From Clostridia bacterium (GTDB lineage Bacteria > Bacillota > Clostridia > Oscillospirales > Acutalibacteraceae): a stretch of DNA of 64,000 bases. The notes beneath the pieces were generated by a model. It did not search any database, was not told the origin of the DNA, and was given only the letters and a program-made list of their open reading frames with translations. Location: the NCBI GenBank assembly GCA_017415025.1, contig JAFQJH010000006.1, positions 33,860 to 97,859 of the forward strand, written 5' to 3'. Made by a program: the position numbers and the translations under genes. This document shows positions 1-64,000 of the stretch, piece by piece (within the stretch, counting starts at the first letter, position 1; every line of letters starts with the position of its first letter).

Positions 1-606
1 CTTACTGCGGCAAACGGCGGTGAAAAGGTTTATTCCTTTGCTTTCCAGCACATCATCGTTCCCGAGGTTTACGAGGCACTTAAAAAGACTGACAGAAAAC
101 GTCTGTTCTCATACAGCCATATGTATAACAGGGACGAATACTATATGTTTGACCCCAACGGTGTGAATTACGGCACTCTTAACGAAATTCCCTGCTGCGG
201 CTATCATAACGACGGTCAGTTCGATGCAATGGTTGAGAAGGGTGACGTTCTTGCTATGTTTTCAGGTCACGACCATACAAATGCATTCGGTGTTAAGTAC
301 AAGGGAATTGATATTGTAAATTCCCTGAGCACACGATACAACGGTGATACCTTCTCGACACAGTACGGTTACAGAATTCTTGAGGTTGACGAGGCTGATA
401 CATCAAAGTACACAAGCCGCGCCGAGCATTGGTACGATATGTTCACTCTTGAAGATATCAACGCTCTCCGCAAGGCAGGCGACGACTTCGGCTATAAGAC
501 AGCGCTTGACGTTGATTTCAAGGGCTTTTTCCAGAAGCTCGGACATATCCTCGGCAGAGGTATTGTTACTATCTTCTCGGGCAGACGCGTTTCTTATCCG
601 GATTGA
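1..606 (+). CDS. Metallophosphoesterase (calcineurin-like), 5' truncated by window edge
   Basis: The frame is open from base 1 and the true start lies upstream, so only the C-terminal ~201 residues are seen. The tail carries SFAFQHIIVPEVY, where the QH is a typical metal-ligand position, and later FSGHDHTN, the GHxH motif of binuclear-metal phosphoesterases. This supports hydrolysis of a phosphoester, possibly by a secreted or surface protein like its neighbours, but the N terminus that would show a signal peptide is outside the window. The substrate cannot be told. The gene ends in a terminator hairpin at 623-662 that overlaps the next promoter. Confidence 0.8.
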   Translation, partial: LTAANGGEKVYSFAFQHIIVPEVYEALKKTDRKRLFSYSHMYNRDEYYMFDPNGVNYGTLNEIPCCGYHNDGQFDAMVEKGDVLAMFSGHDHTNAFGVKYKGIDIVNSLSTRYNGDTFSTQYGYRILEVDEADTSKYTSRAEHWYDMFTLEDINALRKAGDDFGYKTALDVDFKGFFQKLGHILGRGIVTIFSGRRVSYPD

Positions 607-622
607 TAACAAGTCATTTCAG

Positions 623-662
623 GCAGTCAGTGTTTCGGCATTGACTGCTTGTTTCTTTTTTT
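623..662 (+). terminator. Terminator of the phosphoesterase gene, overlapping the next promoter
   Basis: GCAGTCA (623-629) pairs with TGACTGC (642-648), followed by a T-rich tract. The right arm is also part of the -35 box of the following promoter. Confidence 0.6.
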
Positions 663-669
663 GTATAAT
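641..669 (+). promoter_or_regulatory. Sigma-A type promoter for the GH16 gene
   Basis: TTGACT (641-646), a 17-nt spacer and TATAAT (664-669). A short leader runs to the ATG at 696. Confidence 0.7.
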
Positions 670-695
670 GGAGAGCATAAAAGGGGGTTATCCTT

Positions 696-1598
696 ATGAT
701 GACAAAGATTATCAGTGTTCTTGTTGCAATTTTAATGTTTATTTCTCCCGAGCTGCCGATGCTTCTCGATTTGCCCGCAATTCCCAAGGGACAGGAGCTG
801 AAGCTCAACGAGCGTTTTGAGCTTGTCTGGGAGGATGAGTTTGTCGGCGATAAGCTCGACACAACAAAGTGGGACGACAACCAGTCCGTCAACACTCTTC
901 ATTGGGGTCCCATCCGCAAGGGCGGATATTGGCATAAGGATATGATTGACGTGCGCGACGGCAATCTTGTTATTGCTACGGAGTATAAGGAAACTCCGCT
1001 CGAGGGCAACACCTTCGGTTCGCCCGACAAATACGGTGAGGGCTATTATACGGCTATGATTGCTACTGCAGGTAAGCACGAGTTCAAATACGGCTATTTT
1101 GAATGCCGTGCAATCCTGCCGAAGTCCACGGGAATGTGGTCGGCGTTCTGGATGATGAACAGTGGAGTTTACGAGGTCAACAATTCGGGCGAGGACGGCA
1201 CGGAGATTGACGTTTTTGAATCAATGTCATATAAGGACGTTTGGTGGGGCGCAGGCGACTGCGTTCAGTCGGGCATCCACTATGACGGCTATGCCGAAGG
1301 TCATACGGGTGTCGGTCTCGGTAAGTGGTTTGCGAACAATCCCTATGAGGAATACAATACATACGGCGTTGAGTGGAACGAGAACGAATATATTTTCTAC
1401 ATCAACGGTATTGAAACTGCAAGAACATCGGCGGGCGGAGTTAGCAAAAATCCCGAATGTCTTATTCTTTCGTGCGAGGTTGCGGGCGAAAACGGCGTTG
1501 CTTATGCCGACCGTCACGGAACGGGTCCCATCAGCCTTGAAAAGGGCGAGCGTGCGGAGTTTATAGTGGACTATGTCAGAGTTTATCAGTATAAATAA
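696..1598 (+). CDS. Secreted glycoside hydrolase family 16 (beta-glucanase-like)
   Basis: The 300-residue protein starts with a hydrophobic export segment (about residues 4-25) and continues as a single GH16 domain. The opening FELVWEDEF and WHKDMIDV match the N-terminal strands of the family. The catalytic signature is EIDVFE near residue 169, the ExDxxE form of the GH16 nucleophile and acid/base pair. GH16 enzymes hydrolyse beta-1,3- or mixed-linked glucans, xyloglucan or related chains by a retaining mechanism; the exact substrate cannot be read here. No binding module or dockerin is attached. The start is supported by AAGGGGG upstream and by its own promoter at 641-669. Fits a plant-glycan degrader. 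Confidence 0.88.
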   Translation: MMTKIISVLVAILMFISPELPMLLDLPAIPKGQELKLNERFELVWEDEFVGDKLDTTKWDDNQSVNTLHWGPIRKGGYWHKDMIDVRDGNLVIATEYKETPLEGNTFGSPDKYGEGYYTAMIATAGKHEFKYGYFECRAILPKSTGMWSAFWMMNSGVYEVNNSGEDGTEIDVFESMSYKDVWWGAGDCVQSGIHYDGYAEGHTGVGLGKWFANNPYEEYNTYGVEWNENEYIFYINGIETARTSAGGVSKNPECLILSCEVAGENGVAYADRHGTGPISLEKGERAEFIVDYVRVYQYK

Positions 1599-1619
1599 AC
1601 GGATTTATTGAAAAAACCT

Positions 1620-1648
1620 TTGACAAAACAGTTTGTATGTGTTATAAT
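1620..1648 (+). promoter_or_regulatory. Promoter for the aldolase gene
   Basis: TTGACA (1620-1625), 17-nt spacer, TATAAT (1643-1648): consensus at both hexamers. Confidence 0.8.
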
Positions 1649-1657
1649 CACGTCAAC

Positions 1658-1683
1658 GCTTTAAACTTTTAAAGCTTTAAAGC
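1658..1683 (+). promoter_or_regulatory. Putative operator of CTTTAAA repeats at the transcript start
   Basis: Three TTTAAA-type half sites lie in tandem immediately after the -10 box. The same pattern occurs at 24157-24180 beside the symporter promoter. A repressor site is inferred from position and similarity; the regulator is not in the window. Confidence 0.45.
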
Positions 1684-1708
1684 ATAAAAGCACACGGAGA
1701 TGACCAAT

Positions 1709-2686
1709 ATGAATACCAGAAAGGGCTCGCTGCTCAGTGTCCGTAAGGATTTAAGGGTGCTTGATGCAACCCTGCGTGACGGCGGCTTATGCAACAATTT
1801 TGAGTTCACGGACGAATTTGTTTTTGAGCTTTACAAAATGAATATCAAATGCGGCGTGGACTATATGGAGTTCGGCTACAAGGCGAGCAAGACGATGTTC
1901 AACGAGGCAGATTACGGCAAGTGGAAATTCTGCAACGAGGAAGATATCCGCGCGATTGTCGGCAACAACAATTCGGATATGAAAATTGCCGTTATGGCGG
2001 ATGTCGGCAGATGCGATTACAGAACGGATTTTCTTCCCAAGAGTGAGAGCGTTATTGATATGGTGCGTGTTGCGTGCTATATTCATCAGATTCCCGCGGC
2101 GATTGAAATGATAAATTATTTCCACGAGCTCGGATATGAGACAACCTGCAACATTATGGCAATTTCGCAGGTCGGCTCGGAAAAAATTGTTGAAGCGTTG
2201 CAGATGCTCGGTGAAAGTGACGTTGATGTTATTTACCTTGTGGATAGCTTCGGCTCGCTTTATCCCGAAAATGCGCTTGAGCTTGCAAAGCTTTATATTG
2301 AAGAGGCGGAAAAGGTCGGCAAAAAGGTTGGCTTCCACGGTCACAACAATCAGAATCTTGCCTTTGCAAACACGATTGAAACGCTTTCCTACGGTGTATC
2401 TTACCTTGATGCGACCGTACAGGGTATGGGCAGAGGCGCCGGCAACTGCGCAATGGAGCTTTTGTTGAGTTTCCTTAAAAACCCGAAATACAATATGTAT
2501 TTCCTTCTTGACTTTATCGAAAAATATATGCTGCCGCTTCGTCAGCAGGGCGTTGTCTGGGGGTATGATTTGCCTTACCTTTTTACGGGACTGTTAAATC
2601 AGCACCCGAGGGATGCGATGGCGTTCACGTCAAAAAAGGAGACTGACTATTCCGATTTTTACAAGCGTTTACTTGAGCATTATTAA
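1709..2686 (+). CDS. DRE-TIM metallolyase / HMGL-like aldolase family protein
   Basis: The N terminus has LDATLRDGG, the divalent-metal and substrate motif of the DRE-TIM superfamily, and FHGHNNQNLAFAN later in the chain gives the HxH metal ligands on the barrel. Length (~325 aa) matches the 4-hydroxy-2-oxovalerate aldolase-like catalytic domain without a regulatory C-terminal domain. Members cleave or condense 2-oxo acids; which reaction applies here is not visible. The ATG at 1709 is preferred over the in-frame ATG at 1700 because GGAG (1696-1699) directly abuts 1700 and is well spaced from 1709. It stands alone, with its own promoter, operator and a strong terminator, so it is probably separately regulated, perhaps with the sugar genes at 22-26 kb. 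Confidence 0.8.
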   Translation: MNTRKGSLLSVRKDLRVLDATLRDGGLCNNFEFTDEFVFELYKMNIKCGVDYMEFGYKASKTMFNEADYGKWKFCNEEDIRAIVGNNNSDMKIAVMADVGRCDYRTDFLPKSESVIDMVRVACYIHQIPAAIEMINYFHELGYETTCNIMAISQVGSEKIVEALQMLGESDVDVIYLVDSFGSLYPENALELAKLYIEEAEKVGKKVGFHGHNNQNLAFANTIETLSYGVSYLDATVQGMGRGAGNCAMELLLSFLKNPKYNMYFLLDFIEKYMLPLRQQGVVWGYDLPYLFTGLLNQHPRDAMAFTSKKETDYSDFYKRLLEHY

Positions 2687-2711
2687 TGCGGATTTAACAG
2701 AGAAATCAACG

Positions 2712-2746
2712 GGGACAGCTTCAACCCGAAGCTGTCCCTGTTTTTT
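2712..2746 (+). terminator. Rho-independent terminator of the aldolase gene
   Basis: GGGACAGCTTC pairs with GAAGCTGTCCC, followed by TTTTTT. Confidence 0.9.
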
Positions 2747-2794
2747 ATTGTGTTTGGCGATTGATTGTGTTAAAATACGTTTGAGGTGATACTT

Positions 2795-3925
2795 GTGAAA
2801 AAGTTATGTTCAATTCTTATGGCGCTTGTTATGACCCTTGCCTGTGCGGGTGTTTCCGTTTATGCCGAGGAGAGCGGCAAGGGATATCTCGTTATAACGG
2901 ATTATATCAGTGTGAACAGCGGTGAGGACGTGTCTGACGAAATTCAGGCTGTTATTGATGCAAATCCGAACAGGACGATTTTCTTCCCTGACGGCGAGTA
3001 TCTGGTATCAAAGCCGATTTATACTCCTGCAGAGCCGAAAAAGAGCGTTTCGCTCGAAATGACGGATTTTGCCGTAATCAAGGCTGTCGGCGATTGGAAG
3101 AGCGGCGAAGCTGTAATTCAGCTCGGCGGAAAATTTCCTGCAAACGATACCCATACAGCGGGCAGTAACTATTCGCTTGAGGGCGGTGTTATCGACGGAA
3201 GCGGCATTGCAAACGGAATTTCAATCAACAGCGGCCGCGAGACCGCAGTGCGCGATACGTCAATCAAGAATACCGTTGTCGGCATACATATTATGTACGG
3301 TGCGAACAGCGGCTCATCAGATTCGGATATCACGGGCGTGAATATCATCGGTACAGGCAAGACCGACTCCGTCGGAATCCTTCTCGAGGGCTTCGACAAC
3401 ACGGTAACAAACGTGCGTATCGGCAACGTTTTTATCGGTGTTCAGATAAAATCCGCGGGCAATATGCTCCGCAACGTGCATCCGCTTTATTATTCGGACT
3501 ATACTGACTATCAGAATAGCTGCGGTTTCCTTATCGAAACGGGCAACAATTGGCTTGACTACTGTTACAGCGACCAGTTTGCGAATGGCTTCCGCTTTAC
3601 AAGCAACGGAACAAGCACGTTGCACGATTGCTTCTGCTATTGGTACTCGGCAGGTGACGGAACGCAGACAGCTATCAGAGCTGACCGCCAATTTGATTCT
3701 TTTGTAACGAATTTTAATGCAGGCTTCCACGGTGATGCGAAGAATTGCTACGTTCTTACCGTCGGTGAGCTTGGCGGCGACGGAACGATTGAAAATCTTA
3801 CCGCAAACGAAAATCACGTTTCAGACAGCGTTCATAAGATGTATATGGAGGATGCAAATATTTTCGGAAAAATCATCGGATTTTTCAGCTTCGTGTTCAG
3901 CCTCATCAGCAATCTGATAAAGTGA
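2795..3925 (+). CDS. Secreted right-handed beta-helix protein (pectate-lyase-like fold)
   Basis: A GTG start at 2795 is chosen because GAGGTG (2783-2788) lies six bases upstream; the protein then begins MKKLCSILMALVMTLA, a clear signal peptide ending near VYAEE. Residues ~25-110 match the head of pectate-lyase-superfamily proteins (IQAVIDANPNRTIFFPDGEY). The middle consists of short Gly/Asn-rich coils (GVIDGSGIANGISI, TGVNIIGTGKT) typical of beta-helix rungs. The C-terminal tail is hydrophobic (FFSFVFSLISNLIK), which is odd for a soluble enzyme and may anchor or pack the protein. Polysaccharide binding or cleavage is inferred; catalytic residues are not identifiable by eye. The RAYT transposase gene begins five bases after the stop codon. 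Confidence 0.78.
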   Translation: MKKLCSILMALVMTLACAGVSVYAEESGKGYLVITDYISVNSGEDVSDEIQAVIDANPNRTIFFPDGEYLVSKPIYTPAEPKKSVSLEMTDFAVIKAVGDWKSGEAVIQLGGKFPANDTHTAGSNYSLEGGVIDGSGIANGISINSGRETAVRDTSIKNTVVGIHIMYGANSGSSDSDITGVNIIGTGKTDSVGILLEGFDNTVTNVRIGNVFIGVQIKSAGNMLRNVHPLYYSDYTDYQNSCGFLIETGNNWLDYCYSDQFANGFRFTSNGTSTLHDCFCYWYSAGDGTQTAIRADRQFDSFVTNFNAGFHGDAKNCYVLTVGELGGDGTIENLTANENHVSDSVHKMYMEDANIFGKIIGFFSFVFSLISNLIK

Positions 3926-3929
3926 TAGA

Positions 3930-4454
3930 ATGGAAAAAACGGGAAGAAAACAAATACGTCTGAGTGAATATGATTATAGTGCAAGCGGTGCATACTTCAT
4001 AACAGTTTGCGTTAAAGATAAACAGACCCGATTGTCAGAAATCGTAGAAACGGTAGGGGACGGCGCCTTCGACGTCCCAAAGGTAAGATTGACTGACATA
4101 GGACAAATTGTTGAGAAAAATCTGTTGTCAAGCGAGAGAATATCAGGTGTAAAAATCGAAAAATACGTTATAATGCCTGATCATATCCACGCTATTATTG
4201 TTCTGGATTCAGAGAAGTTTCTGCGAAGGCAAGGGACGTCGAAGGCGCCGTCCCATACGAATGAGATGCTACCGCACATTGTTTCTACATTTAAGCGTTT
4301 CTGCAACAAAGAAGTAGGAGCAAATATTTTCCAACGCTCATATATGGAACACATTATCCGTGATTTTTCGGATTTTGAAACGAAATGGAACTATATCTGT
4401 GATAACCCGAGACGTTGGATTGAAAAAAGAAAAAATCCTCATTTTTACAAATAA
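3930..4454 (+). CDS. REP-associated tyrosine transposase (RAYT, Y1_Tnp / IS200-like family)
   Basis: A 174-residue single-domain protein with the HUH nuclease signature: MPDHIHAI near residue 85 supplies the HxH metal ligands, and SYMEHIIRD holds the probable catalytic tyrosine. The N-terminal RLSEYDYSASGAYFITVCV and C-terminal WNYICDNPRRW are typical of RAYTs, which act on short hairpin repeats rather than on a flanking IS end. No IS200 ends are seen around it. Two segments of the gene (4057-4078 and 4233-4254) are perfect inverted copies of one 22-bp palindromic unit, translated as loops GDGAFDVPK and GTSKAPS on either side of the HUH strand. Related units are dispersed elsewhere in the window. 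The gene sits tightly behind the beta-helix gene and ends in a bidirectional terminator. Confidence 0.88.
   Translation: MEKTGRKQIRLSEYDYSASGAYFITVCVKDKQTRLSEIVETVGDGAFDVPKVRLTDIGQIVEKNLLSSERISGVKIEKYVIMPDHIHAIIVLDSEKFLRRQGTSKAPSHTNEMLPHIVSTFKRFCNKEVGANIFQRSYMEHIIRDFSDFETKWNYICDNPRRWIEKRKNPHFYK
4057..4078 (+). repeat. REP-like unit inside the RAYT gene, left copy
   Basis: A 22-bp unit beginning GGGACGGCGCC and ending GACGTCCC, preceded by GTAG. It is the exact reverse complement of 4233-4254 and resembles the dispersed unit beginning GTAGGGACGGGCG. Confidence 0.85.
4233..4254 (-). repeat. REP-like unit inside the RAYT gene, right inverted copy
   Basis: Exact reverse complement of 4057-4078, 154 bases away, within the reading frame. 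Together they form a REPIN-like pair. Confidence 0.85.
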
Positions 4455-4490
4455 AAAAGACCGACGGGATAACCGTCGGTCTTGCTGTTT
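4453..4490. terminator. Bidirectional terminator between RAYT and the convergent secreted protein gene
   Basis: GACCGACGG (4459-4467) pairs with CCGTCGGTC (4473-4481). There is a T-rich tract on the plus side and a run of six A on the other side that serves the minus strand. Confidence 0.85.
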
Positions 4491-4496
4491 TATAAC

Positions 4497-5642
4497 TTAT
4501 GCGGCTGCTCTGTCAAGCATGAGCTGTGCTGCCATTGAAACCTTACCTGCATCTGCATTGTAAAGGGGATATGCGTGTGTTTCTGCAACGCCCTTGTAGT
4601 TTTCCATATATGTTGCTACGCGGTCGATATCATTTACAACGGCTGCGGTGTAAACGTTGGAGCCCCAATAGAATGCATCGGGATAATCAAAGTTTTCCCA
4701 ATCGTACTTTTCGCAGAATTTGTTGTAAAGCTTGAGTGCTCTGTCAGAATGCGGGCAGATAAGACCGAATGCGATCGGGAAGAGCTGTGCCGTTGCGCTG
4801 GGATAATACTCGTCCCAAGAGAATTTGATTGCATCAAGGTTGAGAGTCTTCTTAACAGCTACCTTGTAGTTGCCGCTCAGGGATTTCCAGAGCTTGCTTT
4901 CAACTGCGTTGTAGATGTCGTCAACAGCCTCGGCGCACTGTGTCTCGATAGCTTTGCTCTTGTCACAGCTTACCTTTGTGAAAAGCTCACCGCAAGCCTT
5001 TGCGCCTGCATAAACCTCACAGTTATCCATAAGGTACTTGATTTCATAGTCGGGCTTTGCCATTGTGAGACCGTTGTGAAGAGTTGAAAGCATTGCGTTT
5101 ATAACACGCTGAATGTTGTCAACATTGTTAAGGATGTATGCGCTGTCGCCTGTTTTGTCATAGTACTTGTTGAGTACCATAAGGAAGGTTGCGGCATAGG
5201 AGTCTGTTGAGTCGTAGGAGCCGAGGCTCTTTTCAGCTGTAATCTTGCCGTCAGCAAGTGTGATTTCGTAGTCATAGATTGTGCCGTCAACACCGTTGTA
5301 ATCAGAGGAAGCGGTGTTCAGGTGAGCAAAGTGCCAATCCATATACTTCTTAACGTTTTCTGCATAGCTGTCAGCTCTGTCGAGGAGAGCGAGAGCGGCA
5401 AAATCTGCAAAGTAGGGGTTCATCTTAACTGTACCGTTGGCATTGTATGTCATAGGAATTGCGCCGTTTTCAAGCTGAAGGGATGCGAGCCAAGCGGTTT
5501 CGCTTTCGACAATGGTTTCGAAAAGAGCGAGCTGTTCGGCAGAAGCAACCTTCTCGGAATCAGGTGTTGTCGGGCAATCGCCGAGACCGACACCGAAGAT
5601 TGAAAGAACGGCGGAAAGGATTAAGGATAAAAGTTTTTTCAT
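4497..5642 (-). CDS. Secreted alpha/alpha-toroid protein, six-hairpin glycosidase-like
   Basis: The start at 5642 follows AGGAGGA and gives a signal peptide MKKLLSLILSAVLSIFGVG; 381 aa in total. The mature part has repeated helical segments with aromatic residues (ESETAWLASLQLENGAIPM, FADFAALALLDRADSY, WHFAHLNT), the look of an (alpha/alpha)6 toroid like six-hairpin glycosidases. The conserved acid pair of a named GH family could not be assigned by eye, so the activity is open. It may hydrolyse oligosaccharides outside the cell or be a non-catalytic relative. It has its own promoter (5674-5701) and a terminator shared with RAYT. Confidence 0.65.
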   Translation of the reverse strand: MKKLLSLILSAVLSIFGVGLGDCPTTPDSEKVASAEQLALFETIVESETAWLASLQLENGAIPMTYNANGTVKMNPYFADFAALALLDRADSYAENVKKYMDWHFAHLNTASSDYNGVDGTIYDYEITLADGKITAEKSLGSYDSTDSYAATFLMVLNKYYDKTGDSAYILNNVDNIQRVINAMLSTLHNGLTMAKPDYEIKYLMDNCEVYAGAKACGELFTKVSCDKSKAIETQCAEAVDDIYNAVESKLWKSLSGNYKVAVKKTLNLDAIKFSWDEYYPSATAQLFPIAFGLICPHSDRALKLYNKFCEKYDWENFDYPDAFYWGSNVYTAAVVNDIDRVATYMENYKGVAETHAYPLYNADAGKVSMAAQLMLDRAAA

Positions 5643-5673
5643 AACAATTCCTCCTGAATTATTTGGTAATTCC

Positions 5674-5701
5674 ATTGTAGCACTTTAAAAATAAAAATCA
5701 A
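5674..5701 (-). promoter_or_regulatory. Promoter for the secreted toroid protein
   Basis: On the minus strand TTGATT, a 16-nt spacer and TACAAT, about 30 bases before the start codon. Confidence 0.55.
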
Positions 5702-5991
5702 GATGTCTTTACGCCTAAAATTGTTGCAAAATCTTGTGTAATATGTCGCGATAATTTCCCTTTAGTCAAAATAAACTATAAAAAATTCACAATTATTAAC
5801 AAAACACCACTATAAGTAGTGGTAGTTCTTTCCGTTACCCCACCGCAGAATCGGAGAATAAAATAAAAAACAAACCGAAAATGGCTCTGCTTTTCCGCAA
5901 AATGGGTTAAAATCTGTATATTTTTAGTGGTTATGGCAGTAATTGTTGTGAAAGTATGGCGTTTGTGCGTCGGAAATAATCTTCCTTCAAC
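5702..5991. other. Gene-free AT-rich spacer
   Basis: About 290 bases without a credible reading frame. It contains a small hairpin (ACCACTATAAGTAGTGGT, 5806-5823). Nothing else is recognisable. Confidence 0.5.
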
Positions 5992-6025
5992 AAAAAACAC
6001 CCGTTTGTCAGGCGACAGACGGGTG
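5992..6025 (-). terminator. Terminator of the GDPD-like gene
   Basis: On the minus strand CACCCGTCTGTC pairs with GACAAACGGGTG, followed by six T. Confidence 0.85.
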
Positions 6026-6030
6026 ACGGC

Positions 6031-6705
6031 TTATTCTGAAAGAATCTTACGGAGCTTTTCGGGGTCTCTTGTCGTGATGTTATCGGGCGCAAAGGCTATG
6101 GCGTTGCGCATATCGTTCGAGCGGTTGACAGTCCAGACGGATACGAGAAGTCCGTTGCGGCGGAACTCGTCAACAAGGTTCTTTGTTACGTTTTTATGGC
6201 GGCAGTTAATTCCGATTGCGCCGCTGTCTCTCACCTTGTTGACAAGGGCGGTTATATAAACCCCGTCAGAGCTTTTTTCAACCTCGCAGTTGAGGTAATA
6301 CGGTACGTCGGGGCACTTCTGTCTGACGGCTTCAACGTCATTGTCTGTAATTCCCGTGAAGAAAATCCGTTCAAGAAGACCGAACTTATCTGCAAGCGGC
6401 ACCACCTTTTCGAGGTGCTCGGTGTTTTTTACGTCAATGTTGATGCCGAGGCTGTCGCAGCGGCTGATTTTTGCAAAAGCATCGTTGAGGGAATATTCAT
6501 TTCCCGTGGGCTTGTCGTGGGACAGCACAGGCTCGCCGTTCTTATTAAAGTGCAGATCAAACTCAACGGTATCTGCTCCGTATTCTGTGGCGGATGTGAT
6601 TGATGCAAGGGAGTTTTCGGGAGTTCCCATACATCCCGTGTGAGCCGTCACGGTAAAATTATCGGGCAGAATCCGAGCCGCTTTCCTTTTTTTGAAAAAG
6701 AACAT
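6031..6705 (-). CDS. Glycerophosphodiester phosphodiesterase family protein, HTG variant
   Basis: The start at 6705 follows GAGGTGGT and gives MFFFKKRKAARILPDN; about 224 aa. The GDPD barrel is clear from GADTVEFDLHFNKNGEPVLSHD, which contains the ExD metal ligands and the general acid His. The first motif reads AHTGCMGTPENS instead of the family's AHRG...PENT: the catalytic His is kept but the phosphate-binding Arg is Thr. A subfamily with this replacement appears to exist, so activity may be altered in substrate rather than lost. There is no signal peptide, so a cytosolic role in phosphodiester turnover is likely. A second, canonical GDPD lies at 44057-44914. Confidence 0.8.
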   Translation of the reverse strand: MFFFKKRKAARILPDNFTVTAHTGCMGTPENSLASITSATEYGADTVEFDLHFNKNGEPVLSHDKPTGNEYSLNDAFAKISRCDSLGINIDVKNTEHLEKVVPLADKFGLLERIFFTGITDNDVEAVRQKCPDVPYYLNCEVEKSSDGVYITALVNKVRDSGAIGINCRHKNVTKNLVDEFRRNGLLVSVWTVNRSNDMRNAIAFAPDNITTRDPEKLRKILSE

Positions 6706-6781
6706 TGAGACCACCTCGTTGACTTTTATTTTCCCTTGTGGTAACATAATTAAAGAAATTTGACCCTGAAGGGGAATTTGT

Positions 6782-7336
6782 ATGGCTTATGATATCGTCA
6801 GATGGGGCGTGGGCTTGGTAGCTTTTCTTGTGTTTATTGCTGTCCTCGTTCTGTTCACTAAAAAAATAGGTAAGGCAATTCTGATTTCGGCATTCGCGTC
6901 CGTAATTATGGTTGCGGTGTCGCTTGTTGTTCCCGTGGAAAATTATTTTTTCTCCTTCAACTCGGTCGAAGCTGTTTATAATTACAGATATCACGAGGAT
7001 TTGCTGACCTATGCCGAATGTGATGAAGGTGTTGTCTGTGTGGGAAAAAAGGATGCCGTGAACTTCGTTTACTATTCCTTTACAAAGGCTGATGACGGCT
7101 ATAAACTGCCGAAGCACCTTGTTTCAAAAACGGTTTTCCGTTCAAGTGAGCACGGAGTTTACCTCTTTGAAAAATTCGAAAATCAGACAATCATTATGAC
7201 CCAGGTTACGGATTCAGCCTATAAGGGTGAGGCTTTCAAGCCGTGCAGTAACGGATATTATACCTTTACCGTTATTGACGGAGAGGTTGATTATTCCGCA
7301 CTTTCGCGCAACGGCGAAAAGGTCAGACTGATTTAA
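6782..7336 (+). CDS. Membrane-anchored protein of unknown function
   Basis: A 184-residue protein with two N-terminal transmembrane segments (about residues 8-25 and 31-50) followed by a soluble domain of ~130 residues, rich in beta-strand-like segments with many aromatic residues. Topology predicts that the soluble part may face the outside if the two helices form a hairpin with the N terminus outside, but this is uncertain. AAGGGG upstream supports the start. Its stop codon overlaps by four bases the stop of the convergent polymerase-like gene, with no terminator between them. No family recognised. Confidence 0.7.
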   Translation: MAYDIVRWGVGLVAFLVFIAVLVLFTKKIGKAILISAFASVIMVAVSLVVPVENYFFSFNSVEAVYNYRYHEDLLTYAECDEGVVCVGKKDAVNFVYYSFTKADDGYKLPKHLVSKTVFRSSEHGVYLFEKFENQTIIMTQVTDSAYKGEAFKPCSNGYYTFTVIDGEVDYSALSRNGEKVRLI

Positions 7337-8763
7337 AGCTTTATATTAACAATATCTTCCTTTTCAGTATTGCTGCCGATTCCGGCGGCAATATTATTTT
7401 TATCACAGATGATAAAGAGCAGTGTTGCCATAAGTCCGTAGGGCATCGGGCAGAATTCGCCCGGATTAACGAGAGACATCAGGAAAAGACCTGCATAGGA
7501 AATGAAGAGTGTAATATTAAAATGAGTTACTCTCTGCCAGACAGTTTTCATTCTGTTGTAGAACTGATAGCTGAAAGCCGCAACGCCGAGAAGACCGAAG
7601 CTGCCGAGCACCTGGAAGGGTGCGGAATGGTACCAGCACAGCGCAAATTTCGCAGGGTCGTGCACGTCAGTGTTGCCCATATATCCGAGACCTCTGCCGA
7701 AAAGGACGTTGGATTTGAAATCCTCAATCGCACGCGCAATAAGTCCCGAACGGATATCCACGCTTTCAATTCGCAGGATAACGGGAACAAAGAATTCAAT
7801 CAGCGGCTTTGTGAAAAGCGCAAGAATAATAACAACGGCACTCGCGATGAAAACGAGTGTCTTTTTTCTGTTTTTCGGGTCGGAATAAACAACAGCAAAA
7901 AGACAAAGCGCAAGCTCAGCCGCACCGCCGAGCGCACCGCCTCTCGAACCGGTGAAAAGGATTGCTATGTACTGAAGAAATCCGAGGAAAAGGCAGGGAT
8001 ATTTTTTGACGGAAAGGAAGAAGGAAAACGGAAGAGTCAGCATCAGGAAGGTTGAAACGTTATTTCTCCACTGGAAGTCGAGCGGACTCATCTTTTCCAT
8101 AAATCTGTCCCAGAAAACGATGTAATGGTTGATAATCATAAAAACGCAGAAAACGCCGAGCACCGTCATAATTTCGGCAAAGCGGAAGCGCAGGACGTAA
8201 TGCTCGCTCTTCGGCTTGTAGAGCGTGTTCATAATAAAATATACGAGCAACATTCCGATACCCAGACCGAAGGTGTGGTAGAGGGCGGAAAGGTTGAAAT
8301 ATTCGGGTGCGGTAATTTTTCCGAGACCGCCGAGCGTGACGGCAACCGCAACTGCGGCGGCACCCTTCCACGTTTTGCCCCAATCGAGCTTCCTGCGGTA
8401 TACAATCAGGTGGAAAAAGAATGCGACAACGGGAATGGGCACAAGCCACAAAAACGGAAGAAAGAAATCGAACGAATCGTAGCATTGGATTGCGACGGCG
8501 GTTGCCAGCAGAAACGGCAGAAGAGTGGAGATAATATCGTCGCAGAAAACAAGGTTAAAGCAGATGATAAGTCCGAGCACAACTATTGCGTAGCCGAGCA
8601 TCGTGTAGCCGAGTCCCGCAAAAACGGGAAGTCCGCGCATTACGACAAAAGCGGCGGCAATAAGCGCCTGGATAATCATTGCGGTTTTTGAAAGAATAAA
8701 TTTTCTCAGGACGGCAATAGTCGGGCTGAGCGCCATTTTATCTGAAAGTCTCGTCTTGTTCAT
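7333..8763 (-). CDS. O-antigen ligase / polymerase-like membrane protein (Wzy/WaaL family)
   Basis: A 476-residue integral membrane protein with about eleven to twelve hydrophobic segments. A long central loop with FTGSRGGALGG is the typical region of O-antigen ligase-like proteins, which transfer or polymerise glycans on lipid carriers outside the membrane. In a Gram-positive cell the likely role is capsule, teichoic-acid-like or exopolysaccharide assembly; this is inference. GAGAGG precedes the ATG at 8763. No other glycan-assembly genes lie beside it. Confidence 0.75.
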   Translation of the reverse strand: MNKTRLSDKMALSPTIAVLRKFILSKTAMIIQALIAAAFVVMRGLPVFAGLGYTMLGYAIVVLGLIICFNLVFCDDIISTLLPFLLATAVAIQCYDSFDFFLPFLWLVPIPVVAFFFHLIVYRRKLDWGKTWKGAAAVAVAVTLGGLGKITAPEYFNLSALYHTFGLGIGMLLVYFIMNTLYKPKSEHYVLRFRFAEIMTVLGVFCVFMIINHYIVFWDRFMEKMSPLDFQWRNNVSTFLMLTLPFSFFLSVKKYPCLFLGFLQYIAILFTGSRGGALGGAAELALCLFAVVYSDPKNRKKTLVFIASAVVIILALFTKPLIEFFVPVILRIESVDIRSGLIARAIEDFKSNVLFGRGLGYMGNTDVHDPAKFALCWYHSAPFQVLGSFGLLGVAAFSYQFYNRMKTVWQRVTHFNITLFISYAGLFLMSLVNPGEFCPMPYGLMATLLFIICDKNNIAAGIGSNTEKEDIVNIKL

Positions 8764-8878
8764 AATTTACCTCTCCAATGACGGAATTATACTATTATAA
8801 ATATATCATATATTTTTGAAATTAGCAATTATATTTTGATATGTGCGGGTAAATCGATAAAATTTCTTTAGCACAACA

Positions 8879-8906
8879 TTGACAAAAGGCACAAAAATGA
8901 TATAAT
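8879..8906 (+). promoter_or_regulatory. Promoter for the Xaa-Pro peptidase gene
   Basis: TTGACA (8879-8884), 16-nt spacer, TATAAT (8901-8906). Confidence 0.7.
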
Positions 8907-8992
8907 CGCTGACGTAAATGTCAGAATCCCGTTTTTAAAAATGAAAGAATGTTGCGGGCGGCAGGAGCCTGCTTTTTTGAGAGGCGGTTTTT

Positions 8993-10051
8993 ATGTTAAA
9001 CGAACTCATTTCTATGTTACCTAAATCAGCGGACGGTGTTCTTATTGTTTCCGAAACCAACCGCAGATATTTCACCTCCTTCCCGTCAAGTGACGGAATT
9101 CTCCTTGTAACGCGCAAGGGCTCGGTTTTTCTGACCGACAGCCGATATATCGAGGAGGCACAGAATACCGTTAAGTGCTGTGAGGTTGAGGAGCTCAGAA
9201 AGACGTCGGAGCAGTTGCCCGAGCTGTGCAGAAAATTCGGCGTAAGGGTTCTTATGACGGAAAGCGAGAGGCTGACCGTTGCCGAGCTTAACGCTTACCG
9301 CAAAATTCTGAAGGGAATTACGCTTACGACCGTCGGCACGGATAAGATTATCGACAAACTGCGTATGGTCAAGAGTGAAATTGAAATTAAGTCTGTTGTC
9401 AAGGCACAGCGCATCGCGGAAAAAGCACTCGAGCACGTTCTCGGAATGATAAAGGTCGGCGTTACGGAAAGGGAAATCGCTCTCGGGCTTGATTTCTTTA
9501 TGCTTAAAAACGGTGCGCAGGCTGTGTCGTTTGAAACAATAGCGATTTCGGGCGCAAATACGTCAAAGCCGCACGGTGTACCCACGGACAAGAAAATCGA
9601 GCGCGGTGATTTTGTAACAATGGACTTCGGCGCGGTCGTGGACGGCTATCATTCCGATATGACACGCACGGTTGCCGTCGGTGAGGTGAGCGATGAGCAG
9701 GTGCGGGTTTACGAAACCGTGCTTGAGGCACAGATGAAGGCACTTGATACTCTTAAAGCGGGTGTAAAATGCTCGGATGCAGATGCGTGCGCGCGTATAT
9801 ATATATATGAAAAGGGGTACGGCGATTACTTCCGTCATTCTCTCGGTCACGGTGTAGGACTCGAAATTCACGAAAAACCCAATCTTTCGCCGAAATCCGA
9901 TTTAATTTTACAAGAGGGAAATATAGTGACGGTTGAGCCGGGAATCTATATTCCGGGCAAATTTGGCGTCAGAATTGAGGATATGGCAACAATTACAAAA
10001 TTTAGTTGTGAAAATTTAACAAAATTTACAAAGAAATTGGCAATATTATAA
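8993..10051 (+). CDS. Xaa-Pro aminopeptidase, M24 family
   Basis: 352 residues with an N-terminal creatinase-like domain (~1-125) and a C-terminal pita-bread catalytic domain. Metal ligands are visible in MDFGAVVDGYHSDMTRT (two Asp), GHGVGLEIHE (His), VEPGIYI (Glu) and GVRIEDMA (Glu). The enzyme removes N-terminal residues ahead of proline using two Mn or Co ions in the cytosol. GAGGCGG precedes the ATG. In many Firmicutes this gene lies directly upstream of efp; here a dockerin gene stands between them. Codons near 9797-9810 form a short TA dinucleotide run encoding RIYIYE. Confidence 0.92.
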   Translation: MLNELISMLPKSADGVLIVSETNRRYFTSFPSSDGILLVTRKGSVFLTDSRYIEEAQNTVKCCEVEELRKTSEQLPELCRKFGVRVLMTESERLTVAELNAYRKILKGITLTTVGTDKIIDKLRMVKSEIEIKSVVKAQRIAEKALEHVLGMIKVGVTEREIALGLDFFMLKNGAQAVSFETIAISGANTSKPHGVPTDKKIERGDFVTMDFGAVVDGYHSDMTRTVAVGEVSDEQVRVYETVLEAQMKALDTLKAGVKCSDADACARIYIYEKGYGDYFRHSLGHGVGLEIHEKPNLSPKSDLILQEGNIVTVEPGIYIPGKFGVRIEDMATITKFSCENLTKFTKKLAIL

Positions 10052-10054
10052 GTA

Positions 10055-10083
10055 TTGACCAAAAGGTTACAATATGTTACAAT
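10055..10083 (+). promoter_or_regulatory. Promoter with GTTACAAT repeats for the C39-like gene
   Basis: TTGACC (10055-10060), 17-nt spacer and TACAAT (10078-10083). GTTACAAT occurs twice in and after the spacer, and GGTAAC follows in inverted orientation, a possible regulator site. Confidence 0.6.
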
Positions 10084-10149
10084 TGGTAACAGATTGTTTA
10101 AGGTGAATGGGATGTCCTTTGGAGCTCACCTTACGAAAGGAATGTATAA

Positions 10150-11679
10150 ATGACTAAACCCATATCGACAAAAAAGATGATAATGTTTATGCTTTCATTG
10201 GCTGCAACAATCGTCATTTTCTTTGCAATGAGTTTGAGTGCGAGCGCAGCGGCGTATCCGTCAGTTAAACTTGATGTACCCCGAATCAGCCAGACACCGG
10301 GCAGAGGCGACTGTGCGATTGCATCAATGGCTACGGTTGAGGCTTATTGCCACGACCTGCCGTCAGGCGATTATAATTCGAAGGCATATCAGGCTGTTTA
10401 TTCGGCTAACGGCTATTCGATAAGCGCAATGTGGTCGAAGCTTGGCTTCAAGACTATTGAAGGCTTCAGTATGACAACGGCTTATAACCAGCTCAAGACA
10501 GGTTATCCGATCATCGTTCACAGATCATCACAGCATTATTCCGTTATTTACGGTTACACGGGCAGCTCAAGCTACCTTGAGCTTTCAGGCTTCCTTGTTG
10601 TTGACGTTGACGACTCTTACAACAGCAAGACCGCTTACTTCACTCTCGATAAGTGGAGAAGAAGCGGCTCGCTCGACAGAATGGTTATCCGTCAGGACGG
10701 ACTTGCCGTCAGCACAAATAAGCTTAAGATTACAACAAATCATCCTGCAAAGGAAACAGCAAAGGGTGAAAGCTTCACTCCTTACGGCAAAATTGTTTCC
10801 GATTGCAATATTACGAGCGTTTCCGTTTCCGTAAACAATGCGGCGGGCGCACAGAAGCAGTATTATTCGGCAAAACCGAATGCAACAAGCTTCAATCTCT
10901 CAAAGGCAATTTCAAGCATTAAGATTTCCGAGCTTCCGACAGGCACATACACCTATTGGATAACGGCAAAGGATTCTTCGGGAGACGTTCAGTCCTATAA
11001 ATATACCTTCACAATCGGCAATTACAAGGCTCCGAGTATTAATATTACAGAGGTTTCCTACAAGGCGATTGTCAAGGCTTCACCCTCACTTAATCTCAGA
11101 ACGGGTGCAGGACTTGAGTACGACGTAATCACATCCATTCCCCAGAACGAGGTTATCAGCGTTTCTGCTGAATGCAACGGTTGGGCAAAGGTTTCTTACA
11201 GCGGAAAAGTCGGCTGGGTTTCAATGGAATACATTGAAAAGTATGCCGAAAATCCCGACATCAATCAGTCTCCGTCAACTCCGTCTGTTCCCGACACCTT
11301 CGCGAGCTACTACGCTCGTCTGAAGTCGAACGGAGAGCTTAAGGAAAAGGCAAACGTTTTTGCAGCAACAGTTGCAAGCGTTCCCGCGAAAACCGTTGTT
11401 AAGGTAATCGGCGAATCCGACGGTTGGATAAAATTCGCTTACAAGGGTGTTGTCGGCTGGATGCGTAAAAATGCATTCGTTACAAGCCTTGGCGACCTCA
11501 ACGGCAGCGGTACGGTGAATTCCGCAGATGCGCTTATTATCCTCAGCGCAACAACAGGTGCTTACAGCCTTAACGATTCACAGAAGACAGCGGCTGACTT
11601 CAACGGCGACGGCAGGGTTAATTCAATCGATGCCCTCACTGTTTTGCAGGTATCAGCAGGCGCATATAAATTTGATTAA
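10150..11679 (+). CDS. Secreted C39-like cysteine peptidase with two SH3b domains and a type I dockerin
   Basis: A signal peptide ends near SLSASAAAYPS (residue ~35). Residues ~40-180 are a C39-like papain-fold domain: GDCAIASM holds the probable nucleophile Cys, and HRSSQHYSVIYGY the His. A linker and beta-rich domain (~200-295) is followed by two bacterial SH3 repeats (~305-370 and ~383-445; the first contains LNLRTGAGLEYDV). The last 62 residues are a dockerin with two calcium-binding repeats, LNGSGTVNSADAL and FNGDGRVNSIDAL. A dockerin implies attachment to a cohesin scaffold outside the cell; the SH3 repeats suggest peptidoglycan or protein contact. Peptide cleavage in a cellulosome-like complex is inferred. 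No cohesin gene is in this window. A clean terminator follows. Confidence 0.85.
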   Translation: MTKPISTKKMIMFMLSLAATIVIFFAMSLSASAAAYPSVKLDVPRISQTPGRGDCAIASMATVEAYCHDLPSGDYNSKAYQAVYSANGYSISAMWSKLGFKTIEGFSMTTAYNQLKTGYPIIVHRSSQHYSVIYGYTGSSSYLELSGFLVVDVDDSYNSKTAYFTLDKWRRSGSLDRMVIRQDGLAVSTNKLKITTNHPAKETAKGESFTPYGKIVSDCNITSVSVSVNNAAGAQKQYYSAKPNATSFNLSKAISSIKISELPTGTYTYWITAKDSSGDVQSYKYTFTIGNYKAPSINITEVSYKAIVKASPSLNLRTGAGLEYDVITSIPQNEVISVSAECNGWAKVSYSGKVGWVSMEYIEKYAENPDINQSPSTPSVPDTFASYYARLKSNGELKEKANVFAATVASVPAKTVVKVIGESDGWIKFAYKGVVGWMRKNAFVTSLGDLNGSGTVNSADALIILSATTGAYSLNDSQKTAADFNGDGRVNSIDALTVLQVSAGAYKFD

Positions 11680-11683
11680 TGAT

Positions 11684-11720
11684 TAAAAGCCCGTTTTTTT
11701 ACGGGCTTTTATTGTTTTTA
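11684..11720 (+). terminator. Terminator after the dockerin gene
   Basis: AAAGCCCGT pairs with ACGGGCTTT around a T-rich loop, followed by a T-rich tract. Confidence 0.85.
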
Positions 11721-11731
11721 TATGAAAACAC

Positions 11732-11760
11732 TTGAAAAAGCAATCAAAATGGTATAAAAT
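11732..11760 (+). promoter_or_regulatory. Probable promoter of the efp operon
   Basis: TTGAAA (11732-11737), 17-nt spacer and TAAAAT (11755-11760). Confidence 0.45.
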
Positions 11761-11837
11761 AATAATGTTTAAAAATATGTCGGGGCTGTTCATTCCGCCT
11801 CGTGTATATCAAGAAACAAAAACGGAGGAATAACAGT

Positions 11838-12395
11838 ATGGTTTCAGCAGGTGATTTCAGAAACGGTGTAACATTTGAAGAGGACGGCAACGTTCTTCAG
11901 GTTGTGGAGTTCCAGCACGTTAAGCCCGGTAAGGGTGCTGCTTTCGTAAGAACAAAGACAAAGAACGTTCTTACAGGCGCTGTAACAGAAAAGAGCTACA
12001 ACCCCTCAGCAAAGTTCCCGACAGCTTTTATTGAAAGAAAGGATATGGAATATTCTTATAGCGACGGCGGTCTCTACTACTTTATGGATCAGGAGACTTA
12101 CGAGCTCGAGCCCATCAACGAGTCTGACCTTTCCGACAACTTCAAGTTCGTTAAGGACGGTATGGTTTGTAAGGTTCTTTCTTACAAGGGTAAGGTTTTC
12201 GGTGTTGAGCCGCCGACATTCGTAGAGCTTGAGGTTACAAAGACAGACCCCGGCTTCAAGGGTGACACAGCTACCAACACAACAAAGCCCGCTACACTTG
12301 AAACAGGTGCAGAGGTTAAGGTTCCTCTCTTCATCGAAGAGGGCGAAAAGATTCAGATCGACACACGTACAGGCGAATATCTCGGCAGAGCATAA
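11838..12395 (+). CDS. efp: Translation elongation factor P
   Basis: 185 residues, full family length, starting [17 protein letters not shown]. The start at 11838 has ACGGAGGAA eight bases upstream; an upstream in-frame extension lacks such a site. Three beta-barrel domains are recognisable, with the modification loop [12 protein letters not shown] at residues 27-38, so Lys32 sits at the tip where beta-lysine or other groups are attached in other bacteria. EF-P binds between the P and E sites and relieves stalling at polyproline. First gene of an operon with the acidic Cys-rich protein, NUDIX hydrolase and Maf. Confidence 0.97.
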
Positions 12396-12432
12396 TTGCC
12401 GTACTCATTCTATTTGAAAGGACGATTTTACA

Positions 12433-12864
12433 ATGATGACAGTTACAGAAAAGGCTGCATATCTTAAGGGCCTTGCAGAGATGGCACATCTCGACGCTGA
12501 AAAGGACGAGGTTAAGCTCATCAAGGCTATGGTAGATACTATCGAGGAAATGGCTCTCACAATCGCTGACCTTGAGGACGAAATCGCAATGCTCGAAGAG
12601 CTTGTTGATGAAATCGACGAGGATCTCGGCGACGTTGAAGAGTATGTTTTCGACGAGGATGATTGCGACTGCGATTGCTGTGACGACGATTGCGATTGCT
12701 GCTGCGATGATGACTACGTTGAGGTTGAGTGCCCTGCTTGCGGCGAGATCATCTGTCTTGATGACAGCGTTCTCGACGAGGAGTCAATCCTTTGCCCCGC
12801 TTGCGGCGAGACACTCGAGTTTGAGTTCGATTGCGACTGCGATTGCGATTGCGACGAAGACTGA
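12433..12864 (+). CDS. Acidic zinc-ribbon protein with Asp/Cys repeats (CD1247-like)
   Basis: 143 residues. Residues 1-60 form an amphipathic helical, probably coiled-coil domain (LAEMAHLDAEKDEVKLIKAM) as in the N-terminal domain named after Clostridioides CD1247. Then come a stretch of alternating Asp and Cys (DCDCDCC type), a zinc-ribbon-like segment with CPACGE twice (about residues 100-125) and a second Asp/Cys tail. The many cysteines suggest zinc or other metal binding. The partner gene efp is a common neighbour in Clostridia, suggesting a link to translation, but the function is unknown. The start could also be the second ATG at 12436. Confidence 0.8.
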   Translation: MMTVTEKAAYLKGLAEMAHLDAEKDEVKLIKAMVDTIEEMALTIADLEDEIAMLEELVDEIDEDLGDVEEYVFDEDDCDCDCCDDDCDCCCDDDYVEVECPACGEIICLDDSVLDEESILCPACGETLEFEFDCDCDCDCDED

Positions 12865-12883
12865 TTTAAAAAGAAGTAAAATT

Positions 12884-12914
12884 TGTGGCACACACCGAAA
12901 GGTAGTGTGCCACA
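12884..12914 (+). other. mRNA hairpin between the acidic protein and NUDIX genes
   Basis: TGTGGCACAC (12884-12893) pairs perfectly with GTGTGCCACA (12905-12914). No T run follows, so it is more likely an mRNA processing or stability structure than a terminator. Confidence 0.6.
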
Positions 12915-12936
12915 GTTATATAACGGAGACAGAGCT

Positions 12937-13482
12937 ATGAATCTTGATGAAAAAATCGTTAAGAAAAATTATATTTACAAAGGAAAAATAATCAACGTCC
13001 GCCGTGACGATGCCGAGCTTCCGAACGGAAAGCCGTGCATACGCGAGGTGGTCGAGCATCCGGGCGGAGTCTGCGTTGCGGCGCTTACGGATGAAAACGA
13101 GCTTTTGTTCGTGCGACAGTTCCGCTATCCGTATATGGAGGTTATTGCAGAGCTTCCCGCGGGCAAGCTTGAAATCGGAGAGGACCCGTTCGAAAGCGGA
13201 AAGCGCGAGCTCGAGGAAGAGGCGGGATGCGTTGCGAAAACATACCGCGATCTCGGCAAGTTTTATCCCACTCCGGGATATTGCGGAGAGATTATCCACC
13301 TCTATGCCGCAAAAGACCTTGAATTTACAAAGCAGAATCTTGATGAAGACGAGTTCCTGAATGTTGAGCGAATACCTCTTGATAAGGCTGTTGAAATGGT
13401 GCTTAACAACGAGCTCCGCGACGGTAAAACTCAGGCGGCGGTGCTTAAGGTCAAGATGCTTCGCGATAAGGGGTTGTGGTGA
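12937..13482 (+). CDS. NUDIX hydrolase, ADP-ribose pyrophosphatase type
   Basis: 181 residues starting [14 protein letters not shown] after CGGAG. The NUDIX box is spread over residues ~78-100 ([18 protein letters not shown]), with the REL-EE metal-binding glutamates. The domain before it ([22 protein letters not shown]) is typical of ADP-ribose pyrophosphatases, which split ADP-ribose into AMP and ribose 5-phosphate in the cytosol. Its stop overlaps the start of maf (TGATG), so the two are translationally coupled. Confidence 0.92.
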
Positions 13483-14039
13483 TGGCGGATATTATTCTTG
13501 CTTCGGCTTCACCGCGCAGACGTGAGCTTCTTGCACTTGCAGGTGTTGACTTTGCCGTGAAGGTTGCCGACGTTGAGGAGGTTATTCCCGAAAACGCAAG
13601 CCCCGACGAGGTTGTAAAATCCCTTGCGATACAGAAGGCGAGTGCGGTTGCACAGGAAAATCCCGACAGCATTGTTATCGGCTCTGACACGGTTGTTGCG
13701 CTTGACGGTGTTATCCTCGGTAAACCGAGGGATGAAGAGGATGCCGTTCGTATGCTGAAAACGCTTTCGGGCAGGAGCCACACGGTTTATACGGGAGTTG
13801 CGATAATTCACGGAGAAAAAACCAGTAATTTCTGCGAAGCGACCGAGGTTGTTTTTAACAGCCTGACGGATGAAGAAATCCGCAATTACGTTGCCACAAA
13901 AGAACCTATGGATAAGGCCGGAGCTTACGGCATTCAGGGTAAGGGCTGTGTGCTTGTTGAAAAAATTGTCGGTGATTACTTCAATGTTGTCGGCCTCCCC
14001 GTGTCGAGAGTTTATAGGGAATTAAAAAGCTTTATATAA
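13482..14039 (+). CDS. maf: Maf-family nucleoside triphosphate pyrophosphatase
   Basis: 185 residues. The ATG at 13482 overlaps the NUDIX stop codon and is preferred over upstream GTG codons. [13 protein letters not shown] at the N terminus is the phosphate-binding Maf signature; VIGSDTVV (residue ~67) holds the catalytic Asp; [11 protein letters not shown] is the third conserved block. Maf proteins hydrolyse dTTP, UTP or modified nucleotides to the monophosphate and PPi, a house-cleaning role that matches its NUDIX neighbour. Ends in a hairpin shared with the convergent phosphatase gene. Confidence 0.95.
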
Positions 14040-14045
14040 ATGAAG

Positions 14046-14072
14046 AAAGAGCCTTGGTTTTCAAGGCTCTTT
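14046..14072. terminator. Bidirectional terminator between maf and the protein-tyrosine phosphatase
   Basis: AAGAGCCTTG pairs with CAAGGCTCTT. The last codons and stop of the minus-strand gene lie inside the hairpin. Confidence 0.7.
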
Positions 14073-14528
14073 AATCGTTTTCAGCAGTTCTGTACACCCC
14101 TCCAGCACATCGCGGTAGGTCACGTCAAAGCTACGTGTGTACCACGGGTCGGCAACATCGCCGCCGCGGTTTGTATAGTCCATAAGCTTACGGATTTTAC
14201 CCTCGGGGTCGCCGCCTAAAATTCGGTGCATATTGCGTATGTTCGCGCTGTCCATACCGATAAAAAGGTCGTACTTGTCGTAATCGTCCTTTTTGAGTTG
14301 AACCGCGCGCTTGCCTTCGCACGAAATTCCGTGCTTTGCAAGCTCTGCCTTTGCGGGCGGGTAGACGGGATTGCCTACACCGTTCCATATTTCCTCTGTG
14401 CTGGTTGCCGAGGAAAGGATGAGAAAATCCTTTTCCTTTCCCTGCTTTTTTACAAGGTCTTTCATTATAAATTCCGCCATCGGCGAACGGCAGATGTTGC
14501 CGTGACAAACGAACATTATTTTTAACAT
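14061..14528 (-). CDS. Low-molecular-weight protein-tyrosine phosphatase
   Basis: 155 residues from the ATG at 14528, with GGAG seven bases upstream. MFVCHGNICRSPMAEF is the CX5R(S/T) active-site loop, holding the nucleophile Cys and phosphate-binding Arg. The general-acid Asp lies in DVADPWYTRSFD near residue 128. These enzymes remove phosphate from tyrosine, or from arginine in some Firmicutes; the residue after CHGN is Ile, the position that tunes this choice, so the preference is not settled here. Convergent with maf and downstream of the M18 operon terminator. Confidence 0.92.
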   Translation of the reverse strand: MLKIMFVCHGNICRSPMAEFIMKDLVKKQGKEKDFLILSSATSTEEIWNGVGNPVYPPAKAELAKHGISCEGKRAVQLKKDDYDKYDLFIGMDSANIRNMHRILGGDPEGKIRKLMDYTNRGGDVADPWYTRSFDVTYRDVLEGCTELLKTIKEP

Positions 14529-14543
14529 ACTTTTCTCCAATAT

Positions 14544-14578
14544 AAAAGCGAGTAACGGAAAACCCGTTGCCCGCTTTT
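14544..14578 (-). terminator. Terminator of the minus-strand prfA-M18 gene cluster
   Basis: Imperfect hairpin of AAAGCG/CGCTTT and AACGG/CCGTT, with T-rich sequence on the minus-strand downstream side. Confidence 0.6.
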
Positions 14579-14584
14579 TGATTT

Positions 14585-15991
14585 TTATGCCTTAAAGAAT
14601 GCGGAAACAGCCTTGTTTGTCATATAGACATCGAGCTTTGATACGACCTCATAAGGTGAGTGCATTGAAAGCACGGGAATACCGACATCGACAACATCAA
14701 TGTCAAGGTTTGCTACGTACTTTGCAACAGTTCCGCCGCCGCCTGCATCAACCGCACCGAGCTCACCCATCTGCCAGCAGACATCTGCGTTGTTGAAAAT
14801 TCTTGTAACCTCGCCTACAAATTCTGCACTTGCGTCGGATGTGCCGCCCTTTCCGCCTGAGCCTGTGTACTTTGTTACAACAATGCCCTTGTTGATATAT
14901 GCGGAATTTGCACTCTCAAAGGGTGAGGGGAAGGTCGGGTCGAAAGCCGCATTAACGTCAGCGGAAAGGCACTTTGACTTTGAAAGCGCATCTCTGCCCA
15001 TAAGACCCTCCATTCTTGCAAGGTCTGCGATAAAGTATCGAAGATATGATGACTGAAGACCTGTGTTACCGTCAGAGCCGGTTTCTTCCTTGTCTGCAAA
15101 AACGGCAACAGCCGTATGCTCGGGAGCATCCTCAAGGTCGAGGATTGCCATAAGCTCGGGATATGCGCAGACACGGTCGTCGTGGCCGTAACCGCCGATA
15201 AGGCTGCGGTCAAAGCCGATGTCGTTGACCTTTGCCGCGGGAACCATTTCGATTTCAGCCGTGAGGAAGTCCTCCTCGACAATGCCGTATTTATCGTTGA
15301 GCATCTTGAGAATGTTGAGCTTTACGAGCTCGCTGCCCGAATCTGCCTTGAACGGAAGTGAGCCGACAACAACGTTGAGCTCCTCGCCCTTGATGCCCTG
15401 ACCGAGCTTTCTTTCGCTCTGCTCGCGTGCAAGGTGCGGAAGAAGGTCAGTGATGATGAACTGGGGCTCGCCCTCTTTTTCACCGATATTGATTTCAACT
15501 TCCGTGCCGTCCTTGCGGACAATAACACCGTGCATTGAAAGGGGCACTGTCGGCCACTGATATTTTCTGATTCCGCCGTAATAGTGGGTTTTGAGAAGAG
15601 CGATTTCGCTTGCCTCGTAAAGCGGATTCGGCTTGAGGTCAACTCTCGGGGAGTCGATATGAGCCGCCGCGATGTGAGCACCCTCGCCGATGCTCTTTTT
15701 GCCGATTACTGCAAGAATAACAGCCTTTTTGCGGTTAAGGTAGTAAACCTTATCGCCTGCATTGTACTTTGCGAACTTATCAAATTCAACAAAGCCTCTC
15801 TTTTTTGCCTCCTCGACGATGAAAGCCGCAACCTCGCGTTCGGTTTTGTTATCGTTGAGGAATTTTTTATAGCCCTCTGCAAAATCCATTGCTTTTTGCA
15901 TTTCCGCGTCGTCAATCACCTTGGCGGCGTGTTTTTTGTTCATAAAAAGTTTTTCCTGAAGAAGCTGAACCTCTGTCTTTTCTTCGCTCAT
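14585..15991 (-). CDS. M18 family aspartyl aminopeptidase
   Basis: 468 residues. The start at 15991 follows AGGAGGAC. Zinc-site motifs are AAHIDSPRVDLKPNPLYE (His and Asp) near residue 113, FADKEETGSDGNTG (catalytic Glu and ligand Glu), and SMHSPYEVVSKLD near the C terminus (His). M18 enzymes are cytosolic zinc aminopeptidases, often dodecameric tetrahedra, that prefer acidic N-terminal residues. Last gene of the minus-strand cluster that begins at DUF951; about 80 bases separate it from the Sua5-CoaE gene, enough for a separate promoter that I could not define. Confidence 0.93.
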   Translation of the reverse strand: MSEEKTEVQLLQEKLFMNKKHAAKVIDDAEMQKAMDFAEGYKKFLNDNKTEREVAAFIVEEAKKRGFVEFDKFAKYNAGDKVYYLNRKKAVILAVIGKKSIGEGAHIAAAHIDSPRVDLKPNPLYEASEIALLKTHYYGGIRKYQWPTVPLSMHGVIVRKDGTEVEINIGEKEGEPQFIITDLLPHLAREQSERKLGQGIKGEELNVVVGSLPFKADSGSELVKLNILKMLNDKYGIVEEDFLTAEIEMVPAAKVNDIGFDRSLIGGYGHDDRVCAYPELMAILDLEDAPEHTAVAVFADKEETGSDGNTGLQSSYLRYFIADLARMEGLMGRDALSKSKCLSADVNAAFDPTFPSPFESANSAYINKGIVVTKYTGSGGKGGTSDASAEFVGEVTRIFNNADVCWQMGELGAVDAGGGGTVAKYVANLDIDVVDVGIPVLSMHSPYEVVSKLDVYMTNKAVSAFFKA

Positions 15992-16071
15992 TTCGAGTCC
16001 TCCTGACATTTATTGATTAAAAGATATATTATATTACGTTGCGCTTTGACAACTTACGCGACGGGTCGGGA

Positions 16072-17661
16072 TTATAATAATTTCAGCTCGTCGGCAAGAG
16101 TGTAGGGCGCATAATTTCTGACGAGAATATCGGCGCGTTCCTTATAGTATTGCTCATCCTTCTGCGCTTTTATGCGAAGCATTGCCGCGTCACGGGTCAG
16201 TCCGTCGCGCTTGAGAATACGCTCGAGACGTTCGTTTTCGGGTGCGGTGACGACAATCATTTTTGTGCAGTAGCGCTGAATGTCGCTGTCGAAAATCGCG
16301 GCGGCATCAATAACAACGCCCTTGTGCTCTTTTGTAAGATTTTTCTTTATAAAAGCAATCGACCATTCCGTTACCGCAGGATGAGTTATTGCGTTGAGCT
16401 TCTGTCGGTTTTCCTCGTCCGCAAAAGCCTTTTTTGCAAGAGCGGAGCGGACAAGCTCGCCGTTTTCGTCGAGAATATCCGAGCCGAAGACCCTTGCAAG
16501 CTCATCAAGCACGGGTGAGCCTTTTTCGACAACCGCACGTGCGGCAAAGTCTCCGTCAACGATAAGGTAGCCCTTTTCTTTGAGCATTTCGCCGACGGTG
16601 CTTTTTCCGGCACCCGTCTGACCCGTAAGACCGTAGATTACGGGCGGAGTGATAATTTTGAAGGCGGCGGCACGCAGAAGTCGGTTATAAACGCCCAGAC
16701 CGACGCCCTCGCTTGACGGTGCGCGCACGAAAACTCTTTTTGCGCCAAGCTCATCAAACTTACGAAGCTCTGCAAAAAGCAGATGCGCCTGCGCGTCAAG
16801 GTCGCCTTCATCACCAAAGGGAAGTGACGGAATGGGGATATCCTTTTCCTCGCCGTTAAAGCAGAGAGCCATATCTCCCTCTTGTCTGTCGCTGTCGATA
16901 AGGAACTTGAAGCTTTCAAGACTTCCCTCAACAATATATACTTGAGCCTTCGGCGAATAATGCTTATATTTCATACCCGGTGAAGCGGGTGCAACGCCGT
17001 CCTCAAGCTCCGAGATAACGGCAGGGTCAACCTCAATGTGACCGAGCACGCTTTCGAGCTGATCAACCGTAATTCCGCCCGGACGGAGAAGCCGCGGGGG
17101 ATTGGTTGCGAGCGTGATAACCGTCGATTCAATGCCGACGTCACATTCGCCGCCGTCTACAACGGCATTGATTTTGCCGTCAAGGTCGTGAAGAACGTGT
17201 TGTGCGGTGGTCGGGCTCGGTGAGCCTGATGAATTTGCCGACGGCGCGGCAAGCGGTACACCTGCAAGCTCAATTATTTTTCTTGCAATCGGGTGTGACG
17301 GCATACGCACGGCAACGGTTTCGAGCCTCGGCGCAACCTCGCGCGGAACGAGGTCTGACTTCGGCAGAATCATCGTCAGCGGTCCGGGCCAGAAGGCATC
17401 GGCAAGCTTTCTTGCGTTTTCGGGGAAAGCCGTTACAAGCGGATAAATCTCTTCAATCGAAGAAATGTGGACAATCATCGGGTTGTCCGTCGGTCTGCCC
17501 TTTGCCTCAAAAACACGGGAAACAGCCTCACCGTTATAAGCGTTGGCGGCAAGACCGTAGACTGTTTCGGTCGGGATTGCGACAAGTCCGCCGTCCTTTA
17601 ATATCTGTGCGGCCTCAAGAAGCTCGTTTTCGTCGCACTTTTTATAGAATTTCGTAATCAA
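16072..17661 (-). CDS. Fusion: L-threonylcarbamoyladenylate synthase (Sua5) plus dephospho-CoA kinase (CoaE)
   Basis: One uninterrupted frame of 529 residues. Residues ~8-200 are the YrdC/Sua5 domain (KDGGLVAIPTETVYGLAANA, KGRPTDNPMIVH, SANSSGSPSPTTA), which makes threonylcarbamoyl-AMP for the t6A37 tRNA modification. Residues ~225-335 are the Sua5-specific C-terminal domain (SPGMKYKHYSPKA). Residues ~343-529 are a complete CoaE kinase: IYGLTGQTGAGKST is the P-loop, DGDFAARAVVEKG the lid entry and THPAV the conserved CoaE motif; it phosphorylates dephospho-CoA in the last step of CoA synthesis. Each half has its normal length, so this is a true fusion and not a truncated pair. It starts 15 bases after prfA, linking it to translation genes. 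Confidence 0.93.
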   Translation of the reverse strand: MITKFYKKCDENELLEAAQILKDGGLVAIPTETVYGLAANAYNGEAVSRVFEAKGRPTDNPMIVHISSIEEIYPLVTAFPENARKLADAFWPGPLTMILPKSDLVPREVAPRLETVAVRMPSHPIARKIIELAGVPLAAPSANSSGSPSPTTAQHVLHDLDGKINAVVDGGECDVGIESTVITLATNPPRLLRPGGITVDQLESVLGHIEVDPAVISELEDGVAPASPGMKYKHYSPKAQVYIVEGSLESFKFLIDSDRQEGDMALCFNGEEKDIPIPSLPFGDEGDLDAQAHLLFAELRKFDELGAKRVFVRAPSSEGVGLGVYNRLLRAAAFKIITPPVIYGLTGQTGAGKSTVGEMLKEKGYLIVDGDFAARAVVEKGSPVLDELARVFGSDILDENGELVRSALAKKAFADEENRQKLNAITHPAVTEWSIAFIKKNLTKEHKGVVIDAAAIFDSDIQRYCTKMIVVTAPENERLERILKRDGLTRDAAMLRIKAQKDEQYYKERADILVRNYAPYTLADELKLL

Positions 17662-17676
17662 AAAATCACCTCGGAA

Positions 17677-18744
17677 TTATTCCGATTTCAGCTTTTCTGC
17701 GGTGTCTGCTGTGATGAGTGCATCAATCACTTCGTCAAGATCGCCGTTGAGAATAGCTTCTAATTTATATAAAGTAAGTCCGATTCTGTGGTCGCTGACG
17801 CGTCCCTGCGGATAGTTGTAGGTGCGGATTCGCTCGCTTCGGTCACCTGTACCGACCTGCGATTTGCGCTCGCCCGCAATTTCCTTGTTCTGCTTTTCGC
17901 GCTCGGCTTCAAGAATACGGGAACGCAGAATCTTCATCGCCTTATCCTTATTCTTGTGCTGGCTTCGCTCGTCCTGACACTCAACAACAGTGCCTGTCGG
18001 CAGATGAGTGATGCGGATTGCAGACTCGGTTTTGTTGATATGCTGACCGCCCGCACCGCTCGAACGGAAGGTGTCAATCTGAAGGTCGGCAGGATTGATT
18101 TCAACGTCAACGTCCTGCGCCTCGGGAAGAACGGCAACCGTAACCGTTGAGGTGTGGATTCGTCCCTGTGATTCCGTTTCGGGAACACGCTGAACGCGGT
18201 GAACACCGCTTTCGAATTTAAAGCGCGAATATGCGCCGTCACCGCTTATCATAAAGCTGACTTCCTTAAAGCCGCCAAGCTCTGTCGGGTTAGCACTCAG
18301 AATTTCGGGCTTCCAGCCGCGAGCCTCAGCATACATCGAGTACATTCTGAAAAGAGAGTTTGCAAACAGCGCGGATTCCTCACCGCCTGCACCGCCGCGT
18401 ATTTCAATAATAACATTGCGGTCGTCGTTCGGGTCGCGCGGAAGAAGCAGAATTTTCAACTCCTCGCCGATAACCTCGACCTGCTGTTTGGAGTCCTCGA
18501 GCTGTTCGAGCACCATTTCGCGGAAATCCTTGTCAAGTCCGCCCTCATCGAGAAGCATTTTTGCTTCTTCAAGGTCGGCGACAACCTTTTTGTATTCACG
18601 GTATTTTTCAACTATCGGTGTAAGATGCTTGACATCCTGCATCAGCTTGCGGTATTTCTCCATATCCGACACAACGTCGGGGTCGCAAAGCTGTGCGTTG
18701 ATATCCTCAAATTTTTCCTCAACCGATTTCAATTTATCAAGCAT
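17677..18744 (-). CDS. prfA: Peptide chain release factor 1
   Basis: 355 residues, normal RF1 length. The GGQ loop ([16 protein letters not shown]) near residue 230 drives peptidyl-tRNA hydrolysis, with Gln as the site of N5-methylation in other bacteria. The flanking domain 2 should read UAA and UAG. CGGAGG lies upstream of the ATG at 18744. The usual partner methyltransferase prmC is not adjacent; instead prfA is followed by the Sua5-CoaE fusion. Sua5 is a known prfA neighbour in Firmicutes. Confidence 0.97.
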
Positions 18745-18783
18745 AAAATCCTCCGGATGTTAATGTGTTGCACAAGTGAAAGG

Positions 18784-19443
18784 TTACTCTTGTGCAGAAT
18801 AATTATCAATGTAGGCTATATACGAATTTTTATAAACCTCGCTGTCATAATCAAACAAGTTTTTTTCAAATTCTTCCTCAGTCAGGTCTTCAATGTTTGT
18901 GAGAACATAAAAGCAGAAATTATTTGTTCCAAACATTTTATAAGTTAAGCTGACATCAAAGGTCTTCAAGTATTTAAATTTTTGTTCTCGGCAGTCAATA
19001 GAATCACAAGGTTGTGATTTAAGTTCAGTCTCGTTATGATGCACACAGAAATGTCCGTCACAAGTCAATGTGTATTCTTTGCCGTCAAAAACAAGCTTTT
19101 TGCAATCCAAACCTTCGGAAGCAGCAGGTGCACCGCCAGTGTATGCCAAATTGATTTCCGCGGATTCACCGTTTTTACAGTTTTCAACAAAGGACTCCAA
19201 ACGGTGAGCACCTTTCATTTCGTCGTAATACGGAATTTCTTCCTCAGGAAAATAATAATAGGTATCAAAAGAAACAGCGTTCCTTTCATTTATTTTATCA
19301 TCGATGGGGTTTGTTATAAAGCTTTCGAAATTAGCAAAAGAAAAGAATTTATCAGTATTCTGCAAAAAAATCACAATCAATACCACAATTGCAACAGCAA
19401 GTATAGCAATCGCTGTTTTTTTGCCTTTCGTCAAAGCTTTCAT
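18784..19443 (-). CDS. Membrane-anchored lineage-specific protein, unknown function
   Basis: 219 residues from the ATG at 19443, with AGGAGG upstream. One N-terminal membrane segment (KKTAIAILAVAIVVLIVIFL, ~7-27) is followed by an acidic, Cys-containing domain that may be extracellular; four cysteines (in DCKKL, TCDGHFCVHH, DCREQ) could form disulfides. It is AT-richer than prfA and DUF951, between which it sits, and no family is recognised, so it looks like a recent insertion into a conserved housekeeping cluster. The 40 bases to prfA show no terminator. Confidence 0.7.
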   Translation of the reverse strand: MKALTKGKKTAIAILAVAIVVLIVIFLQNTDKFFSFANFESFITNPIDDKINERNAVSFDTYYYFPEEEIPYYDEMKGAHRLESFVENCKNGESAEINLAYTGGAPAASEGLDCKKLVFDGKEYTLTCDGHFCVHHNETELKSQPCDSIDCREQKFKYLKTFDVSLTYKMFGTNNFCFYVLTNIEDLTEEEFEKNLFDYDSEVYKNSYIAYIDNYSAQE

Positions 19444-19457
19444 TTTCAAGCCTCCTG

Positions 19458-19655
19458 TCACTTTTTAATTTCCTCGTCCCCGCGGAGGATTTTACGGATG
19501 TTTTTCTCTGCCTTGACACGCGGTACCATAACCTCGTGGCCGCATTTTTCGCACTTGATTTTAAAATCCATTCCCGAGCGCAATACATCAAAGGTATTAC
19601 AGCCGCACGGATGATTTTTCTTCATCACGAGCTTGTCGCCGACACGAACATCCAT
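19458..19655 (-). CDS. DUF951 family small zinc-ribbon-like protein
   Basis: 65 residues, normal for DUF951. MDVRVGDKLVMKKNHPCGC opens the protein, and CEKCGHEVMVPR supplies the second cysteine pair, so four cysteines (CGC...CEKC) may bind zinc. CGGAGGG precedes the start. The family is widespread in Firmicutes and often beside translation or chromosome-partition genes; its role is unknown. First gene of the minus-strand cluster, with its own promoter. Confidence 0.9.
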   Translation of the reverse strand: MDVRVGDKLVMKKNHPCGCNTFDVLRSGMDFKIKCEKCGHEVMVPRVKAEKNIRKILRGDEEIKK

Positions 19656-19698
19656 TGTTTATCCCTCCGATTTAAAAAGATATTGTTGTTAATTATGT

Positions 19699-19727
19699 AT
19701 TATAACACATTTAATCCCACAGAGCAA
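19699..19727 (-). promoter_or_regulatory. Promoter for DUF951 and downstream genes
   Basis: On the minus strand TTGCTC, 17-nt spacer, TATAAT. Confidence 0.6.
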
Positions 19728-19748
19728 GAATTCGTGTAATAAGATGTG

Positions 19749-19912
19749 CAAATTTTAATTTGTAGGGAAGAAATATTGCAAAAACAAACTTAGTGCGTGT
19801 AGGGATGGGCCTCCCGGACCATCCGTAGATTCTGCTGTTTTCAGGACGGTCGAGGACGCCCGTCCCTACGCGGCTCATTACAAATATCCCGATAAATCCC
19901 CAATTCACCCAA
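19749..19912 (+). repeat. Dispersed REPIN-like repeat, copy A (~160 bp)
   Basis: Near-identical in inverted orientation to 48245-48402. The core has two inverted palindromic units: one starts GTAGGGATGGGCC near 19799, the other ends GCCCGTCCCTAC near 19868, around a ~20-nt spacer. It occupies the 336-base gap between DUF951 and the S1 gene; the only other signal noticed there is the DUF951 promoter. Confidence 0.9.
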
Positions 19913-19992
19913 CAAAACCTGATTATATTTTTGTCATTAACAAATAAAAATTTCATATATTTTAAGTAGAAAAACAAAGGTGGTAAAACATT

Positions 19993-20916
19993 ATGCAAAA
20001 TTTCAAACCCGAGGGTCAGCTTATCGGCACACCCTCAAACCGCGCAATCCTTTCTTCTCCCGCATCGCTTCACGAGGCTTTTCTGACGGGTGAAACCGTC
20101 GAGGCGCGCGCCTTGCTGTGCGATAAAAACCACGATCTGCGCGTTGACCTTGGCTGTATGTACGGTATCATTCCGCATGAGGAGGGCGCGGTCGGCATCA
20201 GTGACGGCTCGGTCAGGGATATCGCCCTCATCTCTCGCGTTAACAAGCCCGTGATGTTCCATATTCTCGGCTTCCGCCGCGATATGAACGACAGGGAATA
20301 TGCCATTCTCAGCCGCCGTTCCGTTCAACAGGACTGCCTTGACAATTATATTTCAAAACTGCGTCCGGGCGACGTTATCGAAGCAAAGGTCGCACATATG
20401 GAAAGCTTCGGCGTGTTCCTTGATATCGGCGCGGGCATAAACGGTCTTCTTCCGATTGACAGCATTTCCGTTTCCCGTATTCCGCATCCGTCCGTGCGTT
20501 TTCACATCGGTCAGATGATAAAGGTTGTTGTCAAATCCGTGGATGACCTGGGCAGAATCACTTTTTCTCACAAGGAGCTGCTCGGCACGTGGGAGCAGAA
20601 CGCGGGTGAGTTCTCCCCGGGCGAAACCGTACCCGGAATTGTACGTTCAATCGAGAATTACGGAATTTTTGTTGAGCTTACTCCGAATCTTGCGGGTCTT
20701 GCTGAATATTCCGAGGGAATCACAGCGGGCTGTCACGCGGGAGTATATATTAAAAGTATGCTGCCCGAGCGTATGAAAATAAAGCTGATTATCGTTGATG
20801 CGTTCGAGGCGGAATATCCGACTCCGCCGATTAAGTATTATACCGATTCTGATCATATTGATCATTGGATTTATTCTCCCGTTCAATGCTCAAAGGTGAT
20901 CGAGAGTATTTTTTGA
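19993..20916 (+). CDS. S1 RNA-binding domain protein (RpsA-like)
   Basis: 307 residues with at least two S1 OB-folds: residues ~115-190 (LRPGDVIEAKVAHMESFGVFLDIG) and ~205-265 (FSPGETVPGIVRSIENYGIFVEL). Residues ~30-110 look like a degenerate third fold. Such truncated S1 proteins occur widely in Clostridia and are thought to bind mRNA or the ribosome; a true bacterial S1 with six domains is longer. It is monocistronic as far as can be seen, followed by the PHP operon with its own promoter. AAGGTGG is the ribosome binding site. Confidence 0.88.
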   Translation: MQNFKPEGQLIGTPSNRAILSSPASLHEAFLTGETVEARALLCDKNHDLRVDLGCMYGIIPHEEGAVGISDGSVRDIALISRVNKPVMFHILGFRRDMNDREYAILSRRSVQQDCLDNYISKLRPGDVIEAKVAHMESFGVFLDIGAGINGLLPIDSISVSRIPHPSVRFHIGQMIKVVVKSVDDLGRITFSHKELLGTWEQNAGEFSPGETVPGIVRSIENYGIFVELTPNLAGLAEYSEGITAGCHAGVYIKSMLPERMKIKLIIVDAFEAEYPTPPIKYYTDSDHIDHWIYSPVQCSKVIESIF

Positions 20917-20959
20917 CAGGCTTTTCGTCATTTTTCCGCCATTATAAACAAATTTCTGC

Positions 20960-20988
20960 TTGCTTTTTAAGTGGTTTTGCGTTATAAT
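20960..20988 (+). promoter_or_regulatory. Promoter for the PHP-domain operon
   Basis: TTGCTT (20960-20965), 17-nt spacer, TATAAT (20983-20988). Confidence 0.65.
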
Positions 20989-21049
20989 AGCATTAGATAA
21001 GTATCGCTATTATTCGCTTATGTAATGCAATTGGGAGGATTGTTGAAAA

Positions 21050-21919
21050 ATGACGGCAGATTTACATTGTCATACAAAACTGTCTGATGGCTCAATGGGT
21101 ATCGACGACATCATCATTCTGGCACAAAAACGCGGTGTTGACACTCTTGCTATCACCGACCGCGATTGCCTTGCAGGTACAGTAAGAGCAAAGCTCATCG
21201 GTGAAAGACACGGAATCAAGGTCATTCCCGGTGTTGAAATTTCTTCTTACGACAGCGAGAATAAGACAGAGGTTTATATTATCGGCTATCTCAGCGATTC
21301 TCCTGACCGTCTCGAGGGCTTATGCCACCGCAATCTTGTTGCAAGAAAGCGTGCGGCACAGTATATGATGATTAAAGCGGCGCAGAAGTATCCGATTTCT
21401 GCCGACCTTGTTCTTAAATGCGCCCAGGGTTCAACGAACGTGTACCCTGTACATATAATGTCCGCACTTATTGAAAGCGGAATGACAACCGAGCTTTACG
21501 GCGAGCTTTACAATGAGCTCTTTACCGAGGGTAACGAAAACAGCATCCTCGTCCGTCCGAAGCTGCCCGAGCCCGAAGAGGTTATCGAGGCAATTCACGA
21601 TGCGGGCGGTATCGCAATTCTTGCTTATGCAGGAACCTTCGAAGGAACAAATGTTATTGAAAAGCTTATCAAAGCAGGGCTTGACGGCATTGAGGTATGG
21701 TGTCCTCAGCTCGATGAAGAAGCATCAGCCCGTCTTGCAAAATTTGCTAAAAAGAACGGACTTCTTGCAGTCGGCGGAAGTGATTTCAAGGGAAGAAATA
21801 ACAAGTATTGCGTGAGCCTCGGCTCATATTCAACACCCGAAGCGAATTACAGTGAGTTTGCAAATTATAAGGCAAAAATCCGCAGACAGCAGAAAAAGAA
21901 TGCTGCCGAAGAAAAATAA
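21050..21919 (+). CDS. PHP-domain protein with a degenerate metal site
   Basis: 289 residues. DLHCHTKLSDGS is the PHP HxH motif and GVEIS carries the Glu ligand. PHP proteins are metal-dependent phosphoesterases: polymerase proofreading domains, histidinol phosphatase, or the nucleotide-trimming YciV/RNase AM group, which it resembles in size. Three usual histidine ligands are changed: TDHD reads TDRD (residue ~43), AHP reads AYA (residue ~191), and SDFH reads SDFK (residue ~246). Either the metal set is reduced or the protein has lost catalysis. The protein downstream begins 20 bases later, so they are co-transcribed. Confidence 0.82.
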   Translation: MTADLHCHTKLSDGSMGIDDIIILAQKRGVDTLAITDRDCLAGTVRAKLIGERHGIKVIPGVEISSYDSENKTEVYIIGYLSDSPDRLEGLCHRNLVARKRAAQYMMIKAAQKYPISADLVLKCAQGSTNVYPVHIMSALIESGMTTELYGELYNELFTEGNENSILVRPKLPEPEEVIEAIHDAGGIAILAYAGTFEGTNVIEKLIKAGLDGIEVWCPQLDEEASARLAKFAKKNGLLAVGGSDFKGRNNKYCVSLGSYSTPEANYSEFANYKAKIRRQQKKNAAEEK

Positions 21920-21939
21920 CTCGTTGGGAGAAGATAAAA

Positions 21940-22485
21940 ATGGCTGACGACAGAGACATTAAAATCTACGTCAAAAAATCTGTGAGCGAGACAACGGAGT
22001 TCAAGAGCCTTACCGACGAAATTCAGCTCCATATTTCTAACGGAAACAGGGAGAAGGCTATTGCTCTTGGCGAAAGTCTGGCAAAGGTAAAGCCCGAGGA
22101 CAATGTAGTTGACCTGAGCGGCTTCAATATGACTGCGGCGCTCCTTTATCAGATAAGAGTTCTGTTCACCTTTGTTGCGGAATACCGTATTCAGCACAAG
22201 CTTCCCGTTGAGTTTCTTGCAGATACGGCAAGCTCTGCAATGTACGATTATTTTAAGGCGAACGAAAGCGGCTATTACGATAATATTTCCGACGGCGGTG
22301 CGTTTACCTTTTATCTGCTTGCTCTTAAAAAGGGCGGCGACGTTGCCGAAAATATCGGCGAGCAGTTCGCAAAGCTTTGCAACATAAGCTGGCAGGAGAT
22401 TGCAGACCTCGGCAAGCGTGTTTTTACCGATGCGTCACAGTTTTTTGACAGTATGATTGACGAAGTAACTTTTGAAGAAGTTTAA
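21940..22485 (+). CDS. Protein of unknown function, co-transcribed with the PHP protein
   Basis: 181 residues, no membrane segment or signal peptide. The central part is helical (AALLYQIRVLFTFVAEYRIQ), and the N terminus (DIKIYVKKSVSETTEF) looks beta. No metal or nucleotide motifs are seen. TGGGAG upstream supports the ATG. Position suggests it works with the PHP protein. The pair ends in a strong terminator at 22501-22545. Confidence 0.72.
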   Translation: MADDRDIKIYVKKSVSETTEFKSLTDEIQLHISNGNREKAIALGESLAKVKPEDNVVDLSGFNMTAALLYQIRVLFTFVAEYRIQHKLPVEFLADTASSAMYDYFKANESGYYDNISDGGAFTFYLLALKKGGDVAENIGEQFAKLCNISWQEIADLGKRVFTDASQFFDSMIDEVTFEEV

Positions 22486-22500
22486 TTTTATAAAAAATAT

Positions 22501-22545
22501 AATGAGCTGTAAGAACGTTATGTTTTTACAGCTCATTTTCGTTTT
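22501..22545. terminator. Terminator between the PHP operon and the convergent symporter
   Basis: AATGAGCTGTAA (22501-22512) pairs with TTACAGCTCATT (22526-22537), followed by a T-rich tract. Confidence 0.85.
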
Positions 22546-22550
22546 ACTGT

Positions 22551-24101
22551 TTATTCGGTTTCGATTGAATGTTTTGCTTTTACGGTTACCGTTCTGTCGT
22601 AGCAGGAGAAGATTTCATCAACCTTCTTCTTGTCGGGAGCCTTCGTGATAAGGCTTACAACGGGAACGATTATAAGTCCTGCAAGCATACAGAAGGCGCC
22701 TGCGTTGATTGGTGACCGGAGGAGAGTCGGGAAGATATCCTTTGCCACGATGTTAGCTATCATAAATACCGAAGAGAAAATGAAGCTTGCCCAACAGCCT
22801 GCCTTGGTTGTGCGCTTCCAATACAGACCGAAGAGGAACGGCGCGAGGAATGCGCCTGCGAGTGCGCCCCACGAAACGCCCATAAGCTGTGCGATGAAGG
22901 TAACATTTGACTTGTACTGAACAATTGCAATTACAACAGAAATTGCGATAAATACAACTATGAGCATTCTCATAATAAGAAGCTGCTGTTTTTCGCTCAT
23001 ATCCTTTTTGATATTGCCCTTGAGGAAGTCGAGCGTGAGCGTTGAGCTTGAAGTGAGAACAAGTGAAGAAAGCGTTGACATTGACGCCGAAAGAACAAGA
23101 ATAACAACGATTGCAATAAGGATTGTCGGAAGACCCGAGAGCATTGTCGGGATAACGGAGTCGTATCCGTTTGCGGCGATGTCAATCTCGTCGGAGAAAA
23201 GTCTGCCGAAGCCGCCGAGGAAGTAGCATCCGCCCGCAACAACAGCGGCAAAGAAGGTTGAAATAATCATACCCTTGTTAATAGCCTTTTCGCTCTTGAT
23301 AGCGTAGAACTTCTGTACCATCTGCGGAAGTCCCCATGTGCCGAGCGAGGTAAGAATCATAACGCCGAAGAGGTTGATCGGGTCGGGGCCGAAGAAGGAG
23401 GCGAAAACGCCCGGAGTTTCGGAAACTGACGGGTCGTAAACCTGACCGAGTCCGTCAAGAGCCGCCATAAATCCGCCCTTTGAGTTGAGCACGGCAACGA
23501 TAACTGCAACGATACCGATGAGCATAATAACACCCTGAATAAAATCGTTGATAGCGGTTGCCATATATCCGCCCGCGATAACGTAAATCGCGGTAAAAAT
23601 TGCCATAATGATAACGCATACGGAATAGTCAATGTCAAAAGCCATTCCGAAAAGACGGCTCAGGCCGTTGTAAAGAGATGCGGTGTAGGGGATAAGGAAA
23701 ATGAAGATGATGGCAGATGATGCGATTTTGAGTGATTTTGAGTTGAATCTGCCTTCAAAGAACTGCGGCATTGTTGCAGAGTTGAGGTGCTGTGTCATAA
23801 CACGGGTGCGCCTGCCGAGGACAGCCCACGCGAGAAGTGAGCCGAGAAGCGCGTTTGCAATACCTGCCCACGTTGCGGCGATACCGTATTTCCAGCCGAA
23901 CTGACCTGCATAACCGACGAAAACAACGGCGGAAAAGTAAGACGTGCCGTAAGCGAAGGCGGTCAGCCACGGGCCGACACTTCTGCCGCCGAGAACAAAG
24001 CCGTTAACATCGGTGGAGTTTTTGCGGCAATAAAGGCCGACACCTATCATCACGCCGAAAAACAGCACTAACATACCGAGTTTGATAATCATATCTGTCA
24101 T
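22551..24101 (-). CDS. Sodium:solute symporter (SSS / SGLT-PutP family)
   Basis: 516 residues with about thirteen hydrophobic segments. FVLGGRSVGPWLTAFAYGTSYFSAV in the first helices is the typical SSS region, and later SASMSTLSSLVLTSSSTLTLD carries the Ser/Thr sodium-site helix. These carriers import sugars, amino acids or organic acids with Na+. The divergent GH27 gene points to a galactoside or related sugar as substrate, but that is inference. AGGAGGAG precedes the start. Its promoter (24179-24207) overlaps a CTTTAAA operator also found before the aldolase gene. Confidence 0.92.
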   Translation of the reverse strand: MTDMIIKLGMLVLFFGVMIGVGLYCRKNSTDVNGFVLGGRSVGPWLTAFAYGTSYFSAVVFVGYAGQFGWKYGIAATWAGIANALLGSLLAWAVLGRRTRVMTQHLNSATMPQFFEGRFNSKSLKIASSAIIFIFLIPYTASLYNGLSRLFGMAFDIDYSVCVIIMAIFTAIYVIAGGYMATAINDFIQGVIMLIGIVAVIVAVLNSKGGFMAALDGLGQVYDPSVSETPGVFASFFGPDPINLFGVMILTSLGTWGLPQMVQKFYAIKSEKAINKGMIISTFFAAVVAGGCYFLGGFGRLFSDEIDIAANGYDSVIPTMLSGLPTILIAIVVILVLSASMSTLSSLVLTSSSTLTLDFLKGNIKKDMSEKQQLLIMRMLIVVFIAISVVIAIVQYKSNVTFIAQLMGVSWGALAGAFLAPFLFGLYWKRTTKAGCWASFIFSSVFMIANIVAKDIFPTLLRSPINAGAFCMLAGLIIVPVVSLITKAPDKKKVDEIFSCYDRTVTVKAKHSIETE

Positions 24102-24156
24102 AAAAACTCCTCCTGACTTTCAGATTTAACAAAGATTTTATCCTTGCTGTTCATCA

Positions 24157-24180
24157 CTTTAAAGTTTTAACGCTTTAAAG
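24157..24180 (-). promoter_or_regulatory. Putative operator of CTTTAAA repeats at the symporter start
   Basis: CTTTAAAG at both ends with TTTTAACG between, overlapping the -10 box and transcript start of the symporter gene. Same pattern as 1658-1683. Confidence 0.45.
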
Positions 24181-24207
24181 TTTAACACTTTCAATCATTA
24201 AAGTCAA
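24179..24207 (-). promoter_or_regulatory. Promoter for the symporter gene
   Basis: On the minus strand TTGACT (24207-24202), 17-nt spacer, TAAACT (24184-24179). Confidence 0.65.
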
Positions 24208-24251
24208 GAGGGATTTTAAATTTTTTCTTTTTGTCCTGCCTGATGGTGTGC

Positions 24252-24280
24252 TTGCCTTTTTTATAAGTATATGCTACAAT
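24252..24280 (+). promoter_or_regulatory. Promoter for the GH27 gene
   Basis: TTGCCT (24252-24257), 17-nt spacer, TACAAT (24275-24280). Confidence 0.6.
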
Positions 24281-24308
24281 TTTTATATAGAAATCGGGAG
24301 GTTTTATT

Positions 24309-25991
24309 ATGACCGACATCAAAAAGTTTTTAAGAAAAAGCAAGCTCTGTCCCGTATGCACAGCAAAAAAGCTGATGGCATCAACACAGATTCACCTGAA
24401 CGGCGCAGACAGATTTTATAACGGAACGGCTCTGACACCGCCTATGGGCTGGGCGAGCTGGAATCTTTTCAGAAATCATATCAACGAAAATCTTATCGAA
24501 GAAATTGCCGAGGCAATGAAAAAATCTGGTCTTGCCGATTGCGGTTACATCTACGTCAACATTGATGACTGCTGGATGTCTTCAACGCGCGACGAGAACG
24601 GCAGATTGCGCGGTGACCTTGCGACCTTTCCGAGCGGAATCAAGGCTCTTGCCGAAAAGGTGAATGCCCTCGGGCTAAAGCTCGGTATCTATACCTCAAA
24701 CGGGACGCTGACCTGCGAGGATTTGCCGTCGAGCCTCTATCACGAGCGCACCGATGCCGAAACCTTTGCCGAATGGGGGATTGAATATTTCAAGTTCGAT
24801 TTCTGCCACAATATCCCCATTCCGACCAACGCTCCCGAGATTTCAACAGTAACGCTTACAAAGCCCGGTTGCAGTGACGGAATTGTCCTGCACGCAGAGG
24901 ATGCGGAGCTTCGCGGCGATGCAATTCTTCTGACCGACGAAAAAATGGCGGGCACGGGCAGATATGTTACGGGACTTGAAGCGGGCGGCGGCTCGATGTA
25001 TTTCAATAACGTTGATATCGAAGAGAGCGGAGAATACGCTCTTACGCTCGGCTTGCACAAGGCGGGACTTAAGGATAAGTATCTTGAAATCGTTGTCAAC
25101 GACACCGACGTTTATACCCTCACCGAGCCGGGCACAAAGGGCTTTTCCCACGACGGCAGAAATCAGATAACGGTTAATCTGAAGGCGGGAAGAAATTCTT
25201 TTAAATTCCACAACCCCGTTGCATCAAGAATGGATTCCGCCGCAAAGCAGTACCGCAATATGGGCAAGGAGCTTCAGCGCGCAACAAGGCTTGTTGCCGA
25301 AAGAGAGGGCAGGGAGGAAAAGCCGATTTGCTTCTCAATCTGCGAATGGGGAAAAAACAGACCGTGGATATGGGGCCATACCGCGGGTAATCTCTGGAGA
25401 ACAACGCCCGACATCAAGCCGTTCTGGACGTCAATTATCGGAATTTACGAGGCGACGGTGCTTCTTTACAAGCACTCGGGTGTCGGCAATTGGAACGACC
25501 CCGATATGCTTGAGGTCGGTAACGGTAAGCTGACCGACGATGAAAACAGAGCACATTTTTCTCTCTGGTGTATGCTTTGTGCACCGCTGATTCTCGGCAA
25601 CGACCTGCGCAAATTCATCCGTCCTGACGGAACTGTTGATACGGAAAACAAGGTGCTGAAAATTGTATCAAACAAGGATGCGATTGCAATCAATCAGGAT
25701 GCACGCGGCATACAGTGCAGACGTGTTAAAACAAACGGTCTTACAGATGTTCTCGTCAAACCGCTTGAAAACAGGGAGCTTGCGGTTTGCCTTCTCAACA
25801 AGGGTCCCAAGGAGATGAGCGTTTCCTTTAATATAAAGGATATTATAAAGGAAAGCTTTGTTGACCTTCCGGATGCTTCGGAATATGAGGTGTATGATAT
25901 TTGGGAGGACGAGGAGTTCGAAATAAAAGCCTCCTACACCGCAAAGCTTGCGCCCCACAGCGTAAAGCTTTACAGAATAAAGGCTGACTGA
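24309..25991 (+). CDS. GH27 alpha-galactosidase-like enzyme with inserted carbohydrate-binding domain
   Basis: 560 residues without a signal peptide, so cytosolic. The barrel starts at LTPPMGWASWNLF and YIYVNIDDCW; KFDFCHN near residue 164 holds the GH27 nucleophile Asp. About 130 residues (~176-305) are then inserted: a beta-sandwich-like segment (HAEDAELRGDAILLTDEKM, GSMYFNNVDIEESGEYALTL) resembling CBM35-type modules. The barrel resumes at ICFSICEWGKNRPWIWG, and the probable acid/base Asp is in WRTTPDI. The last ~100 residues are the C-terminal antiparallel domain. GH27 enzymes remove terminal alpha-galactose with retention; related specificities are possible. The N terminus has an unusual CPVC pair. 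Divergent from the symporter. Confidence 0.87.
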   Translation: MTDIKKFLRKSKLCPVCTAKKLMASTQIHLNGADRFYNGTALTPPMGWASWNLFRNHINENLIEEIAEAMKKSGLADCGYIYVNIDDCWMSSTRDENGRLRGDLATFPSGIKALAEKVNALGLKLGIYTSNGTLTCEDLPSSLYHERTDAETFAEWGIEYFKFDFCHNIPIPTNAPEISTVTLTKPGCSDGIVLHAEDAELRGDAILLTDEKMAGTGRYVTGLEAGGGSMYFNNVDIEESGEYALTLGLHKAGLKDKYLEIVVNDTDVYTLTEPGTKGFSHDGRNQITVNLKAGRNSFKFHNPVASRMDSAAKQYRNMGKELQRATRLVAEREGREEKPICFSICEWGKNRPWIWGHTAGNLWRTTPDIKPFWTSIIGIYEATVLLYKHSGVGNWNDPDMLEVGNGKLTDDENRAHFSLWCMLCAPLILGNDLRKFIRPDGTVDTENKVLKIVSNKDAIAINQDARGIQCRRVKTNGLTDVLVKPLENRELAVCLLNKGPKEMSVSFNIKDIIKESFVDLPDASEYEVYDIWEDEEFEIKASYTAKLAPHSVKLYRIKAD

Positions 25992-26001
25992 TAAAAATTA
26001 A

Positions 26002-26042
26002 GAGCAGTAATAACCGGTTTGGCTATTACTGCTCGTTTTGTT
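26002..26042. terminator. Bidirectional terminator between GH27 and ileS
   Basis: GAGCAGTAATA pairs with TATTACTGCTC, with T-rich tracts on both outward sides. Confidence 0.85.
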
Positions 26043-26049
26043 TGCTCTG

Positions 26050-29000
26050 TTATTCCGAAACCTTAACGCCGAAGGTTACCTTCTCGCCGTTGATGTTCCA
26101 TTCTGCTGTGTGTCCGTCTGCTTCGCCGAAGGTGATTTCGTCTGCAACAACTGTGGTGAAGATGAAATCCTTGTTCTTCTCGATAAGCTCGGCAATCTTG
26201 TCGTTGCCTGCAACGGAGATGATGATGTGGTCTGTTACGTTGAAATCAGCATCCTTACGCATTGTCTGGATTTTGCTGATGATTTCACGGACAAAGCCCT
26301 CCTCGATAAGCTCGGGAGTAAGCTCTGTGTCGATTGCAACAGTTACACCGAAGTCTGAAACGGAGAAGAGGCCGCTCTTCTGGATTGCTTCGATAAGAAG
26401 GTCGTCTGCGGTAAGCTCAATTTCACCGATGCTGATGTTAAGCTTGATGCAGCCGTTAGCGTCAAGCTCCTTCTTTGCTGCTGTGCCGTCAAGCTCAGCA
26501 AGAAGGTTGCGGATTTCGCCGAGCTGCTTGCCGTACTTCGGACCGAGTGTCTTGAGCTGCGGCTTGAAGTTGTAGCTCATAAGCTCGTCTGCTTCATCAA
26601 CAAATGTGATTTCCTTAACGTTAAGCTCTTCCTTGATGATGTCTGCAAAGTAGCCGTCAAGTGCGCCGCCTGCATTTACAAGCATTGAGCCGAGAGGCTG
26701 ACGGTTCTTGATGTTCGCGCCGTTTCTTGCAGTACGTCCGAGACCTACGATGTTGAGAACGCTGTCCATATTTTTCTCGAGGTCAGCGTCGATGTAATCC
26801 TCGTTTACCTCGGGGAATGAGCAAAGGTGGATGCTCTCTTCTGCATTCTTGTCAACAGAGCATACAAGGTTCTGGTAGATATCCTCTGCCATAAACGGAA
26901 TCATCGGAGCGGCTGTCTTTGCAACTGTTACGAGAGCGTTGTAAAGAGTGAGGTAAGCGTTGATCTTATCCTCGTCAAGCTCCTGCTTCCAATAACGCTC
27001 ACGGCAACGGCGGACGTACCAGTTACTCATCTCGTCAACAAATTCCTGAAGTGCCTTACAAGCCTCGGGGATTTTGTAGTTTTCGAGGTTATTGTCAACA
27101 ACCTTAACCATTGAATTGAGCTTTGAAAGAAGCCACTTGTCCATTACTGAAAGGCTGTTGTAATCAAGCTCATATTTTGTCGGGTCAAACTCGTCAATGT
27201 CAGCATAGAGGATATAGAAAGCATAAGTGTTCCAGAGTGTACCCATAAACTTACGCTGACCCTCTGTAACTGCCTTGCCGTGGAAACGGTTCGGGAGCCA
27301 CGGAGCAGAGTTTGTATAGAAATACCAACGGATTGCGTCTGCGCCGTAGGTTGCAAGTGCATCAAACGGGTCAACAGCGTTGCCCTTTGACTTACTCATC
27401 TTCTGACCGTTTTCGTCCTGAACGTGACCGAGAACGATAACGTTTTTGAACGGAGCTTTGTCGAAGATAAGAGTAGAAATAGCAAGAAGTGAATAGAACC
27501 AGCCGCGTGTCTGGTCAACAGCCTCGGAGATGAAGTCTGCGGGGAACTGTGACTCAAAGAGCTCCTTGTTTTCAAACGGATAGTGGTGCTGTGCAAAGGG
27601 CATTGCACCTGAGTCAAACCAGCAGTCGATAACCTCGGGAACACGCTTCATCTCGCCGCCGCACTCGGGACACTTGATTGTAACGGCGTCAATGTACGGG
27701 CGGTGGAGCTCAATTTCGTCGGGGCAGTTATCGGACATTGATTTAAGCTCTTCAATGCTTCCGATTGAATGGCGGTGACCGCATTCACATTCCCAGATGT
27801 TGAGCGGAGTACCCCAATAACGGTTACGGCTGATACCCCAATCCTGAACGTTTACGAGCCAGTCTCCGAAGCGGCCCTTACCGATGCTCTCGGGAATCCA
27901 GTTGATTGTGTTGTTATTCTTGATAAGGTTATCCTTAACCTTTGTCATTTCGATGAACCAAGACTCTCTCGCATAGTAGATAAGCGGAGTGTCACAGCGC
28001 CAGCAGAACGGATAGTCGTGCTCGAACTTCGGAGCAGAGAAGAGGAGCTTTCTGTCCTCAAGGTCCTGAAGGATCGGCATATCCGCATCCTTAACGAAGA
28101 GACCTGCAAACGGAGTTTCTGCTGTCATATTACCTGTACCGTCAACGAACTGAACGAACGGGAGGTCATACTTTCTGCCGACCTTGGAGTCGTCCTCACC
28201 AAATGCGGGAGCAATGTGAACGATACCTGTACCGTCAGACATTGTAACGTAGTTGTCACAAGTAACGAAAAATCCCTTTTTCTTCTGCTTTGCGGCAACC
28301 TCGCCTGCGCAAGCGAAGAGAGGCTCGTATTCTTTTCCTTCAAGGTCTGTGCCGACAAACTTTTCGAGAATTTCGTAAGCCGGTGCATCCTCTGTTGCAA
28401 ATGAGCCGAGAACCTTGTCGAGAAGTTCAACTGCCATATAGTATGTGTAGCCGTCCGCTGCCTTTACCTTTGCGTACTCGTCTGTCGGGTTTACGCAAAG
28501 TGCAACGTTTGACGGAAGTGTCCACGGAGTTGTTGTCCATGCAAGGAAGTAAGCATCCTCGCCGACAACCTTGAAGCGGACGATTGCCGAACGCTCCTTG
28601 ACGTTCTTATAACCCTGTGCAACCTCGTGAGAGGAGAGGGGTGTTCCGCAGCGGGGGCAGTAGGGAACGATTTTGAAGCCCTTATAGATAAGACCCTTAT
28701 CGTAAATCTGCTTGAGTGCCCACCACTCGGATTCGATGAATGAGTTGTGATAGGTAACATAGGGGTTGTTCATATCAGCCCAGAAGCCGACCGTGAAGGA
28801 GAAATCCTCCCACATTCCCTTGTACTTCCATACGCTTTCCTTACACTTCTCGATAAAGGGCTCGAGACCGTACTGCTCAATCTGCTCCTTGCCGTCAAGG
28901 TTAAGAAGCTTCTCAACCTCAAGCTCAACGGGGAGACCGTGAGTATCCCAGCCTGCCTTACGGGGAACCTGATAACCCTTCATTGTGCGGTAACGGGGAA

Positions 29001-29196
29001 TCATATCCTTGATAACGCGCGTGAGCACGTGACCGATATGAGGCTTACCGTTAGCTGTCGGCGGTCCGTCATAGAAAACGTAAGACGGACCCTGCTTTTC
29101 GCAGGTTTTTTCGAAAATTTTGTTGTCTGCCCAGAACTTTTCAATTGCCTTTTCGCGCTCAACAAAGTTCAGGTTTGCGGGCACTTTCTTGTACAT
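26050..29196 (-). CDS. ileS: Isoleucyl-tRNA synthetase (long type)
   Basis: 1048 residues. The start is the ATG at 29196, ten bases from AAGGAG; an upstream in-frame GTG lies inside that site. The HIGH motif is PTANGKPHIGHVL near residue 45 and the KMSKS loop is NGQKMSKSKGNA near residue 600. The large CP1 editing domain lies between them. Length and overall look fit the eukaryote-like IleRS type 2, which is often less sensitive to mupirocin; this is inference. The C-terminal anticodon domain is complete. It charges tRNA-Ile with isoleucine and edits valine. Expression is controlled by the T-box leader at 29220-29467. Confidence 0.96.
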   Translation of the reverse strand: MYKKVPANLNFVEREKAIEKFWADNKIFEKTCEKQGPSYVFYDGPPTANGKPHIGHVLTRVIKDMIPRYRTMKGYQVPRKAGWDTHGLPVELEVEKLLNLDGKEQIEQYGLEPFIEKCKESVWKYKGMWEDFSFTVGFWADMNNPYVTYHNSFIESEWWALKQIYDKGLIYKGFKIVPYCPRCGTPLSSHEVAQGYKNVKERSAIVRFKVVGEDAYFLAWTTTPWTLPSNVALCVNPTDEYAKVKAADGYTYYMAVELLDKVLGSFATEDAPAYEILEKFVGTDLEGKEYEPLFACAGEVAAKQKKKGFFVTCDNYVTMSDGTGIVHIAPAFGEDDSKVGRKYDLPFVQFVDGTGNMTAETPFAGLFVKDADMPILQDLEDRKLLFSAPKFEHDYPFCWRCDTPLIYYARESWFIEMTKVKDNLIKNNNTINWIPESIGKGRFGDWLVNVQDWGISRNRYWGTPLNIWECECGHRHSIGSIEELKSMSDNCPDEIELHRPYIDAVTIKCPECGGEMKRVPEVIDCWFDSGAMPFAQHHYPFENKELFESQFPADFISEAVDQTRGWFYSLLAISTLIFDKAPFKNVIVLGHVQDENGQKMSKSKGNAVDPFDALATYGADAIRWYFYTNSAPWLPNRFHGKAVTEGQRKFMGTLWNTYAFYILYADIDEFDPTKYELDYNSLSVMDKWLLSKLNSMVKVVDNNLENYKIPEACKALQEFVDEMSNWYVRRCRERYWKQELDEDKINAYLTLYNALVTVAKTAAPMIPFMAEDIYQNLVCSVDKNAEESIHLCSFPEVNEDYIDADLEKNMDSVLNIVGLGRTARNGANIKNRQPLGSMLVNAGGALDGYFADIIKEELNVKEITFVDEADELMSYNFKPQLKTLGPKYGKQLGEIRNLLAELDGTAAKKELDANGCIKLNISIGEIELTADDLLIEAIQKSGLFSVSDFGVTVAIDTELTPELIEEGFVREIISKIQTMRKDADFNVTDHIIISVAGNDKIAELIEKNKDFIFTTVVADEITFGEADGHTAEWNINGEKVTFGVKVSE

Positions 29197-29219
29197 TAAA
29201 TACACTCCTTACTCATTGT

Positions 29220-29467
29220 GAATAGGAACAAAAAATCCCGTCCCGTGTGAAACAGGACGAGACAAAACTCGTAACCACCTATTCAACATACTATAATATG
29301 CGTTCCCTGTAACGGAGGAAATCCGTCGAAGCTTACTTACTTTCAGCCCGAGGCTCGGAAGTGATTTTCGTCAATGCGTACATCATATCGGGCTTACACC
29401 GTCCCCGACTCGCTCTGATTTCGCGCAAGGCTTACTGTCTTCGTCATTGCCTTTCTTTATTACATTA
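29220..29467 (-). ncRNA. T-box leader of ileS
   Basis: The minus-strand leader shows a long stem I region, AGGTGGTTACG (29269-29282, a variant of the T-box AGGTGGTACCGCG) and a final hairpin followed by six T (29228-29265). Uncharged tRNA-Ile should stabilise the antiterminator. The specifier codon could not be assigned with certainty. Confidence 0.85.
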
Positions 29468-29473
29468 TAAATA

Positions 29474-29502
29474 AAGATATCATAAAAGCGTTGCAGTGTC
29501 AA
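29474..29502 (-). promoter_or_regulatory. Promoter for the ileS T-box transcript
   Basis: On the minus strand TTGACA, 17-nt spacer, TATCTT. Confidence 0.7.
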
Positions 29503-29617
29503 GAAAAAAAGAACGGGAAGGGAGGTTATATCGGCAAAATGATAAAACTTTAACAAAATATACAAAAAAACACTCAATAAAAACCCAGATTTGACAAAAA
29601 TTTTTCGATTTTAATGG

Positions 29618-29646
29618 TTTACATCTTGCGATAAAAGTGTTATTAT
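29618..29646 (+). promoter_or_regulatory. Promoter for pyruvate:ferredoxin oxidoreductase
   Basis: TTTACA (29618-29623), 17-nt spacer, TATTAT (29641-29646). With the divergent ileS leader this accounts for the 509-base gap between coding regions. Confidence 0.6.
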
Positions 29647-29705
29647 TTACGGTGGTAAACTAAGTTACTAAATTTATCAATATAATTTAGGGAGGAAAAA
29701 CCAAA

Positions 29706-32700
29706 ATGGCAAGAATGAAACAAACCATGGACGGTAATACCGCTGCTGCTCACGTATCCTATGCGTTTACAGAAGTTGCAGGTATTTACCCGATCACTCC
29801 GTCAAGCCCGATGGCAGACTATGTTGACCAGTGGTCAGCTCAGGGCAGAAAGAACATCTTCGGCACAACAGTTAAGGTTGCAGAGATGCAGTCTGAAGCA
29901 GGTGCTGCAGGTACAGTACACGGTTCACTTAATGCCGGTGCTATGACAACAACTTACACAGCTTCACAGGGTCTTCTTCTTATGATCCCGAATATGTACA
30001 AAATCGCAGGTGAATTGCTTCCCAGCGTTTTCCACGTATCAGCTCGTTGCGTAGCATCTCATGCTCTTAACATCTTCGGTGACCATTCAGACGTTTACGC
30101 TTGTCGTCAGACAGGTTTCGCAATGCTCGCTGAAACAAACACACAGGAAGTTATGGACCTCGGTGCAGTTGCTCACCTTACAGCAATCGAAAGCCGCGTT
30201 CCGTTCATCAACTTCTTCGACGGCTTCCGTACATCTCACGAGCTTCAGAAGATTGAAATCTGGGATTACGAAGACCTCAAGGAAATGTGCAATATGGATG
30301 CTGTTAACGCATTCCGTGCACGTGCACTCAATCCCGAGCATCCCGTAATGCGCGGTTCTCACGAGAACGACGATATCTTCTTCCAGCACCGTGAGGCTTG
30401 TAACAAGTACTATGATGCAGTTCCCGCAATTGCAGAGAAGTATATGGACAAGGTTAACGCAAAGCTCGGCACAGACTATAAGCTCTTCAACTACTACGGT
30501 GCAGAGGATGCAGAGAACGTTATCGTTGCTATGGGTTCAATCTGTGACGTTGCAGAAGAAGTTATCGACTACCTCCTTGCAAAGGGCGAGAAGGTTGGCC
30601 TTATCAAGGTTCGTCTTTACAGACCCTTCTCAGTTGAGAAGTTTGCAGCTGCAGTTCCCGCAAGCTGTAAGAAGCTCGCTGTTCTTGACAGAACAAAGGA
30701 GCCCGGCTCAATCGGTGAGCCTCTTTACCTCGACGTTATCGCAGCTCTTGCAGCAGCAGGTAAGTCAGGCATCCAGGTAATCGGCGGCCGTTACGGTCTC
30801 GGTTCAAAGGATACTCCTCCGTCAAGCATCTTCGCAGTATACGACGAGCTTGCAAAGGACGCTCCGAAGGCACACTTCACACTTGGTATCAACGACGACG
30901 TAACTTACCTCTCACTTGAAGAGAAGGAAGCTCCGAACACAGCTGCAGAAGGCACAATCGAGTGCAAGTTCTGGGGTCTCGGCGGTGACGGTACAGTTGG
31001 TGCTAACAAGAACTCAATCAAGATTATCGGTGACCACACTGATAAGTTCGTTCAGGCATACTTCCAGTATGACTCAAAGAAGACAGGCGGTATCACAGTT
31101 TCTCACCTTCGTTTCGGTGACAAGGCTATCAAGAGCCCCTACTATGTAAACAAGGCTGACTTCGTTGCTTGCCACAACCCCTCATACATCGAGAAGGGCT
31201 TCAAGATGGTTAACGACGTTAAGCCGGGCGGCACATTCCTCATCAACTGCCAGTGGGATGCTGCTGAGCTTGCAGAGAAGATGAATGCTGAAACAAAGCA
31301 GTTCATCGCTAAGAACAACATCAAGCTTTACACTGTTAACGCTATCGACCTCGCTCAGAAGGTTGGTATGGGTAAGAGAACAAACACAATCCTTCAGGCT
31401 GCATTCTTTGCTCTTGCAAAGGTTATGCCCATCGAGGAAGCAGTTGACTATATGAAGGCTGCTGCTAAGAAGTCTTACGCTAAGAAGGGTGACGATGTTG
31501 TTAAGTGCAACTGGGATGCTATTGATGCAGGTGTTTCTGCATTCGTAGAAATCGAAGTTCCCGCTGAGTGGGCAGACGCTTCTGACAACGCTGTTGAGAC
31601 AAAGACAGAGGGTCCGGCAAAGCTCACAAAGATGGTAGACAGTATTATGAAGCCGGTTGGCCGTATGGACGGTTACAGCATTTCTGTTTCAGATTTCGTT
31701 GATCACGCTGACGGTACTTTCGAGCAGGGCGCATCAGCTTATGAGAAGCGCGGCGTTGCAGTTATGGTTCCCGAGTGGAATGCAGAAACTTGCGCAAAGT
31801 GTAACAAGTGTGCTTATGTTTGCCCGCACGCTACAATCAGACCCTTCGCTCTTAACGAGGAAGAGGTTGCAGCTGCTCCTGCAGTTATGAAGAAGGCTCC
31901 GAAGCCGATCGTTAAGACAAACTACACTTATACTCTTGCAGTTTCCCCGATGGATTGTATGGGTTGCGGCGTCTGCGTAGGCGTTTGTCCGACAAAATCA
32001 CTCGTTATGGTATCCCGTGAGAGCCAGGATGCACAGCAGGCAGCATTTGACTACTGTGTAGCTAACGTTACAGAAAAGGCAGAGACAACAGAGAAGATGA
32101 CTGTTATCTCCAGCCAGTACAAGAAGCCGTTGCTTGAGTTCTCAGGCTCTTGCGCAGGTTGTGCAGAGACAGCTTACGCTCGTCTTATCACACAGCTCTT
32201 CGGTGACAGAATGTATATCTCCAACGCAACAGGTTGTTCTTCAATCTGGGGTGGTCCGGCAGCTACATCACCGTATACAACTGACAATAAGGGCCACGGT
32301 CCTGCTTGGGCTAACTCACTCTTCGAGGATAACGCTGAGCACGGCTACGGTATGTACCTTGGTCAGAACGCTATCCGTAACAGCCTTATCGAAAAGGTTA
32401 AGGTTGCTGCAGAGTGCGAAACAGCAACAGCAGAGCTCAAGGCAGCTTGCGAAGGTTACCTTGCAACAGTTGCTGACGGCGCAAAGAACGGCGCTGCAAC
32501 AGATGTTCTTGTTGCTGAGCTCGAGAAGTGCGGCTGCGACACAGCTAAGGAAATCCTTGCACAGAAGGAATTCCTCTCAAAGAAATCAGTTTGGATCTTC
32601 GGCGGCGACGGTTGGGCTTATGACATCGGCTTCGGCGGTGTTGACCACGTTCTCGCATCAGGCGACGATGTAAACATTATGGTATTCGATACAGAGGTTT

Positions 32701-33248
32701 ACTCAAATACAGGCGGACAGGCATCAAAGGCTTCACAGGTTGGCCAGGTTGCACAGTTCGCAGCAGCAGGTAAGGCAATCGCTAAGAAGAGCCTTGCAGA
32801 AATCGCAATGTCTTACGGTTACGTTTACGTTGCACAGATTGCTATGGGTGCTGATATGAACCAGACACTCAAGGCAATTATGGAAGCTGAAGCATATCCG
32901 GGTCCGTCAATCATCATCGGTTACGCTCCCTGTGAGATGCACTCAATCAAGGGCGGTATGGTTAACTGCCAGGCTGAGATGAAGAAGGCTGTTGACTGCG
33001 GTTACTGGAATATGTTCCGCTACAACCCGGCACTCAAGGCAGAGGGCAAGAATCCGTTCTCAATGGATTCAAAGGCTCCCGCAACAGAGGGCTACCGTGC
33101 ATTCCTCCTCAACGAGGCTCGTTATGCATCACTTACACGTTCCTTCCCCGAGAGAGCAGAGGAGCTCTTCGCAAAGGCTGAGGCAGACGCAAAGGATCGT
33201 TATGCTCACCTTGAGAAGCTTGCAAAGCTTTACGGCACAGAGGAATAA
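29706..33248 (+). CDS. nifJ: Pyruvate:ferredoxin (flavodoxin) oxidoreductase, single-chain
   Basis: 1180 residues, the full length of the homodimeric enzyme. N-terminal transketolase-like domain (YAFTEVAGIYPITPSSPMAD), central gamma domain (CKFWGLGGDGTVGANKNSIK), then two 4Fe-4S sites in CAKCNKCAYVCPH (residue ~695) and CMGCGVCVGVCP (~754). The C-terminal TPP domain begins at SGSCAGCAETAY (~813), with the third cluster's cysteines and FGGDGWAYDIGFGG for Mg-TPP. It converts pyruvate and CoA to acetyl-CoA, CO2 and reduced ferredoxin. Codon use is strongly biased (AAG, CTT/CTC, GCA/GCT), suggesting very high expression. GGGAGG precedes the ATG, and a terminator follows. The hydrogenase at 48-54 kb can take its electrons. 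Confidence 0.97.
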   Translation: MARMKQTMDGNTAAAHVSYAFTEVAGIYPITPSSPMADYVDQWSAQGRKNIFGTTVKVAEMQSEAGAAGTVHGSLNAGAMTTTYTASQGLLLMIPNMYKIAGELLPSVFHVSARCVASHALNIFGDHSDVYACRQTGFAMLAETNTQEVMDLGAVAHLTAIESRVPFINFFDGFRTSHELQKIEIWDYEDLKEMCNMDAVNAFRARALNPEHPVMRGSHENDDIFFQHREACNKYYDAVPAIAEKYMDKVNAKLGTDYKLFNYYGAEDAENVIVAMGSICDVAEEVIDYLLAKGEKVGLIKVRLYRPFSVEKFAAAVPASCKKLAVLDRTKEPGSIGEPLYLDVIAALAAAGKSGIQVIGGRYGLGSKDTPPSSIFAVYDELAKDAPKAHFTLGINDDVTYLSLEEKEAPNTAAEGTIECKFWGLGGDGTVGANKNSIKIIGDHTDKFVQAYFQYDSKKTGGITVSHLRFGDKAIKSPYYVNKADFVACHNPSYIEKGFKMVNDVKPGGTFLINCQWDAAELAEKMNAETKQFIAKNNIKLYTVNAIDLAQKVGMGKRTNTILQAAFFALAKVMPIEEAVDYMKAAAKKSYAKKGDDVVKCNWDAIDAGVSAFVEIEVPAEWADASDNAVETKTEGPAKLTKMVDSIMKPVGRMDGYSISVSDFVDHADGTFEQGASAYEKRGVAVMVPEWNAETCAKCNKCAYVCPHATIRPFALNEEEVAAAPAVMKKAPKPIVKTNYTYTLAVSPMDCMGCGVCVGVCPTKSLVMVSRESQDAQQAAFDYCVANVTEKAETTEKMTVISSQYKKPLLEFSGSCAGCAETAYARLITQLFGDRMYISNATGCSSIWGGPAATSPYTTDNKGHGPAWANSLFEDNAEHGYGMYLGQNAIRNSLIEKVKVAAECETATAELKAACEGYLATVADGAKNGAATDVLVAELEKCGCDTAKEILAQKEFLSKKSVWIFGGDGWAYDIGFGGVDHVLASGDDVNIMVFDTEVYSNTGGQASKASQVGQVAQFAAAGKAIAKKSLAEIAMSYGYVYVAQIAMGADMNQTLKAIMEAEAYPGPSIIIGYAPCEMHSIKGGMVNCQAEMKKAVDCGYWNMFRYNPALKAEGKNPFSMDSKAPATEGYRAFLLNEARYASLTRSFPERAEELFAKAEADAKDRYAHLEKLAKLYGTEE

Positions 33249-33266
33249 TTCCCTTAAAATTAAATC

Positions 33267-33297
33267 AAAGGCAGTCGGAAAATCCGGCTGCCTTTTT
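33267..33297 (+). terminator. Terminator of pyruvate:ferredoxin oxidoreductase
   Basis: AAAGGCAG and CTGCCTTT pair around an inner GGA/TCC stem, followed by TTTTT. Confidence 0.85.
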
Positions 33298-33519
33298 GCA
33301 TATATTGGTATCGTAGGGGTTGATGAAAGTCCGAAACACCGACTGTATTGTATCGCCGAGGCTGCTATACAAGAGTGTGGTTTTGTAACAAAACTGACAC
33401 AAAATGCTTTTTTGTTGTTAAAATGCACAAAGTTTATCGGTTTATACGACACCTCGGGCACAATATGTTGTGCAAAATGATAAAATTTACCAAAAATAAT
33501 AAAAATTATGGAAAAAATA
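33298..33519. other. Gene-free spacer with a small palindrome
   Basis: No credible gene. GCACAATATGTTGTGC (33458-33473) is a perfect palindrome ~60 bases before the next promoter and could be an operator. Confidence 0.4.
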
Positions 33520-33548
33520 TTGCAAAAAAAGAACGATTATATTATAAT
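33520..33548 (+). promoter_or_regulatory. Promoter for the SLH-like secreted protein
   Basis: TTGCAA (33520-33525), 17-nt spacer, TATAAT (33543-33548). It gives a leader of ~125 nt before the ATG at 33680. Confidence 0.7.
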
Positions 33549-33679
33549 TGCACACGGGGAGAAGTGTTTTCAGTTGGTGCTTTCTTCGGATAGCTTTACA
33601 CAGAAGCGGTACTAACGTTATACCACTTTTAAGACAAGTGAGAGCAAATCCTCAAAAAATTTTTATGGGAGGAATTGTA

Positions 33680-35488
33680 ATGGCCACTAAGATCATTTCA
33701 TTCATCTTGTCAATCGTCATGATGATCATGACAAGCATCTTCCCGGGCTTTGTATGGCCGGGAACAGAGACGATGGAAAAAGGCGAATTCTTGGCACGTG
33801 TAGGCGAAGCTTTCGGCTATGCAGTACCCGACACAGGCGATACATACTTTGGTGTTGAGCCCGGCGACGAGTATTACGAAGCTGTTGCTGCTGCTGCAGA
33901 GTACGGTATCCTCGTTGATTACGACGAGATCAAGTTCTTCAAGGCTGCTGATACAGAATTCGTTGCAACAGTCCTTGTTAACGCAGCAGGTCTCGAAATT
34001 GATGAGTCAGCTGTAATCGCTAACGCAGAGGATTTTGCAAACATTTCCAAGGTTTCAACAGCAGTTGTTAACGAGCTTATTCCCGTTGACAGCGAAGGTA
34101 AGGTAAGCACTGCTGCAATGTCCGTAAACGATATCACTGCTGCTATCACAGTAGCTGTTGGTCTTCGTTGCATTCCGGACGAAGTTATCGACGAGCTTGA
34201 GCTTGTTGACGGCGTTAAGACAGTAAGTGATTACACAGTAGCAGACGACGCTATCGTTCTTGACGCAGCTTCAGACATCGAAGCAGGTGACGTTTACGTT
34301 CTTGAACAGTCAGATGCTATCGTTACAGGCGCAGCTTACAAGGCAGAGTCTGTAGAAATCGTTGACGGTCAGAAGGTTGTTACTAACTCAGAAGTAGCTA
34401 TTGACGAAGTTATCGAGAAGATCGATTACGAAGGTTCAACAGACGTTGAGTTCGGTACAGCTATGATCCTTGACGGTAACGGCGCTGTTATCAGCGACGG
34501 TTACTTCGACACAGAAGGTCTCAGCGCTGAAGAAATCGACAACATCATCCACGGCATCCTTCTCACAATCGGTAACATCAGCTTCTCAATCGGTGATTTT
34601 GACATCGATGCTGAGGTTACAAAGACAGGTCTTGACTTCGCAGTTGCAACATCTATCGTTGACGGCGTTGTTCTCAAGAAGGAGTACTCTCTTTCTAACC
34701 TTTCAGTTGATGCTAAGGCTGACGTAAACATCGAGAAGTTCAACATCAACGAAGCATACCTTAACGTTGAGTATGATCTCGTTGACAAGACAACACTCTC
34801 AGGTTCCTACTACAAGGAGTTCGGTGAGGTTGTAGAGACAACAGGCGAGAAGCTTGAAGGCAAGAATAAGTTTGAGGAGCTCGTTAACCAGTACATCCTC
34901 AGCGAGTTCGATTCTTCAGCAATCAAACTCTTCACAGTTGTTGTTCCTCTCGGCTCAACTCCGCTTACAATCAACTTTGACATTCTCCTTAACATTGATG
35001 TAAACGGCAGAATGACAATCACTGTTACTTCTCAGGAGTATCACGGCATTTCTGTTATCAACAACAAGGTAAGCAAGGTCAGCGACGTTAACGTTCTTGA
35101 CCGTGTAGTTGATATCTACGGTTCATTCGAAGTTAAGCTTGGTCTTGGTTTAGGTCTCGGTCTCTTCGGATACACAATCATCGACGTTGAAGTTTACGGC
35201 GGTATCGGTGCTTGGGTAGAGGCACAGGCTAAGTTTGTTGATGCTGACGGTAACGTTATCCAGTCAACATACGCAATACCCGTTGACTATCTTGCAGAGG
35301 TAGCAGCAGGTATGGACTATGAAGGCGAAATCACAATTTCAGGTCATGCTGAAATCTACGGCATCCTTGAAATCGGTCTCGGCAACAACAGCGTTCTCAG
35401 CATCGTTGGTCTTTGCGAGACATGGACTATCTTTGGCAGAGATGTAGAAGGCAGCCTTATTGCTGAATTCGATTTCTCTAACATCTGA
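33680..35488 (+). CDS. Large secreted protein with an S-layer-homology-like N-terminal region
   Basis: 602 residues starting MATKIISFILSIVMMIMTSIFP, a signal peptide or anchor, after GGGAGG. An in-frame ATG-like extension upstream crosses the promoter and is rejected. Residues ~33-110 (EKGEFLARVGEAFGYAVPD, EYYEAVAAAAEYGILV, ADTEFVATVLVNAAGLEI) have the helix-rich look of SLH motifs, which bind secondary cell-wall polymer. The remainder is acidic and beta-rich with no known domain; a GLGLGLGLF run lies near residue 490. Codon use is as biased as in pyruvate:ferredoxin oxidoreductase, so it is probably abundant, perhaps a surface structural protein. This is inference. Confidence 0.75.
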   Translation: MATKIISFILSIVMMIMTSIFPGFVWPGTETMEKGEFLARVGEAFGYAVPDTGDTYFGVEPGDEYYEAVAAAAEYGILVDYDEIKFFKAADTEFVATVLVNAAGLEIDESAVIANAEDFANISKVSTAVVNELIPVDSEGKVSTAAMSVNDITAAITVAVGLRCIPDEVIDELELVDGVKTVSDYTVADDAIVLDAASDIEAGDVYVLEQSDAIVTGAAYKAESVEIVDGQKVVTNSEVAIDEVIEKIDYEGSTDVEFGTAMILDGNGAVISDGYFDTEGLSAEEIDNIIHGILLTIGNISFSIGDFDIDAEVTKTGLDFAVATSIVDGVVLKKEYSLSNLSVDAKADVNIEKFNINEAYLNVEYDLVDKTTLSGSYYKEFGEVVETTGEKLEGKNKFEELVNQYILSEFDSSAIKLFTVVVPLGSTPLTINFDILLNIDVNGRMTITVTSQEYHGISVINNKVSKVSDVNVLDRVVDIYGSFEVKLGLGLGLGLFGYTIIDVEVYGGIGAWVEAQAKFVDADGNVIQSTYAIPVDYLAEVAAGMDYEGEITISGHAEIYGILEIGLGNNSVLSIVGLCETWTIFGRDVEGSLIAEFDFSNI

Positions 35489-35506
35489 TTAGATTAAAAC
35501 TTACGG

Positions 35507-35536
35507 CCGTCGGGGGCAACCCCGACGGTTTTTTCT
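35507..35536 (+). terminator. Terminator of the SLH-like protein gene
   Basis: CCGTCGGGG pairs with CCCCGACGG around a GCAA loop, followed by six T. Confidence 0.95.
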
Positions 35537-35651
35537 TTTGTTCATAGAATTTTTTTAATTGCTTTATATCCTATTAAAAAACAAATGTAATGATAATTAT
35601 GGTAATTTGAGAAATATTTAAGAAAAAATGCGAAAAATAATCCAAAAGCAT

Positions 35652-35679
35652 TTGCAAACGCGTTGAAAAGTGATATAAT
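35652..35679 (+). promoter_or_regulatory. Promoter with LacI-family-like operator for the MFS-ABC operon
   Basis: TTGCAA (35652-35657), 16-nt spacer, TATAAT (35674-35679). The spacer contains AACGCGTT, the centre of LacI/CcpA type operators. Confidence 0.5.
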
Positions 35680-35776
35680 ACTCTGTAATTATGGGCTAAT
35701 GTGGATTTTTGTTCCCGTCTGACCGTAGTTGCAAAAAATCAACCGAAAAACAGGTTGTTTTGAAAGGATTGTTTTT

Positions 35777-37639
35777 ATGGCTGAAAAAATGAAGCTTAAT
35801 TACAAGAAAACCATACTTACAGGTTTTGGTTTCCTTGCAACTTCAATTGCTTGGGCAATTTATGACCCGTATATCACAAAGATTCTTAACAAGATTCTTT
35901 CCGAAAGTGATATGATTGCCCGCTGGAGTGAGGCTATCGGCAAGGCTATTCCGTGGATCGGCAAGTTTGCTGAAGCACAGGGCGAAAGCACGGTTGCTCT
36001 CGGCGGCGGCTTTACTCTCGTCCCGTTGTTCATCGGTATTATTATGACATTCGATAACATCTTCGGTGTTATCTTCCAGCCCACATTCGGTAAGCTCTCG
36101 GATAACTGCCATTCAAAGCTCGGTAAGCGCCGTCCGTTCATCGTCGCCTGTGCACCGATTTCGGCACTTCTCTTTACGCTTATCCCGATTGTTGCGCTCA
36201 ACGTACAGGGCGAAGCAAGACTTCCGCTCACAATGCTCGTTGTTATTCTCTTTGTTTTCTCAATGTCCTTGTGGCGTGCACCCGTTGTTGCACTTATGCC
36301 CGACCTTACACCTCCGCAGCTGCGTTCAGAGGGTAACGCTGTTATCAACCTTATGGGCGGTATCGGTTCGGCAGTAGGTATGGTTGCAGGTACACTCGGT
36401 ATCGCACTCTGCACACTTTTCGCAGGCTATACAAAGGCAGAAATCAAGGCGAACGAAACACTTTCCTTCCCCTACGTTTTTGCTATCGGTTCACTCGTTA
36501 TGATTGCCGGTATGCTCGTTCTTCTCTTCTTCGTTAAGGAAGAGGATACAAGCATCAAGCTCAAGGGTGAGGCTAACCAGTATGCTGACGCGAAGGCAAG
36601 AAGAAAGGCTGAAAAGGAAGCTGCAAAGGCACATAAGGCTGCTCTCAAGGCTGAAAAGCTTACAAAGAGCGAAAGAAAGAGTCTTCTCTTTATGCTCGGC
36701 TGTCTCTTCTTCCTCTTCTGCGGTACTAACGCAATCACAACCTTCTTCTCGCTTTTTGCACAGGAAATTCTTCATATGATTACATCTGAAGCAACACGTA
36801 TTATGCTTATCTTTGCTGTGTGCTCGGGTGTTGCAGCTCTTCCTGCAGGTAAGTTCGGCAAGAAATTCGGCAGAAAAAAGACTATCGTTGCAGGTATTTC
36901 TGTTTTCCTTACAGCATTCATCGTGTTCTTCGGAGTGTTCCTTGTAATGCTCGGCGGACAGGATCTTTCAATCAAGAGCTACGTTGAAGTAAACAACGCA
37001 TACATCGCGGTTAATGACCACGTTAACGCATACAATTCAGAAATCAGTGACCTTGCCAAGGCTGAAGGCAGAGACCTTGCAGAGGCAGAGATCATCACAA
37101 TGGATTCCTACATTAATTATAAGCTCGGCAAGACCGTTGAGGGCGCACAGTACTATGCAGAGTTTGATAAGTACTTTGCAGAGAATGCAGGTGTTGCTAC
37201 CGAGGAAGCTGTTGTTGCAGTTGCAGAGAAGATTCTCGCTCTCGAAAATGCAGACTTCGCAACCTCTCTTGAGGCTATTTCAAATTCAGTTTCAGGCATC
37301 ACAAAGATTCTTCGCGTTCTTATTTATCCCGTTCTTATCCTTGGCGGTGCTGCAAATATGTTCATCACCGTTAATACGCTTCCGCTTGTTCTTGACATCG
37401 GCGGTGTTGAAAAGGTCGGAACCTTCACAGGCTACTACTACACAGCAACCTTCTCTGCACAGATTGCTGCACCTATTGTTTACGGCTTCATCCGTATGTT
37501 TGCGGGAACGTATATGTCGCTGTTCTATTACAGCCCCGTTATGTTCGCGCTCGCAATCTTCTTCATTCTCTTCGTTAAGCACGGCGAGTCGAAGATTACG
37601 GACGATATGATTAAAGAAGCACGTATGTCAGAAGACTAA
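35777..37639 (+). CDS. MFS sugar transporter (GPH/SLC45-like) with a large external loop
   Basis: 620 residues from the ATG at 35777, preceded by GAAAGGA. About twelve transmembrane helices; the segment DNIFGVIFQPTFGKLSDNCHSKLGKRRPF is the conserved loop 2-3 signature of glycoside-pentoside-hexuronide and sucrose-type carriers. A charged cytosolic loop (KARRKAEKEAAKAHKAALKA) joins the halves. Between two later helices is an insert of about 110 residues (SYVEVNNAYIAVNDHVNAY to FATSLEAISNSVS), hydrophilic and helical, probably outside the cell; the family normally has a short loop there. Uptake of an oligosaccharide by cation symport is likely. First gene of an operon with an ABC transporter. 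Confidence 0.85.
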   Translation: MAEKMKLNYKKTILTGFGFLATSIAWAIYDPYITKILNKILSESDMIARWSEAIGKAIPWIGKFAEAQGESTVALGGGFTLVPLFIGIIMTFDNIFGVIFQPTFGKLSDNCHSKLGKRRPFIVACAPISALLFTLIPIVALNVQGEARLPLTMLVVILFVFSMSLWRAPVVALMPDLTPPQLRSEGNAVINLMGGIGSAVGMVAGTLGIALCTLFAGYTKAEIKANETLSFPYVFAIGSLVMIAGMLVLLFFVKEEDTSIKLKGEANQYADAKARRKAEKEAAKAHKAALKAEKLTKSERKSLLFMLGCLFFLFCGTNAITTFFSLFAQEILHMITSEATRIMLIFAVCSGVAALPAGKFGKKFGRKKTIVAGISVFLTAFIVFFGVFLVMLGGQDLSIKSYVEVNNAYIAVNDHVNAYNSEISDLAKAEGRDLAEAEIITMDSYINYKLGKTVEGAQYYAEFDKYFAENAGVATEEAVVAVAEKILALENADFATSLEAISNSVSGITKILRVLIYPVLILGGAANMFITVNTLPLVLDIGGVEKVGTFTGYYYTATFSAQIAAPIVYGFIRMFAGTYMSLFYYSPVMFALAIFFILFVKHGESKITDDMIKEARMSED

Positions 37640-37662
37640 TACCCCGATTTGGAGGAAGAAAA

Positions 37663-38367
37663 ATGAGTGAGACTTTATTGAAAGTCAGAAATCTGAAAAA
37701 AAGCTACGGCACACATCAGGTGCTTAACGGTGTTTCCTTTGATGTGCCCGCAGGCAAGATTGTCGGCCTTCTTGGTCCCAACGGCTGCGGAAAGACCTCG
37801 ATGATTAAATCAATCGTCGGTCTTATCAACGACTACGAGGGAAAAATTCTTATCAACGGCAAGGCTCCCGGAGTGGAGTCCAAGGCTATCGTTGCCTACC
37901 TGCCCGAGAAGAATTATCTCGCACCGTGGATGACGCCCAAGCACGCAATCAATTATATGGCAGATTTCTACAAGAATTTTGACAAGGAAAAAGCTCTCAA
38001 TATGGCACAGACCTTTAACCTTGACTTAACCCAGAAGATTAAAACAATGTCAAAGGGTCAGCAGGAAAAGCTCCAGCTCATCCTTGTAATGTGCCGAAAG
38101 GCTGACCTTTATATTCTCGACGAGCCTCTCGGCGGTGTTGACCTTGTTTCAAGAGAATTTATCCTTGACACGATTATGAAAAATCACTCGGAAAATTCTA
38201 CAATTCTTCTCTCGACACACCTTATCTATGATATCGAGCGCATCCTTGACCGTGTTCTTATGGTCAAGGGCGGCGATCTCGTTGTCAACACGGATGTTGA
38301 AAATATTGCCGCAACAGGCAAGAGTGTTGAAGATTTGTTCAGGGAGGTGTTCAGCTATGCTGTCTAA
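37663..38367 (+). CDS. ABC transporter ATP-binding protein
   Basis: 234 residues. Walker A GLLGPNGCGKTS near residue 42, signature-like MSKGQQEKLQLIL near residue 128 (SKGQQ instead of LSGGQ), Walker B DLYILDEP and the switch-His region LSTHLIYD. It fits the BcrA/YhaQ-type exporters that pair with small membrane proteins. The next gene starts inside its last codons, so the two form one transporter. Starts 23 bases after the MFS gene with GGAGGAAG. Confidence 0.93.
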   Translation: MSETLLKVRNLKKSYGTHQVLNGVSFDVPAGKIVGLLGPNGCGKTSMIKSIVGLINDYEGKILINGKAPGVESKAIVAYLPEKNYLAPWMTPKHAINYMADFYKNFDKEKALNMAQTFNLDLTQKIKTMSKGQQEKLQLILVMCRKADLYILDEPLGGVDLVSREFILDTIMKNHSENSTILLSTHLIYDIERILDRVLMVKGGDLVVNTDVENIAATGKSVEDLFREVFSYAV

Positions 38368-39187
38368 GCTTTTAAAGCACGAGCTTATTTCAACGGGCAG
38401 AATTATGGGCGTTCTCTATGCCGTAGTTGGTGTTCTTATGGCTTATATCGTCGGCTCATATTACATCGGCAAGGGCAGTGAGGCTGCAACAACGGGCCAG
38501 ATGCTCGGAATGATGGTTCTTCTCCTCGTTTCCTCCTGCAGCTTCTTCCTGACGGTAATCGTTATGATTTCCAATTTCCAGCGAACACTTTACGGCGACC
38601 AGGGTTATCTTACGTTCACTCTTCCCGTCAAGAGCACGGCGCTCCTTGCATCAAAGATTATTGTTTCAACTATCTGGTTTATTGCCGCTTTTGTCTGCCT
38701 TATGGGCACAATGGCGATAATGTATTACGTTATCAGAGAGGATTATATCGGACAGGAAAGCTATGCGATGATTGAGTCGATGCTTCCGCTTCTTCTCGGC
38801 GGAAAGTCGCTTGCAACGGTTGTTGTATCAATAGTTGTTTATCTTGTTTCCTTCTTCATCCGCTTTGCAGTTCTTTCTATTGAGGTTTATTTTGCAATCA
38901 GCCTTGCAAACACAAGACTTTTCCAGAAGAGACATCTTCTCTGGACAATCGTTTTCTCAATGGGCATAATTTATGCCGCAGAAAGTGTCTCAACTCTCAT
39001 TTCCGAGAATATTGATTTCGGTCTTGCGATAACGGCAGATAAAATGACGCTTATCACAAATCAGCTTCAGGTTGGTGCAAGCGCAACGTATATCAATCTT
39101 ATAACAATCATTATTTCCCTTCTGTTCGGTATCGGCTTCTTCTTTGCAACGCACTACGTTATGAACAAGAAGGTTAACATCAGATAA
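38357..39187 (+). CDS. ABC transporter membrane protein
   Basis: 276 residues with six hydrophobic segments. The start ATG at 38357 lies 11 bases inside the ATPase gene and follows GGGAGGTGT. The short cytosolic N terminus (MLSKLLKHELISTGRIM) is the typical coupling region of ABC-2 type exporters. Substrate unknown; lipid, antimicrobial or sugar-related export is possible. Its stop overlaps the nadD start (TAATG), so this transporter is read through into the nadD operon. Confidence 0.85.
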   Translation: MLSKLLKHELISTGRIMGVLYAVVGVLMAYIVGSYYIGKGSEAATTGQMLGMMVLLLVSSCSFFLTVIVMISNFQRTLYGDQGYLTFTLPVKSTALLASKIIVSTIWFIAAFVCLMGTMAIMYYVIREDYIGQESYAMIESMLPLLLGGKSLATVVVSIVVYLVSFFIRFAVLSIEVYFAISLANTRLFQKRHLLWTIVFSMGIIYAAESVSTLISENIDFGLAITADKMTLITNQLQVGASATYINLITIIISLLFGIGFFFATHYVMNKKVNIR

Positions 39188-39789
39188 TGCGTATCGGAAT
39201 TTTCGGCGGAACCTTTGACCCGCCGCACGCAGGGCATAAAAAATATGCCGATGAGGTGAGAAATAAGCTTTCTCTCGATAACTTGATTGTTATCCCGACC
39301 GCCGCTCCGCCGCATAAGCAGAAGAAAACCTCGACTACGGCTGAGGACAGGCTGAATATGCTCGGACTGCTTTTTGAAAAAGACAGCGGAGTGCTAGTCA
39401 GCGATATGGAAATTGCGCGCGGAGGAAGGAGCTACACCTTCGAAACAGTAACTCTTCTGCGTGAGCAATATCCCGACGACGAGCTGATTTTTATACTCGG
39501 CTCGGATATGCTGCTTTCATTTCACACGTGGAAAAATCCCGACGTGATATTGGAAAAGGTTAAAATCTGCGCCGTTACACGTGACGGTGAGATTAGTAAA
39601 AAAATGCTCGGGGAATATGCCGAAAAGCACTTCCCCGGAAAAAAAGAACGCTTCATTATCTGCGACTTTGAGCCGATTGAAATCAGTTCAACCGAAATCC
39701 GCGAAAAAGTAAAAAACGGCTTATCGGTTGAGGGGCTTGTTGATGCGCAGGTTATGGAATATATAAAAGAAAAGGAGTTATACCTTTGA
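39187..39789 (+). CDS. nadD: Nicotinate-nucleotide adenylyltransferase
   Basis: 200 residues. FGGTFDPPHAGH is the nucleotidyltransferase HxGH motif, and ISSTEIRE near residue 178 is the second ATP-binding motif. It adenylates nicotinate mononucleotide to deamido-NAD in NAD synthesis. The start overlaps the preceding stop codon. nadD-yqeK-rsfS is a conserved order in Firmicutes. Confidence 0.96.
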   Translation: MRIGIFGGTFDPPHAGHKKYADEVRNKLSLDNLIVIPTAAPPHKQKKTSTTAEDRLNMLGLLFEKDSGVLVSDMEIARGGRSYTFETVTLLREQYPDDELIFILGSDMLLSFHTWKNPDVILEKVKICAVTRDGEISKKMLGEYAEKHFPGKKERFIICDFEPIEISSTEIREKVKNGLSVEGLVDAQVMEYIKEKELYL

Positions 39790-40376
39790 ACGGCTGGACT
39801 GATGAAAGAATCATTGAGCTCATAAGGTCAAAGCTTGAGGTAAGACGGTTTCAGCACAGTCTGAACGTTGCCGAAAGTGCGCGTTACCTTGCCGAAAAAT
39901 ACGGCTACGATGCGGACAAGGCGTATACGGCAGGTCTTTTGCACGACGTTATGAAAAATTCCTCACCCGAGGAACAGCTGGGGGTTATAACCGAGGCAGG
40001 GATTGAGCTTTTGCCCGAGGAACGTGCCAACAAAAAGCTCTGGCACGCAATCGCAGGCGCGGCTTACATCAAAATGGTTATGGGTATAGACGACAAGGAG
40101 CTTTACCGCGCCGTCAGATACCACACGACAGGCAGGGCAAAAATGACCTTGCTTGAAAAAATTGTTTATCTTGCGGATTACATATCGGCAGAGCGCAGCT
40201 ATCCCGGCGTTGATGATATGCGCCGTCTGTGCGACGAGTCTATGGACGAGGCGATTCTTTATGCGCTCGAGTTCGGTATTCCCGATCTTGTCAGACGCGG
40301 CAACGTTATCCATCCCGACAGCGTTGACCTTTATAACGAGGTCGTAATCAAAAAGCAAAGGGGCGAAGAGATATGA
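39786..40376 (+). CDS. yqeK: YqeK-type HD-domain hydrolase (probable Ap4A hydrolase)
   Basis: 196 residues beginning at a TTG codon (39786) that overlaps the nadD stop. AAGGAG lies nine bases before and no other start fits. The HD motif is LLHDVMKN (residue ~55), with the upstream His in RRFQHSLNV and a downstream His in YHTTGRAKM. YqeK proteins cleave diadenosine tetraphosphate to two ADP in Firmicutes. Its stop overlaps the rsfS start (ATGA). Confidence 0.92.
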   Translation: MNGWTDERIIELIRSKLEVRRFQHSLNVAESARYLAEKYGYDADKAYTAGLLHDVMKNSSPEEQLGVITEAGIELLPEERANKKLWHAIAGAAYIKMVMGIDDKELYRAVRYHTTGRAKMTLLEKIVYLADYISAERSYPGVDDMRRLCDESMDEAILYALEFGIPDLVRRGNVIHPDSVDLYNEVVIKKQRGEEI

Positions 40377-40729
40377 CATCACTTGAAACAGCAAGAAATA
40401 TTGTTAAAATTCTGGACAATAAAAAAGCGATTGACATTTCGCTTATCGAAACGAAGGAGCTTACAATCGTTTCCGATTATTTTATTATAGCGAACGGTAC
40501 TTCAAACACTCACGTGCGCTCGCTTGCAGATGAAATTGACGAAGAAATGGCAAAGCTCGGCGTACAGCCCGACCACATTGAGGGCAGAGCAACAGGCTGG
40601 ATTCTTCTCGACTACGGCTGTGTGCTCGTTCACATTTTTGACCCGCAGTCAAGAGAGTATTACAACCTCGAAAGACTTTGGGGCGATGCCGCACACGTTG
40701 ACATTTCCGACATTATTACGCCGGACTAA
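40373..40729 (+). CDS. rsfS: Ribosomal silencing factor RsfS
   Basis: 118 residues, normal length. LKTIVSDYFIIANGTS-like strand (ELTIVSDYFIIANGTSNTH), GWILLDYGCVLVHIF and REYYNLERLWGDA are the family hallmarks. It binds ribosomal protein L14 and blocks subunit joining when nutrients are scarce. Start overlaps the yqeK stop. The expected downstream neighbour leuS follows, but a repeat-flanked endonuclease cassette has come between them. Confidence 0.95.
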   Translation: MTSLETARNIVKILDNKKAIDISLIETKELTIVSDYFIIANGTSNTHVRSLADEIDEEMAKLGVQPDHIEGRATGWILLDYGCVLVHIFDPQSREYYNLERLWGDAAHVDISDIITPD

Positions 40730-40750
40730 AATTCATATCGAACCGTTTCT

Positions 40751-40806
40751 GCCTCCCTTGTGTAAAGGGAGGTGGGTTTTGCGAAGCAAAAGTCGGAGGG
40801 ATTGTT
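40751..40806 (+). repeat. Left repeat of the DUF559 cassette
   Basis: Built from a hairpin (CCTCCCTT/AAGGGAGG), a second small palindrome (TTTTGCGAAGCAAAA) and the end GGAGGGATTGTT. Same layout as 54255-54309 and the inverted partner 41150-41195. Confidence 0.85.
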
Positions 40807-41202
40807 ATGGAAAGAATACATAATAAAGAACTCGTTTCAACAGCGAAAATGCTTCGTAAAAATATGACAAAAGAAGAAAAGCATCTGTGGTATGATTTTT
40901 TGAGGACATATCCGATAAGGTTTATACGTCAAAAAATAATCGGACGATATATAGTTGATTTTTATTGCGCAAAAGCTAAGTTGGTTATAGAACTTGACGG
41001 TTCACAGCATTATGAAGAAAAAGGTATGAAAAATGATGCTGAACGGACGAAGTTTCTCGAAACATACGGATTAAAAATTGTGCGAATACCAAACACGGAA
41101 ATAAACAACAATTTTGACGGTGTTTGTGAATATATCAATAAAAATATAAAACAATCCCTCAGTCCTTCGGACAGCTCCCTTTACACAAGGGAGCCACGAT
41201 GA
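40807..41202 (+). CDS. DUF559 / Vsr-like endonuclease in a repeat-bounded cassette
   Basis: 131 residues. The N terminus (LVSTAKMLRKNMTKEEKHLW) is the DUF559 helix. RQKIIGRYIVDFYCAKAKLVIELDGSQH contains the PD-(D/E)xK-like core, with Asp in VDFY and the ELDGSQH strand, as in very-short-patch-repair type nucleases. ATG 40807 directly follows the left repeat, whose GGAGGG end forms the ribosome binding site. The last ~17 codons (SLSPSDSSLYTREPR) are read from the inverted right repeat and the stop lies seven bases beyond it. It sits between rsfS and leuS, which are normally adjacent. DNA nicking or repeat mobilisation is inferred; the family has no firm function. Confidence 0.85.
   Translation: MERIHNKELVSTAKMLRKNMTKEEKHLWYDFLRTYPIRFIRQKIIGRYIVDFYCAKAKLVIELDGSQHYEEKGMKNDAERTKFLETYGLKIVRIPNTEINNNFDGVCEYINKNIKQSLSPSDSSLYTREPR
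41150..41195 (-). repeat. Right, inverted repeat of the DUF559 cassette
   Basis: Reads AACAATCCCTC inward and ends CAAGGGAGCC; on the minus strand it matches the hairpin and the GAGGGATTGTT end of 40751-40806, with a different middle palindrome (TCCGAAGGA). Confidence 0.85.
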
Positions 41203-41240
41203 TTGCAGGCTGAGATGATTTAACTCGGAGGAATATTGAA

Positions 41241-43649
41241 ATGGGTTATGATTTTAAATCAGCAGAAAAAAAGTGGCAGGATAAATGGGAAGAGGAAGGC
41301 GTTTTCCATGCGGTAGATTTTTCGGAAAAGCCGAAGTTCTACGCTCTCGTAGAGTTCCCTTATCCCAGCGGTGCAGGTATGCACGTCGGCCACATCAAGG
41401 CTTATTCAGGTCTTGAGGTCGTATCAAGAAAAAGAAGAATGCAGGGTTACAACGTGCTGTTCCCGATCGGCTTTGACGCTTACGGTCTGCCGACAGAGAA
41501 CTACGCTATCAAAACGGGTATTCATCCCCGTAAGGTAACCGATATGAATATCGAAAAGTTCTCAAGCCAGCTTAAGAGAGTCGGCTTCTCTTTCGACTGG
41601 ACAAGAGTTGTTGACACAACTCAGGAGGACTATTATAAGTGGACACAGTGGATTTTCCTCAAGATGTTCGAAAAGGGTCTTGCTTTCAGAGACAAGACTC
41701 TCGTTAACTACTGTCCGTCGTGTAAGGTTGTTCTTTCAAACGAGGATTCACAGGGCGGTAAGTGCGATATCTGTCATTCTGACATTGTTCAGAAGTCAAA
41801 GGACGTATGGTATCTCCGCATCACGGAGTATGCAGACAAGCTTCTTGAGGGTCTTGAAAAGGTTGACTATCTCCCGAACGTCAAGCTCCAGCAGCAGAAC
41901 TGGATCGGCAAGTCAACGGGCGCTTTTGTTGATTTCGAGGTTAAGGGTTCGGATGACGAAAAGCTCAAGGTTTACACAACACGTCCCGACACACTCTTCG
42001 GTGTAACGTTTATGGTTATGGCTCCCGAGCATCCGATGATTGACAAGTATGCCGAGAGAATTGCAAATATGGCTGACGTTGAAGCATACAGAAAAGAGTG
42101 TGCAAAGAAAACAGAGTTCGAGAGAACACAGCTCGTAAAGGATAAGACAGGTGTTAAGCTCAGCGGACTTTCAGCAATCAATCCCGTAAACGGAAAGGAA
42201 ATTCCGATTTACATATCCGACTACGTTATGATGGGCTACGGTACGGGCGCAATTATGGCTGTTCCCGCACACGACGACCGTGACTACGACTTTGCAAAGA
42301 AGTTCGGCATCGACATCATCGAGGTTATCAAGGGCGGTAACATTGAAGAGGCTGCTTATGCAGGCGAAGGCGAGCTCGTTAATTCCGATTTCCTCAACGG
42401 CATCACATCAAAGCGTGAGGCTATCGACACAATGGCTGACTACCTCCAGAAGAAGGGTATCGGCGAAAAGGGTGTTCAGTACAAGATGAAGGACTGGGCA
42501 TTCAACAGACAGCGTTATTGGGGCGAGCCTATTCCTATCGTTCACTGTGAAAAGTGCGGAATGGTTGCTGTTCCCTACGAGGAGCTTCCGCTTAAATTAC
42601 CGCAGGTTGAAAACTTCGAGCCCGGCTCGGACGGCGAAAGCCCGCTTGCAAAGATTGATTCCTACGTCAACTGCAAGTGTCCGAAGTGCGGCGGCGATGC
42701 AAAGCGTGAAACAGATACAATGCCTCAGTGGGCAGGCTCATCCTGGTACTTCCTTCGTTATATCGACCCGAGCAACAACGAGGCTCTCGCTGACAGCGAA
42801 AAGCTCAAGTACTGGGGTCAGGTTGACTGGTACAACGGCGGTATGGAGCACGTTACACGTCATATGATTTATTCACGTTTCTGGCATAAGTTCCTCTACG
42901 ACCTCGGCGTTGTTCCCAACGATGAGCCTTATGCAAAGCGTACCGCACAGGGACTTATTCTCGGACCTGACGGCGACAAAATGAGTAAATCAAAGGGCAA
43001 CGTTGTTGACCCGAACGAGGTTGTTGACGAATTCGGCGCAGACGTTCTTCGTGCTTACGTTCTCTTTATGGGTGACTACGAAAAGGCCGCTCCGTGGTCA
43101 GCATCATCCGTTAAGGGCTGTAAGAGATTCATCGACAGAACCTGGGGTCTTCAGGATATTCTTGTTGACGGTGACGAGTATTCAAAGGAGCTTGAGTCAC
43201 TCTTCCACAAGACAATCAAAAAGGTAACGGAAGATATTGAAAATATGAAGTTCAACACAGCGATTGCCGCTTTGATGACACTTCTCAACGCAATCTATGA
43301 CAAGGGCGCAATCAATAAGGCAGAGCTCAAGACATTTGCAACTCTCCTTAATCCGTTCGCACCTCACGTCACAGAGGAAATCTGGGCACAGCAGGGCTTC
43401 GGCGGTATGCTTGCAAACGGCAATTGGGTAGATTTTGACGAAGCAAAGTGTGTTGACGATGAAATCGAAATTGTTGCACAGATTAACGGTAAGGTAAGAG
43501 CAAAGCTTATGATTCCTGCTCAAATCGAGGCCGCCGATGCAATCGCCCTTGCAAAGAAGGACGAAAAGATTGCCGAGGCTATCGAGGGCAAGCAGATTGT
43601 CAAGGAGCTCTATGTTAAGGGCAGACTCGTAAATATCGTTGTAAGATAA
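41241..43649 (+). CDS. leuS: Leucyl-tRNA synthetase
   Basis: 802 residues. HIGH motif in PYPSGAGMHVGHIKAYSG near residue 45, editing domain in the middle (TTRPDTLFGVTFMVMAPEHP), tryptophan-rich WAGSSWYFLRYIDP, and KMSKS in GDKMSKSKGNVVDP near residue 580. The C-terminal IAQINGKVRAKL block is complete. It charges tRNA-Leu and edits near-cognates. Unlike ileS there is no T-box directly before it; the 38-base gap behind the cassette carries only CGGAGG. It is probably transcribed with nadD-yqeK-rsfS. Confidence 0.97.
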   Translation: MGYDFKSAEKKWQDKWEEEGVFHAVDFSEKPKFYALVEFPYPSGAGMHVGHIKAYSGLEVVSRKRRMQGYNVLFPIGFDAYGLPTENYAIKTGIHPRKVTDMNIEKFSSQLKRVGFSFDWTRVVDTTQEDYYKWTQWIFLKMFEKGLAFRDKTLVNYCPSCKVVLSNEDSQGGKCDICHSDIVQKSKDVWYLRITEYADKLLEGLEKVDYLPNVKLQQQNWIGKSTGAFVDFEVKGSDDEKLKVYTTRPDTLFGVTFMVMAPEHPMIDKYAERIANMADVEAYRKECAKKTEFERTQLVKDKTGVKLSGLSAINPVNGKEIPIYISDYVMMGYGTGAIMAVPAHDDRDYDFAKKFGIDIIEVIKGGNIEEAAYAGEGELVNSDFLNGITSKREAIDTMADYLQKKGIGEKGVQYKMKDWAFNRQRYWGEPIPIVHCEKCGMVAVPYEELPLKLPQVENFEPGSDGESPLAKIDSYVNCKCPKCGGDAKRETDTMPQWAGSSWYFLRYIDPSNNEALADSEKLKYWGQVDWYNGGMEHVTRHMIYSRFWHKFLYDLGVVPNDEPYAKRTAQGLILGPDGDKMSKSKGNVVDPNEVVDEFGADVLRAYVLFMGDYEKAAPWSASSVKGCKRFIDRTWGLQDILVDGDEYSKELESLFHKTIKKVTEDIENMKFNTAIAALMTLLNAIYDKGAINKAELKTFATLLNPFAPHVTEEIWAQQGFGGMLANGNWVDFDEAKCVDDEIEIVAQINGKVRAKLMIPAQIEAADAIALAKKDEKIAEAIEGKQIVKELYVKGRLVNIVVR

Positions 43650-43702
43650 GACAAAAACCTCTTTCTGTCCAACAATAAAATTGGCAAAGTAAAAAAATCT
43701 TG

Positions 43703-43731
43703 TTGACATTCAGAAAAGTGTATGCTACAAT
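43703..43731 (+). promoter_or_regulatory. Promoter for rpsU
   Basis: TTGACA (43703-43708), 17-nt spacer with TATGC before the -10, TACAAT (43726-43731). Confidence 0.85.
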
Positions 43732-43782
43732 AAGGTGTATATTAGAAATTTGCCCCTGCAAGTTGCGGAGGGAGGGAATACA

Positions 43783-43959
43783 ATGAGTCAGGTAAAAGTT
43801 AAGGAAGGCGAATCTTTAGATAACGCTCTCAGAAGATTTAAGAGACAGACTTCAAGAGACGGCGTTATTCAGGAAGTTCGTAAAAGAGAACACTATGAGA
43901 AGCCGTCAGTTAAGCGTAAGAAGAAGTCTGAGGCTGCTCGTAAGAGAAAGTTCAAATAA
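43783..43959 (+). CDS. rpsU: 30S ribosomal protein S21
   Basis: 58 residues, starting [19 protein letters not shown] at 43783 behind GGAGGGAGGG. An in-frame ATG upstream is too far from that site. The C terminus is the usual basic tail ([15 protein letters not shown]). S21 sits near the anti-Shine-Dalgarno region of 16S RNA and assists initiation. Single gene with its own promoter and terminator. Confidence 0.97.
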
Positions 43960-43966
43960 TCAATTA

Positions 43967-43998
43967 AGTGAGTGCTTTTTTGCACTCACTTTTTTGTT
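43967..43998 (+). terminator. Terminator of rpsU
   Basis: AGTGAGTGC pairs with GCACTCACT, followed by TTTTTTG. Confidence 0.92.
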
Positions 43999-44004
43999 TT
44001 CTCG

Positions 44005-44033
44005 TTGACAGCGTTTTCTTGTTGTGGTATCAT
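44005..44033 (+). promoter_or_regulatory. Promoter for the second GDPD gene
   Basis: TTGACA (44005-44010), 17-nt spacer, TATCAT (44028-44033). Confidence 0.65.
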
Positions 44034-44056
44034 TTTCATAGTTTAATAAAGAAAGA

Positions 44057-44914
44057 ATGGTTAAGATGAACGCGAAATACAACAAGCTTATCACCAACGT
44101 ACTTGCACCGATTTTTAAGTGCAACTATCTTCCTTGTATCCACATTGCAAAGCTTTTCAATAAGCCGACGCAGGTTATTTCAATTAAAGGTAAGGGCGTT
44201 GACACTGCGGATGACCCGATTTATATGACCGCACACCGCGGTGTGACCTCAATCGCACCTGAAAACACAGTTCCTGCTTACGAAGAGGCGGTAAGACTCG
44301 GCTATTATTCCGCAGAGTGCGACATTCAGCGCACAAAGGACGGCGTATGGGTATTACTCCACAACGATACCGTTGATAAATATTTCTGCGAGTACGGCGA
44401 AATCAAGGAGGCAACCTTCGAGGAAGCAAGAAAGTACAGCTTCAAGGGCGGCTCAAACTTCTGGGCTTATGACGATCTGAAGATTCCGACACTTGACGAG
44501 TTCCTTGACGTTTTTGTCGGCTCTGATACAAGACCGCAGATTGAAATCAAGGCTGAAACCTACGACACTCTTCACGAGGTTGTTGATGCGGTTGTCAGAA
44601 AGGGTCTTGAGGACAGCGCGATTGTTATTTCCTTCGACCTTCAGCAGCTTAAAGAGATTTACAAGCTCAACGATAAAATTGAGCTGTGGTATCTCGTCGG
44701 CAGAATTACCGAGGAAAATATCGCCGAGGCAAAGTCAATTTCCGATAAGGTATGGCTCTCTGCTCATTTTGACCAGAACGACAAGCAGTCAATCCGCCTT
44801 GCAATCGACAGCGGAATCAACGCTTCATATTGGACGGTCAACACAATCGAGGATGCAAAAATGGTCTACGATCTGGGCGTAAGATATATTGAAACGGATA
44901 TTCTTACAAAATGA
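44057..44914 (+). CDS. Glycerophosphodiester phosphodiesterase, canonical motifs
   Basis: 285 residues. MTAHRGVTSIAPENT near residue 56 is the complete HRG...PENT motif; AECDIQRTKDGVWVLLHND provides the ExD metal ligands and catalytic His. The N-terminal ~50 residues (NVLAPIFKCNYLPCIHIAKLF) are not part of the barrel and may associate with membrane; no clear signal peptide. It hydrolyses glycerophosphodiesters to glycerol 3-phosphate and an alcohol. The start could be ATG 44057 or 44066; spacing from AAAGAAAG does not decide. A small basic protein gene follows 12 bases later. Confidence 0.9.
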   Translation: MVKMNAKYNKLITNVLAPIFKCNYLPCIHIAKLFNKPTQVISIKGKGVDTADDPIYMTAHRGVTSIAPENTVPAYEEAVRLGYYSAECDIQRTKDGVWVLLHNDTVDKYFCEYGEIKEATFEEARKYSFKGGSNFWAYDDLKIPTLDEFLDVFVGSDTRPQIEIKAETYDTLHEVVDAVVRKGLEDSAIVISFDLQQLKEIYKLNDKIELWYLVGRITEENIAEAKSISDKVWLSAHFDQNDKQSIRLAIDSGINASYWTVNTIEDAKMVYDLGVRYIETDILTK

Positions 44915-44926
44915 TGAGGTGATTTT

Positions 44927-45289
44927 ATGGCAAAGGCAAAAAAGGCTGAAACCAAGGAGAAAAAAGAGCTCACTTATGAGGATTATTCCAAGGCAGTGTT
45001 GCTGACGGGCTTTGTTGCGGCAGTCAAGAATGAGCTTGCAAAGGGCGAAAATATTTCTGCCGTGCGCTTTGTACCGATTCTTGACGGATATCACATCTTT
45101 TTCAACAAGGATATTAAGGAATGTAAGATTGCTGTTGAAAAAAGAAAGCTTTTGGCAGGCTATAAGGTCCGCACGCTCGAGGACGGATTTAAAAAGGTGA
45201 CCTGCAGCCTCAAATCAAAGGATGATTACGAAAAAGTAATCGCAAAGGTTTTCGGTTATAAAAGAGAAAAAGCAAAAAAGAAGAAATAA
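44927..45289 (+). CDS. Small lysine-rich protein of unknown function
   Basis: 120 residues with highly basic ends (MAKAKKAETKEKKEL and KREKAKKKK) and a compact middle (AVRFVPILDGYHIFFNKDIKE, SLKSKDDYEKVIAKVFGY). About a quarter of all residues are lysine, suggesting contact with RNA, DNA or ribosomes. GAGGTGAT precedes the ATG and the gene follows the GDPD gene directly, so they share a transcript. No family recognised. Confidence 0.7.
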   Translation: MAKAKKAETKEKKELTYEDYSKAVLLTGFVAAVKNELAKGENISAVRFVPILDGYHIFFNKDIKECKIAVEKRKLLAGYKVRTLEDGFKKVTCSLKSKDDYEKVIAKVFGYKREKAKKKK

Positions 45290-45325
45290 AAAATCAACGC
45301 CATCGGTCAAAAACCGGTGGCGTTG
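45288..45325 (-). terminator. Terminator of the GH4 gene
   Basis: On the minus strand CAACGCCACCGGT pairs with ACCGATGGCGTTG, followed by ATTTTTTATTT. It may also slow plus-strand transcription. Confidence 0.8.
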
Positions 45326-45339
45326 TGCTGCTTGTAAAC

Positions 45340-46689
45340 TTAATTATACTTCGGCATCCAATCTCCGTGAACCTCGATGAGCTCATCGACCATTTTTACG
45401 ATGTCGTCAATGCTCAGTTCAGAGCCTGTGTGCGGGTCGAGCATAGCCGCCTGATAGATATGCTCCTTCTTTCTTGTAACTGCCGCTTCGATTGTGAGAA
45501 GCTGGGGGTTGATATTTGTCATATTCATCGCCGCGAGCTGAACGGGGAGCTTGCCCATGTGGCACGGAGTTACACCGCTTGAATCAACAAGGCACGGCAC
45601 CTCAACGCAGGCATCTGCGGGAAGGTTGTCGATAAGACCTGTGTTCAGCACGTTACCGCCGATTTTGTACGGCTCGTTTGTAACCATTGCCTCCATAATG
45701 TAAGAAGCGTATTCCTTTGAGCGTGTATGCGTAACCTTGCCGTCTGCAAGGATTTCGTCTCTCTGCTTTGCCCAGCCTGCAATCTGCTCAATACAACGGC
45801 GCGGGTATTCGTCAAGCGGAATGTTGTAATCTGCGATAAGGTTCGGATACTTGTCCTTGATGTAGAACATATTGTATTCGGAGTTGTGCTCACTCGACTC
45901 CGTGCAGTAATAGCCCAGACGCTTGATGTAATCAAAGCGCACCATATCGTGATGCTTCTTTTCGGGGTCATTTGTTGCAAGAGCCTTTGCGTTGATTTCA
46001 AGAGCACGGCGCTTGATTTCGGGATAAAGGTCGTTGCCCTGTTTGTCGTGAATTTCGAGAAGCCATGCCATGTGGTTGATACCTGCAATTCGGTCGTAGA
46101 AATTGCCCTCGCCGACCTCCTCGAGCATACCGACGTGTTCAAGCAAATCTCTTGCGCAGCTCTGAACGCTGTGGCAGAGACCGACCGTCTTGATGCCCGA
46201 ATAGCGTGTCATATAGCCCGTAAGGATTGCCATCGGATTTGTGTAGTTGAGGAACCACGCGTCGGGACAAACCTCCTGCATATCGTGGGCAAAGTCTTCA
46301 AGAACGGGAATTGTTCGAAGACCGCGCATAATACCGCCGATGCCGAGTGTGTCGGCGATCGTCTGACGAAGACCGTATTTCTTCGGAATTTCAAAGTCCG
46401 TGATTGTACAGGGGTCGTAAAGACCGACCTGAATCGCATTGACAACAAAGTTTGCACCGCGGAGTGCATCCTTACGGTTCTCAACGCCGAGATAAGTTGA
46501 AATTTTCGCTCTGTTTTCGTTCACGTTTTTATTGATAGCGTTAAGGATGATTTCAGAATCCTCAAGGCGCTGTTTGTCGATGTCGTAAAGTGCGATTTCT
46601 GCCTCGCGAAGAGCCGGTGTGCACATACAGTCACCGAGAACGTTTCTTGCAAAAACGGTACTGCCTGCGCCCATAAATGTAATTTTCAT
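45340..46689 (-). CDS. GH4 family glycosidase, alpha-galactosidase (MelA)-like
   Basis: 449 residues from the ATG at 46689 (AAGGAG upstream). ITFMGAGSTVFARNVLGD is the NAD-binding glycine loop of GH4; NYTNPMAILT, GLCHSVQ (metal-binding Cys and His) and AGINHMAW (metal His) complete the site. GH4 enzymes need NAD and Mn and cleave by redox elimination. CHS rather than CNx is the alpha-galactosidase or alpha-glucuronidase-type signature, favouring unphosphorylated sugars. No signal peptide, so it acts on imported oligosaccharides. Divergent from an amidohydrolase gene. Confidence 0.92.
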   Translation of the reverse strand: MKITFMGAGSTVFARNVLGDCMCTPALREAEIALYDIDKQRLEDSEIILNAINKNVNENRAKISTYLGVENRKDALRGANFVVNAIQVGLYDPCTITDFEIPKKYGLRQTIADTLGIGGIMRGLRTIPVLEDFAHDMQEVCPDAWFLNYTNPMAILTGYMTRYSGIKTVGLCHSVQSCARDLLEHVGMLEEVGEGNFYDRIAGINHMAWLLEIHDKQGNDLYPEIKRRALEINAKALATNDPEKKHHDMVRFDYIKRLGYYCTESSEHNSEYNMFYIKDKYPNLIADYNIPLDEYPRRCIEQIAGWAKQRDEILADGKVTHTRSKEYASYIMEAMVTNEPYKIGGNVLNTGLIDNLPADACVEVPCLVDSSGVTPCHMGKLPVQLAAMNMTNINPQLLTIEAAVTRKKEHIYQAAMLDPHTGSELSIDDIVKMVDELIEVHGDWMPKYN

Positions 46690-46721
46690 AGGAAACACTC
46701 CTTTTTTGTTTTGGTATTTTC

Positions 46722-46750
46722 AGTATAATTTTTTAAAAAGTCTTTGTCAA
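46722..46750 (-). promoter_or_regulatory. Promoter for the GH4 gene
   Basis: On the minus strand TTGACA, 17-nt spacer, TATACT. Confidence 0.75.
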
Positions 46751-46775
46751 TAAACCAAACAATTTTTCGTCATTC

Positions 46776-46804
46776 TTGACATAAAAAAGGTGCCGTGATA
46801 AACT
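46776..46804 (+). promoter_or_regulatory. Promoter for the amidohydrolase gene
   Basis: TTGACA (46776-46781), 17-nt spacer, TAAACT (46799-46804). Back to back with the GH4 promoter. Confidence 0.7.
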
Positions 46805-46827
46805 AAATTCACAAAGGAGATGATGTT

Positions 46828-47628
46828 ATGATTTTTGCAAACCACGCTCACGTTTTTCCCGAGGATATCAAGCCTTCGGGTACAATCGACAATCTCAAAC
46901 GGCTTATGGACGATTGCGGAATTGATAAGGCTGTATGCTTTGCTCCGTTTTCGGACAGATTTGAGGAGTGCGGACGCACGGACACACCGAACGAGTGGCT
47001 CGCAAAGGCTATAAAGAACGAGCCCGATCTTTATGGCTTCGGTACGGTGGATTTTACGAAAAATCTGCGCGACGAGGTTGACCGCATTGCGGATTTCGGC
47101 TTTAAGGGAATCAAGATGCATCCGCCGTATCAGGAGTTTGATATCGACGGTGAGGATGCCTTCAAGGTTTACGAAAGGGCGGAGGAGCTCGGACTTTTCA
47201 TCACCTTCCATTGCGGAATGCATTGGCACAGACTGAAGGGTGTTCGCCCGATTCTGTATGATGAGGTCGGCTGGTTTTTCCCGAAGCTTCGCTTCAGCCT
47301 CGAGCACCTCGGCGGATATCATTTCTTTAATGAAAGCCTTGCAGTAATGTGCAACAATTCAAGGGGAGAGGTGCGCCCGAGAGTATTTGCAGGCTGGACA
47401 TCCGTCAGCGACTGTGAGGGTATCGACGCCTGGACACTCACCAACGAACAGCTCGAGACGATAATCTCACAGACGGGTGACGAAAGCTCGATGTTCGGTC
47501 TCGATTTCCCGTTCCACGGCGCGGAGTATATCAAGTATGAAATGGAACGCTTTAAGAGTCTCAACATTTCCGACACTGCAAAGGAAAACATCCTCGGCGA
47601 GACGTTGAGAAAGGTGCTTGGGGTTTAA
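46828..47628 (+). CDS. Amidohydrolase-2 family metal-dependent hydrolase
   Basis: 266 residues. The N-terminal NHAHVF is the HxH metal motif; GIKMHPPYQEF (His), FHCGMHWH and SLEHLGGYHF (His) form the rest of the barrel site; GLDFPFHG at the end replaces the usual GSDxP, keeping the Asp. Members hydrolyse or decarboxylate cyclic or carboxylic substrates; the real one is unknown. AAAGGAG precedes the ATG. Its divergent arrangement with GH4 suggests common regulation. Confidence 0.82.
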   Translation: MIFANHAHVFPEDIKPSGTIDNLKRLMDDCGIDKAVCFAPFSDRFEECGRTDTPNEWLAKAIKNEPDLYGFGTVDFTKNLRDEVDRIADFGFKGIKMHPPYQEFDIDGEDAFKVYERAEELGLFITFHCGMHWHRLKGVRPILYDEVGWFFPKLRFSLEHLGGYHFFNESLAVMCNNSRGEVRPRVFAGWTSVSDCEGIDAWTLTNEQLETIISQTGDESSMFGLDFPFHGAEYIKYEMERFKSLNISDTAKENILGETLRKVLGV

Positions 47629-47700
47629 GAAAATCTGTTTTACTGACAAAAAAATTACTGCTCGCACGTTTTTGTGTGAGCAGTATATCTTTATACAGTA

Positions 47701-47976
47701 TTATTTTTTCTTGTTTATTATATCGTCTGAAAATACAGACGCGTTTATAAGGTCAGCAGGGTCAACCTCCAAAGCGTCAGCAATATTAAAGAATACTTCT
47801 AAAGAAAAAGGACGGATAATTCCGGGTGCTTCAATGGCACTGATGTGTGAACGGCTTACGTTTGCTTTTTCGGACAACTGCTCTTGTGACATACCTCTCA
47901 TTTTGCGCAGAGCCGCGATTGCAATTCCTAATTGCAAAAATCTGTCTCGGTTTTTAAATTCAACTTCCTTGCTCAT
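47701..47976 (-). CDS. XRE-family transcription regulator (small)
   Basis: 91 residues starting MSKEVEFKNRDRFLQ at 47976 after GCAGGTG. Residues ~16-72 are a helix-turn-helix: IAALRKMRGMSQEQLSEKA and NVSRSHISAIEAPG, the recognition helix. The short C-terminal tail has no effector domain. It is divergent from a strong promoter at 48044-48072 that drives a ~160-nt terminated RNA, so that transcript or its own promoter is the likely target. Confidence 0.88.
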   Translation of the reverse strand: MSKEVEFKNRDRFLQLGIAIAALRKMRGMSQEQLSEKANVSRSHISAIEAPGIIRPFSLEVFFNIADALEVDPADLINASVFSDDIINKKK

Positions 47977-48043
47977 TTTATACACCTGCCTTATTATAAT
48001 TATACTTTTTACAAAAAATATTACTGTATACTATAAAAAGCAC

Positions 48044-48072
48044 TTGACTAATATTTAGAGCAAATATATAAT
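48044..48072 (+). promoter_or_regulatory. Promoter for a short transcript divergent from XRE
   Basis: TTGACT (48044-48049), 17-nt spacer, TATAAT (48067-48072). TATACTATAAA at 48027-48037 lies just upstream and recurs at the second XRE locus. Confidence 0.75.
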
Positions 48073-48078
48073 GAGGAT

Positions 48079-48240
48079 AGGCAGAAGATTTTATTATAAA
48101 GCATATAAGTGTATCGAAACGGCCACTATACACACATATTATCAGACTAATGTCATCTTCCGTTTTAAACAACGGACTTTTAGGGATAGTGAGCCGTTGA
48201 GATTGCCCGACAGTCAAGTGCTGTCGGGCATTTTTGTTCA
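48079..48240 (+). ncRNA. Candidate small RNA divergent from the XRE gene
   Basis: No convincing protein. From the predicted start the sequence can form GAAGAT (48084-48089) with ATCTTC (48155-48160) around an inner GTGTAT/ATACAC stem, then CCGTT/AACGG, and ends in a strong terminator (GCCCGACAG/CTGTCGGGC, 48205-48229, then TTTTT). Not matched by me to a known family. Confidence 0.4.
48205..48236 (+). terminator. Terminator of the candidate small RNA
   Basis: Nine-pair stem GCCCGACAG/CTGTCGGGC, followed by ATTTTTG. Confidence 0.85.
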
Positions 48241-48244
48241 TCAA

Positions 48245-48402
48245 ATTGGGAGTTTATCGGGATACTTGTAATAAGCCGCGTAGGGACGGGCGTCCTCGAC
48301 CGTCCTGAAAACAGCAGAATCTACGGATGGTCCGGGAGGCCCATCCCTACACGCACTGAGTTTGTTTGTGCAATATTTTCTCCCCGACAAATTAAAATTT
48401 GC
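48245..48402 (-). repeat. Dispersed REPIN-like repeat, copy B (~160 bp)
   Basis: Inverted, near-identical copy of 19749-19912; the core from the GTGCGTGTAGGG end to CCCTACGCGGC is identical over about 80 bases. The rest of the 820-base gap holds the small RNA candidate upstream and ~220 bases of unassigned sequence downstream. Confidence 0.9.
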
Positions 48403-48623
48403 ATTTCGGCAGGGATTTCTCCCTGCCCTGTTTTTTTGCTGAAATATGAAATCGTAGGGAACACATTGATGTGCTCCGAAAATGACAATAAAGATTCTTT
48501 ACGTCGCCTGGAATGATACGTTCAAAGATATCAACAAATCAACTTTGTTCCCCCCTATGGGAAAAACGGCATTATTTAATTGTTAAAATTTTGACTTTTA
48601 TCAAACAATTTTGTAGAAAGATG

Positions 48624-48652
48624 TTTACTAATTGATTTTATTATGTTATAAT
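48624..48652 (+). promoter_or_regulatory. Promoter of the hydrogenase operon
   Basis: TTTACT (48624-48629), 17-nt spacer, TATAAT (48647-48652). Confidence 0.6.
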
Positions 48653-48693
48653 GCAATGAACATTATTATAATGTCACAAGTGCGGCTATGGAA

Positions 48694-48709
48694 TGTTAAA
48701 AAAATAACA
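48694..48709 (+). promoter_or_regulatory. Rex-like operator in the hydrogenase leader
   Basis: TGTTAAAAAAATAACA fits TGTTAANNNNTTAACA with one mismatch and is flanked by GAA/TTC. It lies ~40 bases after the predicted start, so it would act as a roadblock, or a nearer promoter exists. Confidence 0.45.
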
Positions 48710-48797
48710 TTCTTTTCCAGGGCGAGATTTTTCAAAGCTCTCGGACTTGAAAATGTCGCCTGTAATTTTGAAATTGTTGTAAAGGAGGAACAACTCA

Positions 48798-49295
48798 ATG
48801 CTCAAAAAAATCAGCAAAATCCCGTTCAAAGGAACACCTGAGCAGGAAGCACAGTTGCGTGCTGTTATTGAGGAGTGTAAGGACGACAAGAGTATGCTTA
48901 TGCATGTAATGCAGCAGGCACAGGCAATCTATGGCTATCTTCCGTTCGAAGTTCAGACTATGATTGCAGACGGTATGAACATCCCGCTTGAAAAAGTTTA
49001 CGGTGTTTCTACTTTCTATGCTCAGTTTGCACTCTCTCCGAAGGGTGAGTACAACATCTCTGTCTGCCTCGGTACAGCTTGCTATGTTAAGGGCGCACAG
49101 GACCTTATCGACAGAATCTGTGAGAATCTCGGTATCGGCGCAGGTGAGTGCACAGACGACGGAAAGTTCTCCGTTGAGGCTTGCCGTTGCATCGGTGCTT
49201 GCGGTCTTGCTCCCGTTCTTACTGTTAACGACGAAGTTTACGGTAAGCTTGTTGCAGATGACATTGACGGTATTCTTGCAAAATATAAAGCATAA
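48798..49295 (+). CDS. hndA: NuoE-like [2Fe-2S] subunit of bifurcating hydrogenase (HydC/HndA type)
   Basis: 165 residues starting MLKKISKIPFKGTPEQEA behind AGGAGG. An N-terminal helical bundle is followed by a thioredoxin-like fold with four cluster cysteines in SVCLGTACYVKGA (residue ~92) and CRCIGACGLAPV (~130). The subunit passes electrons between the NAD(P)-binding subunit and the rest of the complex. First gene of a five-gene operon. Gene name follows the Hnd/Hyd nomenclature and is by similarity. Confidence 0.92.
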   Translation: MLKKISKIPFKGTPEQEAQLRAVIEECKDDKSMLMHVMQQAQAIYGYLPFEVQTMIADGMNIPLEKVYGVSTFYAQFALSPKGEYNISVCLGTACYVKGAQDLIDRICENLGIGAGECTDDGKFSVEACRCIGACGLAPVLTVNDEVYGKLVADDIDGILAKYKA

Positions 49296-49322
49296 TTTAT
49301 CGGCTTAAATTCGGAGGGACTT

Positions 49323-49874
49323 ATGCGGGAATTATCCTTGAACGTTCTTGATATTGCCCAGAATTCCATTTCCGCCGCCGCACCGCTGATTGAAATTGAG
49401 GTGCTTGAAGATACCGTGAAGAAGGAACTCTTAATCGGCATCTACGATAACGGCAGGGGAATGACGGCTGAACAGGTGGAAAACGTCAAAGATCCGTTTT
49501 TCACAACGCGCACCACCCGTAAGGTTGGTATGGGTATTCCGCTTTTTAAGCTCGCCGCCGAGCAGACGGGAGGTCACCTTGACATTCAGTCCGAGGTCGG
49601 CAAGGGTACAAGGGTGCAGGCTGTTTTTAAAACGGACAGCATCGACTTTACCCCTATCGGCGATATGAATTCCACCGTTTTAATGCTTATCACAATGAAT
49701 ACCGACCGTGATTTTATTTACCGTTTCGGTATTGATGAAAAAATCTTTACTCTTTCCACACAGGAATTGAGAGCAATTCTCGGCGACGTTCCTTTTTCGG
49801 AGCCGTCCGTTTCAATGTGGATTAAGGAGTATCTCGAAGAACAAACACAAAACATTCGTGGAGGTGTACTATAA
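49323..49874 (+). CDS. Stand-alone HATPase domain protein in the hydrogenase operon
   Basis: 183 residues. The GHKL ATPase fold is seen from LNVLDIAQNSISA (N box), GIYDNGRGM (G1), KDPFFTTRTTRKVGMGIPL (F and G2) and GKGTRVQAVF. No phosphoacceptor His domain or membrane segment is present, so it is not a normal sensor kinase. Such proteins recur in [FeFe]-hydrogenase operons of Clostridia; they may be regulatory or help assembly, but the role is unknown. The next gene starts in its stop codon (TAATG). Confidence 0.88.
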   Translation: MRELSLNVLDIAQNSISAAAPLIEIEVLEDTVKKELLIGIYDNGRGMTAEQVENVKDPFFTTRTTRKVGMGIPLFKLAAEQTGGHLDIQSEVGKGTRVQAVFKTDSIDFTPIGDMNSTVLMLITMNTDRDFIYRFGIDEKIFTLSTQELRAILGDVPFSEPSVSMWIKEYLEEQTQNIRGGVL

Positions 49875-50248
49875 TGAAATCACTTGAAGAATTGATGGCT
49901 ATCCGTGACAAGGCGAGAGCATCAATGACCGACCGTGAGGGTACAGGCGAAGGCATCCGTGTTGTTGTCGGTATGGCAACCTGCGGTATCGCAGCAGGCG
50001 CAAGACCCGTTCTCAACGCTTTTGTTGAGGAGGTCGCAAAGAGAGGTCTCAAAAACGTTACGGTTGCTCAGACAGGCTGTATCGGTATGTGCCAGTATGA
50101 GCCTATCGTTGAAGTATTCGCACCGGGCAAGGAAAAGGTTACTTATGTTAAGCTCAATCCTGAAAACGTGCCCGAAATCGTTGCTAACCATATCGTAAAC
50201 GGCAATCCCGTTGTCGAGCTTACGGTTGGCGCTATCGTTAAAGACTAA
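49874..50248 (+). CDS. hndB: [2Fe-2S] ferredoxin-like subunit (HndB type)
   Basis: 124 residues. A thioredoxin-like ferredoxin with cluster cysteines in VVVGMATCGIAAGA (one) and QTGCIGMCQYEP (two); the usual fourth cysteine is not obvious, as in other HndB-like proteins. It is the small electron-carrier partner in HndABCD-type hydrogenases. Start overlaps the HATPase stop; 12 bases separate it from the NuoF-like gene. Confidence 0.88.
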   Translation: MKSLEELMAIRDKARASMTDREGTGEGIRVVVGMATCGIAAGARPVLNAFVEEVAKRGLKNVTVAQTGCIGMCQYEPIVEVFAPGKEKVTYVKLNPENVPEIVANHIVNGNPVVELTVGAIVKD

Positions 50249-50260
50249 GGAGGAAAAACA

Positions 50261-52048
50261 ATGTATCGTTCACACGTTCTTGTCTGCGGCGGTACCGGTT
50301 GTACCTCCTCTCACAGTGCCGAGATCATCGAAGCTCTTGAGTCAGAGCTCAAGGCAAAGGGTCTCGAAAATGAGATTAAGGTTATCAAAACCGGTTGCTT
50401 CGGACTTTGCGCATTAGGTCCCATTATGATCGTATATCCCGAAGGCTGCTTCTACAGCGAGGTTAAGGTTGAGGACGTTCCCGAAATCGTTGAAGAGCAT
50501 CTTCTCAAGGGCCGTATGGTTAAGCGTCTTATCTATGATGAGACAATCACTCAGGACGAAATCAAGCCCCTGAATGAAACAAACTTCTATAAAAAGCAGA
50601 ACAGAATCGCTCTTCGTAACTGCGGTGTTATCGACCCCGAAAGCATCGAGGAGTATATCGCAATGGACGGCTACCAGGCTCTTGCAAAGTGTCTTACTGA
50701 GATGACACCTGAAGAGGTTATCCAGGTAGTTAAGGATTCAGGTCTTCGCGGCCGTGGCGGCGGCGGATTCCCGACTGGCCTCAAGTGGAGCTTCACAGCA
50801 AAGAATGCAGCAGACCAGAAGTATGTTGTATGTAACGCTGACGAAGGTGACCCGGGTGCATTCATGGACCGTTCAGTTCTTGAGGGCGACCCCCACTGTA
50901 TCGTTGAGGCTATGACAATCTGCGGTTACGCAACAGGCGCAACTGAAGGTTACGTTTACGTTCGTGCCGAGTATCCGATCGCTGTTGCACGTCTTGATAA
51001 GGCTATCAGAGACGCTCGTGAAAACGGTCTTCTCGGTAAAAACATCTTTGATTCAGGCTTTGACTTTGATCTTCACATCCGTCTCGGTGCAGGTGCATTC
51101 GTTTGCGGTGAGGAAACAGCTCTTATGACTTCAATCGAGGGCAACCGCGGTGAGCCGCGTCCCCGTCCTCCGTATCCTGCAGTTAAGGGTCTCTTCGGCA
51201 AGCCGACAACAGAAAACAACGTTGAGACATTTGCTAACATTCCGCAGATTATCCTCCACGGTGCAGAATTCTTCTCATCAATGGGTACAGAGAAGTCAGC
51301 AGGTACAAAGGTATTTGCTCTCGGCGGTAAGATTAACAATACAGGTCTTGTTGAGGTTCCGATGGGTACAACTCTCCGCGAGGTTATCGAAGATATCGGC
51401 GGCGGTATTCCCAACGGCAAGAAGTTCAAGGCTGCACAGACAGGCGGTCCTTCAGGCGGATGTATTCCCGCTTCTCTTATGGATACACCTATCGACTACG
51501 ACAACCTCACAGCTATCGGCTGTATGATGGGTTCAGGCGGACTTATCGTTATGGACGAGGACAACTGTATGGTTGATATCGCAAAGTTCTTCCTCGACTT
51601 CACAGTTGATGAGTCCTGCGGTAAGTGTACTCCGTGCCGTATCGGTACAAAGAGAATGATGGAAATCCTTGAAAAGATTACAGACGGTAAGGCTACTCTT
51701 GCTGATCTTGATGAGCTCGAAAAGCTTGCATATTACATCAAGGAAAATTCACTCTGCGGTCTTGGTCAGACAGCTCCCAACCCTGTTCTTGCAACTCTCC
51801 GCTTCTTCAAGGATGAGTACATTGCTCATATCGTTGACAAGAAGTGTCCCGCAGGCGTATGTAAGGCTCTCCTCAGCTACTCAATCGTTGCTGATAAGTG
51901 TAAGGGCTGTACTCTCTGTTCAAGAAAGTGCCCCGTCGGCGCAATTTCAGGTACAGTCAAAGAGCCTCATACAATCGACACAACAAAGTGTATCAAGTGC
52001 GGCGTATGTATGGATTCTTGTAAGTTCGGCGCAATTATTAAGAAATAA
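50261..52048 (+). CDS. hndC: NuoF-like NAD(P)H-binding subunit of hydrogenase (HydB/HndC)
   Basis: 595 residues in three parts. The N-terminal thioredoxin-like [2Fe-2S] domain has VCGGTGCTSS and KTGCFGLC. The NuoF core has the NADH/FMN loops GLRGRGGGGFPTGLKW and CNADEGDPGAFMDR, GAFVCGEETALMTSIEGNRG, and the 4Fe-4S site SCGKCTPCRIGTKRM. The C-terminal domain has two more 4Fe-4S sites in CKGCTLCSRKCPVGAI and CIKCGVCMDSCKFGAI. It oxidises or reduces NAD(H) via FMN, the probable bifurcation site. AAGGAGG lies before the ATG; hydA follows after 14 bases. Confidence 0.95.
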   Translation: MYRSHVLVCGGTGCTSSHSAEIIEALESELKAKGLENEIKVIKTGCFGLCALGPIMIVYPEGCFYSEVKVEDVPEIVEEHLLKGRMVKRLIYDETITQDEIKPLNETNFYKKQNRIALRNCGVIDPESIEEYIAMDGYQALAKCLTEMTPEEVIQVVKDSGLRGRGGGGFPTGLKWSFTAKNAADQKYVVCNADEGDPGAFMDRSVLEGDPHCIVEAMTICGYATGATEGYVYVRAEYPIAVARLDKAIRDARENGLLGKNIFDSGFDFDLHIRLGAGAFVCGEETALMTSIEGNRGEPRPRPPYPAVKGLFGKPTTENNVETFANIPQIILHGAEFFSSMGTEKSAGTKVFALGGKINNTGLVEVPMGTTLREVIEDIGGGIPNGKKFKAAQTGGPSGGCIPASLMDTPIDYDNLTAIGCMMGSGGLIVMDEDNCMVDIAKFFLDFTVDESCGKCTPCRIGTKRMMEILEKITDGKATLADLDELEKLAYYIKENSLCGLGQTAPNPVLATLRFFKDEYIAHIVDKKCPAGVCKALLSYSIVADKCKGCTLCSRKCPVGAISGTVKEPHTIDTTKCIKCGVCMDSCKFGAIIKK

Positions 52049-52062
52049 GGAGTGTGTCAGAT

Positions 52063-53808
52063 ATGGAAATGATTAATATTAAAATAAATGGCATGCCCTA
52101 CAGTGTGCCTAACGGTATTACAATTCTTGAGGCTGCACGTTATGCAGGTATCGAAATTCCGACACTCTGCTACCTCAAGAAGATGAACGAGATCGGCGCT
52201 TGCCGTATCTGTATGGTTGAAGTCAAGGGCGCAAGAAGCCTTGTTTCAGCTTGCGTATTCCCCGTAAACGAGGGAATGGAAATTTCTACAAATTCACAGA
52301 AGGTTCGTGAGTCAAGAAAGACTACTCTTGAGCTCATCCTTTCAACACATAACCGTAAGTGCCTTTCTTGCGTAAGAAGCGGCAACTGCGAGCTTCAGAA
52401 GCTCTGTAAGGAGTACGGCGTTGAAGATGAAGGCCGTTTTGACGGTGTTCTTCCTGAGTTCAACTTCGACGATTCTATGGCTCATATGGTTCGCGATAAC
52501 AGCAAGTGTATCCTTTGCCGCCGCTGCGTTGCAGCTTGCGACAATCAGGCTATCTCTGTTATCGGTGCAAACGCTCGTGGCTTTGACACATGCATCACTT
52601 CTCCCTTCGAGAAGAAGATTCAGGAATATTCCTGTATTTCCTGCGGTCAGTGTATCGTAAGCTGCCCGACAGGCGCACTCTACGAGAAGGACAGCACAGC
52701 AGACGTTCTTGCTGCTATCAATGATCCGGACAAGTACGTTGTTGTTCAGACTGCTCCTGCAGTCCGTGCAGCTCTCGGTGAAGAGTTCGGCTACGAAATC
52801 GGCACAAACGTTGAGGGCAAGATGGTTACAGCTCTCCGTCGCCTTGGCTTTGACAAGGTATTCGATACAAACTTCGCTGCTGACCTTACAATTATGGAAG
52901 AGTCACAGGAGCTTATCGAAAGAATTACAAACGGCGGCAAGCTTCCGATGATCACATCCTGCTCACCGGGTTGGATCAGATACTGCGAGTTCTACTATCC
53001 CGAGCAGCTTGACCACCTTTCAACCTGTAAGTCACCGCAGCAGATGTTCGGCGCAACAATCAAGACCTGGTATGCTCAGAAGATGGGCATCGACCCCGAG
53101 AAGATTGTTTCCGTCAGCGTAATGCCCTGTACTGCAAAGAAGTTCGAAATCGGCAGAGACGATCAGAACGCAGCAGGTATGGCAGATGTTGATTACTCAA
53201 TCACAACTCGTGAGCTTGCAAGAATGATCAAGGGCGCAGGCATCAACTTCAACATTCTTCCCGAAGAGGCATTCGACAGCCCGCTCGGCGAGGGTTCAGG
53301 TGCTGCAGTTATCTTCGGCGCAACAGGCGGTGTTATGGAGGCAGCTCTCCGTACAGCAGTTGAGAAGATTACAGGCAAGACTCTTGATAACGTAGACTTC
53401 ACAGAGGTCCGCGGTATGGAAGGTGTTAAGGAAGCAACTTATGCAGTCGGCGATCTTGAGGTTAAGGTTGCTGTTGCAAGCGGTACAGCAAACGCAAAGA
53501 CACTTATGGAGAAGGTTAAGGACGGTACAAGCGAGTACCACTTCATCGAGATCATGGGTTGTCCGGGCGGCTGTATCAACGGCGGCGGCCAGCCGATCGT
53601 AGATGCAACAACACGTAACTTTGAAGACTTCAAGGCAAAGCGTGCATCTGCTCTTTACACAATTGATAAGAACAACGCAAACCGTAAGTCTCACGAGAAC
53701 GAGGCTATCAAGCGCGTTTACAGCGAGTTCTTCGGAGAGCCCGGCAGCCACAAGGCACACGAGATTCTCCACACATCTTATGTAAAGCGCAACCTTTACA
53801 ACAACTGA
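52063..53808 (+). CDS. hydA: [FeFe] hydrogenase catalytic subunit (HydA/HndD)
   Basis: 581 residues from the ATG at 52063; a GTG nine bases earlier sits too close to AAGGAG. N-terminal 2Fe-2S domain (GACRICMVEVKGA), His-ligated 4Fe-4S (HNRKCLSCVRSGNCELQ), two ferredoxin clusters (CILCRRCVAACDNQ, CISCGQCIVSCPTGA), then the H-cluster domain: L1 TSCSPGW near residue 299, L2 MPCTAKKFE near 353 and L3 MGCPGGCINGGGQP near 497. L1 has Ser where many hydrogenases have the proton-relay Cys. It makes or uses H2. No maturation genes (hydE, F, G) are in this window. Codon use is as biased as in pyruvate:ferredoxin oxidoreductase. Confidence 0.96.
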   Translation: MEMINIKINGMPYSVPNGITILEAARYAGIEIPTLCYLKKMNEIGACRICMVEVKGARSLVSACVFPVNEGMEISTNSQKVRESRKTTLELILSTHNRKCLSCVRSGNCELQKLCKEYGVEDEGRFDGVLPEFNFDDSMAHMVRDNSKCILCRRCVAACDNQAISVIGANARGFDTCITSPFEKKIQEYSCISCGQCIVSCPTGALYEKDSTADVLAAINDPDKYVVVQTAPAVRAALGEEFGYEIGTNVEGKMVTALRRLGFDKVFDTNFAADLTIMEESQELIERITNGGKLPMITSCSPGWIRYCEFYYPEQLDHLSTCKSPQQMFGATIKTWYAQKMGIDPEKIVSVSVMPCTAKKFEIGRDDQNAAGMADVDYSITTRELARMIKGAGINFNILPEEAFDSPLGEGSGAAVIFGATGGVMEAALRTAVEKITGKTLDNVDFTEVRGMEGVKEATYAVGDLEVKVAVASGTANAKTLMEKVKDGTSEYHFIEIMGCPGGCINGGGQPIVDATTRNFEDFKAKRASALYTIDKNNANRKSHENEAIKRVYSEFFGEPGSHKAHEILHTSYVKRNLYNN

Positions 53809-53819
53809 TTATAAAATTA

Positions 53820-53848
53820 AACGCCCTTACTGCGGTAGGGGCGTTTTT
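53820..53848 (+). terminator. Terminator of the hydrogenase operon
   Basis: AACGCCC pairs with GGGCGTT, followed by TTTTT. Confidence 0.8.
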
Positions 53849-53884
53849 GTTGTCAAGAGTAGAGATTCATCCCTGCCGAGGGTT

Positions 53885-54158
53885 GCAAATTTTAATTTGT
53901 CGGGATATTTTGCTTTTGCTGTTGCTAACTTTGAGCTGTCGCCCCTGAAAGGGGAGATGTCACGAAGTGACAGAGGGGTTCGTTGCAAAGCAACGAGGGA
54001 AACAAGATATAACAAAGAACTTTTTTGTCGCTGACGCTCCACCCATCCGCCCTGTCGGGCACCTTCCCTTTCAGAGAAGGTTGCTTGTCTTTAGCTTGTT
54101 TCAAATTTAAAAATATATCGACAACCCCCAACTCATCCGGCAGACTAAATTTTGTTTT
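53885..54158. repeat. Composite repeat region: fragment of the 160-bp repeat interrupted by another element
   Basis: GCAAATTTTAATTTGTCGGG (from ~53886) matches an end of the 160-bp family. It is followed by an element with CCCCTGAAAGGGG (~53941), TGTCACGAAGTGACA, TTGCAAAGCAA and a distal CCTTTCAGAGAAGG (~54070). Nested insertion of one repeat type in another is inferred. Confidence 0.6.
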
Positions 54159-54230
54159 GTAGGGCACGGCGCTTGCCGCCGCCTAAAATATATCCAGATT
54201 TAAAGGACGGTCGAGGACGCCCGTCCCTAC
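54159..54230 (+). repeat. REPIN-like pair, diverged copy
   Basis: Left unit GTAGGGCACGGCGC..., a short spacer, and a right unit GGACGGTCGAGG...GTCCCTAC identical to the right unit of the 160-bp repeats. Confidence 0.8.
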
Positions 54231-54254
54231 GTGGTGAACTGTAAATCGTGCTTT

Positions 54255-54309
54255 GCCCTCCTTGCCTAAAGGAGGGTGGCGCGGCGTAAGCCGTGACGGG
54301 AGGATTGTT
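54255..54309 (+). repeat. Solo copy of the DUF559-cassette repeat family
   Basis: Same order as 40751-40806: CCCTCCTT/AAGGAGGG hairpin, GCGGCGTAAGCCGTG palindrome, then GGGAGGATTGTT. No nuclease gene follows. Confidence 0.75.
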
Positions 54310-54396
54310 AGACTTTAAATTTTACAATCCATCAATCGCTCCGCGTCAGCCTGAAAAACCAAGCCATATCAACAACAAAAGAAACCGATTAAAAAT

Positions 54397-54424
54397 TAAA
54401 AAGAGCTCTCAACGAGCTCTTTTT
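54397..54424 (-). terminator. Terminator of the second XRE gene
   Basis: AAAAAGAGCTC pairs with GAGCTCTTTTT and includes the stop codon; T-rich in both directions. Confidence 0.8.
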
Positions 54425-54761
54425 AATTTTTCTTAAATTTATCAAGTTCAACAAGAATATTATAAATATGCTTTTGCTCACATAAAGATTTTGAAGCGAT
54501 TATCTCATAACACTCAAAAGGAATACTTTCATCGTTACTGTTTGTTTCTTCGAGCAATTCAAATAATTTTGAAAGAGGGATATTCAAAGCACGAGAGATT
54601 TTCTCGACACTTTCAAGTGTTGCGTTTTTCTCGCCGCGTTCAAGCTGACCGATATACGTTGGATGACAACTTGAAAGCTCTGCCAGTTTTTCTTGGCTGA
54701 TGCCAAGCTCGTTACGATAATTTCTTATGCGTTGACCTACAATTTTCGCAATATTGCTCAT
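54423..54761 (-). CDS. XRE-family transcription regulator
   Basis: 112 residues. Residues ~8-66 form the helix-turn-helix (RIRNYRNELGISQEKLAEL, then CHPTYIGQLERGEKN as the recognition helix), as in SinR or ComR-like proteins. The 40-residue tail (SIPFECYEIIASKSLCEQ) may dimerise. Base composition is AT-rich against its surroundings. It is divergent from a promoter at 54831-54859 whose -10 lies in a 13-bp inverted repeat, a likely autoregulatory operator. The ribosome binding site is weak. Confidence 0.9.
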   Translation of the reverse strand: MSNIAKIVGQRIRNYRNELGISQEKLAELSSCHPTYIGQLERGEKNATLESVEKISRALNIPLSKLFELLEETNSNDESIPFECYEIIASKSLCEQKHIYNILVELDKFKKN

Positions 54762-54830
54762 ATGTCAAACAGCCTTTCTTTTAATCTTGATAATAGTCTA
54801 AAAATATTAAAAGAAATTATCCATATACTA

Positions 54831-54859
54831 TTGATATTATTATCTAATGGTGATATACT
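54831..54859 (+). promoter_or_regulatory. Promoter for a structured RNA, divergent from XRE
   Basis: TTGATA (54831-54836), 17-nt spacer, TATACT (54854-54859). Confidence 0.65.
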
Positions 54860-54899
54860 ATAAATATTATATAGTGGTAAATTTAAATTTATAGTATAT
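54853..54899 (+). promoter_or_regulatory. Inverted repeat, probable XRE operator
   Basis: ATATACTATAAAT (54853-54865) is exactly inverted at 54887-54899; the left arm covers the -10 box. Confidence 0.5.
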
Positions 54900-55036
54900 T
54901 TTACCAATAAAGCCAAATACTTCAAAAAACTAATACCGATGGGCTGCTCCGCAAGGCCGGCTCGTGTTTGAAAAAAACAACAATTAATGGGGTATGGTGG
55001 CTTTTGCCGACGGAAGTAACGATCCGTCGGTTTTTT
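54866..55036 (+). ncRNA. Candidate structured RNA with nested stems and terminator
   Basis: AAGCCA (54910-54915) pairs with TGGCTT (54998-55003), ATAC (54917-54920) with GTAT (54992-54995), TTCAAA (54921-54926) with TTTGAA (54967-54972), enclosing a GC-rich core (GGGCTGCTCCGCAAGGCCGG). A terminator (CCGACGG/CCGTCGG then six T) follows at once. There is no plus-strand gene downstream, so it is free-standing and not a riboswitch. Family not recognised. Confidence 0.5.
55007..55036 (+). terminator. Terminator of the structured RNA candidate
   Basis: CCGACGG (55007-55013) pairs with CCGTCGG (55024-55030), then TTTTTT. Confidence 0.85.
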
Positions 55037-55039
55037 GCA

Positions 55040-55070
55040 AACAAAAAGCAGAGCTGTTAGCTCTGCTTAA
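55040..55070 (-). terminator. Terminator of the aromatic operon
   Basis: On the minus strand AAGCAGAGC pairs with GCTCTGCTT, followed by TTTTG. Confidence 0.8.
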
Positions 55071-55071
55071 A

Positions 55072-55506
55072 TTATCTTCCGTATTTATCTTTAAGATACT
55101 CCATAGCCATTATATAGCCGTCGAAGCCGTAGCCGGCGATTGTTTTTTCTGCATACATTCCGACATAGGAAATTTTGCGGAAATCCTCGCGCGAATTGAC
55201 GTCCGAAATGTGCACCTCGCACGTCGGAATCTGTACCGCCTTGAGCGCATCAAGAATGGCAACGCTTGTGTGCGTATATGCCGCAGGGTTGATAACAATG
55301 CCGTCAGCCTTTCCGAGTGCATCCTGAATTTTATCAACAATCGCGCCTTCGTGATTGCTCTGGAAAAGCTCAACACTCACCTGCATTTCGTCCGCCTTTG
55401 TTTTTATAAGATTACAAAGGTCGTTGTAGGTGCTTTTTCCGTAAATGTCAGGCTCGCGGATGCCGAGCATATTGATGTTCGGTCCGTTGATTACTAAAAT
55501 ATGCAT
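55072..55506 (-). CDS. aroQ: 3-dehydroquinate dehydratase, type II
   Basis: 144 residues. ILVINGPNINMLGIREPDIYG is the type II start, with the catalytic Tyr in DIYG; NPAAYTHTSVAI and EVHISDVNSREDFR hold the remaining active-site Asn, His and Arg. The dodecameric enzyme removes water from 3-dehydroquinate in the shikimate pathway. Its start lies 13 bases inside the aroE-aroK gene, and it is the last gene of the operon, followed by a terminator. Confidence 0.96.
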   Translation of the reverse strand: MHILVINGPNINMLGIREPDIYGKSTYNDLCNLIKTKADEMQVSVELFQSNHEGAIVDKIQDALGKADGIVINPAAYTHTSVAILDALKAVQIPTCEVHISDVNSREDFRKISYVGMYAEKTIAGYGFDGYIMAMEYLKDKYGR

Positions 55507-56717
55507 TTTATCACCCTTTCGGTTGTAGTTTCTGCGTCGGGACTTACTTCAACGGTAAAGTCCGCAAATGCCTCATAGGTGTCCTTGCGCGCCTCGTATA
55601 TTTTTCTTACGGCATCCTCGTCCTTGGAGAGCGGTCTGCCGTCGAGCGCAAGAAGAGACAAATCTTTTTTAAGATAAACTATCGTGCCGTTCTGTGCGAG
55701 AGCGTCACGGTTTTCTTTTTTCATAACCGCACCGCCGCCCGTTGCGATAATTTTCGCAAGAGCTTTTCCTGTGTTTTTACAGGCATCGGTTTCAAGCGCG
55801 CGGAAGAAGGGCTCGCCCTCTTTTTCGAAAATCTCGGGGATTGCACGTCCGTCAGCCTTTACGATTTCGTTGTCGGTGTCGAGCAACTCTCTGCCGAGTT
55901 TTTCGGAAAGGAGCTTGCCGACGGTCGATTTTCCGCAGCCGGGCATACCGATGAGAACAATGTTTTTCTGCTCGTTGAGAATGGCATTGTAAACGCGGTC
56001 GATTGTCTCATCACCAAGCTTTTGCTCAATGAACTGCTCGGCTGAACGCAAGGCCTGGGCAACGAGCATTGTCAGCCCGTTGGCGTGGGGGATGCCCAGC
56101 TCTTCGGCATCAAGAAGAAAGCGCGTTTTGCACGGGTTATAGATGAGGTCAAGCGCACATTCGAGCTTCGTGAATTTTGAAAGGTCAACGAGCCGTTCAC
56201 CGTTGTTCGGATACATTCCGACGGGGGTTGTGTTGACGATAATATCGGCATCATAATGCTTTGCAATGTTTTCATAGTTGTTCTCACCGCTGCGGCTGAC
56301 AACAATAATTTCCCTCGCACCGAGGTCTTTTGCAACAGTGCATACGGTAAGGCTCGCACCGCCGCTGCCGAGCACAAGAACTTTTTTGTTTTTGTAATCA
56401 GCGCCGCAGCTTTTGGACATATAATCAAAACCGAAATAGTCGGTGTTGTCGCCGTAAAGCGTACCGTCAGCACGGCGGATGACGGTGTTGACACTGCCGA
56501 TTTTTTTTGCCGTTTCGGAAAGAGCGTCGCAATGCTTGTATGCATCAACCTTATATGGAATTGTAACGTTATAGGCTTTCAGTGTCTTGTCCGCGAAAAA
56601 TTCATCGAGCTCATCGGGCTCACGGCAAAAAAGCTCGTAGGGATAGTCGCCGAAATGCGCGTGAATCTGCGGTGAGAGACTGTGTGAAAGCTTGCGACCG
56701 AGTAAACCGTACATCAT
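55494..56717 (-). CDS. Fusion: shikimate dehydrogenase plus shikimate kinase
   Basis: About 407 residues from ATG 56717, which overlaps the pheA stop (TGATG); ATG 56714 is the alternative. Residues ~1-250 are AroE: GRKLSHSLSPQIHA, NVTIPYK (catalytic Lys), NTDYFGF and NADP loop LGSGGASLTVC. Residues ~255-407 are AroK: IGMPGCGKSTVG (P-loop), DTDNEI (shikimate-binding Asp), FRALE and TGGGAV. Two consecutive... reduction and phosphorylation steps of the pathway thus occur in one chain. Both halves are full length. Each motif is intact. Confidence 0.94.
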   Translation of the reverse strand: MMYGLLGRKLSHSLSPQIHAHFGDYPYELFCREPDELDEFFADKTLKAYNVTIPYKVDAYKHCDALSETAKKIGSVNTVIRRADGTLYGDNTDYFGFDYMSKSCGADYKNKKVLVLGSGGASLTVCTVAKDLGAREIIVVSRSGENNYENIAKHYDADIIVNTTPVGMYPNNGERLVDLSKFTKLECALDLIYNPCKTRFLLDAEELGIPHANGLTMLVAQALRSAEQFIEQKLGDETIDRVYNAILNEQKNIVLIGMPGCGKSTVGKLLSEKLGRELLDTDNEIVKADGRAIPEIFEKEGEPFFRALETDACKNTGKALAKIIATGGGAVMKKENRDALAQNGTIVYLKKDLSLLALDGRPLSKDEDAVRKIYEARKDTYEAFADFTVEVSPDAETTTERVIKCIF

Positions 56718-57853
56718 CAGTCCTCCGTATAGCTGCCGAGATAGGTGAATGCTTCGCAATCGTTTTCGAGCTCTGCAATAAGCTCCTTGAATTCGGGGGA
56801 ATAGACGGAAGCATCAATGTCGAAATAGAACATAAATTCAAAATTACTGCCCGAAATCGGACGGCTTTCAAGCTTGGTCAGGTTAAGACCGAGAGCCGCA
56901 AAGCGTGCAATGATGTTGTAAAGTGAGCCGGGCTTATGCGGAACGGTGAGCATAAGGCTGGTCTTTTTTGCACCGGGATAAATCTCGGGGGTTTTGGAAA
57001 TGCAGATAAATCTTGTGTAATTGTTCTGCGTGTTGAGCACGTTGCCCGAAAGCACGCGCAGGCCGTAAAGCTCGGCACAATCCTTTGAGCCGATGGCCGC
57101 AATATCTGTTCTGCCCGATTCGGCAACGATTTTTGCCGCCTCCGCCGTATTTTTGCAGACGTGCGCCTTAACGCCGAGACTGCTGATGAAAGCCGAGCAC
57201 TGGTTGAGAGCCTGCTCGTGGGAGTAAATTTCCTTTATCGAGCTGATGCTCGCACCGCTGTTTGCGAGGAGCTTGTGCTCAATGCAAAGCTTTGTGCTGT
57301 GCGTAATATAGAAATTATATTTTGACATCAGGTCGTAAACCTGATTTACAGAGCCTGCGGCACTGTTTTCCACGGGCAGAATACCGTAACGGCAAAGTCC
57401 GCTGTCAACCGCCTTAAAAACGTCCTCAAATCCGCCGAAATACATAATGCTCGGATAGGTGAAAATCTTTTCGCAGGCGTGCTGTGAGTATGCACCCTCA
57501 ACACCCTGACACGCAACCGTTGCGCGGTTCGGTCGCTCTTTCGGAGTTTCTGCGGTAACCTTTTCGATTTTTTCGAGAAGTGCGGATTTTTTGGAATTGA
57601 TACTGCGCTGATATGAACAGCTTACGTCAAAAATCGTCTGATATAGCACACGCGTATATTCGCTGAATTCGGGACTGATTTTCTCCGTAACCTTGTTGAT
57701 AACCTCGCGCTCTCTGCCCTTGTCGGAGACGGGGAGTCCGTTTGCGCGCTTGTAGTCTGCAATTGCGGAGGCTGTGCGCATACGCTTTTCAAAAAGCTCA
57801 ACGAGCTGATTGTCGATTGAATCTATTTCCTGTCGTAAATCTTTAATATCCAT
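56717..57853 (-). CDS. pheA: Bifunctional chorismate mutase / prephenate dehydratase
   Basis: 378 residues. Residues ~1-90 are an AroQ-class chorismate mutase helix bundle (LRQEIDSIDNQLVELFEKRM). Residues ~112-285 are prephenate dehydratase (ACQGVEGAYSQHAC, PVENSAAGSVNQVYDL, with the TRF motif in NYTRFICIS). The last ~80 residues are an ACT domain (PHKPGSLYNIIARFAALGLNLTKLESRP), the usual Phe feedback site; ESRP is the Phe-binding motif. It makes phenylpyruvate from chorismate. It starts directly after the aroC stop codon. Confidence 0.96.
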   Translation of the reverse strand: MDIKDLRQEIDSIDNQLVELFEKRMRTASAIADYKRANGLPVSDKGREREVINKVTEKISPEFSEYTRVLYQTIFDVSCSYQRSINSKKSALLEKIEKVTAETPKERPNRATVACQGVEGAYSQHACEKIFTYPSIMYFGGFEDVFKAVDSGLCRYGILPVENSAAGSVNQVYDLMSKYNFYITHSTKLCIEHKLLANSGASISSIKEIYSHEQALNQCSAFISSLGVKAHVCKNTAEAAKIVAESGRTDIAAIGSKDCAELYGLRVLSGNVLNTQNNYTRFICISKTPEIYPGAKKTSLMLTVPHKPGSLYNIIARFAALGLNLTKLESRPISGSNFEFMFYFDIDASVYSPEFKELIAELENDCEAFTYLGSYTED

Positions 57854-58918
57854 TTATATCACCATATTAAGAATTGCTATTGCTGTTGCCGCCTCAACGC
57901 ACGGTACGGCGCGCGGAACGATGCACGGGTCGTGTCTGCCCTCGATAATGAGCTCTTCAGGCTCATTTGTTTCAAGGTTTATCGTCATCTGCGGCTTTGC
58001 GATTGACGGTGTCGGCTTTACCGCAACGCGGAATATAAGAGGCATACCGGAGGTCAGTCCGCCGAGGATACCGCCGTGGTTGTTGGTCTTTGTCGAGATT
58101 TTGACGTCTGTAATTGTAAAATCATCGTTATTTTCACTGCCTGTTAAATCTGCGCAGTCAAAGCCGTTGCCGAATTCAATACCCTTAATTGCGGGAATTG
58201 CGAAAACAGCCTGACTTAAAACGTTCTCGACACCGCCGAACATCGGCTCGCCAAGACCGACGGGAAGCCCCGTTACCGCACATTCGATAACACCGCCGAC
58301 AGAGTCGCAGTCAAGTCGAGCGGCTTCGATTTTTGCGAGCATTTCGTCCTTAACGCTGTCGTTGAGAAGCGGAAAATCCTTGCCTTCAAGTGCTTTGAGG
58401 TTAGGGGAAACAGGGTTGAAGCGAGTATCGCTTATGCCTGCGATTTTTTCAATATGAGCACCGATTCTGATGCCTTTTTCTTCTAAAATCTGCATCGCAA
58501 CCGCACCTGCAAAGCACATCGGAGCGGTCATTCTGCCCGAAAAGTTACCTCCGCCGCGGATATCGTTAAAGCCGTTATGCTTTACAAAAGCGGGGTAATC
58601 GGAATGTGACGGGCGGGGGAGGATTTTTAATTTTGAATAATCCTTTGAGTGCTGATTTGTGTTTTTTATAATCGCACAAATCGGAGCACCGCAGGTAATG
58701 CCGTCCACGACACCCGATACAATTTCGGGTATGTCGGCTTCCTTACGCTTTGTTGAATATGCGTTCTGTCCGGGAGCACGGCGAGCCATAAATTTTGCGA
58801 TTTTTTCGCTGTCGAGAGTGATTCCCGAAGGAATACCGTCAATCACAACACCGATTGCCTCGGAGTGCGACTGGCCGAAGATTGTTATTTTAACTTTTTC
58901 ACCAAAGCTACAAGACAT
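57854..58918 (-). CDS. aroC: Chorismate synthase
   Basis: 354 residues. GQSHSEAIGVVIDGIPSG near the start, the RRAPGQNAYSTKRKEAD flavin and substrate loop, RGGGNFSGRMTAPM, and the C-terminal RHDPCIVPRAVPCVEA are all present. The enzyme needs reduced FMN and eliminates phosphate from EPSP to give chorismate. GGGAGG precedes the start, which overlaps the end of aroA by 11 bases. Confidence 0.97.
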   Translation of the reverse strand: MSCSFGEKVKITIFGQSHSEAIGVVIDGIPSGITLDSEKIAKFMARRAPGQNAYSTKRKEADIPEIVSGVVDGITCGAPICAIIKNTNQHSKDYSKLKILPRPSHSDYPAFVKHNGFNDIRGGGNFSGRMTAPMCFAGAVAMQILEEKGIRIGAHIEKIAGISDTRFNPVSPNLKALEGKDFPLLNDSVKDEMLAKIEAARLDCDSVGGVIECAVTGLPVGLGEPMFGGVENVLSQAVFAIPAIKGIEFGNGFDCADLTGSENNDDFTITDVKISTKTNNHGGILGGLTSGMPLIFRVAVKPTPSIAKPQMTINLETNEPEELIIEGRHDPCIVPRAVPCVEAATAIAILNMVI

Positions 58919-60140
58919 CTATCTTACCTCCCAGTGAAATATATTCGTTGAAAAATTCGGGATAGGACTTATTGACCGCCTGCGCGCCCGTGATAATAAC
59001 GGGATTTTCGCAATTTGCCGCCGCAACCGCCGCGGACATCACGATTCTGTGGTCACCGCAGCCGTCAACCGTACCGCCCGAAAGCTTTGTTTTTCCTTTT
59101 ATAATAAGACCGTCATACGTAGCAACAGCCTCACCGCCGAGCGAATTTATCATTCTGACGGTTGTTTCAATTCTGTCACTTTCTTTAAGGCGAAGGCGTG
59201 ATGCGTTATAAATCCTTGTTTCGCCCTGTGCTGTTGATGCGAGTGCAGAGATTACGGGAACAAGGTCGGGAATGTCAGCGGCATCAATTTCAGTACCGTG
59301 AAGGTGAGAAACATCTGCACTGAAGGTATCGTTGCTTTCCTTAATTTGTGCGCCGAGTGAGCGGAGCACATCGAGGATTTTTCTGTCACCCTGAACGGAT
59401 TTTTTTCGGAGTCCCGTAACGTCAACACCCATTGCAAGCAGAAATGCGCCGTTTGACCAGTCACCCTCTGCGGTAAAAGCACCGCCTGTCGGTCGGGTGG
59501 GGGAGACGGAATAAATATTGCCGTTTTCTTTTATATCGATACCGAAATCCGCAAGCACGGATGTGGTGATATCAATATAAGGCTTCGATTCAACGGGAGG
59601 GATAACCTCAATTTCACTCTCGCCGTCACAAAGCGGAAGAGCAAGGAGAAGTCCCGTGATGAACTGTGAGCTGATGTTGCCTGCGATTCTGTATTTACCG
59701 CCCGTCAGCCTGCCCGAAACCTTTATCGGGAAACCGCTTTCGGCTTTAACGCCGTGCTTTTTCATCTCGTCAAGAAGCGGTGCAATCGGTCGTTCGGGAA
59801 GTCTGCCGTGCCCCGTGAGGGTTGCAGCTATTCCGAGTGCAGAAACGACGGGCAGCATAAAGCGAAGCGTTGAGCCGCTTTCACCGCAGTCGAGAGTTGC
59901 TTTATCGGGGAAGCTGTCGGGCGGTATTACCGTCCATAGCTCACCGTTTTTTTCTATTGCTACACCGAGTGATTCAAGACAGCCTGCCGTTGCCTCGATG
60001 TCTTCGGAGGTTTTGTTTATTCTAATTGTACTTTTTCTGTCGGCAAGTGCGGCACAGATTAACATTCTGTGCGCAACGGACTTTGAGGCGGGTGCTTCCG
60101 CCATACCGCCGAGTGCCGAGGGTGTGATTTTAATATCCAT
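58908..60140 (-). CDS. aroA: 3-phosphoshikimate 1-carboxyvinyltransferase (EPSP synthase)
   Basis: 410 residues. ASKSVAHRMLICAALAD is the phosphate-binding N-terminal motif; LDCGESGSTLRFMLPV is the PEP loop; RLKESDRI and DHRIVMSAAVAA finish the site. It joins PEP to shikimate 3-phosphate. The PEP-loop LDCGESGSTLRF differs from the common LGNAGT form and points to the class II-like enzymes, often less sensitive to glyphosate; this is inference. Its ATG overlaps the aroB stop (TAATG). Confidence 0.95.
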   Translation of the reverse strand: MDIKITPSALGGMAEAPASKSVAHRMLICAALADRKSTIRINKTSEDIEATAGCLESLGVAIEKNGELWTVIPPDSFPDKATLDCGESGSTLRFMLPVVSALGIAATLTGHGRLPERPIAPLLDEMKKHGVKAESGFPIKVSGRLTGGKYRIAGNISSQFITGLLLALPLCDGESEIEVIPPVESKPYIDITTSVLADFGIDIKENGNIYSVSPTRPTGGAFTAEGDWSNGAFLLAMGVDVTGLRKKSVQGDRKILDVLRSLGAQIKESNDTFSADVSHLHGTEIDAADIPDLVPVISALASTAQGETRIYNASRLRLKESDRIETTVRMINSLGGEAVATYDGLIIKGKTKLSGGTVDGCGDHRIVMSAAVAAANCENPVIITGAQAVNKSYPEFFNEYISLGGKIDVL

Positions 60141-61183
60141 TATTTCAACAGCTCCCTGAATTCTGCAAGAGCAATGTCTTCAATTCTGCATTTGCCGATT
60201 TTTTCGGGTACGATAATCGAAATTCTGCCTGATGAGCTTTTTTTATCGTTTTCAGTTGCGTAGTAAAGCTCGCTGTTTTTGTAGGGACAGGTAATGGGAA
60301 GATTGTTTTCAAGAAGTGCATCAACAATTTCGTCCTGACACCGCTCCTCGGACATTCCGTTAGCCCACGCGATTTCGGAAACAATTACCATACCCATCGC
60401 AACTGCACTTCCGTGGGAAATTTCAAAATTACTTTCTTTTTCAATTGAATGTGCGAGCGTGTGACCGAAGTTCAGAAGCTGTCTCTTGCCCGTGTCAAAT
60501 TCGTCCTCTCCGACGATATCTCGCTTGATTGCGACACAGCGTGTAATGATTGCTTCAAGATTTTCTTCAATCTCGCCGTTTTTTACAACGTCAAACAGCT
60601 CGCGGTCGGCAATCACTCCGTATTTGATAACCTCCGCCATTCCGTCGGCAAAAATCTCGCTCGGAAGAGTGGAAAGCATATCGGTATCACAGAGAACAAG
60701 CTCGGGCTGGTTGAACACGCCGGCAAGGTTTTTGCCTGATTTAAGATTTACTGCTGTTTTTCCGCCGACGGAGGAATCGACCATAGCGAGCAGGGTTGTC
60801 GGCATCTGTACAAGATGCATCCCGCGCATATAAAGTGCGGCGGCAAGTCCCGTAAGGTCGCCTGTAACGCCTCCGCCGAGAGCAACGAGAACGTCCTTGC
60901 GCGAGAAATGCTTTTTTGCAAGAAATTCGAGAAGCTCAAAAATCACCTCGGGAGACTTCGAGCTTTCACCGTGCGGGAAGATGAAAGCATCGTTAGCGAT
61001 GCGGCCTTCGTTGAGCACGGATTTTATCTTGTCGAGGTGTAAGCCTGCAACCGTGTCATCGGTAACAACACAGACCTTAACGTTGCCGAAAAGCTCCTTC
61101 ACTTTTTCGCCGAGAAGGGCAGAAGTGTTCTTACCGATTATAACATCATATTTTTTTGAAGCGTTGACTTTGACTGTGTGCAT
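60140..61183 (-). CDS. aroB: 3-dehydroquinate synthase
   Basis: 347 residues. NAD-binding GGGVTGDLTGLAAALYMRG, zinc ligands in the GMAEVIKYG helix (Glu) and LLNFGHTLAHSIE (His), and later EISHGSAVAMGM (His). It closes DAHP to 3-dehydroquinate, step two of the pathway. It lies three bases after tyrA, so the two are tightly coupled. Confidence 0.97.
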   Translation of the reverse strand: MHTVKVNASKKYDVIIGKNTSALLGEKVKELFGNVKVCVVTDDTVAGLHLDKIKSVLNEGRIANDAFIFPHGESSKSPEVIFELLEFLAKKHFSRKDVLVALGGGVTGDLTGLAAALYMRGMHLVQMPTTLLAMVDSSVGGKTAVNLKSGKNLAGVFNQPELVLCDTDMLSTLPSEIFADGMAEVIKYGVIADRELFDVVKNGEIEENLEAIITRCVAIKRDIVGEDEFDTGKRQLLNFGHTLAHSIEKESNFEISHGSAVAMGMVIVSEIAWANGMSEERCQDEIVDALLENNLPITCPYKNSELYYATENDKKSSSGRISIIVPEKIGKCRIEDIALAEFRELLK

Positions 61184-61186
61184 AGT

Positions 61187-62014
61187 TTATCCCGCCTGTT
61201 TTTTAGTATCTTTACCGTCTTTAAGAAGCTGTCTTAATTTGGTTTCATCATTTTCTTTTAATGCGTCCGAATATTTTGTAAGGTTTTCTATCAGCAGATC
61301 AATTTCTTCTGCAAGAAAATCCTTGTTTTCAAGGAAAAGCTCGGTCCACATATTTTCGTTAAGCTTTGCAACTCTTGTCATATCCTTGTAGCTGCCTGCG
61401 GAAAAGCCTTTGCGGTCGAGTGCCGTCGGACTTTTGATATAAGCGTTGGAAACGATGTGAGCGAGCTGTGAGGTATAGGCAATAATGCGGTCGTGGTCCT
61501 CGGGCGTGGTGAAGGTGGTGTCCGCAAAGCCGATTGAAACAAAAAGCTCTTTGACCTTTTCAAGAACCGCGATGTCAGTTGCGTCGGGTGCGAGAATCAT
61601 TGATGCGCCCTTGAAAAGACTCGAACGTGAGGCGTCAAAGCCCCAGAACTGTGTACCTGCCATCGGATGTCCGCCGATGAAGATGAAGCCGTTTTTATCG
61701 GCGACAGGCTCGAGTGCTTCGCAGATGCTTCTCTTGACACCGCTGCAGTCGATGACGATACAGCCTTTTTTGAAAAGTGTTGCATTTTTTGTAACGTATT
61801 CGACCGTTGCCTGAGGATAAAGCGAAACAATGACTATGTCACATTCCTGAAGATTTTTTTCATCCAACACGCTGTCAATGGATTTTGTCATCTGTGCGGC
61901 GAGCAGTGAGCTTTGAAGAATGTCGTAGCCGTAGACCTTATGCGCCGTCATTTCTTTAATTGCCTTTGCCATTGAACCGCCGATAAGACCGAGACCGACT
62001 ATTCCGATATTCAT
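61187..62014 (-). CDS. tyrA: Prephenate dehydrogenase
   Basis: 275 residues starting MNIGIVGLGLIGGSMAKA at 62014; ATG codons six and nine bases upstream are too near AAGGA. The N-terminal Rossmann fold binds NAD, GGHPMAGTQFWGF holds the catalytic His, and the C-terminal helical domain is of dehydrogenase type without an ACT domain. It converts prephenate to 4-hydroxyphenylpyruvate for tyrosine. Absence of ACT means that Tyr feedback must come from elsewhere, such as the operon leader. Confidence 0.94.
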   Translation of the reverse strand: MNIGIVGLGLIGGSMAKAIKEMTAHKVYGYDILQSSLLAAQMTKSIDSVLDEKNLQECDIVIVSLYPQATVEYVTKNATLFKKGCIVIDCSGVKRSICEALEPVADKNGFIFIGGHPMAGTQFWGFDASRSSLFKGASMILAPDATDIAVLEKVKELFVSIGFADTTFTTPEDHDRIIAYTSQLAHIVSNAYIKSPTALDRKGFSAGSYKDMTRVAKLNENMWTELFLENKDFLAEEIDLLIENLTKYSDALKENDETKLRQLLKDGKDTKKQAG

Positions 62015-62047
62015 TGTCATCATTCCTTTTATATTATATATCTTTTA

Positions 62048-63064
62048 TTATTCAGTTTCAATGCCGTGGAGAACTTTACGGATAATTTCTCCTTCTTTTA
62101 CAACCTGTGCGAATTGCTCGGGAGTGAGAGCCTGCGGACCGTCACAAAGAGCGTGAGCGGGGTCGTTGTGAACCTCAATCATAAGACCGTCTGCACCTGC
62201 GGCGATAGCGGAAAGTGCAAGAGGACGAACAAGTCTTGAAAGTCCTGCCGCGTGGCTCGGGTCAGCAATAACGGGAAGGTGAGATTTTTCTTTGAGAAGT
62301 GCAATTGCGGAAACATCCATTGTGTTTCTTGTGTACTTTTCGAAGGTGCGGATTCCGCGCTCACAGAGGATGACCTTTTCGTTACCGCCTGCCATAATGT
62401 ATTCGGCGCTCATCAGGAGCTCTTCCATTGTGCTTGAAAGTCCGCGTTTGAGGAGAATCGGCTTGTCTGTATGTCCGAGCTCCTTGAGAAGTTCGAAGTT
62501 CTGCATATTTCTTGCGCCGACCTGAATAACGTCAACGTTTTCGAAAAGATCAAGGTGGGAAAGATCCATAATTTCCGTAACGATAGGCATACCTGTTTCA
62601 GCCTTTGCCTGCTCAAGAAGCTTAAGTCCCTCAGCGCGCATACCCTGGAAAGCGTAGGGGGAGGTTCTCGGCTTGAAGGCACCGCCGCGAAGGAGCTGTG
62701 CGCCTGCCGCCTTGGTTTCGCGTGCGATTGAGCAAATCTGTTCGGGTGATTCAACTGAGCACGGGCCTGCGATATACTGGAAGTTGCCTCCGCCGATTTT
62801 ATAACCGCCGATGTCGATTACCGTATCATCGGGATGAAATTTTCTGTTTGCGTTTTTGAACGGCTCACTGATTCTTGTAACGCGTTCAACAATATCAAGA
62901 CCGTTGATAAGGTCAATGTCAACGTGGCTTGTGTCGCCGATAAGACCGAGAATTGTCTGGAATTCACCGACAGTTTCGTGAACGTCAATGTTCATTGATT
63001 TGAGCCATTCAACAAGTCTGTCCTGCTGAACCTTATCAACACCGTTTTTGATTACTACTACCAT
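62048..63064 (-). CDS. aroF: 3-deoxy-7-phosphoheptulonate synthase (DAHP synthase), type I-beta
   Basis: 338 residues. Residues ~1-70 form the ferredoxin-like regulatory domain of type I-beta enzymes (MVVVIKNGVDKVQQDRLVEW). The barrel starts near IAGPCSVESPEQI, with RGGAFKPRTSPYAFQG for PEP binding, LLKRGLSSTMEELLMSAEY, CERGIRTFEKYTRN and metal ligands in DPSHAAG. It condenses PEP and erythrose 4-phosphate, the entry step. GGAGG precedes the ATG. First structural gene of the aromatic operon, directly behind the attenuator. Confidence 0.96.
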   Translation of the reverse strand: MVVVIKNGVDKVQQDRLVEWLKSMNIDVHETVGEFQTILGLIGDTSHVDIDLINGLDIVERVTRISEPFKNANRKFHPDDTVIDIGGYKIGGGNFQYIAGPCSVESPEQICSIARETKAAGAQLLRGGAFKPRTSPYAFQGMRAEGLKLLEQAKAETGMPIVTEIMDLSHLDLFENVDVIQVGARNMQNFELLKELGHTDKPILLKRGLSSTMEELLMSAEYIMAGGNEKVILCERGIRTFEKYTRNTMDVSAIALLKEKSHLPVIADPSHAAGLSRLVRPLALSAIAAGADGLMIEVHNDPAHALCDGPQALTPEQFAQVVKEGEIIRKVLHGIETE

Positions 63065-63085
63065 AATAAAACCTCCAATAGCAAA

Positions 63086-63123
63086 TAAAAAAGGCTCCGC
63101 AGCTCATTTTACTGCGGAACCTT
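63086..63123 (-). terminator. Attenuator terminator of the aromatic operon
   Basis: On the minus strand AGGTTCCGCAG pairs with CTGCGGAGCCT (one G-U pair), followed by six T, 20 bases before aroF's ribosome binding site. Confidence 0.88.
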
Positions 63124-63165
63124 GAAAATCCTTTTGTTAATCAATTTACAGCAAAACAAACTCTA

Positions 63166-63225
63166 TTAACTTTTGTTAATAAAGTAAAAGAAAAAGTATG
63201 CAGCTGTAGAATTGATTCGCTTCAT
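63166..63225 (-). CDS. Leader peptide of the aromatic operon (Phe/Tyr-rich)
   Basis: A 19-codon frame, MKRINSTAAYFFFYFINKS, starts at 63225 with TAGGAGA eight bases upstream. Six codons in a row are Tyr or Phe (YFFFYF). It lies between a consensus promoter and a terminator ahead of the DAHP synthase gene, the layout of the enterobacterial pheA and pheST leaders. Ribosome stalling at Phe or Tyr codons when the charged tRNAs are scarce would let an alternative fold prevent termination. ATTAAC (63180-63175), GTTAAT (63170-63165) and ATTAAC (63141-63136) provide segments that could pair alternatively. Too short for the usual gene finders. Confidence 0.85.
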   Translation of the reverse strand: MKRINSTAAYFFFYFINKS

Positions 63226-63252
63226 TGCTTTAATCTCCTAAAGTTTTGCCTA

Positions 63253-63281
63253 ATTATAGCACCGTGAAAATACGTTGTCAA
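63253..63281 (-). promoter_or_regulatory. Promoter of the aromatic operon
   Basis: On the minus strand TTGACA, 17-nt spacer, TATAAT: perfect consensus. Predicted start ~63246, about 20 bases before the leader peptide. Confidence 0.92.
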
Positions 63282-63299
63282 CAGTTTTTATGAAATTTT

Positions 63300-63710
63300 T
63301 TAAAAATTATCATAACCAACCTTCAGAACAAGGTCGTATTCTGCGCCTTCTTCAAGGCTGATTGTGTCTGCACCGGTCATCAGTGCCTCGCCGTTCTGCT
63401 CGAGACTCCACCATTCTTCTTTGCTCTCGTCTGCGGTTCTGCCGTCCTTGAACGGGCCGTAAACGGTCTGAATGTAAAGTCCGTAGCTCGACTGATTGTT
63501 TTTGACGAAGCCTTCCTCGACAAGCATCTTGCCGAGAGTCTGTGTGCCTGTTGTAACGCCGTAGGTCTCGCTTACTCCGTCGGCAGAAATCGTGAGGGAT
63601 ACCTTGACCTCTCTGTCCTTGACGTCATCGGCAGGGTTGAAATGAACGTAAAGTCCGATACCTGCGGCGATGACAGCAACAACGGCAATAACAGCAATAA
63701 TTTTCTTCAT
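63300..63710 (-). CDS. Exported DUF4430-domain protein
   Basis: 136 residues. An N-terminal signal anchor (KKIIAVIAVVAVIAAGIGLYV) is followed by one DUF4430-like (transcobalamin C-terminal-like) domain at ~36-136: VSLTISADGVSETYGV, TLGKMLVEEGFV, YIQTVYG and WWSLEQNGEALMTGADTISL with the conserved W and G-D. Such domains occur on surface proteins and may bind cobalamin or other ligands; no B12 riboswitch is found upstream. AAGGTGAT precedes the ATG. A neighbour of the aro operon but with no visible link to it. Confidence 0.85.
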   Translation of the reverse strand: MKKIIAVIAVVAVIAAGIGLYVHFNPADDVKDREVKVSLTISADGVSETYGVTTGTQTLGKMLVEEGFVKNNQSSYGLYIQTVYGPFKDGRTADESKEEWWSLEQNGEALMTGADTISLEEGAEYDLVLKVGYDNF

Positions 63711-64000
63711 ATTATCACCTTAGGGTGACGGTAATAATCCGAACCGTGTTTTTTATCGGATGATTTCCGCCACTTCTTTGTTAAAATACTCGCCAATCCG
63801 CAAGGATTGGCTGCGTTTTTGCCATGAATTGCCAAAAATCCTCACGATAAAAAATCTTTGACCCGAAAGTTAGGGTATAGTAAGTCGAACACTGCACGGT
63901 TTTGGAAGACAAATTTTCGCCTTGACTTCAGAAAAGCCTTTTGCAATACGACAGTATTACTGCAAGGCTTTTCCTTGTCAGAACAAAAATTTTTGTCTTA
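63711..64000. other. Gene-free end region with several hairpins
   Basis: No credible reading frame. GCCAATCC/GGATTGGC with a GCAA loop (~63789-63812), ACGGT/ACCGT near the DUF4430 start, and AAAAGCCTT/AAGGCTTTT (~63926-63966) are visible. The region may be a leader or another dispersed repeat. Confidence 0.4.

Follow-up and report, generated by a model that had tools for sequence, protein, structure and literature searches.

The gene that lies between rsfS and leuS in the window (the whole stretch of DNA analysed, 64,000 nucleotides from a Clostridia bacterium) raises the question of why a small predicted nuclease should be framed by palindromic repeats, and whether gene and repeats together form a mobile unit, as a preliminary description had proposed. 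The open reading frame encodes a DUF559 protein (PF04480; E 8e-32, 109.8 bits against a curated cut-off of 20.6), and Pfam identifies the neighbouring products as RsfS and leucyl-tRNA synthetase, which places the unit where that description had put it. The features are as follows.

40751-40773, + strand: left end, hairpin 1, with a pyrimidine 5' arm and a purine 3' arm (arm pairing, folding)
40777-40791, + strand: left end, hairpin 2, core TTTTGC-GAA-GCAAAA (read from the sequence, folding)
40795-40806, + strand: left end, inner motif GGAGGGATTGTT, within which the nuclease gene probably has its ribosome-binding site
40807-41202, + strand: DUF559 (PF04480) nuclease gene, 131 amino acids, the stop being counted in the coordinates (profile match; relatives with solved structure)
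41150-41160, - strand: right end (inverted), inner motif AACAATCCCTC, part of the translated protein tail
41162-41172, - strand: right end, hairpin 2, GTCC-TTC-GGAC (folding)
41174-41194, - strand: right end, hairpin 1 (arm pairing, folding)
54255-54309, + strand: solo repeat, built as at the window locus, without a nuclease gene (pattern, folding)

Three elements make up the full repeat: the outer hairpin, whose 5' arm is of pyrimidines, the second hairpin and the inner motif, the last of which appears, with moderate support, to be a copy of the arm. At the window locus (L001) the repeat arms show 92% pairing over 25 nt and 83% over 18 nt, both repeat halves form much more stable folds than their dinucleotide shuffles do (z -4.8 and -5.0), and the flanks match each other as inverted copies (score 41) rather than direct ones (16), in agreement with the earlier claim that the gene stands between inverted palindromic repeats. 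The left motif GGAGGGATTGTT runs straight into the ATG at 40807, so that the left repeat supplies the likely ribosome-binding site, and the inverted right repeat is indeed translated as the protein tail, the stop codon (TGA, 41200-41202) lying just outside it. The tail common to five relatives (L035, L037, L039, L040 and L061), ...LSQLR, is encoded by the right repeat, and their stop codon falls inside its second hairpin, so that the read-through in the window to seven bases outside the repeat looks like a local, derived state. The gene was said to be exactly bounded by its repeats; this holds at the window locus but not at two further loci of the same genome (L003 and L004), where a longer piece has been inserted.

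The repeat pattern occurs four times in the window against 0.25 expected, one hairpin accounting for two of the four, once on each strand. At 54255-54309 the solo repeat has the layout attributed to it, without a nuclease, folds with a z of -4.0, and carries on its 3' side a vestige of the opposite inner motif (ACAATCC). Just upstream of it, at 53914-54124 (G000:C2:87773-87983), lie more repeats, of the L003 and L004 types, and the gap before 54255 reads as a mosaic of several repeat families. Rfam gave no match to the window at gathering score.

The genome from which the window comes (G000; 28 contigs, 84% complete) has four DUF559 matches, L001-L004, and all four genes are flanked on both sides, by eye, by hairpin repeats that differ in sequence. 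The flanks of L002 are inverted copies (inverted 43, direct 17), those of L003 are a direct pair (score 96 against 29 inverted), and those of L004 hold no shared copy (22 and 22), the repeats differing between the sides. Across this genome the hairpin pattern gave 17 forward and 19 reverse matches, compared with 2 and 2 for the reversed pattern; as it is nearly palindromic, a single hairpin is often counted on both strands.

We then have to ask how general this arrangement is. Within the family, 120 genomes were sampled, of which 35 had a DUF559 match, and 58 loci were analysed, 33 from searches and 25 of 26 taken as stretches (L243, from another family, was excluded); the places left out were mostly fragments, contig-end pieces and weak matches, and 54 of the 58 loci had enough flank. 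For other phyla, contigs were scanned with two peptide patterns and the best 80 of 573 confirmed relatives were used, which makes this an uneven sample. Taking a match score of at least 30 in either orientation as a shared flank repeat, we found one in 39 of 54 family loci, compared with 61 of 324 mismatched pairs (between genomes), and in 48 of 75 loci from other phyla, compared with 49 of 450 mismatched pairs. The distal windows (0 of 31 and 0 of 66, respectively) and the flanks of rsfS (0 of 25, both orientations), controls that are often coding or short gaps rather than matched intergenic stretches, shared none; mismatched pairs exceed distal windows because repeats from different genomes are alike. 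Hairpins were present on both sides in 35/54 family loci (distal windows 2/31) and 46/76 loci from other phyla (0/66), and on at least one side in 52/54 (6/31) and 63/76 (8/66). No hairpin above threshold stood on either side of 2/54 family loci and 13/76 loci from other phyla, 12 of these 13 being from Bacteroidota, and 6 of the 13 still share inverted flank sequence. The expectation that DUF559 genes would be accompanied by flank repeats of such build was thus borne out for most loci, in the family and in other phyla.

With the groups sorted from record titles and loci counted at an inverted match score of at least 30, the arrangement was found in Bacteroidota (20/40), Chloroflexota (5/8), Gammaproteobacteria (3/6), Patescibacteria (3/5), Alphaproteobacteria (4/4), Cyanobacteria (2/3) and Desulfo/Syntropho groups (3/3), in none of one Kryptoniota locus (0/1), and in all five single loci from Myxococcota, Kiritimatiellae, Brocadiaceae, Binatia and an unclassified proteobacterium; the flanks of L197 have an inverted score of 30. 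In a plasmid collection it was found in 6 of 11 loci, drawn from 35 records with a match. Two phage records had DUF559 matches, and the one read (L075) has clear repeats upstream only. In the phylum of the window genome, 105 of 398 genomes matched PF04480, many of the matches being weak and within long open frames; the 30 loci of this set stand outside the repeat tests.

Consistent embedding between inverted copies, for which the preliminary description suggested a check, was not upheld. Among the loci with a shared flank repeat, inversion gives the better match in 22/39 of the family and 32/48 from other phyla, and the direct orientation in 17/39 and 16/48, and because palindromes match themselves both ways a shared flank repeat does not amount to inversion. 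Long direct copies (score at least 80) surround the gene in 13/54 family loci, 8/75 loci from other phyla and no control, and long inverted copies in 1/54 and 8/75. In Neisseria gonorrhoeae (L318) the DUF559 gene lies between long direct copies (score 160 vs 20) of a repeat that includes a CTCTCCC hairpin. At L225, L240, L152, L157 and L175 the direct copies are very long (direct scores 239-287), which would fit a unit that inserted into a repeat and duplicated it, or a duplication of the unit in tandem.

The type of hairpin is common to most of these loci. The best hairpin at ≤150 nt has a pyrimidine 5' arm in 66 family flanks, a purine one in 7 and a mixed one in 17, with none above threshold in 22; for other phyla the figures are 102, 0, 10 and 44, respectively. 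Since the order of the arms in a palindrome is equal on both strands, this bias describes the hairpin type and not an orientation towards the gene. Of the two sides of a hairpin, the one towards the gene has the closer copy of the arm in 97 cases and the outer one in 57, with 19 ties. Outside the family the common unit is CCCTCACCC-CCCTCTCCC-loop-GGGAGAGGG (L182 and L200, for example). The Escherichia coli DUF559 gene (L339), which we take to be ycjD, is followed by an CCCTCACCCCAACCCTCTCCC-type hairpin and directly preceded by a palindrome that is different and longer.

Repeat and protein vary together. Flank similarity between genomes rises with protein identity (Spearman 0.41, reached in 0 of 500 permutations), and flanks were closer to those of the nearest protein in another genome than to those of a paralogue in the same genome in 48 triples against 12 (31 loci), the triples sharing loci and hence not being independent. 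On these comparisons the repeat type follows the nuclease rather than the host genome. When 10 genomes, no two from one genus, were compared pairwise, the most similar DUF559 genes surpassed LeuS in identity for 30 of 45 pairs, 12 of them with a lead of more than 10 points, although the choice of the best of several genes favours DUF559; despite that advantage, the values of 87% for DUF559 and 60% for LeuS in the pairs G000-G092 and G004-G107 point to horizontal movement. The window's subfamily (best E ≤1e-42, our own cut) is present in 19 genomes, of which 13 had a repeat excess (at least 6), against 8 of 101 others, with the genes' own repeats counted in. After subtraction of four hits per gene, an excess remained in 8/19 subfamily genomes (p 0.0005) and in 9/35 genomes with any DUF559 (p 0.012), compared in each case with 6/85 family genomes without a DUF559 hit, G014 being one of the six.

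Several residues of the enzyme are nearly invariant. Residues R17, E24, Q42, D51, E62, D64, H68, D77 and R80 are retained in all or all but one of the aligned loci, and D51, E62 and D64 (137 of 138 loci) and H68 (138 of 138) are the presumed active-site residues. The closest solved chains by profile are 3hrl, an 'endonuclease-like protein' (E 3e-35), and 3r3p, a 'mobile intron protein' (E 5e-5) that is presumably I-Bth0305I, with PvuRts1I as third solved relative (E 0.011). PMC3943268 describes I-Bth0305I as an EDxHD homing endonuclease. The nuclease is probably a distant relative of the Vsr/EDxHD branch of PD-(D/E)XK enzymes. In Caulobacter a Vsr-like protein with a DUF559 domain (VsrA) is needed for a response to DNA damage, according to PMC12907096. 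The window protein matched DUF559 and weaker models only, among them weak matches to defence and restriction models, and gave no Y1 match; a RAYT as the gene inside the window repeats was accordingly ruled out.

We consider it somewhat better than an even chance (a probability of about 0.55) that the locus is a compact selfish or homing-type unit, consisting of a stand-alone DUF559 nuclease between REP-like repeats that are inverted at the window locus and direct or mixed at others. This reading builds on the association of gene and repeat, the common hairpin type, the co-variation of repeat and protein, the excess identity between genera, the near-invariant residues, and the occupied and unoccupied sites presented below. 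The long direct copies around the gene fit it too, as a unit that inserts into a repeat already in place, or next to one, would be expected to lie between such copies. From these observations we infer repeat recognition, cleavage and nuclease-driven spread: the nuclease would recognize its own repeat, as duplex or extruded hairpin, and would cut or nick in or beside it; repair via the repeat sequence would place copies of the unit with its gene, or of the repeats alone, at new sites and in new genomes; and loss of the gene would leave dimers, single repeats or single hairpins.

In order to compare sites, relatives were read at the window locus and at the other loci of this genome. Of 60 genomes, 57 have rsfS; 27 of the 30 loci retrieved were parsed, one of them the window's own. 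The rsfS-leuS gap could be read through, with no DUF559 gene, in 24 of the 26 relatives; L086 has inverted repeats around a run of N, in L092 leuS was not reached, and L083 has a lone outer hairpin. The gene-less gaps that the preliminary description asked about exist in relatives; none of those read is an exact empty site for the window locus. At the L002 site G000, G129 and G121 have the gene; G122, G131 and G123 show a lone outer hairpin instead, G125 and G127 lack any repeat, and G133 carries a repeat of another type, the right flank alone being alignable for G121, G131, G123, G133, G125 and G127. The L003 site holds a single whole repeat in G122 and G133 and none in G125, and G000 and G129 read repeat, gene, right end, repeat, with outer repeats that are direct copies. 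At the L004 site neither gene nor repeat stands at the junction in G129, G122, G131, G123, G125 and G121; there is another repeat frame in G133, and unrelated sequence in G127 and G130. Occupied and unoccupied sites of this kind indicate that units are gained or lost, and for the gene-less, repeat-bearing sites at L002 and L003 loss would explain the pattern as well as gain. There was no clear target-site duplication, a single 9-nt AT-rich overlap being seen at L004. A Sinorhizobium meliloti pair, Ak57 and K101, was discarded as an empty site, because Ak57 keeps a truncated gene.

Solo repeats tend to be parts of something larger. Nine of 11 aligned solo loci in the window genome clearly share outer sequence beyond the dimer (L006 shares it partly, and L015 is cut by a contig end), and all 20 stretches read from G129, G121 and G131, chosen by their match to the left end of L002, lie in larger frames; in G098 the hairpin is present in 12 of 13 stretches, 10 of these in frames. 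Copy number is therefore no proof of DUF559-driven movement, and most solo dimers read in the genus need not be MITE derivatives moved by DUF559. In keeping with the proposal of MITE-like derivatives, minimal gene-less dimers with both ends do exist (L316 and L317, in G098). L008-L017 and L285-L304 are repeat dimers within a larger multi-copy frame whose ends lie near AATTTGTCGGG and CCCGACAAATT, and the intergenic stretches of the genus are repeat mosaics. A search of nine genomes for Y1 transposases gave a match in eight, above the cut-off in seven, with one match in the window genome. Three loci of the 16 Y1 places listed were read, 'RAYT-like' being a name given from sequence, and had no such repeats beside them (inverted scores 18, 16 and 22). 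L354 (G000:C11), RAYT-like as well, has an open frame of 179 codons for a Y1 transposase, and repeats of this sort do not adjoin it.

An unlikely alternative, and the one that survives best, is that an older REP family is moved by other means, by a RAYT in trans or within the larger frames, and that DUF559 is a homing-type guest for which the repeats are landing sites and recombination homology. The single whole repeat at the L003 site in G122 and G133, set against the doubled one around the gene in G000 and G129, is consistent with such a guest, as are the single outer hairpin at the L002 site in three relatives and the long direct copies in 13/54 and 8/75 loci. RAYT-like genes in this genome and its relatives, and solo dimers that ride in other frames, would supply the other means of movement. 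However, a guest of this kind does not account well for a repeat type that tracks the protein and not the genome, for the lack of such flank repeats at the three RAYT-like loci read out of the 16 Y1 places, or for the L004 site, which has neither gene nor repeat in six relatives.

It is improbable that DUF559 is a repair or defence nuclease of the host, acting in Vsr-like patch repair, and that the hairpins serve simply as terminators, attenuators or mRNA-stability elements. Many genes have hairpins next to them, the protein has its weak matches to defence and restriction models, and a Vsr-like role has been proposed for VsrA of Caulobacter, which contains DUF559 (PMC12907096). Terminators, however, would leave unexplained a repeat common to both sides, one hairpin type both up- and downstream, the further copies in the genome and the co-variation with the protein. 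A scan of seven neighbouring proteins, one of them matching nothing, found no cytosine methylase, which, according to PMC12907096, need not strictly be linked for Vsr-like function. Most improbable of all is a passive association, in which repeats and dispensable genes simply accumulate in the same intergenic stretches, with no action of one upon the other, because, although the intergenic stretches of the genus are repeat mosaics, the controls described above (often coding or short gaps rather than matched intergenic stretches) shared no flank repeat and protein and repeat co-vary.

The reading as a compact unit spread by its own nuclease has to be set against the direct copies in many loci, including that of Neisseria, the hairpin-less loci in other phyla (13/76), the repeat excess in 6/85 genomes without DUF559, the moderate support for the inner motif as an arm copy, the solo repeats in larger frames, the RAYT-like genes in this genome and others, and the lack of a clear target-site duplication. 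As relatives in many bacterial groups have like hairpins, the repeats may belong to a nuclease-driven mobile element. The wider proposition, that stand-alone DUF559 genes and palindromes whose 5' arm is of pyrimidines (CCTCACCC..CCCTCTCC-loop-GGAGAGGG and related forms) make up a bacteria-wide mobile superfamily in which a Vsr/EDxHD-type nuclease replaces the HUH transposase, and of which many orphan palindromes would be footprints, is one that we put forward tentatively, at slightly less than even odds.

Interspersed palindromes fill intergenic space in many bacteria, and some families have no known moving enzyme, as PMC3733652 relates for the CGTC REPs. That the sequence of a nuclease from a family named for its 'unknown function' tracks such repeats points to a likely role for DUF559 and to a candidate partner for the repeats, and the question can be put to the test with a single small protein and the repeat that flanks its gene. 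In line with the preliminary description, no account of a DUF559-repeat element was found in the literature searched, a search outside which most subscription papers and bioRxiv lie; none of the papers in it that name DUF559 appears to be about repeats.

Among known systems, the EDxHD/Vsr-like homing endonucleases such as I-Bth0305I are probably linked to the window nuclease by a distant sequence relation (3r3p, E 5e-5), but the window gene does not lie in an intron, an intein or a conserved gene; it stands between repeats in intergenic sequence, and its product is a single small domain. Vsr mismatch endonucleases and Caulobacter VsrA belong to the same broad enzyme class, VsrA having a DUF559 domain according to PMC12907096; in contrast to these, the window gene has no adjacent cytosine methylase and stands within a repeat-bounded unit. 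MITEs resemble the short gene-less dimers in being present in several copies, but here there is no clear target-site duplication and the presumed parent encodes no known transposase.

The CGTC-tagged REPs (Di Nocera 2013, PMC3733652) resemble the repeats described here in being short palindromes with a predominance of inverted dimers, for which, according to that paper, there is apparently no dedicated transposase. They are defined by a CGTC tag, an 8-9 bp stem with A-T at its foot and a CCA tail, whereas the window copies read CGAC and AGTC, their second stems are shorter and the A-T at the stem foot is missing. Membership of the CGTC REPs was therefore dropped, the window copies having no CGTC and most repeats of other phyla being built otherwise; some other copies do read CGTC, so that the likeness serves as a lead only. 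With REPs and their RAYT or TnpA-REP genes (REPtrons), finally, the unit shares a gene placed between palindromic repeats that also occur alone and as inverted dimers, and the flanking by inverted palindromes that characterizes REP/RAYT is found at the window locus, but not at all relatives. Unlike in REP/RAYT, there is no GTAG at the foot of the palindrome in either window repeat, the unit has two hairpins and the flanking copies may be direct. The enzyme is a DUF559 protein and not a Y1/HUH transposase, and if the reading as a nuclease-borne unit is true it would represent a non-HUH way of spreading REP-like DNA.
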